Shown here piece by piece: positions 1 through 33,804 of a stretch of 33,804 bases of DNA (within the stretch, counting starts at the first letter, position 1; the number at the start of each line of letters is the position of its first letter). Under the pieces are notes generated by a model. That model saw nothing but the letters and a program-made list of their open reading frames with translations, made no database searches and was not told the DNA's origin. The DNA comes from an uncultured Spartobacteria bacterium (GTDB lineage Bacteria; Verrucomicrobiota; Verrucomicrobiia; Chthoniobacterales; UBA6821), in contig CAINEX010000110.1 in the NCBI GenBank assembly GCA_903847935.1, positions 1 to 33,804 of the forward strand, written 5' to 3'. Both the position numbers and the translations under genes were made by a program.

Positions 1-107
1 AGCAATCCGCAGTGGATCAGTGATCATCTTGATTAGTGAAAGTTTATCAATGAAGTGGAGTGGTGGGCGCTAAACGTATCATCCCCAAAGGATACAACAA
101 AAAAGGA

Positions 108-131
108 GACACTGAGTGTCCTAGGCCTAAA
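108..131. repeat. Dispersed CCTAGG element, copy A
   Basis: The segment carries GACAC-TGA-GTGTC, a perfect 5-bp inverted repeat, running directly into CCTAGGCCTAAA. Nearly the same sequence recurs at 3405-3429, with shorter versions at 1446-1463 and 5042-5055. Read on the minus strand, this copy lies just past the stop of the HD-domain gene, forms a bulged hairpin and is followed by a T run (104-101), so it could also terminate that transcript. The other copies lack this T-run arrangement, so termination is unlikely to be the shared role. Function unknown. Confidence 0.55.
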
Positions 132-155
132 TATAATCTGATAAATTTTTTTCTG

Positions 156-650
156 TTAGGTTGGCTCATGATCACCTCTGAATCTCAAGCCTCCGCCCGC
201 AAGTTCTAGGCCTAATTGGGTATTCATATAAGCGGGATCGGGGTTGATGCCGACCCTCCCGAGATCGAGTCGATCTGCGTCCCAACACGTCCCTATGGTC
301 GGATCACGGTGGTGAGCAAGATCGGTATGCCAGGTGCAGGCAAAATCGAGCAACTCAAACTGCTCATCGCTCACCTGAAAGCACCCTCCCCTAAGCTCGC
401 GTGCATAAGCAGCGCCCCTCTTCCCATGATCGGGATCAGTGAATTCATTCTCCCTCTTACTGTCATGAAAGAGTGCGAATAGTCGGACAACAATGAGATC
501 TGCTCCGGAATGTTCGACTAGGAGGAGACCGTTACGCTCGACCCTCCTCCAGTGGCTGGGCCCGTGGTCGGAATGAGCCCCACACTGAAATTGCCGGGAA
601 ACGATTTCCCAGAGCCTCTCAAAGTCGATGGGTTGGTTGGAGGAGTCCAT
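156..650 (-). CDS. HD-domain putative metal-dependent phosphohydrolase
   Basis: A cytoplasmic protein of about 164 residues with the H...HD...D layout of HD-domain phosphohydrolases: a histidine in SDHGPSHW near residue 30, the HD pair in LFALFHDSKREN near residue 63, and a downstream aspartate in CWDADRLDL near residue 125. These would bind one or two divalent metals. The substrate cannot be read from the sequence. No signal peptide or membrane segment is visible. A TTG two codons upstream would also open the frame, but the ATG at 650 is preferred. It starts 33 bases past the metallophosphoesterase stop, so the two probably share a transcript and may both act on phosphoesters. It is not part of the second cassette. 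Confidence 0.75.
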   Translation of the reverse strand: MDSSNQPIDFERLWEIVSRQFQCGAHSDHGPSHWRRVERNGLLLVEHSGADLIVVRLFALFHDSKRENEFTDPDHGKRGAAYARELRGGCFQVSDEQFELLDFACTWHTDLAHHRDPTIGTCWDADRLDLGRVGINPDPAYMNTQLGLELAGGGLRFRGDHEPT

Positions 651-683
651 GTCCAAAGTATGAACGTCTTTGCGGGAAAGTCT

Positions 684-1415
684 CTAGTACCCGATGTCTA
701 AGCGGGATGCATTGGCCCAGGGCAATCCAGCATCCCTGATGCGTTGCTGTGCCCGCTTGATGTCGTAGGGAACCCTCTTCCAGGCAAAGGTGAGTCTCTC
801 GGTATCGAGTATTCCGTAGCAGGCTCTCGGGTAGTTATCCCGAGGTTGCCCCACGGAGCCCACATTGATGATGTATCGGAGACTCGGATCGAGTTTGAAT
901 GAGCCGACTCCCGGTGTCTCGAGGGTGACGACGCTCTCATCCTGGATGGCGATCAGTGGGGAGTGGGTGTGACCGATGAATGAGAAAGGGGTCCTCTGGT
1001 GCTCAAAGTGCCACTTGGCGTCATCCTTCGCGGTGATGTAGTTAAAGTCCTTTGGTTCATACAGACTCGAATGCACCAGCGTGAGTGCCTCTCTTTCCAC
1101 AACAATGGGGAGTTTCTTGAGCCACTTGATCTGCTCCGTGGAGAGTTGCTCACGGGCAAGACAGAGTGGAGCCGCGACGCGCTCCAAGCCAATAATGGGT
1201 CCCTTCTCAATGACCATGTGGTCGTGGTTCCCCAAGACCGTAACCGAACAATGGGTCCTCACCAGTTCAACACACTCCGCCGGTGCTGCCCCGTAGCCAA
1301 CAATATCCCCTAGGCAAAAGATCTCGTTAGTGCCCTGAGCGTCGATGTCCGTGAGGACCTGCTCAAGGGCATCGATATTGGCGTGGATGTCAGAGATAAA
1401 AGCGATGCGGGACAT
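684..1415 (-). CDS. Calcineurin-like metallophosphoesterase, cassette 1
   Basis: A 243-residue phosphoesterase of the YfcE/diadenosine-tetraphosphatase-like type. The dinuclear-metal motifs appear in order: SDIHAN near residue 8, CLGDIVGYG near 34, LGNHDH near 60, a histidine in LVHSS near 114, and GHTHSP near 148. It ends with a conserved INVGSVGQPRD stretch that also occurs in its paralogue at 5074-5874. The family cleaves phosphomono- or diesters or dinucleotide polyphosphates; the substrate here is unknown. It lies downstream of orfC1 behind a candidate terminator and an intergenic CCTAGG element, so it may have its own promoter. The ATG at 1415 is the natural start, with the metal motif beginning six residues later. 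Confidence 0.9.
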   Translation of the reverse strand: MSRIAFISDIHANIDALEQVLTDIDAQGTNEIFCLGDIVGYGAAPAECVELVRTHCSVTVLGNHDHMVIEKGPIIGLERVAAPLCLAREQLSTEQIKWLKKLPIVVEREALTLVHSSLYEPKDFNYITAKDDAKWHFEHQRTPFSFIGHTHSPLIAIQDESVVTLETPGVGSFKLDPSLRYIINVGSVGQPRDNYPRACYGILDTERLTFAWKRVPYDIKRAQQRIRDAGLPWANASRLDIGY

Positions 1416-1445
1416 GGAAAAAGAGTATCAGAAATATTGGTCCTA

Positions 1446-1463
1446 GAGTGTCCTAGGCCTAAA
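1446..1463. repeat. Dispersed CCTAGG element, copy B
   Basis: GAGTGTCCTAGGCCTAAA matches copies A and C over 18 bases. It sits about 31-48 bases upstream of the metallophosphoesterase ATG, directly after the T run of the candidate terminator at 1461-1524. A partial repeat (TCCTAG) immediately precedes it. Position next to a start codon, as with copy C, is compatible with a protein-binding site, but this is inference. Confidence 0.5.
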
Positions 1464-1524
1464 AAAGATCTCACTTTCTTTACCTATTGGGTTGGGCAAT
1501 GGAGAACCTCCCCCCGAGATCTTT
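1461..1524 (-). terminator. Candidate intrinsic terminator after orfC1
   Basis: On the minus strand AAAGATCTC (1524-1516) starts within the orfC1 stop region and is matched by GAGATCTTT (1472-1464), followed by further T residues to 1461. The 9-bp stem is perfect, but the loop is long (about 43 nt, with an inner GGAG/CTCC hairpin). It would separate the orfA1-B1-C1 operon from the metallophosphoesterase. The equivalent junction of cassette 2 also has a terminator-like hairpin. Confidence 0.45.
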
Positions 1525-2066
1525 CATCGTTTCCCATAGTTGTGAATCTGAGGTCTGTTTTGCCAAATCAACTTGGCTACTAGAGTACGTAGTTCTTGGC
1601 GCAGAGACTTCTCGTCGTCTGTTTTAGCCCTCTTCCAAGATCCACTTAAGCCGGGAGCATCTCCGCCCCACCCTTCGCTCTCAATGGAAAGATGACGCGC
1701 ACGGGCAGCCAGAGACTGAAAGGATTCAAACTCTCTTAGAGAGTACTTTTTCCAGACCGGTAGTAGGCCCGACCAATCTAAAAGTTCCACTGAAATATTG
1801 TCGTCGCCTGAGGCGATTTCCCTCCAACCGTCATCCTCCGCATCTTCTGTTTCCTCATCCTCGACCTGATCGTCTTCCATCACCTCGCACTCATCAATCG
1901 GGCGCCTAAAAAAGAACTTATAGGTGGGTGGATCTGTCGGTGCCGGGTTAGATGGGCGCTGAGTCACTATAAGGTCAGAATTCTCAGACTCTGATGAGGC
2001 ACGCATCAACTCGGCGAATGCTGCAAGCGTCCGTGGTGGCTTTACTGGTTTGGCTTCTTCTTTCAT
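1524..2066 (-). CDS. Uncharacterised protein, orfC of cassette 1
   Basis: A 180-residue protein I do not recognise. The N-terminus is lysine/proline-rich (MKEEAKPVKPPRTLAAFAEL), followed near residues 65-85 by a strongly acidic stretch (EDDQVEDEETEDAEDDG). The C-terminal part is rich in tryptophan and charged residues and looks globular (around WSGLLPVWKKYSLREFESF and residues after it). No signal peptide or membrane segment is seen. The start is well supported: GAGGAGGAA, formed by the last codons of orfB1, lies about 9 bases upstream of the ATG, so translation is probably coupled. It is the third gene of the cassette 1 operon; the cassette 2 counterpart is unrelated in sequence. Confidence 0.7.
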   Translation of the reverse strand: MKEEAKPVKPPRTLAAFAELMRASSESENSDLIVTQRPSNPAPTDPPTYKFFFRRPIDECEVMEDDQVEDEETEDAEDDGWREIASGDDNISVELLDWSGLLPVWKKYSLREFESFQSLAARARHLSIESEGWGGDAPGLSGSWKRAKTDDEKSLRQELRTLVAKLIWQNRPQIHNYGKR

Positions 2067-2074
2067 GTTTGGGC

Positions 2075-2392
2075 TTATTCCTCCTCGTAGTCGTCCTGCT
2101 CTTCCGGGGAACAGAACTTCACGATTTCCTCCTGTTCTTCTTCAGTCAGAGGACGTCCCAGTTTTTTTTCTTCGCTTTCGACGTATGCTTGGATCACGTC
2201 GTCGATCTCTCCGATGTCGGTATACCATCCGCGATCTTTGGATGAGGACTCCTCCTCATCTTCAGGGACGTCTGGTACTACCGATGGATCTGGCTTCGGG
2301 GGTTCGTAGGGTCTGAATGGAATCAATATGCCCTTTCCTCCCCCGAAGAGAGTTTCCCCCGGGCGTGCTTTTCTGAATGTTGCTTTCCCCAT
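2075..2392 (-). CDS. Acidic uncharacterised protein, orfB of cassette 1
   Basis: A 105-residue protein without a family I can name. It begins MGKATFRKARPGETLFGGGK, basic and glycine-rich, then turns proline-rich and highly acidic, ending in a Glu/Asp cluster (EEQDDYEEE). A central segment (DIGEIDDVIQAYVESEEKK) is probably helical. There are no membrane segments. It lies 4 bases after orfA1 and 8 bases before orfC1, so the three are almost certainly co-transcribed. The charge split, basic at the start and acidic at the end, could suit a partner of a basic DNA-binding protein such as OrfA, but that is speculation. Confidence 0.7.
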   Translation of the reverse strand: MGKATFRKARPGETLFGGGKGILIPFRPYEPPKPDPSVVPDVPEDEEESSSKDRGWYTDIGEIDDVIQAYVESEEKKLGRPLTEEEQEEIVKFCSPEEQDDYEEE

Positions 2393-2396
2393 GGCC

Positions 2397-2669
2397 TTAG
2401 TCCTCGTAGTGGGAAGCTTCGTTCAGGATCGAATCTCTCAAGACCCGAGCCAATGAAGAGTCGGCAGTGTGCAGACTCCTTCTCACACGGCGCTTGGTGT
2501 GGTCGGGAAGGTGCTCGGTGTAGTGGCACCACCAGGTGCCGTTGTTGTTCCAGAGGTGGTGGAACGGATTATCGGTGGTCCTGATGGAGAGGACTCCTCT
2601 ATCGGGTGTTGCCCTGCTCTGAAGGGTTGTCCTTGAAGTGCTCGGGTAGGTTGTATTCGCTGTGCTCAT
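2397..2669 (-). CDS. OrfA, copy 1: stand-alone recombinase arm-domain-like protein
   Basis: A 90-residue basic protein. Residues about 26-80 contain GTWWCHYTEH, then KRRVRRSLHT, then a helix SSLARVLRDSIL. This order of two or three beta-strands plus an alpha-helix, with R-R-SL-T between them, is the pattern of the N-terminal arm-binding domain of phage-type tyrosine recombinases. No core-binding or catalytic R-H-R-Y region follows, and the frame ends soon after the helix. Copy 2 at 6674-6898 is identical over SIRTTDNPFHHLWNNNGTWW and beyond, even at DNA level, but has a shorter N-terminus. It heads an operon with orfB1 and orfC1, and its ATG lies three bases after a perfect hairpin. A DNA-binding role is inferred, not shown. 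Confidence 0.75.
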   Translation of the reverse strand: MSTANTTYPSTSRTTLQSRATPDRGVLSIRTTDNPFHHLWNNNGTWWCHYTEHLPDHTKRRVRRSLHTADSSLARVLRDSILNEASHYED

Positions 2670-2672
2670 GTG

Positions 2673-2700
2673 GGTGTTTCAGTTGGTTGGTTGAAACACC
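2673..2700 (-). promoter_or_regulatory. Hairpin abutting the orfA1 start codon
   Basis: On the transcript GGUGUUUCA pairs with UGAAACACC around a 10-nt loop of ACC/AAC repeats, and the stem ends three bases before the ATG. The 9-bp stem is perfect and is repeated exactly at 6902-6929 before orfA2. No Shine-Dalgarno sequence is visible, so the hairpin could occlude or position the ribosome, or bind a protein. Confidence 0.6.
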
Positions 2701-2715
2701 AGGAAACCGGGCAAT

Positions 2716-2748
2716 AAAAAAAGCGCCTCTCCTTCAGGAAAGACGCTT
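2716..2748 (-). terminator. Intrinsic terminator of structured RNA 1
   Basis: Minus-strand AAGCG...CGCTT with mostly paired interior (including TCCT/AGGA) is followed by a run of seven T residues. It lies between the structured RNA and orfA1, so it either ends a separate small RNA or attenuates the orfA1 operon. Confidence 0.75.
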
Positions 2749-2940
2749 ATCAAAGCCTGGAGAGATTGTTGTTCGGAGGATTTCTCCCCTCCGCACATCG
2801 GACGGCTTTCGCCATCCAAACCACCGTGGGATTCTCCATCCTCGGTAGGCAGTCCTTGGTGTTACCCGAGGACATTCCTGATGTTGAAAATAATCTAGCA
2901 TACTCGACCGTGAGGCGCAAATTCCCCGTGTGTCATAAAC
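2716..2940 (-). ncRNA. Candidate structured leader or small RNA, copy 1
   Basis: This gene-free stretch is homologous to 6944-7190. Shared blocks include TATGACACACG at the 5' side, CATCAGGAATG, GTGCGG, GAGAAATCC and a 3' terminator. Helices supported by both copies (window coordinates, minus strand) are: hairpin 2872-2884 (ACAU/AUGU) or the competing pair 2869-2873 with 2852-2856; helix 2843-2848 with 2821-2826 enclosing a GGA/UCC hairpin; a 7-bp hairpin capped by a GAAA tetraloop at 2800-2817; and hairpin 2774-2793. The loop sequence UCAGGAA (2875-2881) is complementary to UUCCUGA in the terminator 5' arm (2734-2740). I could not match it to a riboswitch or ribozyme family from memory. The 5' end is approximate; it begins right after the NPY-repeat gene. 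Confidence 0.65.
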
Positions 2941-2941
2941 T

Positions 2942-3385
2942 TCAAGGACTGATAAGGGAGGGAGCCTCCGTGGCGTAGGGATTACGCGCGCTCTGTGCGC
3001 CATAGGGGCTTCCGTACTGACCGTAGGGGTTGTTGATGCTTTTGGCGGAATAAGGGCTCCCGTACTGGCCGTAGGGATTGGCGGTCGAGACAGCGTCGTA
3101 GGGGTTCGCGCTCTTACGTCCCAGGTAGGTGCCGTCGGGGGCGACGATTCGGGGAGCCTCCGTGGTGTAGGGATTGTTCACGCTGGTGGAGGAGTAGGGA
3201 CTTCCGTACTGGCCGTAGGGATTATGAATGCTCTGCGCTGAATACGGGCTCCCGTATTGGCCGTAGGGATTCCCGGTGGACTTAGAGGCGTACGGGTTGG
3301 CACTGAGTTGGCCCAGGTACTCCTGAGAGTAGGCGCTGGCGGTCATGAGCAAGAGAGGCAGGAGGAGCGGGAGTCTTTTCATCAA
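2942..3385 (-). CDS. Secreted NPYGQYGSPY tandem-repeat protein
   Basis: A 147-residue exported protein with a clear signal peptide (MMKRLPLLLPLLLMTASAYS, cleavage expected near residue 20). The mature part consists of repeats around NPYGQYGSPYSAQSI. It is arranged as two similar halves, each starting with YLGQLSANPY or YLGRKSANPY and ending in NPYTTEAP or NPYATEAP, joined by PRIVAPDGT. Short secreted proteins with this repeat occur in many bacteria and have no established function. The DNA is correspondingly repetitive. It lies between rmuC and structured RNA 1, with a CCTAGG element 20-44 bases upstream of its ATG. Its stop codon is only a few bases before the RNA 1 block, so RNA 1 might be made by processing or read-through of this transcript. 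Confidence 0.8.
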   Translation of the reverse strand: MMKRLPLLLPLLLMTASAYSQEYLGQLSANPYASKSTGNPYGQYGSPYSAQSIHNPYGQYGSPYSSTSVNNPYTTEAPRIVAPDGTYLGRKSANPYDAVSTANPYGQYGSPYSAKSINNPYGQYGSPYGAQSARNPYATEAPSLISP

Positions 3386-3404
3386 GACAGATTAGCACCC
3401 AACC

Positions 3405-3429
3405 CAGACACTGAGTGTCCTAGGCCCTA
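3405..3429. repeat. Dispersed CCTAGG element, copy C
   Basis: GACACTGAGTGTCCTAGGC is identical to copy A over 19 bases and continues with one extra C before CTAAA. It lies between the rmuC stop and the start of the NPY-repeat gene, about 20 bases upstream of that ATG. No T run follows it on the minus strand, so termination is unlikely here. Confidence 0.55.
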
Positions 3430-3475
3430 AAAATAGGGAACTCTTTTTAGAAGCTCAGACTTCAGGGATAGATCC

Positions 3476-4846
3476 TCAACTCTCGGAAATGTTCTGATTC
3501 GATTCCGGGATCTGCAGGAGGCGAGGAACGGTCTCGATCTGGGCAGGCGACTCAATGTTGTCCTGTGAGGAGGCTCCCAGCTCCTTGAACTTCCTTGCGG
3601 AAACGAGCACGCGTGTCTCGAGTGATCCGACCGCCTTGTTGTAGTGGCCGAGGGCTGTATTGAGGGAAACCCCCATCTTGGAAAAGTGCTCAGCGAGTGT
3701 CCCGACCCTGTCGTATAATTCGCGTCCGAGTTGGCTGATCTTTTCCGCGTTCTCGGCGAGTTGCTCCTGGCGCCATCCGTAGGCAACAGCGCGAAGGAGT
3801 GCGATCAAGGTGGTCGGTGTCGCCAGAATCACCTTCTGATCGCTACCCGCCTCGATGAGGGTCGGATCCTGCTCGAGGGCGGCACTGAAGAAGGTCTCTC
3901 CCGGAAGGAAGAGCACGACGAACTCGGGTGTCGGCTGAAACTGGTCCCAGTAGCTCTTGGCACCGAGCTTGGTGATGTGGTCGGCGACCTGTGCGGCGTG
4001 CCGCTTGAGATGAGCGAGCCGGTCGTTCTCCTCGGTGGCAGCGAGGGCGTCGAGGTACCCCTGGAGGGGACACTTCGCATCGATCACGATATTCTTCCCA
4101 CCGGGAAGGTTCACGATGAGGTCAGGGCGGAGTCGTCCGTCCTCGGTGTTCCTGGACTCCTGCTCCCTGAAGTCGCAGCGGTTCACCATACCGGCCATCT
4201 CGACGACCTTGCGAAGCTGGATCTCTCCCCAACGTCCACGGACCTGAGGAGCACGGAGGGCCTTCACCAAGTTGGAGGTCTCCGTCTGGAGCTGGAGCTG
4301 GGAGCGGGCCATGTTTTGGACCTGCTCCTTGAGTCCCTCGTAGGCCCCGACGCGATCCTTCTCGATCTCCCCGATCTTCTTGTCGACGGCCTCGAGTGAT
4401 TTCGTCAGTGGCTCGACGAGGTTCTTGATGGCCTCCTCCTTGGCCGTGAGGTCGGTCTTTGCGCTCTGCTGAAACTTCTCAAGGTTCTCCTTGGCGAGTT
4501 CGAGGAAGGACTGGTTGTTGCTCTTGAGGGCCTCTGCGGAGAGGGCCTTGAAGGCGTCACCGAGCTTCGACTGGGCGTCGTTCAGAAGGTCGAGCTTTTC
4601 CTGGGCGGCGCGTTGGACGTTGGTGAGGTCGGCCTGCAAGGTCGCGTTCTCAAGGGCGATGCGATCCTTCTCTGCACGGAGTCCCAAGACCTCCCCCTCG
4701 AGGATGACAACACGCGCTTCGCTGGAAGAGAGTCGCTCGTTGATGGCCCCCAGTGAGCCGGCGCTTCCTGAGCGCTTGAGGAGGATGAAAACAAGCGGGA
4801 TCAGTCCAATGACCAATCCGATAACAGCTAGAGCGAAGGAGTTCAT
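3476..4846 (-). CDS. rmuC: DNA recombination protein RmuC
   Basis: A 456-residue RmuC-family protein. An N-terminal membrane anchor ([20 protein letters not shown], residues 4-23) is followed by a long coiled coil (about 30-190). The conserved domain follows: [19 protein letters not shown] near residue 200, then [20 protein letters not shown] with DAKCPL, a PD-(D/E)xK-like nuclease core near 240-260, and [14 protein letters not shown] near 310. RmuC limits sequence inversions at short repeats and is thought to be a membrane-tethered nuclease. Length and domain order are normal. It lies between the two duplicated cassettes and is not duplicated itself. The long upstream region contains a 14-bp palindrome and a short tandem repeat. 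Confidence 0.93.
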
Positions 4847-4949
4847 GTGATGATCAGAGGAAAGAAGTTAACGCAAAGTTTGTATCGGAAGAAATCCCAA
4901 GAGCCAATGCCCTCTAGAGGTATGCCTTGGAAGAGTCCGTGACGAGCAC

Positions 4950-4963
4950 GATGAGGCCTCATC
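4950..4963. promoter_or_regulatory. 14-bp perfect palindrome upstream of rmuC
   Basis: GATGAGGCCTCATC is a perfect palindrome about 104 bases before the rmuC ATG. It shares the AGGCCT core with the CCTAGG elements. It could be an operator; nothing in the sequence identifies a regulator. Confidence 0.35.
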
Positions 4964-4982
4964 TGTGGGTTCACAATCACTT

Positions 4983-5021
4983 GGCTCTAAGTTCATCGGC
5001 TCTAGGTTCATCGGCTCATGG
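4983..5021. repeat. 15-bp tandem repeat, about 2.6 units
   Basis: GGCTCTAAGTTCATC is followed directly by GGCTCTAGGTTCATC and a partial third unit GGCTCATGG. It lies in the intergenic region between the cassette 2 metallophosphoesterase and rmuC. It has no coding potential that I can see. Confidence 0.7.
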
Positions 5022-5041
5022 TAGCAGAGGGATTGGTCGTA

Positions 5042-5055
5042 GAGAGTCCTAGGGG
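5042..5055. repeat. Dispersed CCTAGG element, degenerate copy D
   Basis: GAGAGTCCTAGGGG resembles the core of copies A-C (GAGTGTCCTAGGCC) with changes in both flanks. It lies about 20 bases past the stop of the cassette 2 metallophosphoesterase, again at a gene border. It is weaker than the other copies. Confidence 0.35.
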
Positions 5056-5073
5056 GTCTCTTCTGAAAAAGAT

Positions 5074-5874
5074 TTACTCCCCCTTTGACAGTCTCTCGGC
5101 ATTCTGAGCCGGAACCCCCGCCTTCCTATACCGTGCCTGGGCCTTCTTGATGTCGTACTCCACACGGCGCATGAGGAGGAGGTTCTGCTCGTAATCGTAA
5201 AGAGCGTAGGAGGCGCGGACATCGCCATCTCGGGGCTGGCCCACCGACCCGACGTTGACCGTGTAGCGCTTCGAGGGATTGAGTCGGATGGGTTGATCGG
5301 TGGGTTTGAGGGAGCGGACCCCAAAGGTCTCAGGATTCTCCTCCCAAATCCCCGGGACGTGGGTGTGACCATTGAAGCTGATAAAGGTGGTCTGGGCGGC
5401 AAAGTGAGCCTCAGCCTCGGTGGTCTCATAGATGTAGTGGAAATGGCTCGGCTCGTTCAGCGAGGCATGGGAAAGGGTGATCGGGTCTAGGTCCGCGGTG
5501 ATCTGTAGAGCCCTGATCCAAGCCAGATCACTCTTGCTGACCTGCTCCTGGGCAATCTTTAAGGGGTGGCGGAGCGAAACGTCCCAGTCTTCGTCCAAGA
5601 TCTTGTCGGCCAGCAGGAGCATCGCCTCGTGGTTGCCAAGCACGCTCACAGAACAGACCTCCATCACACGATTCAGGCAGGCTCCCGGCTCTGATCCGTA
5701 ACCGACGATATCCCCCAGGCAAAACATTCCCCTCACGGGAAAGTCCGCGATGTCCTTTAAGACAGCCTCCAGGGCGTCGATGTTGGCGTGGATATCACTG
5801 AAGATGGCGAAGAAGTTATTCGTGGATTGAAGGATGTAATTGGACGTCTTGGTGGATTTCTTGGTTTTGGGCAT
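5074..5874 (-). CDS. Calcineurin-like metallophosphoesterase, cassette 2
   Basis: About 266 residues, a clear paralogue of the enzyme at 684-1415. Shared features are SDIHANIDALE, FCLGDIVGYG, VSVLGNHE (an E where copy 1 has D), FNGHTHVPG, and the VNVGSVGQPRD stretch near the C-terminus, followed by YDIKKAQARYRKAG. It carries a short basic Ser/Thr/Lys N-terminal extension (MPKTKKSTKTSN). The GTG at 5943 would extend the frame, but it lies in the T run of an apparent terminator, so the ATG at 5874 is preferred. That ATG follows an AC-rich stretch without a Shine-Dalgarno site. It occupies the same place relative to RNA 2 and orfA2 as copy 1 does in cassette 1. The substrate is unknown. Confidence 0.9.
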   Translation of the reverse strand: MPKTKKSTKTSNYILQSTNNFFAIFSDIHANIDALEAVLKDIADFPVRGMFCLGDIVGYGSEPGACLNRVMEVCSVSVLGNHEAMLLLADKILDEDWDVSLRHPLKIAQEQVSKSDLAWIRALQITADLDPITLSHASLNEPSHFHYIYETTEAEAHFAAQTTFISFNGHTHVPGIWEENPETFGVRSLKPTDQPIRLNPSKRYTVNVGSVGQPRDGDVRASYALYDYEQNLLLMRRVEYDIKKAQARYRKAGVPAQNAERLSKGE

Positions 5875-5932
5875 GGTGGGTTCGTTTGGGTTGGTGGGTG
5901 ATGCTTTGAAGGAGGGGCATGCATTTCGCAAA

Positions 5933-5963
5933 AAAACACACACCCCTCTACCCTTAGGGGAAT
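5933..5963 (-). terminator. Candidate intrinsic terminator after orfC2
   Basis: Minus-strand CCCCT pairs with AGGGG around an 8-nt loop; a short TGTGTG spacer then leads to seven T residues. The stem is short, and the spacer weakens the call. It lies 16-46 bases after the orfC2 stop, as at the matching junction of cassette 1. Confidence 0.45.
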
Positions 5964-5978
5964 ATCCCAGCGCTTTTG

Positions 5979-6449
5979 TTAGGCGATCTGGGTCTTGGTG
6001 TTTTCACCGAGTTCCCTAAGCCGGTACTGGAGTGCCGGAAGGACGAGATCTCCCTCAGCTTCCGCAAAGTGCCAATCGTTGCCCGGACATACCCCGTAGT
6101 AGTACTTGATCTCCCCCACGCTCCTGCCCCCTTCGTCCCTGACGTCACGGTTGGCGAGTTTCAGACCCGCCAGATACTCGAGGGCCTGCGCTTCGGGGCT
6201 ATCCTGGTAGGCGTATCGGCCTTCGAAGTAGTTTTCCCAGACGCGGTAAGGAACTTCATTGTCGAGCCAGTCGCTGCTCTTTCTTCCAAGGTGGTAGTCG
6301 TGCCTGTGCTCGCGGACCCACTTGCCTAGGTCGTTGCGGTCATCGACATTGATCCCCTGATAGTTATCAAGCCAATCCCTCCAGCTGGGGGCCCCGAGAG
6401 CTGCCGCACCGCTGATGAGGAAATGCCTTCTGGAGAGATTAGTGCTCAT
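5979..6449 (-). CDS. Tat-exported uncharacterised protein, orfC of cassette 2
   Basis: A 156-residue protein beginning MSTNLSRRHFLISGAAALGA, which fits a twin-arginine signal (SRRHFL, then a short hydrophobic and alanine-rich segment). The mature part is aromatic and charged (WRDWLDNYQGINVDDRNDLG, VWENYFEGRYAY, IKYYYGVCPGNDWHFAEAE) and looks globular. I recognise no family, and no cofactor motif is visible. Tat export implies folding in the cytoplasm before transport. Its ATG overlaps the end of orfB2 by 11 bases, so translation is coupled. It is the last gene of the orfA2 operon; its cassette 1 counterpart (1524-2066) has no similar sequence and no signal peptide. Confidence 0.75.
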   Translation of the reverse strand: MSTNLSRRHFLISGAAALGAPSWRDWLDNYQGINVDDRNDLGKWVREHRHDYHLGRKSSDWLDNEVPYRVWENYFEGRYAYQDSPEAQALEYLAGLKLANRDVRDEGGRSVGEIKYYYGVCPGNDWHFAEAEGDLVLPALQYRLRELGENTKTQIA

Positions 6450-6648
6450 CGGGATCGGGGCGGATCGTTTTGGCGACGTTCTGCACCCCTAGGAAAAGGC
6501 CCATGTAGGTGCTCTCTGCCAACTCGTCCGCAAAACTACGAAAGGTTGGATCCTGACGTGTACTCAGCCTCTCGGAGAGTTCCTGCAATCGTTGAAGGTC
6601 GCTCAAAGGGGCTGGTTCCTGATCCGAGGGTGTCTGTGGAGTGCTCAT
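6439..6648 (-). CDS. Small uncharacterised protein, orfB of cassette 2
   Basis: A 69-residue hydrophilic protein starting MSTPQTPSDQEPAPLSDL, with a probable helix over LQRLQELSERLS and a second one over SFADELAESTYMGLFLGVQN. The C-terminus is charged (RPDPDEH). I do not recognise it. It overlaps orfC2 by 11 bases and follows orfA2 by 25 bases. Such overlap makes it probable that it is translated, despite its small size and the lack of a clear Shine-Dalgarno site. It shares no obvious similarity with orfB1. Confidence 0.65.
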   Translation of the reverse strand: MSTPQTPSDQEPAPLSDLQRLQELSERLSTRQDPTFRSFADELAESTYMGLFLGVQNVAKTIRPDPDEH

Positions 6649-6673
6649 CGGTGGTTATGAGGAGGTGATAAGG

Positions 6674-6898
6674 CTAGGCCTCGAAGTGAGGGGCTTCGCT
6701 AAGGAGAGAATCCCGTAATACCCTCGCGATGCCAGAGTCGCTTGTATGGAGGCTCCTCCTCACACGACGCTTGGTGTGGTCGGGAAGGTGCTCGGTGTAG
6801 TGGCACCACCAGGTGCCGTTGTTGTTCCAGAGGTGGTGGAACGGATTATCGGTGGTCCTGATTGAAAGGACCGGCCTGTCGAGTGTTGCTGTGCTCAT
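6674..6898 (-). CDS. OrfA, copy 2: stand-alone recombinase arm-domain-like protein
   Basis: A 74-residue basic protein, MSTATLDRPVLSIRTTDNPF onward, identical to copy 1 through the central block ending KRRVRRSLHT and similar in the final helix (SGIARVLRDSLLSEAP). The layout W-W-x-x-Y, basic strand with SL-T, then an alanine/arginine helix resembles the arm-binding domain of tyrosine recombinases, without the rest of the enzyme. About 100 bp of DNA is nearly identical between the copies (positions about 6737-6860 and 2482-2600), much more than in the flanking RNA, so recent conversion or strong constraint is likely. It is preceded by the same start-codon hairpin and by RNA 2. Confidence 0.75.
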   Translation of the reverse strand: MSTATLDRPVLSIRTTDNPFHHLWNNNGTWWCHYTEHLPDHTKRRVRRSLHTSDSGIARVLRDSLLSEAPHFEA

Positions 6899-6901
6899 GT
6901 G

Positions 6902-6929
6902 GGTGTTTCAGTTGGTTGGTTGAAACACC
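6902..6929 (-). promoter_or_regulatory. Hairpin abutting the orfA2 start codon
   Basis: The stem, loop and distance to the ATG are the same as at 2673-2700: GGUGUUUCA with UGAAACACC and three bases to the start codon. Exact conservation, while the terminator stem upstream has diverged, suggests that the sequence itself matters. Confidence 0.6.
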
Positions 6930-6943
6930 AGGAACCCGGGCAA

Positions 6944-6987
6944 TAAAAAAAGCGCCCCGATGATCGGAAGATCAGGAAGGGCGCTTT
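6944..6987 (-). terminator. Intrinsic terminator of structured RNA 2
   Basis: Minus-strand AAAGCGCCC and GGGCGCTTT enclose an inner TGATC/GATCA hairpin with a TTCC loop, followed by a T run. The stem differs from that of RNA 1 in most inner positions but keeps the same base and the UUCCUGA sequence of the 5' arm. Confidence 0.8.
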
Positions 6988-7190
6988 GAAAAAGCCTGAA
7001 GAGATTTTTGTTCGGCGGATTTCTCCCGCCGCACATCGATCGAATCGCTTCGATCAGCCACCGTAGGATTTCTCCGTCCCCGGTTGGCAGCACTGGCTAT
7101 TACCCCAATGCATTCCTGATGCTTGTACTTGGATAGCAGAACTCCCCACCCGATGCAAGCCACGGCGGTAAACTTCGTGTGTCATAGTCA
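6944..7190 (-). ncRNA. Candidate structured leader or small RNA, copy 2
   Basis: Homologous to 2716-2940. Helices on the minus strand: hairpin 7110-7122 (GCAU/AUGC, loop CAGGA), competing with 7107-7111 paired to 7090-7094; helix 7081-7086 with 7058-7063 enclosing hairpin 7066-7075 (GGA-GAAA-UCC); 7-bp hairpin 7038-7055 with a GCGA tetraloop; hairpin 7013-7031 with a GAGAAAU loop; and the terminator. Compared with copy 1, most pairs of the tetraloop hairpin changed on both sides while pairing and the GNRA loop were kept. AUCAGGAA (7113-7120) is perfectly complementary over 8 bases to the terminator 5' arm (6971-6978), a possible antiterminator. A weak promoter-like pair (TTAACG, 17 bp, TATGAC) lies just upstream. 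The 5' end is approximate. Confidence 0.65.
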
Positions 7191-7326
7191 TAGGGATGAG
7201 GTCCCTGGGCGTTAAGGTTATGGTGGTGTTGAATGTAATGGGGCTAAAGAGAGTGGGGTGGGATATTCACAAAGGCTCTAAAACCGATTGGTTGCCGCCA
7301 AGGGGCAAGCTGATAAAAATACAGGC

Positions 7327-8460
7327 ATGAAGAAGATCCTGCTGTTAGGTTCCGGAGAACTGGGCAAAGAATTCGTGATCAGTGCGAAGCGATTGGGTTG
7401 CCACGTGATCGCCTGCGACAGCTACGAGGGAGCTCCCGCCATGCAGGTGGCTGATGAGTGCTCTATCTTCAACATGCTCGATGAAGAGGCTCTGCGAGGC
7501 GCCATCGCAAAATACCGGCCAGACCTGATCGTTCCAGAAGTGGAAGCGATCAGAACCGAGGTCCTCATTGATGTGGAGAAGGAGGGGTATGTGGTCATTC
7601 CCAGCGCGAGGGCGGCCAACCTGACCATGAATCGGGACAGGATCCGTGACGTGGCGGCTGGTCTGGGCGTCAGAACGGCAAGGTTCCATTATGCTGAATC
7701 CGTTGAGGAACTGGCGATCCACGCGAAAACCATCGGATTCCCGGTGGTGATCAAACCGGTCATGAGCTCCTCCGGCAAAGGGCAGAGCGTTGCCAAGAGT
7801 GAATCCGATCTGCAGGCCAGTTGGGTTCATGCCTGCATCGGAATGCGTGGCGACCGCAAGAAGGTGATCGTCGAAGAGTTCATCAACTTCGAATTCGAGA
7901 TCACACTCCTTACCATCCGCCAAAAGAACGGTGTTACCCTTTTCTGTGAACCGATCGGTCACGTTCAGGAACGCGGTGATTACCAGTACAGCTGGCAACC
8001 CCAGCCGATGAATCCCGAAGTGCTACGGGCCGCGCAGGGGATGGCGGAAAAAGTCACCGCCGACCTGGGGGGATGCGGTCTCTTCGGTGTGGAGTTCTTT
8101 GTCACCAAGGAAGAGGTGATCTTCAGCGAACTGAGTCCTCGTCCCCATGACACCGGCATGGTGACTTTAATCAGTCAGAACCTGAGTGAGTTTGATCTGC
8201 ACGCCAGGGCCATCCTTGGACTCCCAATCCCATCGATCGAATGCACCGAGGGAGCAAGCGCCGTGGTCTTGGGAGCGAGGGAGGGAGTCAATCCCACCTA
8301 CACTGGGGTCGAGGAGGCCTTAAGCGAGAGGGGGATCGATGTTCGGATCTTCGGCAAACCAACTACCCGCCCCTATCGCCGTATGGCTGTTACCTTGGCA
8401 AGTGGCCCCAATGCCTTGGCACGTGCCAGGACCGCCGCGGCAAAGATATCTGTTCAGTAA
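7327..8460 (+). CDS. purT: Formate-dependent phosphoribosylglycinamide formyltransferase
   Basis: A 377-residue ATP-grasp enzyme matching PurT, which makes formyl-GAR from GAR, formate and ATP in purine synthesis. Visible features are the N-terminal dinucleotide-fold start ([15 protein letters not shown]), [11 protein letters not shown], the ATP-grasp segment ([17 protein letters not shown] near residue 155), [16 protein letters not shown], and the metal-binding region FGVEFFV...[16 protein letters not shown] near 260-290. Length is slightly below the usual 390. A TTG at 7288 would extend the frame by 13 residues, but the ATG directly before KKILLLG fits the family better. It is divergent from structured RNA 2 and transcribed alone. 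No upstream purine riboswitch motif is apparent. Confidence 0.93.
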
Positions 8461-8569
8461 TTCAAGGTCCTAAAAGCGGGTACTCCTCTTCACCCACCCG
8501 GAGGATCGGAGTAGCTTAACGTCTCCCTGGAAAAAGAAGCTTTCTCTTTTCTTTTTCTTTTTTTGAACA

Positions 8570-8583
8570 GCCTTGATCAAGGC
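8570..8583. promoter_or_regulatory. 14-bp palindrome before the chitinase gene
   Basis: GCCTTGATCAAGGC is a perfect palindrome ending 14 bases before the chitinase ATG, after a polypyrimidine stretch at about 8541-8564. It is in the place expected for an operator of a regulated gene. A chance palindrome cannot be excluded. Confidence 0.4.
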
Positions 8584-8597
8584 AGAGTCAAAGGGAC

Positions 8598-11500
8598 ATG
8601 AACAATAAACTCGCAAAGGGTGGATCGTTGTCTCCTGATCAATATCAAGGCTCAAGATATCGATCTTCTTTGCTGGTCGCCTTGCTCATGACGGCGATCG
8701 CCGGATCCGGAGCCTCGCAGCTCCAAGCAGCGACTGTGACGCCGATCACTGCCGGATGGAGTGTTACTGCGTGGTCTGGAGGATATACGGCTTACCTAAA
8801 CGTCACCAACACGAGCAGCAGCACGATCACCAACTGGACAGCCACGCTGACAACCCCTCAGCAGGAAACCTCCGTCTGGAATGCCACCATGACCGGACCG
8901 GTCTCCAATGTTTACAAGCTCACGCCTGCAAGTTGGACGGCCACCATCAAGCCAAATGCCTCCATCCAGGTTGGGTTCACGTTTAATGGGGCACCCCCGG
9001 TAACACCCAAGCTCGTCTTCAACGGAAAAGCGATCACTCTGAACGCGGCGCCTACGCCAAGCCCCACTCCCTCGCCCACCCCAGCACCCACGGCTACTCC
9101 TACTCCTAGCCCTTCACCGAAAGCGACACCAACGCCGGTTCCCTCTCCTACGGCAACACCAACTCCCTCGCCCACCCCATTGCCAACGGCAACTCCCTCC
9201 CCATCACCGACGCCCACGCCCACGCCCGTTCCCTCACCCACGGCTACTCCCGTCCCATCACCCACAGCAACCCCAGCACCTGTCGCGAGTGGAACAAGGC
9301 ATCTGACGGGGTATTTCCCAAGCTGGTCGGATGCTTATTACTACTACGCGGGCTATAGCGGCACACCGATGACAGATGCACAGCTTCTTGCAGCAAGTTC
9401 ATTGGCAAAGACAAGCACGACACCCTACACGGACATCTACCTTGCCTTCGCGCAACCCAACTTCACCTGGTCGGGTATCGCCGCCAACAACTGGACAGGG
9501 ACTGGCATTCAGTTCTCCTCCGCTCCTCAGGATGTGAGCCAATCGATCCGCCTGCTCCACAATGCGGGCAAGAGGGTGGTCCTGTCGGTGGGCGGTGCTA
9601 CTTACTCGAACTGGTCAGCTCTTGCCGCCGATGCCGGAAAAGCGAATGGCACCTCTACTGCCCCCACCAAGACGGCACTTGCTCAGTTCCTGGTCGACAT
9701 GAAGGTTGACGGACTCGATGTCGACTACGAGACAAGCGGCAGCACATCAACCGTGGTGACCGAATATGCAAAGGCCATCCAGGCCATGCGTGAGGCTGTT
9801 GATGCCGCCACCGCTACCGATGGTCGTTCACGCGTGTTAGCCCTTGCAGGATGGTCAACTGGTGCCGACTACACGGCTCAGATCCCTAATCCTGTAAACC
9901 CATCCCAGATCTCGTACTGGGGTGGCTCTGCAGGGCGCGAGCGGCTGACCTTCGCAACCCAAGTGACCACGGGGGCCTATGCGGGCAAAACTGTCGGCAG
10001 TCTCCTCAACGCACTCAATGTGATGAGCTACGACGCCGGGTATCAATACTATGACCCATCGGTTGCTTACGACGAGTACCGCAAGATGCTGCCCTCATCG
10101 GTAACGGTTTCCGGAGGGCTTGAAATTCCCACCGAGTCGTGGGGTGGCGCCGTTCTGGTCAACAGCAATGCCGACGCAGGATCGACGGGAACCGTTGTCC
10201 AGATGGATCAGTACCAGAATGTTCTCAATCTCCCCTACTCTGTCCAGCGTCTGGGGACTCACATTCTCTCCAATAGTGTGAACGTGAACACCAATGACGG
10301 GCTGATGGTTTGGGACCTCCTCCTGACCAACTCCGTTGCAGTGACGACAGCAACAGGCGCAACGGCGATGACAGCAACCCCTGCCACCATTGCAACTGAG
10401 GCGGTATCTCTTTTCGGTTCCGCGGGAGGATCGACTCCATCAGCCACTCCGACGCCAACGCCCTCAGCAACACCCTCTCCCACGGCAACGCCAACGCCCA
10501 CACCTGTGCCAAGCCCAACACCAAGTCCTTCTCCCTCGGCAACTCCACTGCCTTCACCTTCACCAAGTGCTTCCCCCTCCCCCTCGGCTACACCTGTCCC
10601 GACGCCTGTCCCAGTTCCTATCACGGGCGGCGGATCCGTAACAACCACTGGAACTATCAACTTCCACTATACCTTCGGGACCAATAATAACGGACAGATC
10701 GGGGACTTCATGACGCTCGATGGTGACAACTACACCGACCTGATCATGGCGAATCTCATCGCAGGGGTCATGTATGGTCACCTCATCCAGGAGGTGACTC
10801 CAAACGTCCAGTTTAACCAAGATTACCTCTACGGCTCGATCATGGCACAACTCCTCCAGGAGAACATCGCCACGGAGTACTACACCAACTCGAGTCCCCT
10901 CATCGACCCATCACCCGATCAGCAGGCGGTGATGGGCGCCGGACAGGGTGGCCCCTACCAGATCAATAACTACGCGGTCGACATGGTCGCTGGAACCTAT
11001 GCTCCCCAAGGTTTCTCCCTCATCAACTACGTGGCCATCCAGAAGAACATCGGCTACACGATGAGCAACGCCGCCACCCAGTACACGAGGGCAACGCCGC
11101 CATCGTTCAACAACAAGTACTATGGACCGATGCTGACGGCCTACTTCCACGTGAACGACTACCTGGCACTCCAGTATGTCGGGGGATCAACCTTGGATGC
11201 TCCATGGTCCTCAACGAACTACGGGTGGACACCTCCGTGGCAGCCCTCTCTGGATTCCGCCTTGGGATCCTTCGAGAGTCTGCCAGGTAGCCAACTCGAT
11301 ATCCTTCTCAATGTCGCCTACAACGCCGGCTATTACGCCCAACTCTTCGTCACGGACGTGAACTCAAGTGTCGGAGCCACAGCCGCCACGGTCGCTTCCT
11401 TCAATAGCTACACCAATGCTTGGAACGGCGATACTTACCATCAGTATCCATACCAGGTCCGTAGCTATCTGGATCAATTCTACGCCAATCCAACGCCCCT

Positions 11501-11822
11501 ATACAGCAACCTGAACACAATCACGACGCCGGGAACCCATGTCGCCTTCCCAATGAGTACGTTGGGAACTGTCTTCAATAATGTCTTTCAGACACTGGCC
11601 TACGTGGACGCCTCCGGGAACTACAACTATATCTCGGCAGGCCAAGCCACAACGGCCTTCAGTGCGGCCCTTGCCTCGAACGGTCTAAATTCCAGCGTGA
11701 TACTCGACCTGAGTAACGCCTCTCAACGAGCTGCCATCTTCAGCGTTCTCAACGCCGCAATAGGGAATCTCGAGAAGAACCTGAACACGCTCTTCATCGA
11801 CCGGACATTGAACCAACTCTAG
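8598..11822 (+). CDS. Secreted chitinase: CBM2, GH18 and lysozyme-like C-terminal domain
   Basis: A 1074-residue exported enzyme. Order: a long-headed signal peptide (hydrophobic stretch [14 protein letters not shown], residues 30-43); a CBM2-type domain (about 46-148, many W and [12 protein letters not shown] and FNG); a Pro/Thr/Ser linker (about 150-228); a GH18 barrel (about 228-605) with [10 protein letters not shown] near 330 and the catalytic motif DGLDVDYE near 371-378; a second TPSPTP linker (about 608-675); and a C-terminal domain of about 400 residues. That domain has HLIQE near 731 and [12 protein letters not shown] near 783. These resemble the catalytic Glu and the G-x-x-QIN motif of lytic transglycosylases and GH23 chitinases; this last assignment is tentative. 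The protein would degrade chitin or related GlcNAc polymers outside the cell. Confidence 0.88.
9055..9280 (+). repeat. Pro/Thr/Ser linker-coding repeat 1
   Basis: Low-complexity DNA built from units such as ACGCCAAGCCCCACTCCC encodes a TPSPTP-type linker between the CBM2 and GH18 modules. A related block at about 10435-10620 joins the GH18 and C-terminal modules. Long antisense ORFs rich in Gly and Val across it are artefacts of the repeat. Confidence 0.8.
10435..10620 (+). repeat. Pro/Thr/Ser linker-coding repeat 2
   Basis: Second low-complexity block in the chitinase gene, coding a [10 protein letters not shown]-like linker before the C-terminal domain. It resembles the block at 9055-9280 closely enough for slippage or recombination between them to be possible. 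Confidence 0.8.
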
Positions 11823-11863
11823 CTCCGATGAGTACTACGCAATAAGGCAGCAACAGGAAAAAA

Positions 11864-11935
11864 TGGGCAGTGAGGGGATCGAACCCCCGACCAACTCGGT
11901 GTAAGCGAGCCGCTCTACCGCTGAGCTAACTGCCC
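11864..11935 (-). tRNA. tRNA-Val (anticodon TAC)
   Basis: The minus strand reads as a full 72-nt cloverleaf: acceptor GGGCAGT/ACTGCCC, D-arm with AGCTCAGCGGTAGAGC, anticodon stem-loop GCTCG-CTTACAC-CGAGT giving anticodon TAC, and T-arm GGGGG-TTCGATC-CCCTC with a usual mismatch. The discriminator base is A, and CCA is not encoded. The T-rich sequence that follows could act as a terminator. Confidence 0.96.
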
Positions 11936-12068
11936 TTTTTTCTAATGGAAGACTATTCTTAAGCTATCCAACACACTTTTGTTTACCCAGAGGCTCACCT
12001 CGGTAAAAGAAAAAACCATCCCTAACGAAGGCATTGAGGATGGGATGAGACGATTTTGTAAAGAGATC

Positions 12069-12416
12069 TTATTTTGACTGTTTAAAGATCCTTGGAATGA
12101 CTTTAAGGAGATGCGATTTCGGATTGTTGGCAGTGACTGAATCGTCAGCATTCTTTTCCGAGGCAAGTTGAATCGCCATCGTGAGGTCTGAACAACGAGA
12201 AACAATCACCTGATTGTCTCCCTGATTAATGGTCACAACCCACGGACTTGTACCCGTCTTAGTAAAGCCAACGTATTTTTTGTAGGCGACATATGCCATC
12301 CCCCTTGAGATCAAGCTATCGGATTCAGCTTGCCTGATGGATTTTACAAAAAGAGCCGATTCTGGAGGCGGTTTTGGAATCAAATCTTCAGGAATCACTA
12401 CTACTGTATGACGCAT
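12069..12416 (-). CDS. Uncharacterised protein in an AT-rich patch
   Basis: About 115 residues from the ATG at 12416; an upstream start at 12458 is possible, but its residues look like leader. I do not recognise the family. A central segment (YVAYKKYVGFTKTGTSPWVV, then a strand and the helix DLTMAIQLASEK) has a strand-strand-strand-helix pattern, and the Y-x-GFTK and W-x-V-x-I spacing faintly recalls AP2-like DNA-binding domains; this is a weak resemblance. The C-terminus is basic. Base composition around 11940-12600 is clearly richer in A+T than the neighbours, which suggests later acquisition. It sits alone upstream of the tRNA-Val gene, on the same strand. Confidence 0.55.
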   Translation of the reverse strand: MRHTVVVIPEDLIPKPPPESALFVKSIRQAESDSLISRGMAYVAYKKYVGFTKTGTSPWVVTINQGDNQVIVSRCSDLTMAIQLASEKNADDSVTANNPKSHLLKVIPRIFKQSK

Positions 12417-12603
12417 TGTTTGGAGTGATGACGTTGAACTTAGCATCTCACAACACACAATGGCATCAAGGTCTATTTCGTTACAATTCCGTGAATGTTA
12501 TACATTATATATCTACAGCCAAAAATCTACAATACAGAGTATTGCTAAATCCCGCTTAAGCATTTTTGAATAAAAAGGGATTGGATATTAGATAAGTTTT
12601 AAT

Positions 12604-12807
12604 TTACTGATCGTTGCATGTTGACTCTACATCTTGCTGCGCTTCTGCGCTCTGGGGAGCGAGATGGCTAGCGATGATTTTTATGACCTTCTGGCGAAAA
12701 GTTTCCTCGTCCAGATCGTAGAGGTCGTGACAGTCCGATGTCGTGCGTCCGGGACTATTTGAAGAACTGAAGATGCTGATGGTGTTTGTGGGGGTGGTGA
12801 GTCGCAT
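12604..12807 (-). CDS. Small hypothetical protein
   Basis: A 67-residue frame starting MRLTTPTNTISIFSSSNSPG with a Ser/Thr/Asn-rich first half and a likely helix in the second half (DEETFRQKVIKIIASHL). No family is recognised, and no ribosome-binding site is visible. An overlapping antiparallel-frame ORF of similar size (12681-12956) lacks helical or conserved character. It could be an orphan gene or a remnant; the support is mainly the open frame and the plausible amphipathic helix. Confidence 0.35.
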   Translation of the reverse strand: MRLTTPTNTISIFSSSNSPGRTTSDCHDLYDLDEETFRQKVIKIIASHLAPQSAEAQQDVESTCNDQ

Positions 12808-12974
12808 GGAGGTGATTTTACAGCAGCACCTCTGAACCTCAACCGACGCAATGTGACAATTTTTTTACTCAATCCCGGAAGAAACCGATTGCTATCTCCA
12901 AAACGATCATGGAGCCCTACTAAAACAGAGCATCTGCAGTCGCTACGACCGTCCAAAGGAGACTGAGAGGGGGG

Positions 12975-14384
12975 TTAAATCGGATCAACCGTGAGCACGG
13001 CCGCGCTGCAAGCGGGGAGAGTGAGCGTAAACTTACCAGCACTTCCCTTGACCGGCTCTGTCTTGGGAGGATTGATATTGCCATCTGCCCCCACCGTCGT
13101 GCCTGCGTAGGAAATGGCCTCTTTTTCTGAGGGGGAAATGCCGATCAGTCTGGCGATTGTTCCTTGGGTGCGTGCGGTGTTGGTGTTGACGGTTGTGGTC
13201 GCCGCATGGTTTAGGTCCTTATTGATGACCACGACTCGGATCTTCCTATCCTCACCAAGAGTGCTGTGAGCGGTCACATTCGCGCTGGACTTGGTCTGTG
13301 TGGGTAAGATATTACCGTGCCCGGCATCCTTGAAGAGCAGGAGCGAGTAGTAAAGGGGGCGGACGGAGTACTTCCCGCTCTTTTTGTCGAAGGCGATGGC
13401 GGTGTAGCCGTTCAAGCCCAAGATTGTGTGGAAGTTGATTCCAGCCACACCGCGCTCGGCGATATCGAAGAGGAAGTCTGATCCCCATACAGCAGCGGCG
13501 TAAACGTCGCTGACGCCTGCCGTGCCACCAAGTGAGGTCGAGTTGCATTCCGCTAATCGCCATGGAAGGCCTGCTTTGCGGGCGGCAACCATATTGGCTT
13601 CAGCCATTTTAGTGCTCTTTGCCTCCGTTTCTGGAGCTAGGAGCGTCTCAATGGTCGGAAAGGGCTCCTTATTGGTGGTTGGGTAAAAATGGGATGTTAC
13701 AAAGGTGAACTCTCTCTTAAAATCCTCCACACAAGGAGCGAACCACTTTTCATTGCCACTTTCCGTGTTGGCCGGACCAGTTAGAGGAGCTCCCGGATTT
13801 TTTGCACTGATGACGCGAAGAGCATCGCTCAGCTCTTTTTTATATTGAGGGTAGGAGTAGCCCTTTTCACGGAAGGTCTTTCTGGGCGGAAGGTAGTAGT
13901 GGTCGGGCTCGTTACCAATTTCAAAAGCCACGATCGATTTGCCGCCACGTTTCGAGGCGTAGCTAATTTCCTCAGCCGAGTTCTCCGGATCGTTACTGGC
14001 CAAATTCACACCGTAGATGACCTTCCAGTTGATCCCTTTGATGAAGGAGTAGAATTGATCAACTTCTTGGGGTGTGACCGGGGTCACAGGATTGGTGCCA
14101 CTCGCCTTGCCCAACTGCCAGTCACAGAGTTCAACCTTGTTGCCGCCGATACGAAGAACGCCCTCACCTAAGTTACGGTGAAGATTGACAAAAAAAGTGT
14201 TATCGGGCCGGAAATGATTTTCAGCGATGGCTGACTTTTCGTAGCTAAGGCCCATGAAATCGGCAGGGATAGTGAGGCCTGGTTGCTGTGATTGGACATT
14301 GACCTCAGCAGTCGTGACTTCACCCCCAAACAGAGTTGATGAGATGGAAGCAGTTAGAGTGATAAGAAAGAGGGTCGGTCGCAT
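12975..14384 (-). CDS. Secreted GH79-like beta-glucuronidase
   Basis: A 469-residue exported protein (signal peptide MRPTLFLITLTASISSTLFG, cleaved near residue 20). The sequence fits clan GH-A family GH79: FMGLSYEKSAI near residue 45, VLRIGGNKVE near 95, the acid/base motif FEIGNEPD near 155, FVTSHFYPTT near 230, and the nucleophile region WRLAECNSTSLGG near 275. A beta-sandwich C-terminal domain follows and ends VLTVDPI. GH79 enzymes remove beta-linked glucuronic or 4-O-methylglucuronic acid from glycans such as arabinogalactan proteins or glucuronoxylan. It is divergent from the isomerase-transporter-dehydrogenase operon, which would use the released uronate. Family assignment is good; exact specificity is not determined. 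Confidence 0.83.
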   Translation of the reverse strand: MRPTLFLITLTASISSTLFGGEVTTAEVNVQSQQPGLTIPADFMGLSYEKSAIAENHFRPDNTFFVNLHRNLGEGVLRIGGNKVELCDWQLGKASGTNPVTPVTPQEVDQFYSFIKGINWKVIYGVNLASNDPENSAEEISYASKRGGKSIVAFEIGNEPDHYYLPPRKTFREKGYSYPQYKKELSDALRVISAKNPGAPLTGPANTESGNEKWFAPCVEDFKREFTFVTSHFYPTTNKEPFPTIETLLAPETEAKSTKMAEANMVAARKAGLPWRLAECNSTSLGGTAGVSDVYAAAVWGSDFLFDIAERGVAGINFHTILGLNGYTAIAFDKKSGKYSVRPLYYSLLLFKDAGHGNILPTQTKSSANVTAHSTLGEDRKIRVVVINKDLNHAATTTVNTNTARTQGTIARLIGISPSEKEAISYAGTTVGADGNINPPKTEPVKGSAGKFTLTLPACSAAVLTVDPI

Positions 14385-14400
14385 GGATTGAAGATTAGGA

Positions 14401-14476
14401 AAAATTGAGAGCGTTCATGGTTAGTCGGCTAACCCTCCTCTGACAAGATGGATACAGAAGCTTATAAAATTGAGAG
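14401..14476. promoter_or_regulatory. Divergent control region with inverted and direct repeats
   Basis: The 151-base gap between the GH79 and isomerase genes holds GGTTAG-TCGG-CTAACC (14419-14434), a 6-bp inverted repeat with a 4-base spacer, flanked by two exact copies of AAAATTGAGAG (14401-14411 and 14466-14476). This is a plausible binding site for a sugar-responsive regulator controlling both directions. No regulator gene is present in the window. Confidence 0.45.
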
Positions 14477-14535
14477 ATAATCCCACCAGTGTCACGGCAC
14501 TTGTGTGTTTTCAATGAATATGGTCCGTTCATGGG

Positions 14536-15378
14536 ATGCCACAACTCATCCGTCACCGAACTCACGGAAACGATCTCCACATTGTTCCCGCTGATAAAAC
14601 CCCCACCGATCTTTGCTCGTTCCGCCTCCTGCGTCCGGAAATCGGAGAAACGTTGACGATCTCCGAGCCGGGGCATGAATTGGTTCTGGTTGTACTCTCC
14701 GGTCAGGCCGACATCGTGGTTGGAGAAGAACCATTTATATCAGTGGGTGTCCGTGACAATATCTGGTCCGGTCGTGCTGACTCGGTCTACGCAGGAACGG
14801 GTGCCACCATCAAGGTCACTGCCAGGAAGACTGGCACCGAAGTCGCCGTTGCGGGTGCTAAGTCTCGGGACTCATTCCCTCCCTTCCGCATCAAGCCAGA
14901 GGAGGTGGAGTGCGTCGATGTCGGCTCTGTGGAAACACACACGCGTCGCAGGATCTTCCACATTCTCGGGCATAATGGAGCTGGTCGCTGCAGCAGACTC
15001 CTCGTGAGCGAACTCTATGCCGATCCGGGTTGCTGGTCAGGATACCCTCCCCACAAGCATGACACGGAGCGCCCACCGGAGGAGACCGACTTTCAAGAGG
15101 TCTACCACTACCGCTTCCGGCCTGAAACCGGATTTGGCGCCCAGTTCTGCTATCAGCCTGATGGTGAAGCGCAGGTCGTGATGACACGCAATGGTGATAC
15201 CTTTCTGGTGGACAAGGGCCACCATCCCACAGCGACATCGCCCGGACACGAGGGCTACATCTTCACGATCCTCGTTGGAAAGCACCAACGCTCGCTGGTC
15301 CAGTATTTTGATCCTGCCCACACGCATCTGATGGCCGGCATCCCCGGACTTCAGGCGATGCGAGATAAGTTCAAATAA
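14536..15378 (+). CDS. iolB: KduI/IolB-family isomerase
   Basis: A 280-residue two-cupin protein of the KduI/IolB family, closest in pattern to 5-deoxy-glucuronate isomerase. Metal ligands are visible in the second cupin: GYPPHKHD near residue 173, the Glu in DFQEVYHYRF near 190, and the His pair in VDKGHHPTATSPGHEGY near 230. IolB acts in inositol catabolism, but no other iol gene is here. KduI relatives interconvert uronates, and the neighbours are a glucuronidase, a hexuronate-type transporter and a gluconate-dehydrogenase-like SDR. Isomerisation of a glucuronate-derived compound is therefore a reasonable alternative. It is the first gene of a three-gene operon. Confidence 0.8.
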   Translation: MPQLIRHRTHGNDLHIVPADKTPTDLCSFRLLRPEIGETLTISEPGHELVLVVLSGQADIVVGEEPFISVGVRDNIWSGRADSVYAGTGATIKVTARKTGTEVAVAGAKSRDSFPPFRIKPEEVECVDVGSVETHTRRRIFHILGHNGAGRCSRLLVSELYADPGCWSGYPPHKHDTERPPEETDFQEVYHYRFRPETGFGAQFCYQPDGEAQVVMTRNGDTFLVDKGHHPTATSPGHEGYIFTILVGKHQRSLVQYFDPAHTHLMAGIPGLQAMRDKFK

Positions 15379-15421
15379 ACCCATGTTCCTCCCCCCGGAG
15401 CATAAGGAGTCTCAGTCCGGC

Positions 15422-16696
15422 ATGCCGGAAGCCTCCGCTCCTCATACTCGCCACCCCCTACGGTGGGCTGTGATCGGGTTGATCTTTTGCGCGACCCTTG
15501 TCAGCTACATCGACCGTCAGACGGTTTCGGTCATGGCTCCCGTGCTCTGCAAGGATCTCTCCATGACCAACACCCAGTACGGGGCCGTTGGCTCGTGCTT
15601 TCTTTTTGCCTACGCCCTCTCGATGTGGCTCTGGGGTGGTGTCTTTGACAAGGTGGGAAGCAGGCTTGGCTATACCCTGTCGATCTCGATCTGGTCGGTG
15701 GCCGAGATCGCCCACTCGGCGGTGACGGGAATCTTGAGTCTTGGTTTCCTTCGTGGACTGCTCGGAATCGGAGAGGCCGGCAACTGGCCGGGCGCCACAC
15801 GCACGATTGCCGCGTGGTTCACCAACAAGGAGCGTGCTCTTGGGATGGGGATCGCCAATGCAGGTGCTTCTTTTGGTCCGGCACTTGCCGCCCCGCTGAT
15901 CATTGCTCTCCAGCTTTCTGTCGGCTGGCGTGCGACCTTTATCCTGACAGGACTCTTGGGTATACTTTGGCTCTGGGCCTGGATCTCGATCTATCCAAAG
16001 AACATGAAGTTGGAGAGTGGAAGTCCACACACCTCCGACCAAAGCGAGAAAGGGGATCAATCGACGTCAATCCCGTGGCCAGTTCTCTTCCGACGGAAGG
16101 AGATCTGGGCGATCATTCTGGCGCGTTTCTTCGGTGATCCGATCTGGTGGCTCTATCTGAACTGGCTCCCAAAATACCTTTCAGACGTCCGCCACTTCAG
16201 CATAAAGCAGATCGGGGCCTCAGCCTGGGCACCGTTTCTGGCTGCGGGTGCGGGTGCTCTCCTTGGAGGATGGCTCTCAGGTCAACTCATCTCCTGGGGA
16301 TGGAGCGTCAATCGCGCTCGCAAGTCGGTGATCCTCTTTGCGACATTCCTTCTCCCGGCAGGAGTCGCCGCCGCCTATGTTGACTCACCGATCACGGCTC
16401 TGGCCTGTATCGGAGTGACTCTCTTTGCCTTCCAGTTCTGGGTGAGCAACGTCCAGACTCTCGCGAGCGATCTCCTCCCGGTGGGAGCCGTCGGATCAAT
16501 CGCCGGCTTTGCGGGAACAGCTGCAGGACTAGGCGCCATGATCTTCACCTTCACCACGGGATGGGTGGTCGACCGATTCTCTTACACTCCTATCCTCGTC
16601 AGTGCAGGACTTCTGGCACCGATCGCCACGGGAGCTCTCTTTCTCATGATCGGACAAGTGAGGCGTTTGGATATTGCCCCGGAGAAGATTACCTAG
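15422..16696 (+). CDS. MFS hexuronate-type transporter (ExuT/ACS family)
   Basis: An inner-membrane carrier of about 424 residues with 12 predicted helices. The first helix region reads AVIGLIFCATLVSYIDRQTV, the A-motif-like loop GGVFDKVGSRLGY follows helix 2, and GIGEAGNWPGATRTIAAWF is the signature seen in anion:cation symporters such as ExuT and related sugar-acid carriers. The central loop (residues about 200-225) is hydrophilic. An ATG at 15383, five bases after the isomerase stop, extends the frame by 13 residues; the ATG at 15422 has AAGGAG 12 bases upstream and a normal N-terminal length. It probably imports glucuronate or galacturonate released by the flanking secreted enzymes. Confidence 0.87.
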   Translation: MPEASAPHTRHPLRWAVIGLIFCATLVSYIDRQTVSVMAPVLCKDLSMTNTQYGAVGSCFLFAYALSMWLWGGVFDKVGSRLGYTLSISIWSVAEIAHSAVTGILSLGFLRGLLGIGEAGNWPGATRTIAAWFTNKERALGMGIANAGASFGPALAAPLIIALQLSVGWRATFILTGLLGILWLWAWISIYPKNMKLESGSPHTSDQSEKGDQSTSIPWPVLFRRKEIWAIILARFFGDPIWWLYLNWLPKYLSDVRHFSIKQIGASAWAPFLAAGAGALLGGWLSGQLISWGWSVNRARKSVILFATFLLPAGVAAAYVDSPITALACIGVTLFAFQFWVSNVQTLASDLLPVGAVGSIAGFAGTAAGLGAMIFTFTTGWVVDRFSYTPILVSAGLLAPIATGALFLMIGQVRRLDIAPEKIT

Positions 16697-16709
16697 GAAA
16701 ACATTTCTC

Positions 16710-17483
16710 ATGAAAAAAACACAGGAACGCTTTGCACTCAACGGAAAGAGAGCCCTTGTCACAGGATCCACTCAGGGTATCGGACTCGCCATTGCAAGAG
16801 GACTCGCGGAGTCCGGGGCCTCTGTCATTCTGAACGGACGATCTAGCGAGAAGCTCTCCCCAGTCATCAGCCAACTTTCAGCGGAAGGTCACTCTGTGGA
16901 GGGCTCGGCTTTTGACGTCACGAACCCCGACTCCATCAAAGCGGCGATTGCAAGGCTCACAGAGTCAGGAAAGAACATCGATATCCTGATCAATAATGCA
17001 GGGATCCAGCGTCGCGCCCCCCTTCTCGAGATGACCCTGGCCGACTGGCAATCTGTCATTGATACCAACCTGACCAGTGCCTTTCTAGTCAGTCAGGCGG
17101 TGGCCCCGAGCATGATCGAACAAAGGGGCGGTAAGATCGTTAATATTTGCTCCCTAATGAGTGAATTGGCGCGCCCAACCATCGCCAATTACTCGGCGGC
17201 AAAAGGGGGACTCAAGATGCTTACCCGTTCCATGTGCGCCGAGTGGGCGAAGAGCAACATCCAGATCAACGGACTCGCACCGGGCTACATCGAGACGGAT
17301 ATGACGAAGAGCCTTGTCCAAGATGAGAAATTTGACTCCTGGATACGCGGGCGCACCCCTTCAGGACGCTGGGGATGTGTGGAGGATCTTGTGGGAGCCA
17401 CCATTTTCCTCTCTTCACCGGCCTCCAACTACGTCAATGGACACCTTCTGGTTGTGGATGGCGGCCTGAGCGCCGTCGTCTGA
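16710..17483 (+). CDS. SDR oxidoreductase, gluconate 5-dehydrogenase-like
   Basis: A 257-residue classical short-chain dehydrogenase. The NAD(P)-binding TGSTQGIG lies near residue 16, NNAGIQ near 92, catalytic Ser in NICSLMS near 145, and YSAAK near 160. The C-terminal pattern GYIETDMT...RTPSGRWG...EDLVGA and VNGHLLVVDGG is typical of gluconate 5-dehydrogenases (IdnO/Ga5DH). The TTG at 16674 lies inside the transporter gene, so the ATG at 16710, with AGGAAA about 10 bases upstream, is preferred. In this operon it would reduce a keto-uronate or keto-gluconate made by the isomerase. Its stop is only six bases from the stop of the convergent multidomain gene. Confidence 0.88.
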   Translation: MKKTQERFALNGKRALVTGSTQGIGLAIARGLAESGASVILNGRSSEKLSPVISQLSAEGHSVEGSAFDVTNPDSIKAAIARLTESGKNIDILINNAGIQRRAPLLEMTLADWQSVIDTNLTSAFLVSQAVAPSMIEQRGGKIVNICSLMSELARPTIANYSAAKGGLKMLTRSMCAEWAKSNIQINGLAPGYIETDMTKSLVQDEKFDSWIRGRTPSGRWGCVEDLVGATIFLSSPASNYVNGHLLVVDGGLSAVV

Positions 17484-17489
17484 TCTCCC

Positions 17490-20400
17490 TTATCGGGTCA
17501 ATTCAGGATGCGATGAGTCGGTCTTGAGGGATTCTTGAGTGAGGAGTGGGCGGATTCGGAAAAATGAAATGTCCGCATGTCCTTTTGAATCCTTATCCGG
17601 AGACTCGCAGAAAAGTCCGACCTTAGCCCCCACCCAACGCCCTGGTTTGGCGACGAATTCGGCCCCAAGGTTTTTAAAGACTTTCCCATCCTCACTGAAT
17701 GAGAAACCGCAATGTGCTCCTTCCGTGACATCGACCCGCAGAAAGACTTTTCCGGAGGAAAGTAGTATTGGTGAAGTCTCGACCTCCTTATTTCCCTTGT
17801 CCGCATCAAGGCATTGGGATGAGACAAGACGATATCCATCATCAGTTCTCGTGACAGCAATCGTCGCATAGTCAGACCCAAAAACAACCAGACCGGCCCG
17901 CTCTCCGCGAGATACCGAGGAGAGTTCCAAGCACGTTTCAGCAGCAAATCGGGGAGCAGGAAACTTCTGGAGAAGCAGGTAGGGAGCCAGCCAGAGGTTG
18001 CCATGTACGGCAGAGGTCGCGTTCAGTCTTAGAAAACAGTTTCCCTCATTGAGCGAATACCAATCCGTGCTGGGATTTGCCTGCCACTGCCATTCAAGAC
18101 CAAGCTCCGGTGACCCCGATTTCGGATCAGGAGCAACGATGGTAGCTGGCAGATTCGCTGGCTTTGCATGAGTAATCACGGGTTGCCCCCTGCCGTTTCC
18201 CTGATCCTCTCCGATCAGAGGCCAATCATTTTGCCACAGAACAGGTTCAAGATGAACAACCCGCCCATAGGCCTCTTGATCCTGGAAATGCAGGAACCAC
18301 CAATCGCCGGCCGGAGTGTCAACAAGCGCTCCCTGGTGAGGTCCATTCACCGTTGTTTTTCCTTGGTCCATCACGATTCTTTGTTCGTAGGGACCAAATA
18401 TATTCTTGGCCCGGAAGACGGACTGCCAACCAGTTTTCACACCTCCTGCAGGGGCAAAGACATAATACCAACCATTCCGTTTGTAGAACTTAGGACCCTC
18501 GAGCACCTTGAATCCCTCCAGTTCATCACCGTTGATCAGCACACCGAGGTCATCAGTGCTGGATGTGCCAGCTTCATTAAGACGGATAAGGTTCAATCTA
18601 TTATTGAATCCTGAACGACTTTTGGCCCATGCATGAATGAGATAGACTTTCCCGTCGTCATCCCAAAAAGGACAGGGATCAATGAGCCCCTTTCCGGCCT
18701 TCACCAACACGGGATCACTCCAGGGCCCAGTCGGGTTTTTGGCCGTGGTCACATAGATTCCAAAATCGGGGTCGGGATAGTAGATAAAGTATTTCCCTTC
18801 GTGAAAGCGTATCGATGGGGCGAAAACCCCGTTTCCGGGTTGAGCAACTCCATAAGTGGCCTCGGGCGAAAGGCGAGGCAGGGCATGTGAAACCAACTCC
18901 CAGTTCACGAGATCGGTCGAGTGGAGAATCGGCAGCCCAGGAAGATGAGAAAAACTGGATGAGGTAAGCCAATAGTCATTCCCAACACGGATGGCGTCTG
19001 GGTCGGAATAATCGGCGTAAATGACGGGGTTCTTATAAGTTCCGTTACCCAGGTCTGGAATCCAAGGTGCAGACGTTTGAACACCGGCCAGTATTCTCTG
19101 TAACCAGGCTATCATGCGCGCCTGATAGTCGGGCAGACACTTCGACCAGTCTGCCAAAGCATGAACTCCGCCAGGAATCACGATCAGATCGCAGTCGTTG
19201 CCCGAAGCGTTCAGCTTTTGCTGGAAGTCTCGGGACTGTTGGATGGGAACCGTGACGTCTGCGTCACCATGAATCAACAGATAGGGAGGTAATCCCGCTC
19301 GAACATGATTGATGGGTGAAATATCACGTAGCAACGCCAAGGACTCCGGGGTCACGTTCTTCGGACGATTAAGGAGATTTTGAAGTGAAGAGCTCAGCCC
19401 CCCACGCTGAGTCAGGTCCTGCTCGTGGTTCGTAACGGGAGCAAAACCGATGACGGCTTGAACGGACGTTTCATTGTTGGCAAGCATTCCGGAAAGACAG
19501 GCGAGTTGACCACCTGCCGAATGTCCGATGAGCACAATCCGTTTGGGATCACCCTTGTACTCCGAGGCATGAACCTTGACCCATCGTATGGCGGTCTGAA
19601 CATCATCAAGACAAGCCGGCCACCGGTGTTTTGGAGCCAGACGATAGTTGATTGAGAACCATGTGAAGTCGGCTTTTGAGAGAGGAGCAAACCATGGTGT
19701 GATATCGGCACTACTGCCCGGTTTCAGCGTGCCTCCCTTATCACCACCGCTCCACCCCCCTCCGTGAATCAGGATAGCGATGGGAAACGGACCTTTCCCT
19801 TCCGGAACGTGAGCATCCAGCAAGAGTTTCTCCCCATCTGCCTCCCCGTAGGGAATATCGCGCAGGAGTGTCGAATCGTTCGTAGTCACAGCATTACTAT
19901 TGCCGGGGGGGACTGATTGCATGGAGGACGCTTCTTTCTTCAGCGAGGGAAAGAGCCTCAGAAACTCAACGGCAACCATTTGTCCGAAAATACGTCCACC
20001 TTCCTCCGTAAGATGCGTGGTATCGGGCTTCGGCGAAGTTGTCGGCCGGGCAGCGATATTTCCACCCTCCTTCTTTTGTGGCGTCTTGGGATTGAAGCGG
20101 GCTGATTCGTTCGGGCCAATCTTCTCGCAGTAGGCAGTACTAAGGGCATTCAGATCGATGAGCGGAACCTTTTTAACCGCGGCAAGATTTCGGATGGCCT
20201 CGACATAAGGGGTAAGCGTGGAGACGATCTTGCCATTCCCTGATTTGTCGAAATCCCGCCGGGTCAGGGAAGTGACCAGGATCGGAATCCCACCGATAGC
20301 TCGGACGTCATCAATATACCGCTCCATATTCTGATAATATGTTGTCCAAGGATCGGTTTCACGGTCAGGTCCCTTGCCGGGTTGGTCATTGTGACCAAAC

Positions 20401-21881
20401 TGGATTAGGTAGTAGTCCCCTTTGAGTCCCAGGGCAGGTTCCCAGTGTCCCTCCGCTCTGAAACTCTTTGAACTGCGTCCGTTGATAGCCGTATTCACGC
20501 AGTCCACTTTACCGCACAAATATTTCCCAAAGCCCGCTCCCCAGCCGATGGCATCCGTAACCGTGGAATCTCCCACCAGAACTACCTTGGGAAGTGACAG
20601 GGGATGAGATGAAGAGACCGTAAGGTGTCCTGGGTCCGGCACACCGAGTAGTTTCTGCACTTCAATACCGGCCATGATAAAGGGGCCGACACCCTTTGGG
20701 TCATTTTCCACGACAGGCTCGCTCACGTAATAGTCAAACGAACCGTCACGCGAGCGCCCTAGGGAGTTTGTGTAGCCCAACCCTGCCACCTCGCAGATTT
20801 GAGCAAGGCTCACATCCCCCCCATTCTTCTCCCTCACAAAATTGTCAATAATGCCCCGGTAGCCTCTCATTGCCGGCTGGAGATACTTCTCGCGCGGCAG
20901 ATATCCTTTGTTCATTCCCTTCGCCAGCGCATAGACAAACATGGAGGAGCCGGACGCCTCCAAATAATTTCCCGTACGCCCACCCGCATCGGTCACCTGC
21001 CACCAGACTCCAGTGGATGGATCCTGCCATTTCACGAGGCCATCAACAACCCTACGGAAGATTTCCAAAAGCTTACCTCTCTCCGGATGATCAGCAGGCA
21101 GGTAGTCGAGGGTGTCTACAATGGCCATCGCGTACCATCCGATGGCCCGACTCCAGAAATTTGGGGAGCAACCGGACTTCGGATCGGCCCAGGGCTGCAC
21201 ATGCTTCTCGTCCCAAGCGTGACGGAACAATCCGCTATCGGGATCATATCCATGGTGATCCATGATCATGATCTGCCTTGATGCCTCATCCGCTAGTGAT
21301 GGAACCTTGAACGTGGAAGCGTAGTGGGCAAGGAATGGAGAGGCCATGTAGATACCATCCAGCCACATCTGGGACGGATACCGATTCTTGTGCCAAAATC
21401 CTCCGTCATCAGTCCTCGGTTGAATATCGAGTTGGGCTCTCAGTGACTCGACCGCCTTGGTCCATGACGGCCTCGATTCTCCCCGGTCAATTGCAGTTAG
21501 AAGGACGTTTCCCGGAAAAATGCTGTCCAAACTGGAATCACTCGGAACAAAACCACGGATCTTCCCATCCGCATCAATGTGAGTCGACACAACAAGCTCG
21601 CCGTATTCGGTATAAGATGGGTTCCCCGTGCACTCACCAAGTCGAACCAAGGAGAGAGCCAGGAGAGCCGAGGCGTAATCCCACTTTCCCCGTCGCCCAG
21701 ACTCCGCCCAATGAATGGGATCTCCAAGACGCTTCATTTCTGAAGCAGCAATTTTCTCGGACCATCCTACCGGTGTATGCCCATGAAAATCGTCGAGCTT
21801 TCCTTCGTTTGCAGAGCAATCAACTCTGATGAAAAAAATCAACAGGATGAAAACTCGTAAGAGTCCGAGGGGAGACGTCAT
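17490..21881 (-). CDS. Four-module secreted pectinolytic enzyme (GH105-RGAE-esterase-GH43)
   Basis: A 1463-residue exported protein (hydrophobic signal, residues 7-19). Module 1 (about 30-420) is GH105, unsaturated uronyl hydrolase, with MWLDGIYMASPFLA, RHAWDE and FWSRAIGWYAMAI. Module 2 (about 428-640) is an SGNH esterase like rhamnogalacturonan acetylesterase: VLVGDSTVTD, NGRSSKSF, QFGHND and DTTHLTEEG. Module 3 (about 672-935) is an alpha/beta-hydrolase with HGGGWSGGD, the nucleophile GHSAGG, HGDADVTVP and GGVHALADW. Module 4 (about 948-1230) is GH43 with YSDPDA, LIDPCPFWDD and VLEGPKF, followed by a beta-sandwich (about 1235-1450). All key catalytic residues appear intact. It would deacetylate and trim rhamnogalacturonan and arabinan side chains. 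No frameshift or stop interrupts the fusion. Confidence 0.88.
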   Translation of the reverse strand: MTSPLGLLRVFILLIFFIRVDCSANEGKLDDFHGHTPVGWSEKIAASEMKRLGDPIHWAESGRRGKWDYASALLALSLVRLGECTGNPSYTEYGELVVSTHIDADGKIRGFVPSDSSLDSIFPGNVLLTAIDRGESRPSWTKAVESLRAQLDIQPRTDDGGFWHKNRYPSQMWLDGIYMASPFLAHYASTFKVPSLADEASRQIMIMDHHGYDPDSGLFRHAWDEKHVQPWADPKSGCSPNFWSRAIGWYAMAIVDTLDYLPADHPERGKLLEIFRRVVDGLVKWQDPSTGVWWQVTDAGGRTGNYLEASGSSMFVYALAKGMNKGYLPREKYLQPAMRGYRGIIDNFVREKNGGDVSLAQICEVAGLGYTNSLGRSRDGSFDYYVSEPVVENDPKGVGPFIMAGIEVQKLLGVPDPGHLTVSSSHPLSLPKVVLVGDSTVTDAIGWGAGFGKYLCGKVDCVNTAINGRSSKSFRAEGHWEPALGLKGDYYLIQFGHNDQPGKGPDRETDPWTTYYQNMERYIDDVRAIGGIPILVTSLTRRDFDKSGNGKIVSTLTPYVEAIRNLAAVKKVPLIDLNALSTAYCEKIGPNESARFNPKTPQKKEGGNIAARPTTSPKPDTTHLTEEGGRIFGQMVAVEFLRLFPSLKKEASSMQSVPPGNSNAVTTNDSTLLRDIPYGEADGEKLLLDAHVPEGKGPFPIAILIHGGGWSGGDKGGTLKPGSSADITPWFAPLSKADFTWFSINYRLAPKHRWPACLDDVQTAIRWVKVHASEYKGDPKRIVLIGHSAGGQLACLSGMLANNETSVQAVIGFAPVTNHEQDLTQRGGLSSSLQNLLNRPKNVTPESLALLRDISPINHVRAGLPPYLLIHGDADVTVPIQQSRDFQQKLNASGNDCDLIVIPGGVHALADWSKCLPDYQARMIAWLQRILAGVQTSAPWIPDLGNGTYKNPVIYADYSDPDAIRVGNDYWLTSSSFSHLPGLPILHSTDLVNWELVSHALPRLSPEATYGVAQPGNGVFAPSIRFHEGKYFIYYPDPDFGIYVTTAKNPTGPWSDPVLVKAGKGLIDPCPFWDDDGKVYLIHAWAKSRSGFNNRLNLIRLNEAGTSSTDDLGVLINGDELEGFKVLEGPKFYKRNGWYYVFAPAGGVKTGWQSVFRAKNIFGPYEQRIVMDQGKTTVNGPHQGALVDTPAGDWWFLHFQDQEAYGRVVHLEPVLWQNDWPLIGEDQGNGRGQPVITHAKPANLPATIVAPDPKSGSPELGLEWQWQANPSTDWYSLNEGNCFLRLNATSAVHGNLWLAPYLLLQKFPAPRFAAETCLELSSVSRGERAGLVVFGSDYATIAVTRTDDGYRLVSSQCLDADKGNKEVETSPILLSSGKVFLRVDVTEGAHCGFSFSEDGKVFKNLGAEFVAKPGRWVGAKVGLFCESPDKDSKGHADISFFRIRPLLTQESLKTDSSHPELTR

Positions 21882-21970
21882 CGGAGGATGCTGTTCAAAC
21901 CCTCTCGCAATGGCAAGAACTGCAACCCCCTCAAGGAACCGCGACGAGCACTGAAACGAACTTCAGACGA

Positions 21971-22405
21971 TCAAGCTTTCCCACCGAAGGTGACGTAGTC
22001 GTCCACATCCAGCAGGTCGAACCACCCGCCGATATCTTCACGGGAAGGGGCGATCTTCTTCTGGGCCTCGTGCATGTACTCACGGGTCTCGACGGAGCTT
22101 GGAACTCGCCCCTCTTGCCATGCTGACCATGCCTTGATTTCGAGCTCTGTGTGCTTGTTGATGGCGCTGGCGTTAATCCATTCGAGGATCTCACCGTCTC
22201 CCTTGCCGGCTTTAAGTTCCTGAAGAAGAGCCTCGGGGTCAATCCCGGCAAACTTGATAAAGTGCTCATCGAGGGGGCAGTTGTAGTGATACTCACCGTT
22301 TGTTCCCGCAAGCTGGGCCCGGCCTTTATCAAGCATGCGTGGGAGAATCACATAGCCGCCGAGGCGGGTACGGGGACTGCGAGGAGGGCGAATAGTGAGG
22401 TTCAT
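21971..22405 (-). CDS. DUF5069 protein
   Basis: A 144-residue protein matching the DUF5069 pattern: PRSPRTRLGGYVILPRMLDK near residue 8, then GEYHYNCPLDEHFIKFAGID and a helix-rich end (EILEWINA). DUF5069 proteins are common in Verrucomicrobiota and Planctomycetota; their function is unknown to me. The reading frame stays open upstream to 22618 inside the helicase gene, but those residues are Ser/Arg-rich and unrelated, so the ATG at 22405 is used. It follows the helicase by 49 bases and is likely the last gene of the operon that begins at about 25316. The leader is AC-rich without a Shine-Dalgarno site. Confidence 0.85.
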   Translation of the reverse strand: MNLTIRPPRSPRTRLGGYVILPRMLDKGRAQLAGTNGEYHYNCPLDEHFIKFAGIDPEALLQELKAGKGDGEILEWINASAINKHTELEIKAWSAWQEGRVPSSVETREYMHEAQKKIAPSREDIGGWFDLLDVDDYVTFGGKA

Positions 22406-22454
22406 GGAATGGGTGATGTTGATTGGATTAGGAAAACAGGTGGGTTGGGTCCGA

Positions 22455-23678
22455 CTACCGGCGGCGCTTGGCTCCGTAGCTGTAACCTTTGAGGGTGCGT
22501 GCGCCGCGGATATTCTTGAGGACCTTGGCGGCCTCTTCCTCCTGGAAGAGCATGGTGAAGAGGTAAGGGAAGTTTTCCAGTTTCTCGCGGGGAACTTTCT
22601 GGGCAATGAAGGTCTCAATCGCCTTCACGTGCGGAAGCTCCTCGGCTGTCATGATCGTGAAGGCATCACCCTCGGTCTGGGCACGGCCTGTACGCCCGAT
22701 GCGGTGGACATAATCCTCGGGATGCTGTGGAACGTCGTAATTGATGACATGACTCACCCCGGCGATATCAATACCCCGGGCCGCGATGTCCGTGGCGATC
22801 ATCACCTCATAGCGACCGGTCTTGAATCCATCGAGGGCATCCACGCGCTCCTGCTGGGAGCGGTTCGAGTGCATGACGGCAACCTTATGATTCTCGCTTT
22901 CCAACTGGCGGGCGATGCGGTCGGCACCATCTTTGGTTCTGCAAAAAATCAGCACGCTGTGATAATCGGTACGATCAAGCATGGCCTTGAGAAGGTCGAA
23001 CTTCTGATCGGCAGCCACCGGATAGAAAGCGTGCTTGACGGTCTCGGCCGCAGAGCGACGCGCACCGATGGAAATCTTCTCGGGATTACGAAGACACCAG
23101 GAGGAGAGGCGTTCGATCTCCTCGGGAACGGTGGCCGAGAAAAGAAGTGTCTGGCGCTCCTTGGGACACTTTTCAACGATCCGTCTCACATCGGGAAGAA
23201 AACCCATGTCGAGCATCCGATCGACCTCGTCGAGGACAAGAATGGAAAGATCATCGAAACGGATCTCTCCCTGTTGGATATAATCGAGTAGCCTGCCTGG
23301 CGTGGCGACAATGATATCAGCACCCTTGGCGAGGGCTTCACGCTGGGCGCCGTAGCCTACTCCGCCATAAATCACGACGGTGCGCAGATTGGTGAAGGCC
23401 GCAAATTCCTTGAAGGCCTGCTCAACCTGAAGAGCGAGCTCCCGGGTCGGTTCCAGAATAAGGCAACGGGTCTTTCCGTTGGACTCCCTGAGGAGGCTCA
23501 GGATCGGAAGGCCGAAGGCAGCCGTCTTGCCAGTGCCGGTCTGGGCAGAGGCAATGATATCACCTCCCTTGAGAAGGACGGGGATGGCCTGTGCCTGAAT
23601 GGGAGATGGCTCCACATAACCCATCCGTTGCGCGCCGTGGACAACGGCTTCAAAGAGTCCAAGATCCTGAAATGACAT
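22455..23678 (-). CDS. DEAD-box RNA helicase (RhlE-like, DEVD motif)
   Basis: A 407-residue ATP-dependent RNA helicase core with all superfamily 2 motifs in order: Q motif EPSPIQAQAIP, Walker A SAQTGTGKT near residue 45, PTRELALQ near 95, TPGRL near 145, motif II LDEVD near 169, SAT near 202, FCRTKDGAD near 248, ATDIAARGID near 300 and HRIGRTGR near 330. Motif II has valine in place of the usual alanine. The C-terminal tail is short and basic (SYGAKRRR), as in short RhlE-type proteins involved in ribosome assembly or RNA decay. It lies 19 bases after the phosphopantetheinyl transferase stop. Confidence 0.93.
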   Translation of the reverse strand: MSFQDLGLFEAVVHGAQRMGYVEPSPIQAQAIPVLLKGGDIIASAQTGTGKTAAFGLPILSLLRESNGKTRCLILEPTRELALQVEQAFKEFAAFTNLRTVVIYGGVGYGAQREALAKGADIIVATPGRLLDYIQQGEIRFDDLSILVLDEVDRMLDMGFLPDVRRIVEKCPKERQTLLFSATVPEEIERLSSWCLRNPEKISIGARRSAAETVKHAFYPVAADQKFDLLKAMLDRTDYHSVLIFCRTKDGADRIARQLESENHKVAVMHSNRSQQERVDALDGFKTGRYEVMIATDIAARGIDIAGVSHVINYDVPQHPEDYVHRIGRTGRAQTEGDAFTIMTAEELPHVKAIETFIAQKVPREKLENFPYLFTMLFQEEEAAKVLKNIRGARTLKGYSYGAKRRR

Positions 23679-23697
23679 GAAGCTGGGAATTTAGCAG

Positions 23698-24492
23698 TTA
23701 TCTGAGATCGCGCCAGTGAATAACATGCGGCAAATCCTTGAAAGCGATTGCGGCGTGGTATCTACCATGCATCCTCCAAGGAAGCGCCTGCCAAGTGTCT
23801 CCACCAATCTGTACGGGAATCGCCATAACATCCCCCCTCGCATCCGAATCGTTCGTTAAATGCTCGGAACGAACCCGGGTGGAGGAGAGCAGGGCAGCTA
23901 ATCCCCTCCCATCGGCCTTGATTGCAGCTTCCCGACAGGTCCAGAGGGTGAAAAAACTTTCCTCACGGGATCGCTTATCCAGCTGCGCAAGAAAGAGGGA
24001 TTCCTCCTGGGAAAAAAACCGCTCGGAAAGTCTCACCGGATCGAGACAACGATCATACCCATGTCCTGGTCCACGTCGATGTCCCCTCTCTAAATCAATG
24101 CCGCACTCCTCGGTTGAGAGGAGTGTCACAACCAGATCTCCGCTATGAGCCAGGGCAAGGTAGGGAACCCTCACACTCCCTTCCGCACCATCGGTGAGGT
24201 AAGGCTTGCCAGTATCTGCAATGGCCAGAGGAACCAAATCAGGCCGCACTCCGATCAATGGGGCAACTGTTCCCCTGATCAGGCGTCTTCCGGCGAGGAA
24301 TCTCCGTCTGGAGTCATGGTGTTTTATTTCGATAGCTCGGGCTAACTCCCAAGGCGGAAGCTCGACCTCCCCGTAACAGTCGAGATCGCCCACGACGACA
24401 AGAGCCCCCCCATCGCTAAAGATCGCTTCGGGATGATTCTCTGTTAACGGGATAAAAAACTCCGGTATGGAGTCGCTATCGGCATCACTCAT
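23698..24492 (-). CDS. 4'-phosphopantetheinyl transferase family protein
   Basis: A 264-residue Sfp-type enzyme. The signature residues are ECGIDLERGHRR near residue 130 (Mg-binding D and E) and FFTLWTCREAAIKADG near 185, where the common W-x-x-K-E-A-x-x-K has arginine in place of the first lysine. SERFFSQEE also fits the family. It transfers phosphopantetheine from CoA to carrier-protein serines of fatty acid, polyketide or peptide synthases; none is in this window. It starts 8 bases after the HAD gene and is followed closely by the helicase gene, so these are co-transcribed. Confidence 0.85.
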   Translation of the reverse strand: MSDADSDSIPEFFIPLTENHPEAIFSDGGALVVVGDLDCYGEVELPPWELARAIEIKHHDSRRRFLAGRRLIRGTVAPLIGVRPDLVPLAIADTGKPYLTDGAEGSVRVPYLALAHSGDLVVTLLSTEECGIDLERGHRRGPGHGYDRCLDPVRLSERFFSQEESLFLAQLDKRSREESFFTLWTCREAAIKADGRGLAALLSSTRVRSEHLTNDSDARGDVMAIPVQIGGDTWQALPWRMHGRYHAAIAFKDLPHVIHWRDLR

Positions 24493-24500
24493 CTTGGCAA

Positions 24501-25316
24501 TCAGGAGGGACGACCCGAGTTCACTTCACACGGTCTCTTTTTTCCTGTCCGGTAGAGATGGATCGCTTCGGCCGTCCCCTCACCCGCTTCAAGTTCGGAA
24601 ACGTGGCCTCCAGCATTCAAGACCGATTCCTTGACCAAGGGATGTGCGTTTGAGGGGCAGGCAACCATTGCCGCCACGTTCCCATACAGCATGGAGAGAT
24701 CGTTCTGATGGTCCCCGATGGCAAGGATCGACTCTACCGGCATGTCGAGGAGTCGCCTCAATTCTGCTAACGAGGTCCCCTTGTCATAAAGACGGTGACA
24801 GAACCGGAGGTAGATATTGCTGCGTTGATAGTTGAAGTCGGAGGGACGCTCCGACAAGGCAAGCATCCTTTGCGTGACCTCATCAAGAGTCTCCTCGGTA
24901 TCGGTTACCAATCCCTCCGGCACTCCTTCACTATTGTGCAAGACCTTCACTCCAAGCGTGTTTGCTGCCAAATCCTCGATCTGATTAAAAAAAGGACCCG
25001 CTTCCTGAAAAAGAAGGTCATGATGCTCGGTGCAGATCCGGTTCCAGTCACCGTAGTCGCGCCAACCACCACTCCCGTCCGGTTGATAGATATGTCTCTC
25101 GCTGGTTAGGATGTAGTCAGGGGTCACGCCGAGGTCGAGAGACTCAATCCCGTTGAGAGCACTCTCAAGGGGACGGCCCGTATTCACCACCCAAAGTGAT
25201 CCAGCACCCACAACGGCAGCAAGCTCATGAGCCAGTGTTGGAGCGCAACGATATCCCCACTTTCCACCGACAAGGGTGCCGTCAAAATCGGTACTGAGAA
25301 GTCGAATCAAGGACAC
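24501..25316 (-). CDS. HAD-superfamily phosphatase (Cof-like)
   Basis: A haloacid dehalogenase hydrolase of about 271 residues. Motif I is LSTDFDGTLVGG near residue 10, a Thr in VVNTGRPLESAL serves as motif II near 48, and motif IV is ILAIGDHQNDLSMLYGN near 205. A large alpha/beta cap lies between them, as in Cof or sucrose-phosphate-phosphatase-like proteins. The substrate is probably a sugar phosphate or similar, but it is undetermined. The start is uncertain: no ATG is available, GTG at 25316 places motif I at the usual position, and TTG at 25358 would add 14 residues. It is the first gene of the operon running to 21971. Confidence 0.85.
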   Translation of the reverse strand: MSLIRLLSTDFDGTLVGGKWGYRCAPTLAHELAAVVGAGSLWVVNTGRPLESALNGIESLDLGVTPDYILTSERHIYQPDGSGGWRDYGDWNRICTEHHDLLFQEAGPFFNQIEDLAANTLGVKVLHNSEGVPEGLVTDTEETLDEVTQRMLALSERPSDFNYQRSNIYLRFCHRLYDKGTSLAELRRLLDMPVESILAIGDHQNDLSMLYGNVAAMVACPSNAHPLVKESVLNAGGHVSELEAGEGTAEAIHLYRTGKKRPCEVNSGRPS

Positions 25317-25397
25317 CGCTCGATTCTCATCTCGCTCTAAGGGTGACGCAACCAACAAATTGAGTGCCTGCTGGCGGAAAGTTGCTAGTCTTTGGAT

Positions 25398-25676
25398 ATG
25401 AAATCCGCCTACGAACTTGCGATGAGTCGTCTGGAGAAATCATCTCCCACCCAACCCCTCACCGAAAAGCAGAAGCGGGAACTTGCAGAGATCGACTCCG
25501 AATATGATGCCAAGATCGCCGAGCGGAAAATCTTTCTTGAGAGTGAAATCGCAAAATCGCCGGAAGATCCCGTTGCGGGGGAGCAGATACGCCGACAGTT
25601 AGCCTCCGAGATCGCCACGTTCGAGGAGAAGAGGGATCTCAAGAAGGATAGGATCCGCCTCGGAAAGTCTGAGTAA
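25398..25676 (+). CDS. Short coiled-coil conserved protein
   Basis: A 92-residue highly charged protein, MKSAYELAMSRLEKSSPTQP onward, almost entirely helical, with long Glu/Lys-rich heptad-like segments (EKQKRELAEIDSEYDAKIAE and after). A similar opening (MKSAYELAMxRL) is one I associate with small uncharacterised proteins of Verrucomicrobiota and Planctomycetota. No function is known to me. The ATG at 25398 is preferred over a TTG two codons earlier. It is divergent from the HAD gene, with about 80 bases between them for the promoters. Confidence 0.75.
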   Translation: MKSAYELAMSRLEKSSPTQPLTEKQKRELAEIDSEYDAKIAERKIFLESEIAKSPEDPVAGEQIRRQLASEIATFEEKRDLKKDRIRLGKSE

Positions 25677-25718
25677 GAATCGGAACGGTGGCATTGCTTT
25701 CGTCAGTTCCACCACCGC

Positions 25719-27770
25719 TTATCTTGTTCCACCGGCCTCGGACCAGAGCTTGCGCAGATCATTATCCACGAGGGACCCCTTGATCGGCTTAAGCCTGTCG
25801 AAGGCCTTCTTGATCACCAACCGGGCGAGATCAGGCCGACCCTTCACAATGAGGTAGTCGGCAAGAGGTCGGACGACCTTATAGAAGAAATCGCTCCCAC
25901 CATTAGCCCCCTGAAGCATCACCTGACGGTCATACTCCCGAAGAGCTTCATCGGGATTCGCGGATTTGAGAAGTGGGCCGATCAGGTCCCAGGCAGCGGT
26001 CGCGCTCAGGTCAGTGCGTGCTCCAAAGCCACCCTTGTTCTCATGGACGATCTGCTGTGAGAGTTGCTTGGCTTCGGATTGATTACCCGACACCAGAGCC
26101 ATCCGTACCAGTGCCTCCTGATGCTGTGCCTTGAGATCACGGTAACCTGAGAACTGCCTGATGGCCGATTCGTGGTGGGACTTCAACTCCGACGCAGGGG
26201 ATGCTGTCCTCACGAGCCAGTCCTCCCTGGCATCCCAGAGATCCGGGTTATCGGGACAGGTGGCCACGGCACTCTTGATCGCCCTCCCCTCCCCATCAGC
26301 ATCACCTCGTCGCCGGAAGTTCCAGGCCATCACCAAGTCCCTGCGCGCCGCATCCTGGGAGTCTCGGTTACCACGATGGCGTGTCAATTGATCAAGTCCG
26401 TGATCGGTGATTGGCGTCCAGCTCTGCGGATCGAGAGCCTCACCGGTCGTAAAGTTCTGCCCCTCGTATCGGCCCACGCTGAAGTCCCAGTTATCAGGAC
26501 CCTTCAGAAAACCGACCCAAGCGTGACCTCCATCCTTTCCAAGTCCGGCAAAAAAGATCGTCGGGATGGCAAGCGCCTTACCGAGAACCGAGGCGTAGTA
26601 GGCCTGATCGACACAAATCCCTCCGGTCTTCTTGATTCTCGCAAGTTCGTAGGAACCCCAGGGCCACATGTACATGTTCTTGATCACCCTGCCCTGATCG
26701 TAGGAGATGGAGTTGAAGGCTTTTTGAGGATCCTGATGGGAGAGAACGGGGGCGTTGCGCACGAAATTGAACTCCGAGGGATCGAGTGGTGCATCGACCA
26801 CATACTTAAGTTCGTCAACACCAAGGAGTCTGAGATCCCTCAGGAGCTTACCTGCCCTGAAAGCCGTGATCCACTCAGCGAAGAGCTCCTCGGGCTTGAT
26901 CCTGACCCTTGGGACATCACGCTGTTGGACCTGATGGTGAGGCCAGAAGTCCGGCGCCGGTTGATCCATCACCACGGAAATGGCCATCGCAAGGGTTAGG
27001 AATTCTCTCCAGTCACCCGGATTGCTCTTCCAGATCGATTGGAGGTTCATCAGGACGCGGGGAGCAAAATCATCTTCGCTGAAAGAACGTGACCAGAGCG
27101 CCAGAAATTTTGGATCTGAGACCATGGCCGCGATAAAGTCCGGTTCGAGACGTGCGGCCAAGGGACCATTGGCTGGGGCAAATGGTTGGGTGACTAACCC
27201 TGCGAGGACTTTTCCAAGCATCACGGGATCTGAGCTGATCTGCTCCGTCACACGGTGCTGAAGATCGTCATAACGGCGGACTAACGGCGAACCGGGCTTG
27301 AGAATGGTCACCTTTTGAGGGTGTTCCTTCTGGAATGGCGTCCCCTGGGTAACAAGATTCGGGGAAGGCAAGGGGTTGGCGGGGGTGCCGGTAGTACCGA
27401 CTTCGGCAATGAGGTGGCGCGAGAGCCAGCGCTTGGTCACAGAAGCCTCATCAGACTCCAGAAGGTCGATCCACTGATAAAGATCAACCCACTTTGCAAA
27501 ATTCTCTTGGGAGCACGATCCCCTCACCCCACTTAGGGAGGGCTTCCAAGCTGCTGCCAAGGCATTCCCAAGCGAATTCCTAAGCTCTGGCAATCCTCCG
27601 GAACGAGCGACCGATGCAATCGCCTGATAATCCGGCGCAACAGAAAAATCAAATGAGGGAGGCGTCGCGACATCAACGGAGGCCTTCACTTCCGTCAGGA
27701 GGAAACCACCCAAAAGAATCAGGAGCAGGGGGAACTGGATCGGGTACCAGTTATTCCGGGGTGTCACCAT
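25719..27770 (-). CDS. Secreted transglutaminase-like protein
   Basis: About 683 residues with an N-terminal signal or anchor (FPLLLILLGGFLLTEVKA, near residues 12-30). The ATG at 27770 is chosen because the 24 residues read from the upstream start push the hydrophobic segment inward. A transglutaminase/cysteine-protease-like triad is visible: Cys in GGICVDQAYYASVLGKAL (near 383), His in GGHAWVGFL (near 415) and Asp in NWDFSVGRY (near 427). The N-terminal half is uncharacterised; the C-terminal 200 residues are helical and may form TPR-like repeats. It could crosslink or cleave amide bonds in the envelope, but no substrate can be inferred. Two tiny charged proteins are encoded just upstream on the same strand. 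Confidence 0.75.
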   Translation of the reverse strand: MVTPRNNWYPIQFPLLLILLGGFLLTEVKASVDVATPPSFDFSVAPDYQAIASVARSGGLPELRNSLGNALAAAWKPSLSGVRGSCSQENFAKWVDLYQWIDLLESDEASVTKRWLSRHLIAEVGTTGTPANPLPSPNLVTQGTPFQKEHPQKVTILKPGSPLVRRYDDLQHRVTEQISSDPVMLGKVLAGLVTQPFAPANGPLAARLEPDFIAAMVSDPKFLALWSRSFSEDDFAPRVLMNLQSIWKSNPGDWREFLTLAMAISVVMDQPAPDFWPHHQVQQRDVPRVRIKPEELFAEWITAFRAGKLLRDLRLLGVDELKYVVDAPLDPSEFNFVRNAPVLSHQDPQKAFNSISYDQGRVIKNMYMWPWGSYELARIKKTGGICVDQAYYASVLGKALAIPTIFFAGLGKDGGHAWVGFLKGPDNWDFSVGRYEGQNFTTGEALDPQSWTPITDHGLDQLTRHRGNRDSQDAARRDLVMAWNFRRRGDADGEGRAIKSAVATCPDNPDLWDAREDWLVRTASPASELKSHHESAIRQFSGYRDLKAQHQEALVRMALVSGNQSEAKQLSQQIVHENKGGFGARTDLSATAAWDLIGPLLKSANPDEALREYDRQVMLQGANGGSDFFYKVVRPLADYLIVKGRPDLARLVIKKAFDRLKPIKGSLVDNDLRKLWSEAGGTR

Positions 27771-27851
27771 TGCTGGACTTTCTGCAAACGAAACAGAACT
27801 TTCCAATCCTATTTCCGCCCACCTGAAGAACAGGAAGGGCATCTGACAACC

Positions 27852-28046
27852 CTACTCCGATGGAGAAGTTGCCTCCTGAGCATGGGCTTCCCCAGTCTCC
27901 ACACTTGGCTCATTGGTCTCCACATCCTGAGACTCTGTGGAGTCAGAACTCTTGCCCTCGGCCTTGGCCTTTCGCTTCTCCTCCTTTTTACGCTTTTTCT
28001 CCATTTCCTTCCTGCGCTTCTCAAAGCCGTAATTGATTTTGACCAT
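27852..28046 (-). CDS. Tiny lysine-rich conserved protein
   Basis: A 64-residue protein with start MVKINYGFEKRRKEMEKKRK, a strongly basic helix over residues 9-30, and an acidic Ser/Glu-rich tail. Small proteins with the INYGFEKRxKE opening occur in several bacterial phyla with no assigned role as far as I know. AAGGAGAA lies 5 bases upstream of the ATG, one of the few good Shine-Dalgarno sites in the window, and the leader further up repeats ACCAAC/ACCAACC. It is 31 bases from the gene upstream. Confidence 0.7.
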   Translation of the reverse strand: MVKINYGFEKRRKEMEKKRKKEEKRKAKAEGKSSDSTESQDVETNEPSVETGEAHAQEATSPSE

Positions 28047-28077
28047 GGTCTTCTCCTTTGGGTTGGTTGTGTTGGTC

Positions 28078-28317
28078 TTAAACGTCGCCGTTCAGCCATC
28101 GGTTGAATTGTTCATCGAGTCTTGCGATCATCGCGGAGTGATCGCGGGCCATATCGGTAAATTGGCCCCACTTGAGGATATCCTTCGACTTGCCTGATCC
28201 CTCCGTCTCAAGGATGAAATCCTCAACTAGGTTTCCCTGCGAGGCGTAGGTGAAGCGAAGGTGTTCCTTGCAGAGATCGGCAGTCTGATTCTGCCTGTTT
28301 TTAGTGCCAATTCCCAT
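28078..28317 (-). CDS. Small uncharacterised protein
   Basis: A 79-residue protein, MGIGTKNRQNQTADLCKEHL, with two likely helices and no recognisable motif, signal or membrane segment. It has a mixed charge pattern and ends RLDEQFNRWLNGDV. It lies upstream of the lysine-rich protein and the transglutaminase-like gene on the same strand, with short gaps, so a shared operon is likely. The family is not recognised. Confidence 0.6.
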   Translation of the reverse strand: MGIGTKNRQNQTADLCKEHLRFTYASQGNLVEDFILETEGSGKSKDILKWGQFTDMARDHSAMIARLDEQFNRWLNGDV

Positions 28318-28650
28318 TTTAGAAAAAAGTAAATTGCCTCTCCTTGGCGCTTAGAAAGTCAGGAGATGATTGGAACGGGAGCTGCAAACCTCAAAGAATC
28401 TACTCCATCAAGAACCTGTGTGCGAATAAAATCAGCATCGCTGATTGCATCACTTCCCCGGAGGCCTTTCTTGCATCATTTTGAAGTAATAACTTGCGCC
28501 TGCATATTTAACAGTCACCTTGAGGGTGTTCGATTTTTAATGATTCGTTGCATGGTGGGCCGCCGGTTGAGTTTCTCAAGGGTGGTTTGAAACCCGGTTC
28601 TCGGGAACGGCTCTGATGACCTGATTTCGTCATTAACCAAAATACAGACC
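28318..28650 (+). promoter_or_regulatory. Gene-free leader of the RRM gene with candidate promoter
   Basis: This 333-base gap separates the divergent 28078-28317 gene from the RRM gene. TTGAAG (28481-28486) and TATTTA (28505-28510) with an 18-base spacer could be a sigma-70-type promoter, giving a 5' UTR of about 135 nt. Within that UTR, small hairpins such as GGTTTGAAACC and ATGAC/GTCAT just before the start are possible. A long structured leader would suit cold-shock-type control, but this is inference. No ORF is supported in the gap. Confidence 0.35.
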
Positions 28651-28968
28651 ATGAAACTATACGTAGGCAACCTCACCTTTAATGCAACCGAGAACGATCT
28701 CCGCGAACTCTTCGAGCAGTACGGCAAGCCGACCGAGATCGGACTTGTCACCGATCGCGAGACGGGCCGCTCACGCGGATTCGCCTTTGTCACGATGAGC
28801 AGCGCTGCCGAGGGAACCGCCGCAATCAGCGCCCTTGAGGGCAAGGACTTTCAGGGACGCAACCTGACAGTGAACGAGGCACGTCCACGCGAGGATCGTC
28901 CCCGCGGTGGAGGTGGTGGTGGACGTTCCTTCGGGGGCGACCGCGACCGCGGTTCTCGTCAGTACTAA
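28651..28968 (+). CDS. Glycine-rich RRM RNA-binding protein
   Basis: A 105-residue protein with one RNA recognition motif: RNP2 KLYVGNL at residues 2-8 and RNP1 RGFAFVTM near 42-49, followed by a short Arg/Gly tail (GGGGGGRSFGGDRDRGSRQY). This is the bacterial RbpA/glycine-rich type, thought to act as RNA chaperones in cold or stress. The length is typical. It is transcribed alone, with a long leader and a strong intrinsic terminator directly downstream. Confidence 0.92.
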   Translation: MKLYVGNLTFNATENDLRELFEQYGKPTEIGLVTDRETGRSRGFAFVTMSSAAEGTAAISALEGKDFQGRNLTVNEARPREDRPRGGGGGGRSFGGDRDRGSRQY

Positions 28969-28986
28969 GAAAGCTTCACACCAATC

Positions 28987-29019
28987 AAGCGGGACCACCA
29001 CAAATGGTCCCGCTTTTTT
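28987..29019 (+). terminator. Strong intrinsic terminator of the RRM gene
   Basis: AGCGGGACCA pairs perfectly with TGGTCCCGCT around a CCACAAA loop and is followed by six T residues. It lies about 18 bases after the RRM stop codon and just before the convergent YbjN-like gene end. Confidence 0.93.
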
Positions 29020-29024
29020 GCGCC

Positions 29025-29621
29025 TTAGACTAATCCCTCACCCTCTGCCTCGGGAGGGTTACGGTTTCCCTTCTTACGCTGACGCTTTGGCTTCCCTGGG
29101 GGAGAGGGTTTCGAAGCCCCCTTCGAGGGGACCTCGACAACACGCTCCGCATTAATATCCAACTCCACATGGAAGATTGCATCCTCGGGCGTGTAGCCGG
29201 CATGAATATGCTGCATGAAGGCAGGAAAGTACCGGTCGATGGTGAAAAAAGCGGTCATGAAGAGCTTCTCAATGAGCGCAGGTGAGAGGGTCTGCTCGCC
29301 AATGATGTGTGTGATGTGGAAGCGAACCTCCCCATCCTTCATGTCCATCTCGAACTTACCGAGGGGCATATTGTAATTGGCCCGAGTGATCAGTTCGGCC
29401 ACGGAGGGACGCAACTTCTCCTCCCGGACGTAGAACGGATAATATGAGGTCACCTGAATGTATTCCCCTCCATGGGTAATCCTGCAGTTGAACCGGAAGT
29501 TTGCATTCCTTCCACTCATGGTCAGCGTGACCCGAAACTCATCGTGCTCGGAGTTGTAGTTAAATTCCTTGAAATCGAGATAATCGATCACGGATTGGAA
29601 GGAAGCATATTGGTCGGGCAT
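29025..29621 (-). CDS. YbjN-like protein
   Basis: A 198-residue cytoplasmic protein. Residues about 8-145 fit the YbjN fold pattern: a short helix (SFQSVIDYLDF), strands with FRVTLTMSGRNANFRFNCRI, VTSYYPFYVREEKLRPSVAE, then LITRANYNMPLGKFEMDMKD, a conserved YbjN block. The last 40 residues are a basic, proline-rich, probably disordered tail (KPSPPGKPKRQRKKG). YbjN-like proteins have been linked to signalling and stress, but biochemical function is not established. It is transcribed alone towards the RRM terminator. The ATG at 29621 is the only sensible start. Confidence 0.75.
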   Translation of the reverse strand: MPDQYASFQSVIDYLDFKEFNYNSEHDEFRVTLTMSGRNANFRFNCRITHGGEYIQVTSYYPFYVREEKLRPSVAELITRANYNMPLGKFEMDMKDGEVRFHITHIIGEQTLSPALIEKLFMTAFFTIDRYFPAFMQHIHAGYTPEDAIFHVELDINAERVVEVPSKGASKPSPPGKPKRQRKKGNRNPPEAEGEGLV

Positions 29622-29793
29622 AATCGGAAGGGGAGAAAAAGTGAGTGTTGGACTAATACTTTAATAAACGAAGAAAGGGAGAAAAGAAAGCTGCCTGCTC
29701 ATCTATTTCCCTTATAAGAACACTAAAAGGTACCAAATCAGGGCTTTTCTGAGTCTGAAGGTGAATTTAGCTTTTCCTGAGACTTGATTTCCC

Positions 29794-30651
29794 ATGCAAC
29801 ACTTCACCGTCGAACAAATGACTCTCTCGGATCTGGAACTTGCCGCCGAATGGGCCGCAAGTGAGGGATGGAATCCTGGCCTCCACGATGCGCACATCTT
29901 TTATCAAGCCGATCCGGAGGGCTTCTTTGTTGGGAAAATCGATGGGAAACCAGTCGCCTCCATCTCGGCTGTAAGATACGGGCATGATTTTGGATTTATC
30001 GGTTACTATATCGTGGCTCCGGAGCTCAGGGATCACGGATATGGAGGACACCTGATCCTGCAAGCATCGCAGCATCTCGCCGGGTGCCGTAGCGTCGGCC
30101 TTGATGGAGTAGAGAGCCAACAGGCAAACTACGCACGCCATGGAGCACGCTATGCCCATGACAACATCCGCTTCGAGGGACATGGTCCCGGAGAAGCAAT
30201 TCCCCTCCCCCCTGGAGCAGAAATGCTTCCTCTCGCAGAAATACAGTTTAATAGCGTTCTTGATTACGATCGGCGTCACTTCCCAGCAGATCGTTCAGGT
30301 TTCATGAACGCCTGGATCAATCAACCCGATTCCGTGGCATTGGGGATCCTTCGCTCAGGCACTCTTGCGGGCTTCGGTGTCAGGCGCCGTTCCGCAACCG
30401 GTTACAGAATCGGCCCTCTCTTTGCCGATGACCGTGAAGCCGCCTCTGCACTCCTTTCAGGACTCCGTCAGGGACTGGGAATTGAGGAGCCGTTTTATAT
30501 GGATGTACCTGCATCCAATCTCCACGCCATGACACTCGCCGACAATCTCGGCCTGAAGCCTGCGTTTCATACAGCTCGGATGTATTTCGGTGAAACACCC
30601 GAGCTTCCGATTCAGGAGATTTACGGTATCACCAGCTTGGAGTTGGGATAG
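29794..30651 (+). CDS. GNAT-family N-acetyltransferase
   Basis: A 285-residue acyltransferase. The GNAT domain fills residues about 1-130, with motif A at VAPELRDHGYGGHLILQAS near 72-90 and GLDGVESQQANYARHGARY near 103, typical for acetyl-CoA binding. The second half (GFGVRRRSATGYRIGPLFAD and after) matches the extra domain found in YitH-like double-domain acetyltransferases. The substrate is unknown. The upstream region is divergent from the YbjN-like gene; the stop lies 17 bases from the convergent exporter gene. Confidence 0.88.
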   Translation: MQHFTVEQMTLSDLELAAEWAASEGWNPGLHDAHIFYQADPEGFFVGKIDGKPVASISAVRYGHDFGFIGYYIVAPELRDHGYGGHLILQASQHLAGCRSVGLDGVESQQANYARHGARYAHDNIRFEGHGPGEAIPLPPGAEMLPLAEIQFNSVLDYDRRHFPADRSGFMNAWINQPDSVALGILRSGTLAGFGVRRRSATGYRIGPLFADDREAASALLSGLRQGLGIEEPFYMDVPASNLHAMTLADNLGLKPAFHTARMYFGETPELPIQEIYGITSLELG

Positions 30652-30668
30652 TCGCGCTCCAACCGAGC

Positions 30669-31424
30669 TTAGTGAAAAACCCCTGATCCCAGGTGGACAA
30701 TTTCGGTCATCAATGTGATTAAAATCAGCATATAGACCCATTTTCCGGTGCTCTGAATCGTTACCAGTTTTGCTCCGATCAGGGATCCCGAAATGCTCCC
30801 GATTGAGACAGGAATGGCCCACGCCCAGGCAATCTGGCCTTTCAATCCAAACACGATCACGGAGAGCAATGTGGCGATACCAATAGTGAGGACCTTGATT
30901 GCGTTTGCCTGAGGTATTCGGAAGTTAGCCGCAAGCACCAGTGTAAGAAGGATGAAAACGCCCGATCCAATTACAATAAGGCCGGCCCAAAAACCTACCA
31001 AGAAGGATAAAAACAGAACCAAAGGCCCGATGGTAAGTTCAGATTGCTCACTAATCTGATGGAGCCAGCGATCCGGTTTCGCAACCATCAGCACCAAAGC
31101 TAAAAGCAGAGAAGCCAAGAGTACGTATCCGGTTACACGATCACTGATATAAGAGGCTGTCAGCGCCCCCCCTAAGGAACCTAAAACCATCGGCATCGAG
31201 ATTTTAAAACCATCTCTCCACGGCATCGTTCCCGAACGATGAAATCTCCAGATCGCCGCTAAAAAACCCAACAAGACCGGGACATGGTTGGTGGTATTGG
31301 CGATCATCGGATGGAGCCCCAGTGCTATCATGGCGGGCAACTGAACAACGGATCCTCCTGCAGCGAATGTATTGATAAATCCACCCGCAATGCCCGCCAG
31401 GATCAAAAGCAGATGATGCAGCAT
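30669..31424 (-). CDS. TauE/SafE-family membrane exporter
   Basis: A 251-residue inner-membrane protein with about eight hydrophobic segments and the family hallmark near the start: IAGGFINTFAAGGSVVQLPA, followed by NTTNHVPVLLGFLAA. The second half repeats the pattern less clearly (WAGLIVIGSGVFILLTLVLA). TauE/SafE proteins move organosulfur anions or sulfite; the substrate here is not determined. It begins 3 bases past the stop of the amino acid permease gene, so both form one operon, perhaps for uptake and excretion linked to a sulfur-containing amino acid such as taurine. That pairing is only suggestive. Confidence 0.87.
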   Translation of the reverse strand: MLHHLLLILAGIAGGFINTFAAGGSVVQLPAMIALGLHPMIANTTNHVPVLLGFLAAIWRFHRSGTMPWRDGFKISMPMVLGSLGGALTASYISDRVTGYVLLASLLLALVLMVAKPDRWLHQISEQSELTIGPLVLFLSFLVGFWAGLIVIGSGVFILLTLVLAANFRIPQANAIKVLTIGIATLLSVIVFGLKGQIAWAWAIPVSIGSISGSLIGAKLVTIQSTGKWVYMLILITLMTEIVHLGSGVFH

Positions 31425-31427
31425 CTG

Positions 31428-32792
31428 TCAGCGAGGAGTTAGTTGGGCAGGCGTCTTCCTACGCGCAATCCACCGCAGAAAAAGTCCGGCAGCAACAACG
31501 ACCACGGCAAAGAGCCGCGCATTGGGCTTCATGATCAGCAATGTGAGCTCAAGTGAAAGCATCAGAAGAAAAGTGCTGAACATGATAATCCGCTCATGCC
31601 GCTTGATCAACTGTGTGAAGTCCGTGGACGTTGATCCCAGATTCATCGTGATCGCCCCCACGACTCCGACTGCGTAGAGGTCGGCTAGTTTGGAAATATC
31701 CCCCATGGAAAGAATCAGACCTGCCGGAATAATGATCGCAAGCAGCAATCCAACCATTGGTACACCCCGACGATTCAGTTTGTAAAACACTGGTGGAAGT
31801 TCGAGATCACGCGCCATCAAATGAGTCAGCGAACTGAGGGCGACCATCGCCGTATTGACTGCTGAAAGAAGGAGAAGTCCAAAGACGCCGCTGATGATCC
31901 AAGCCGCGATTGTCCCGGCTAATGGCCCAAATTGATTCCCAACGAAGACCTTGCCCATCTCTCGCAGCATGTAATCCCGGACACCCATGGCATCCATCGC
32001 GTTAACCTCACCATTGGTGACGCTCAGGCCGGGTAACGCAACCATGGCAAATCCGAGAAGGGAGGTCATCACGCAGACCTCTGCCATGATGAGGTAAATA
32101 GCCGGCTTAGAGGTGAAGTTGACGGAAGGATATTTGACTGAGGAATGGGGATCCAACTTCATCACACCTGTAGAGTTCGCAATCGCCTCGATCCCAGAGA
32201 GGGCCAGCATGATCACGACCAGATTCTCCCAGTTTTTCAGGAGCCCACCATGAGGCGATTGGATCATCCTCACGGCCTCCCCCAGATGAGGAATGGCAAC
32301 AAGGCCGAGGATCATGACAACGGCCATTGTTGGAATGGAAATCCAGATGGCCAGACCGGCTGACTCCTTGGTTCCCCGGAAGTTGATGACGCCGAGGATC
32401 AGGATCGCCGCAAAGGCACACTCCACGGGATGTGAAACACCAAGATAATAGAATGCCGAGAGGGCACTGATTGCAGCGGTCACCAGATAGTCGGCCATCA
32501 GCAGGAAGGCTCCGATGGCCGAGAGTACTTTCGATCGGTTGCGAAGACTTGCATAGACACCACCTCCGTGCGGATAGAGTCGGCAAATGGTGAGGTAATT
32601 GTAGCCCACCAGAGCCGTGACGAGACTCATCACAAAGATTGGCCAGGGCGCGCTGTATCCACAGACCGCAAAAGCTAGCCCGATGACATAGGCCTTACTC
32701 GTCCCCCAGTCTCCGTAAAGGAGCGCGGCAGCACCTTTCCAGTCCACATTTCGGGGGCGCTCCCCGGGTTGAGCATGTCGGCGATGGTGCAT
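31428..32792 (-). CDS. APC-superfamily amino acid permease
   Basis: A 454-residue protein with about 12 membrane helices. The N-terminal part (GDWGTSKAYVIGLAFAVCGY, then a Gly-rich NYLTICRLYPHGGGVYASLR) corresponds to helices 1 and 2 of amino acid-polyamine-organocation carriers. LSGIEAIANSTGVMK in helix 6 is the equivalent of the substrate-binding unwound helix. The N-terminal tail is basic and His-rich (MHHRRHAQPGERPR). The substrate is unknown. It is upstream of the TauE/SafE gene in the same operon, and the remnant of an outer-membrane protein gene lies directly upstream of it. Confidence 0.88.
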   Translation of the reverse strand: MHHRRHAQPGERPRNVDWKGAAALLYGDWGTSKAYVIGLAFAVCGYSAPWPIFVMSLVTALVGYNYLTICRLYPHGGGVYASLRNRSKVLSAIGAFLLMADYLVTAAISALSAFYYLGVSHPVECAFAAILILGVINFRGTKESAGLAIWISIPTMAVVMILGLVAIPHLGEAVRMIQSPHGGLLKNWENLVVIMLALSGIEAIANSTGVMKLDPHSSVKYPSVNFTSKPAIYLIMAEVCVMTSLLGFAMVALPGLSVTNGEVNAMDAMGVRDYMLREMGKVFVGNQFGPLAGTIAAWIISGVFGLLLLSAVNTAMVALSSLTHLMARDLELPPVFYKLNRRGVPMVGLLLAIIIPAGLILSMGDISKLADLYAVGVVGAITMNLGSTSTDFTQLIKRHERIIMFSTFLLMLSLELTLLIMKPNARLFAVVVVAAGLFLRWIARRKTPAQLTPR

Positions 32793-32798
32793 CAGATC

Positions 32799-32981
32799 TT
32801 AGAACTTTAACCCTGCAGACCAGAAGATGTTCTGAGAGGTCAGGTTGTTGTTTCCTGCCACGGCGTTATAGAAGAAAGAGGTAACCTAGGGCAGAAGGGA
32901 GGGCGTTGCCACTGTCGTCGAGGTCCAATACGGGAAAAACTCACCCACAAGAAGGAGTGATAAGACGTTCGATTGTTTCAT
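32799..32981 (-). pseudogene. Internally deleted outer-membrane protein gene
   Basis: A single minus-strand frame runs from an ATG at 32981 through a signal-peptide-like start (MKQSNVLSLLLVGEFFPYW), then has an in-frame TAG (32886-32888) and continues with VTSFFYNAVAGNNNLTSQNI, FWSAGLKF and a stop. The last part is a typical beta-barrel C-terminus: alternating polar and aromatic residues, ending in phenylalanine. A secretion start joined to a C-terminal strand, with the body missing, points to a large internal deletion plus a stop codon. The TAG lies in a CCTAGG hexamer, the core of the dispersed repeats of the first 5 kb. The former product may have been a porin for the permease operon that follows 7 bases later. 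Confidence 0.6.
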
Positions 32982-33109
32982 TAATAAGGACTTTTATTCC
33001 CTCTTTTAGGGAAAATATGTGTTGTTTTATCCGTCCAAATGTCTACCTGTCACTCCAAAAAACCTACTAGGGATTACCTGATAGAAGACGTCGATTAGGG
33101 AACTGCCGG

Positions 33110-33125
33110 AGGAGTATATACTCCT
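33110..33125. promoter_or_regulatory. 16-bp palindrome upstream of the M14-like gene
   Basis: AGGAGTATATACTCCT is perfect and is flanked by GCC on the left and GGC on the right, with two extra bases on the left side. It lies about 84 bases before the ATG, in the gap between the pseudogene and the M14-like gene, and looks like an operator for a dimeric regulator. The rest of this 227-base gap has AT-rich stretches but no supported ORF. Confidence 0.45.
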
Positions 33126-33208
33126 GGCGCGTGCGAACATTCCGTCAAACTCTGCGATCGCCTTCACAAAAGATTCTATGTAGCAAATCAAAAGTATTTT
33201 TTTGAAAA

Positions 33209-33787
33209 ATGGAAATTCATTTACCGATCGAGTCCTTTGAGTTCCCCGTTGTCATCGTGGGAGGCATTCATGGGGACGAACCCGCAGGCAATATTGCTGC
33301 CAAGGAGTTCGCTGGAAAAAAAGGTGTCGTGGTTGTCTCCGATGTGAATCCGACCGGAAAAAGGAGATTCCATGGCATTGATCTGAACAGACATTTTGGC
33401 CTGAAAGATTCCCTCCCCATCGAGGATATGCTGCTGACAAAAATCACGGAACTAAAGCCCCGAACGGTGATCGCCCTCCACGAGGATGACACCTCCGATG
33501 AAGTCTACGCCTATTGCAGTTTAGGCTTGGTCAACATGGTGAAAACAGCTTTGAAAAGCCTCCATGCGCCGTTAGCTAAATCTGCGATTGGAGACCGTGC
33601 CGACGAGGGAGTTATCACCCAGGGGCATCTGCCATGCCGCGGAACCTTGGAACATCAACTGAGACACCGGCACATTGAAAACTGCACCATTGAAACGCCG
33701 GTAAAAAAACATCCCGTCCACGAAAGAGTCGAGCTACACAAGCACATGGTCAGCGCCCTTCTGAAACACATCTATCCCTTTTCCTAG
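33209..33787 (+). CDS. Compact M14-type zinc hydrolase (AstE/AspA-like)
   Basis: A 192-residue protein resembling succinylglutamate desuccinylase/aspartoacylase enzymes. The zinc motif GGIHGDEPAGN (H and E ligands near residues 20-23), DLNRHFG near 57, and the third ligand in VIALHEDDTSD near 95 are all visible. IETPV near 160 corresponds to the catalytic glutamate segment. Full-length relatives have about 300 residues, so this is a minimal version without the C-terminal beta-barrel domain. It probably cleaves an amide bond next to a carboxylate; the substrate is unknown. No signal peptide is present. There is no Shine-Dalgarno site at the ATG, which follows an A/T-rich tract. Confidence 0.8.
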   Translation: MEIHLPIESFEFPVVIVGGIHGDEPAGNIAAKEFAGKKGVVVVSDVNPTGKRRFHGIDLNRHFGLKDSLPIEDMLLTKITELKPRTVIALHEDDTSDEVYAYCSLGLVNMVKTALKSLHAPLAKSAIGDRADEGVITQGHLPCRGTLEHQLRHRHIENCTIETPVKKHPVHERVELHKHMVSALLKHIYPFS

Positions 33788-33804
33788 GGAGTCCCCCCCG
33801 CATG

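Follow-up and report, generated by a model that had tools for sequence, protein, structure and literature searches.

In a 33,804-nt stretch of DNA from the genome of an uncultured freshwater Spartobacteria bacterium (hereafter the window), two related leader RNAs on the minus strand, RNA1 and RNA2, each precede a terminator and a short operon, raising the question of what kind of switch they form and what it responds to. The sequence-only reading had proposed a transcription attenuator or riboswitch from mutually exclusive pairings ahead of the terminator, a proposal now borne out by a match to RF01725, covarying aptamer helices and compensatory changes between strand and site. That reading had named no riboswitch class and had missed a second, translational gate. 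We consider it very probable, judging from sequence comparison, that each leader is a SAM-I/IV OFF switch working in two stages, the terminator and then a start-codon hairpin (Table 1).

At gathering thresholds, a search of the whole window against Rfam returned one tRNA and nothing else; the RF01725 matches appeared only when a shorter stretch was searched with laxer filters, RNA2 scoring above the gathering score of 41.1 bits and RNA1 alone below it. RNA1 is a paralogue of RNA2 (77–78% identical) and reaches 121.1 bits with our own model, R1. Matches of RNA1 to PyrR and leuA-Halobacteria were set aside, with scores far under the thresholds of those families, and of the attenuator families, T-box and PyrR included, none reached its threshold in the Rfam search of the leaders.

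The structure of P1–P5 with PK-2 was paired in 93.2% of cells across 29 homologues, with 22 two-sided pair changes, compared with only 35–47% in a control in which the partners were slid; P2, P4 and P5 were each 90–94% paired in this set, two-sided changes included. Across 85 homologues, in an alignment fitted to the model and hence leaning towards its structure, 94.4% of cells were paired and 29 of 35 pairs showed two-sided changes. P4 is present and covaries (two-sided changes at six of its seven pairs), P2 is continuous without an internal loop, and the P5 hairpin lies 3′ of P1. PK-2 joins the P3 loop to the strand after P5 (GGAGA/UCUC(C/U), 86% of cells paired) and is longer in loci L007 and L042 (GGAGAC/GUCUCC). 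The SAM-IV combination of P2a/P2b with PK-1 and no P4 does not occur in the leaders. The unbroken P2, P4, P5 and the pairing of the P3 loop with the post-P5 strand fit the description of SAM-I/IV in PMC2864571 and PMC6890682, the sources of the feature list compared here. RNA2 has all SAM-contact nucleotides, with the canonical A45 at 7085 (−), and RNA1 has all except for an A45U change at 2847 (−). Positions were numbered by mapping from the T. tengcongensis sequence. The SAM-I contact positions scored (U7, G11, A12, C44, A45, C47, G56, U57, G58, A87 and U88, from the conserved positions in PMC3764141) were retained in 76–85 of 85 homologues, position by position. These comparisons support the view that both leaders are SAM-sensing switches of the known SAM-I/IV class, ligand binding and switching being what we infer from them.

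Table 1. Predicted features of the two leaders and their operons in the window.
Feature	Position	Strand	Basis
RNA1 aptamer, SAM-I/IV riboswitch, P1–P5 and PK-2	2758..2889	−	RF01725, 36.8 bits, E 0.0023
RNA2 aptamer, SAM-I/IV riboswitch	6997..7127	−	RF01725, 45.1 bits, E 3.3e-05; R1, 144.6 bits
RNA1 switch strand: P1 5′ ACAUC (2884–2880), J1/2 AGGA (2879–2876), next A	2875..2884	−	RF01725 alignment, pairing analysis
RNA2 switch strand GCAUCAGGAA	7113..7122	−	RF01725 alignment, pairing analysis
RNA1 intrinsic terminator	2716..2748	−	Fold −17.9 kcal/mol and U-run
RNA2 terminator; UUCCUGAU pairs with switch strand, 8 bp	6950..6985	−	Fold −21.7 kcal/mol
RNA1 second site UUCCUGGUGU, 10 bp with switch strand ACAUCAGGAA	2696..2705	−	Pairing analysis
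RNA2 second site UUCCUGGUGU, 10 bp with switch strand	6925..6934	−	Pairing analysis
RNA1 start-codon hairpin GGUGUUUCA/UGAAACACC	2673..2700	−	Fold −10.9 kcal/mol; equivalents in homologues
RNA2 start-codon hairpin	6902..6929	−	Fold
RNA1 promoter TTGCGC (2920–2915), 17-nt spacer, TAGATT (2897–2892)	2892..2920	−	Sequence reading
RNA2 promoter TTGCAT (7158–7153), 17-nt spacer, TATCCA (7135–7130)	7130..7158	−	Sequence reading
RNA1 upstream element TTTATGACACA, just upstream of −35 box, possible operator	2929..2939	−	Fixed distance in leaders
RNA2 upstream element CTATGACACA	7178..7187	−	Sequence reading
90-aa small protein, DUF6538-like (integrase arm-type-like), gene 1 of RNA1 operon	2397..2669	−	Sub-threshold PF20172
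105-aa and 180-aa uncharacterised proteins and calcineurin-like phosphoesterase (684–1415), rest of RNA1 operon	684..2392	−	
74-aa small protein, 84% identical to its RNA1 paralogue	6674..6898	−	
69-aa and 156-aa uncharacterised proteins and calcineurin-like phosphoesterase, rest of RNA2 operon	5074..6648	−	

The conserved loop UCAGGAA proved to be the P1 5′ strand of the aptamer together with junction J1/2. It is complementary to the terminator on the minus strand just where this had first been pointed out: UCAGGAA (2881–2875) in RNA1 pairs over 7 bp with UUCCUGA (2740–2734) in the terminator 5′ arm and loop, and AUCAGGAA (7120–7113) in RNA2 with UUCCUGAU (6978–6971), and comparison of the two terminators agrees that they otherwise differ inside. 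A local hairpin of the same loop (ACAU/AUGU or GCAU/AUGC), also proposed at that stage, is not conserved (e.g. ACAUCAGGAAUGC, GCAUCAGGAACGC and ACAUCAGGAAUUCC in homologues); we rejected ACAU/AUGU, the 3′ half of which is part of aptamer helix P2. The terminator-arm site lies about 19 nt past the aptamer and forms 7–8 bp with the switch strand. When the 48 nt behind the aptamer were dinucleotide-shuffled 1000 times, equally good complementarity arose in 2.3% (RNA1) and 0.8% (RNA2) of cases, which makes each copy by itself modest evidence; it is the homologues that decide. Among 26 leaders of the genus, 11-mers over the switch strand were the best of all aptamer 11-mers for pairing with the terminator region. 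Both leaders appear to hold a terminator and a mutually exclusive antiterminator pairing, the arrangement of an intrinsic attenuator.

A second site complementary to the same strand, over 10–11 bp, lies 35–44 nt downstream of the terminator site and about 47–64 nt past the aptamer, where it belongs to the 5′ arm of the start-codon hairpin. In RNA1 (AUG at 2669) and RNA2 (AUG at 6898) alike, 3 nt separate the 3′ arm of this hairpin from the AUG. In both leaders the top match with the switch strand was reached by at most 0.1% of shuffles, and 11-mers over this strand beat all other aptamer 11-mers.

Checking the complementarity in homologues, as the sequence-only reading had advised, brought out a compensatory pattern. 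In 63 of 82 loci the switch strand had two complementary sites downstream, compared with 3.2 expected by shuffling, and complementarity between strand and downstream region reached p ≤ 0.05 in 62 of 68 loci. Strands of the UCAGGA type gave 23.4 with their own regions and 12.6 with those of the UUCCGA type; UUCCGA-type strands gave 23.5 with their own and 13.4 with those of the UCAGGA type. Substitutions in the switch strand were still paired in the sites in 64 of 68 cases, a compensation count biased by the choice of sites by score in the 82-locus count. Where J1/2 varies, the site varies to match: strand CGCAUUCCGAG with site UUCGGGAUGCG in L089, CAUUACGA with UCGUAAUG in L073 and CAUCGGGA with UCCCGAUG in L111. 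All three elements changed together in L038: the strand reads CAUUAGGA, the terminator has UUCCUAAU and the second site UCCUAGUGC. Retention of the loop with loss of terminator complementarity, the pattern named beforehand as contrary to a switch, was seen only in a few leaders, L022, L021, L024 and L032, where 5–6 bp are left; the second site is fully paired in the first three, and both sites are weakened in L032. L117, L077 and L083 have the canonical J1/2 and pair only with a bulge. Loci of the L008–L012 type, L103, L104 and L116 are without a terminator and have the second site only; in these relatives a hairpin runs from GAUGC, beside the complement of the switch strand, to ..GCAUC next to the AUG. 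Because these relatives keep the second site and the AUG hairpin, it seems that the same switch logic can work by translation alone.

The two-stage reading would run as follows. At high SAM, ligand binding would hold P1 and J1/2 within the aptamer, leaving the terminator to fold and transcription to stop, and any read-through RNA would be silenced by the hairpin, which would cover the start codon. When SAM is low, the strand, no longer held, would pair first with the terminator arm, giving antitermination, and would then shift to the longer second site, opening the start-codon hairpin too. The small protein and, behind it, the phosphoesterase operon would then be expressed; sister families in the order would use the second, translational gate only. 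In minimum-free-energy folds of the growing chain, which include neither kinetics nor pseudoknots, P1 had formed at 125 nt; the antiterminator was seen at 161 nt (in RNA2 at 173 nt as well), and pairing to the second site began at 197–209 nt. In the same models the full-length RNA without ligand favoured the second site over a forced P1 by 3–5 kcal/mol, and ligand binding might plausibly overturn this difference. Against the two-stage reading, most loci precede an uncharacterised protein and not a methionine gene.

A single working gate, with the terminator in control and the second site and hairpin as by-products, or the reverse with translation only, is unlikely in our judgement: the translational site stands alone in L103, L116, L104 and the L008–L012 type, indicating that one gate can suffice, and terminator pairing is weakened in a few relatives, but both sites are retained together in 63 of the 82 loci and were altered together in L038. 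Mutually exclusive pairings by themselves would equally suit an attenuator without a metabolite, in which a protein or the translation of an upstream peptide brings about antitermination. We regard this as highly improbable, given an RF01725 match above gathering, the conserved SAM pocket and the failure of T-box, PyrR and other attenuator families to reach threshold; moreover, as the transcript is predicted to begin right before P1, there would be no space for a leader peptide.

The remaining alternative concerns the ligand. Position 45 belongs to the adenine pocket, and U replaces A there in 8 of the 85 homologues, from more than one genus: RNA1, the copy on contig C100 (L150, about 594) and six relatives from other genera, all of which keep the remaining contacts. 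Because position 45 contacts adenine in SAM-I, the affinity or ligand of RNA1 and the C100 copy may differ. That some copies, these two included, combine a SAM-I/IV fold with sensing of another or weaker ligand is nevertheless doubtful, as A45 is retained by RNA2 and 76 of the 85 homologues, the genes behind the A45U copies belong to the same family, and the change could be tolerated or a sign of decaying paralogues. The A45U copies offer natural test cases of ligand specificity.

Across the phylum, the switch mostly precedes one uncharacterised small protein. A search of GTDB genomes with this protein gave 294 stretches, mostly from Verrucomicrobiota, and among the best-matching 80 of these this riboswitch lay upstream on the same strand in 71; an RNA-only search of an independent draw of genomes from the phylum gave 11 new riboswitches, eight of them ahead of the same protein family. 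Within the genus, 14 of 16 genomes have one to three copies, and the genome studied here carries a third on contig C100. The small protein (74–90 aa) has 17 invariant positions over 68 relatives. Searches of Pfam, NCBIfam and PDB sequences gave nothing on it beyond a weak likeness to DUF6538 (PF20172), seen in all but one of 12 members at E values down to 0.00077; the first member scored 17.7 bits against a gathering score of 27 bits, and no match rose above the cut-off in 28 genomes. Its pattern of GTWW..HYT, KRRVRRSL and AR..RD resembles the arm-type domain of tyrosine integrases, and on sequence the protein resembles an orphan domain of this kind. In L007 a ThiS-family sulfur carrier (Pfam match) follows the switch, which fits control of a sulfur/methionine regulon; in L042 and L033 this place is taken by a reading frame equivalent to the carrier, and in all three loci the switch also precedes an uncharacterised protein of 96–108 aa. 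The RNA1 and RNA2 operons both have a calcineurin-like phosphoesterase as their last gene. Within the window, the small-ORF coding and start-hairpin regions of the two copies (2400–2700 and 6700–6940) are nearly identical and their flanks differ, which we read as recent duplication or gene conversion. Directly upstream of RNA1 lies a gene for a 147-aa secreted-looking protein with NPYGQYGSPYS repeats (2942–3385, −).

Among known systems, the leaders share with SAM-I/IV (RF01725, ‘SAM-I-IV-variant’, Weinberg et al. 2010, PMC2864571) P1, the unbroken P2, the P3 pocket, P4, P5 after P1, PK-2 between the P3 loop and a 3′ strand, and the conserved pocket nucleotides; they differ in that most copies have AGGA, not AAGA, at J1/2, and in their two tandem complementary downstream sites and small uncharacterised partner protein. 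SAM-IV, known from cryo-EM (PMC6890682), shares the ligand core, P5 and PK-2, but has P2a/P2b and PK-1 and is without P4, whereas P4 is present here and P2 unbroken. SAM-I (S-box) riboswitches with transcription attenuation have the same pocket and switch OFF via a terminator, but contain a kink-turn in P2 and PK-1. Riboswitches that switch through P1 usually do so with its 3′ strand (PMC11477058), a role that falls to the 5′ strand in the present leaders. Like the dual-acting E. coli lysC (cited in PMC9373788) and S. meliloti SAM-II metA (PMC9373788), a single aptamer here would act at more than one level, but those systems join translation with RNA decay or stability, whereas the single strand at work in these leaders has complements first in a terminator and then in a start-codon hairpin. 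In the largely open-access literature searched on SAM-I/IV in Verrucomicrobia, on RF01725 and on dual platforms, neither the two-gate platform nor the partner protein was found. As far as that literature shows, three things are new: that the P1 5′ strand would open two gates in series, that the partner protein is nearly constant and that a subgroup carries A45U. For a known but little-studied class, the leaders supply an expression platform in Verrucomicrobiota that has comparative support and whose two gates are served, one after the other, by the P1 5′ strand, and an uncharacterised small-protein family whose expression would follow SAM across the phylum becomes testable for a role in sulfur/methyl metabolism.

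The leaders may also be controlled from upstream. The TTGC...TGCTAT promoter pattern is seen again in homologues, and TTTATGACACA or its reverse complement lies 50–51 or 61–62 nt before the aptamer in most loci of the phylum (the L043–L119 leaders included), two spacings that are one helical turn apart. TTATGACACA was matched at 9 or 10 of 10 positions in 46 of 70 loci, compared with 0.3 expected, and the reversed element was found in about nine further loci. Because 12 of the 15 exact TTTATGACACA sites in the genus stand at SAM-I/IV leaders (one of them truncated), an operator appears likelier than a mobile-element site, an idea raised by the two copies of TTATGACACA flanking an integrase gene on contig C73; of the other three sites, one is that at C73 and two fall within the coding sequence of unrelated genes. 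As a lead, an activator may bind at this element, and the small protein is one candidate for it. More tentatively, a phylum-wide module is conceivable in which the two-gate SAM-I/IV switch controls an integrase-arm-like protein that binds TTTATGACACA upstream of its own promoter, forming a feedback loop of SAM and protein in which A45U copies may have a shifted response. A truncated leader, L156 (G009:C92:9646), retains the upstream element, promoter and P1 5′ strand and then breaks off within P2. On contig C73 of the same genome as the window (L149, 1724–3100), the two copies of TTATGACACA stand in the same orientation, 1.37 kb apart, around a tyrosine recombinase gene that adjoins an apparent partial tRNA-Asp; the pair may be due to chance or may link the small protein to integrase arm sites.

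Follow-up and report, generated by a model that had tools for sequence, protein, structure and literature searches.

The window, the whole 33,804-nucleotide stretch of DNA analysed here, comes from an uncultured Spartobacteria bacterium and carries on its minus strand two copies of a structured RNA. To which class does this RNA belong, and what does it control? With few exceptions, riboswitches act on enzymes or transporters that belong to the pathway of their ligand. An earlier note, made from the sequence, had placed both copies correctly and had read their paired changes as selection on RNA structure, which holds, but had matched them to no known class, which does not. With high confidence, the locus is read here as a SAM-I/IV leader in a one-gene unit, acting as a SAM-off switch that would be built on the 5' strand of P1 and followed by a gene for a small protein resembling the arm-type domain of recombinases.

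Identification of the RNA class

A permissive Rfam scan of positions 2600-7300 matched copy B to the SAM-I/IV riboswitch model RF01725, which belongs to the SAM clan CL00012, with 45.1 bits, above the gathering cut-off of 41.1 bits; copy A obtained 36.8 bits, under the cut-off. A third copy, on another contig of the same genome, reached 36.3 bits and the Opitutae RNAs 26.9-35.8 bits, also under the cut-off; many homologues from the same genus exceed it. A covariance model built for this RNA, R1, recovers all three genomic copies (copy A, which is a training sequence of R1, scores 135.4 bits). When the whole window was scanned at the Rfam gathering thresholds with default filters, only a tRNA was returned and both copies were missed, and an RF01725 scan across the whole genome of the same organism gave no match, apparently as a filter effect; default-filter Rfam scans can overlook such SAM-I/IV members. 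The two-copy RNA is, judged from its sequence, a SAM-I/IV-class riboswitch aptamer and as such is expected to bind SAM.

The RF01725 match refutes the novelty of the RNA class. Since the class is already known, what is new lies in the downstream gene family, the alternative pairing and the upstream box, all three absent from the earlier note, although its range for copy B, 6944-7190, also takes in the terminator (about 6945-6984) and the box (7178-7186). A literature search, which covered few subscription papers, found no paper on SAM riboswitches in Verrucomicrobia and none that names DUF6538; to our knowledge, and within the literature searched, there is no earlier description of the protein family under this control, of a platform on the 5' strand or of the phased box. 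Table 1 collects the features of the two copies.

Table 1. Features of the two riboswitch-gene units in the window
Feature	Position	Strand	Remarks
SAM-I/IV riboswitch aptamer, copy B	6997..7127	-	RF01725, covariation, pseudoknot test
SAM-I/IV riboswitch aptamer, copy A	2758..2889	-	RF01725 below cut-off; R1 model
P1, copy B	7118-7122/7033-7037	-
P2, copy B	7107-7111/7090-7094	-
P3, copy B	7057-7088	-	holds ACCG/CGGU element
P4, copy B	7038-7055	-
P5, copy B	7013-7031	-
L3/3'-tail pseudoknot, copy B	7071-7075/7000-7004	-
Putative intrinsic terminator, copy B	6945..6984	-	5' half with TTCCTGAT (6971-6978), complementary to P1 5' strand
Putative intrinsic terminator, copy A	2714..2748	-	folds as hairpin
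Putative antisequestor, copy B (GTTCCTGGTGTTT)	6923..6935	-	pairs with P1 5' strand + J1/2 (7112-7124)
Putative antisequestor, copy A	2694..2705	-
Start-codon-proximal hairpin, copy B (GGTGTTTCA/TGAAACACC)	6902..6929	-	5' arm overlaps antisequestor; dG -10.9 vs -2.0 shuffled
Start-codon-proximal hairpin, copy A	2673..2700	-	dG -10.9 vs -2.4 shuffled
Basic arm-domain-like protein, 74 aa, copy B	6677..6898	-
Basic arm-domain-like protein, 90 aa, copy A	2400..2669	-
TATGACACA box, candidate operator, copy B	7178..7186	-	start 28 bp upstream of -35-like TTGCAT (7153-7158)
TATGACACA box, candidate operator, copy A	2929..2937	-	start 17 bp upstream of -35-like TTGCGC

Aptamer architecture and covariation

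Homologues were gathered through DNA, Rfam and protein searches and aligned in two ways: 26 of them with MAFFT from sequence only, and 69 with a covariance model, an alignment that is, differently from the first, fitted to the structure. The MAFFT alignment has standard pairs in 96.4% of the cells of helices P1-P5, against 35-46% when the partners are slid by 1-3 columns, and both sides have changed at 21 of the 33 pairs, a value equalled by none of 500 shuffles; in the model-aligned set 94.5% of the cells have standard pairs and 26/33 pairs have changed on both sides. The helices named in the earlier note, corresponding to P4, P5, P2 and the ACCG/CGGU element in P3, are therefore real, and the GNRA-type loops it had seen are visible in P4 (GCGA/GAAA) and P5 (GGA-GAAA-UCC).

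The contact residues point to the same class. The columns corresponding to the SAM-contact nucleotides listed for SAM-I (PMC6890682) are conserved at 0.99-1.00 among the 69 sequences (columns 11, 13, 15, 16, 95, 136, 137 and 215) or at 0.90 (column 94); J1/2 A-x-G-A, the AA of P3 (0.90 and 0.99), the opposing U-G and a U-A pair of P1 are near-invariant. L3 GGAGA pairs with the tail UCUCC 3' of P5 and the extensions of this pseudoknot are matched (UGGAGA/UCUCCA, CGGAGA/UCUCCG, AGGAGA/UCUCCU), the mean longest pairing being 5.8, versus 4.3 in shuffled sequences.

P2 is one short continuous helix with a single bulged base, and the lack of an internal loop in P2 is what sets SAM-I/IV apart from both SAM-I and SAM-IV (PMC2864571). 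The RNA shares with SAM-I/IV (RF01725) the P1-P3 core, the SAM-contact nucleotides, the loop-free P2, P5 and the L3/3'-tail pseudoknot; it differs from the Rfam model in P4, which covaries strongly here (6/7 pairs in the MAFFT alignment) and is left unpaired there. With SAM-I (S-box, RF00162) it has in common the SAM-binding core and a P4-like hairpin, but not the internal loop and kink-turn of P2. As in SAM-IV, P5 is followed by the 3' strand of PK-2, which pairs with L3 (as described in PMC6890682); unlike SAM-IV, a covarying P4 is present and P2 is undivided.

The expression platform

In P1-regulated riboswitches it is the 3' strand of P1 that forms the alternative structure, according to a 2024 review (PMC11477058). 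Here, differently from SAM-I/IV (RF01725) too, the switch appears to be built on the 5' strand of P1, an arrangement that is not claimed to be unprecedented among all riboswitches. Abundant SAM would hold P1 (CAUC/GAUG) together; the terminator and the start-codon hairpin could then form and the gene would be off. At low SAM, this would be reversed: the 5' strand of P1 with J1/2 (CAUCAGGAA) would pair first with UUCCUGAU in the terminator and next with UUCCUGGUG directly before the start codon; this alternative pairing would break P1 and block the start-codon hairpin, turning the gene on. The direction of the switch, off with SAM and on at low SAM, is a prediction.

A downstream complement to the 5' strand of P1 is present in 60 of 68 loci when the variable base is allowed for, versus 6.3% of shuffled regions. 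Within the genus of the window, the complement to this strand and J1/2 reads TTCCTGGTGT or TTCCTGATGT and is 11-13 pairs long in most leaders; it reaches 13 bp in Opitutae. The variable J1/2 base and the downstream base opposite to it change together, as G:C in 60/63 segments, C:G in 7/7 and A:T in 4/4, counts that come from related sequences and reflect few independent covariation events, since the C-class is confined to one clade, Opitutae, and the A-class comes from about two. This base is unpaired in the aptamer, whose structure therefore cannot explain the covariation; such behaviour, unpaired there yet covarying downstream, is a clear-cut mark of a switch built on the P1 5' strand and can be put to the test.

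In 52 of 56 loci the antisequestor also forms the 5' arm of a hairpin next to the start codon, the 3' arm stopping within 10 nt of the codon's end. The mean energy of this hairpin is -8.0 kcal/mol, versus -3.5 kcal/mol after shuffling; the arms diverge and the pairing is kept (GGTGTTTCA/TGAAACACC, TGATGCGTT/AACGCATCA, TGGTGTGC/GCGCACCA). A T-run lies 3' of the aptamer in 51/63 leaders, and in 43 of these 51 the 5' strand of P1 can form at least six contiguous pairs with the terminator region, where 8.1 would be expected. Folding of copy B in the ligand-free state gives the long-range helix as minimum free energy (MFE) structure, at -92.8 versus -88.7 with P1, so that forcing P1 costs 4.1 kcal/mol; in the unconstrained MFE of copy A (-94.7) the start hairpin is retained, and a fold with the long-range helix lies 1.1 kcal/mol higher. 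The computed energies of copy B fit a SAM-off switch and those of copy A are less clear. Long-range helix and terminator coexist in the MFE, and what would speak for antitermination is solely the conserved complementarity.

The downstream protein family

Both riboswitch copies precede a gene for a small basic protein, and a search of the genome collection located its family 402 times. Of these matches, the 80 best bear Verrucomicrobiota names, except for a few bins that seem mislabelled; no relatives were found in viral contigs, phages or plasmids. The two proteins of the window give dN 0.077 and dS 0.66, and a ratio of 0.04 was obtained against one relative; with dN/dS values of about 0.04-0.12, the protein is under purifying selection.

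The mean net charge of the family is about +5 and the predicted fold is beta-beta-beta-alpha (model pLDDT 86). At E <= 0.1, DUF6538 (PF20172) was matched by 41 of 44 members, the best at 8.3e-7, and Arm-DNA-bind_3 (PF13356) by 3/44; the window protein itself scores 17.7 bits against DUF6538, below the curated Pfam cut-off of 27. After structural re-ranking the top VIA row was the integrase arm-type domain 3jtz (Z 4.4, rmsd 2.2 A, 50 aligned), which ties with unrelated folds; Foldseek searches of the PDB with two models returned nothing significant, and in a viral library the matches, at E 0.02-0.5, were to integrases and to unknown proteins. A PDB sequence search retrieved mostly beta-propeller proteins through repeated short segments and was judged spurious. 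A search with PF20172 in the relatives, aimed at full integrases, returned a single small-protein locus only.

The protein shares with the arm-type domain of tyrosine recombinases (DUF6538, Arm-DNA-bind_3, 3jtz) the order of strands and helix, as predicted by the model, the profile matches and the pattern G-x-W-W...R-R-V-R-x-S-L-x-T...A-R...R-D; it differs from recombinase arm domains in being stand-alone, with no catalytic domain, in its predicted riboswitch control and in scoring below the curated Pfam cut-off. By sequence and model it thus resembles a stand-alone integrase arm-type DNA-binding domain, a likeness that falls short of proven membership, and it probably binds DNA.

Association of RNA and gene across genomes

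A survey of 197 genomes of the order counted 89 genes for the protein: 63 lie downstream of the RNA on the same strand, at a distance of 18-487 nt, and 26 have no upstream RNA; RNA and protein occur together in 48 genomes, the RNA without the protein in 7 and the protein without the RNA in 6. When 80 loci selected by the protein were scanned on both strands (367,870 bases), 66 of the 69 matches to the RNA model lay directly upstream of the protein gene and on its strand. The RNA thus stands almost exclusively before the small arm-domain-like protein and not, as in SAM-I/IV (RF01725), before methionine genes; one small protein of this kind, so far uncharacterised, is what accompanies a SAM riboswitch throughout Verrucomicrobiota. 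A constant partner gene was sought and none was found, since the neighbours vary, the commonest being a MoxR-type AAA gene in 8/93. Given this lack of conserved neighbours, and the near-random strands on which they lie, riboswitch and small-protein gene probably form a one-gene, monocistronic transcription unit.

Some features of the loci touch on their history. The two copies of the window share a stretch of 69 nt that is 99% identical (2659-2727 and 6888-6956) and spans the terminator 3' half, the antisequestor, the start hairpin and the start codon, whereas the aptamers are only about 77% identical; this suggests recent gene conversion or a very strong constraint. A direct repeat of 168 nt with 75% identity (2960-3127 and 3152-3319) lies just upstream of the copy A promoter. 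Elsewhere, two contigs of one bin (L107 and L108) hardly differ in the surroundings of the small gene, and each begins within the riboswitch, which suggests an assembly break caused by a repeat.

Upstream box and promoter

Upstream of the aptamer, at 53-88 nt, the motif TATGACA is found in 72 of 76 loci, versus 0.8% of shuffles, and 56 of the 76 carry the full TATGACACA. The distance from the start of the box to a -35-like TTG is 17 bp in 42 loci, 27-28 in 18 and 38 in 4, the few other offsets deriving from the automatic choice of the -35. Spacing in increments of 10-11 bp hints at a regulator that, once bound to the DNA, has to face the promoter, and makes the box a candidate operator, helically phased.

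The genome of the window contains seven TATGACACA sites, three at riboswitches, two in coding sequence and two beside an integrase/AlpA-like gene pair. The last two (L169 and L170; G000:C73, 36225 and 37593) lie beside the gene for a 413-aa tyrosine integrase, itself adjacent to a tRNA, and upstream of a gene of AlpA/Xis-like type; the box may thus have some connection with an integrated element. A TATGACACA regulon was also sought in other genomes of the genus, where the sites read outside riboswitches lie mostly within open frames, and no box was found upstream of SAM-I leaders. In genomes that carry the protein, the box is present at RNAs of the same model preceding ThiS operons, YbjN and TPR genes; in genomes without detected protein, 6 of 8 RNAs are without box, including one before metK, and two keep it (G044, G053). 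Because the box largely follows the presence of the protein across genomes, binding of TATGACACA by the small protein is a plausible hypothesis; the box would be the site of this protein or of some other regulator.

Alternative explanations and meaning

A first alternative, in favour of which the aptamer class is certain enough, is an ordinary SAM-I/IV riboswitch with a conventional platform, the 3' strand of P1 serving as anti-terminator and the complements of the 5' strand being fortuitous or derived from repeats. The 3' strand is the usual switching strand (PMC11477058) and the downstream segments do hold GATG/GGTG, which mimics it; yet the complement runs beyond P1 into J1/2, where a variable base that is unpaired in the aptamer covaries in three versions, it extends up to 13 bp in Opitutae, and in 52/56 loci the segment doubles as the 5' arm of the start-codon hairpin, so that we regard this explanation as improbable. 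Lower still, close to negligible, is the chance that the two-copy sequence belongs to a mobile element or a repeat, or is a structured small RNA acting in trans, and no leader of the protein gene, with the 5' strand of P1 and its downstream partner as terminal inverted repeats. The presence of two copies within 4.2 kb, their nearly identical 69-nt stretch, the likeness of the protein to integrase arm domains and the terminator after the aptamer could be read in that sense, but RNA and gene are co-located on the same strand at short spacing across many families, the neighbours vary without any element structure, and the start-codon hairpin and the SAM-contact bases are conserved. No relatives were found in the phage, plasmid and viral collections.

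A SAM-off switch on the 5' strand of P1 would stand even if the protein had another function, for instance as an RNA-binding or metabolic accessory of sulfur/SAM metabolism, the box then belonging to an unrelated factor or to the promoter. The fold matches are weak, other genes (ThiS, YbjN and unknown ones) have the same riboswitch and box in front of them, and the box is kept in G044 and G053, where the protein was not detected; nearly all members, on the other hand, match DUF6538/arm-domain profiles, and the beta-beta-beta-alpha model, the charge of about +5 and the arm-type domain in the top VIA row argue for DNA binding. This other function is a serious contender, if short of an even chance. 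We put forward just as tentatively, and as something we would not yet count on, a phylum-wide two-layer SAM circuit, in which an antiterminator/antisequestor riboswitch acting through the 5' strand of P1 would control a stand-alone integrase-arm-type factor that binds the helically phased TATGACACA box, placed before its own promoter and before a few other genes with SAM riboswitches. If the protein is a regulator, the SAM level would feed a transcription factor and not the pathway directly; if the whole circuit holds, the protein would be a regulator that descends from a recombinase domain and is fed by a riboswitch.

Related RNAs in other contexts

RNAs of the same model precede metK in one genome (L225, G149:C380, without the box) and ThiS-family operons in two others. 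At L007 (G014:C24) and L204 (G001:C108), riboswitch and box lie upstream of a gene for a 96-aa unknown protein (GWGFQPLEPLSE), which is followed by that of a ThiS-family sulfur carrier. SAM-I/IV-type RNAs were also found upstream of a family of 209-270-aa proteins (L147 and L149; G044, G035), one member of which was searched against Pfam and gave no match. A close relative without the small protein carries a decayed riboswitch, with P1 broken and no gene behind it (L143/L206, G002:C3). Canonical SAM-I riboswitches are represented by two matches in the genome of the window, and one SAM-I riboswitch, at L164 (G000:C72), lies upstream of a threonine-synthase-like PLP enzyme.
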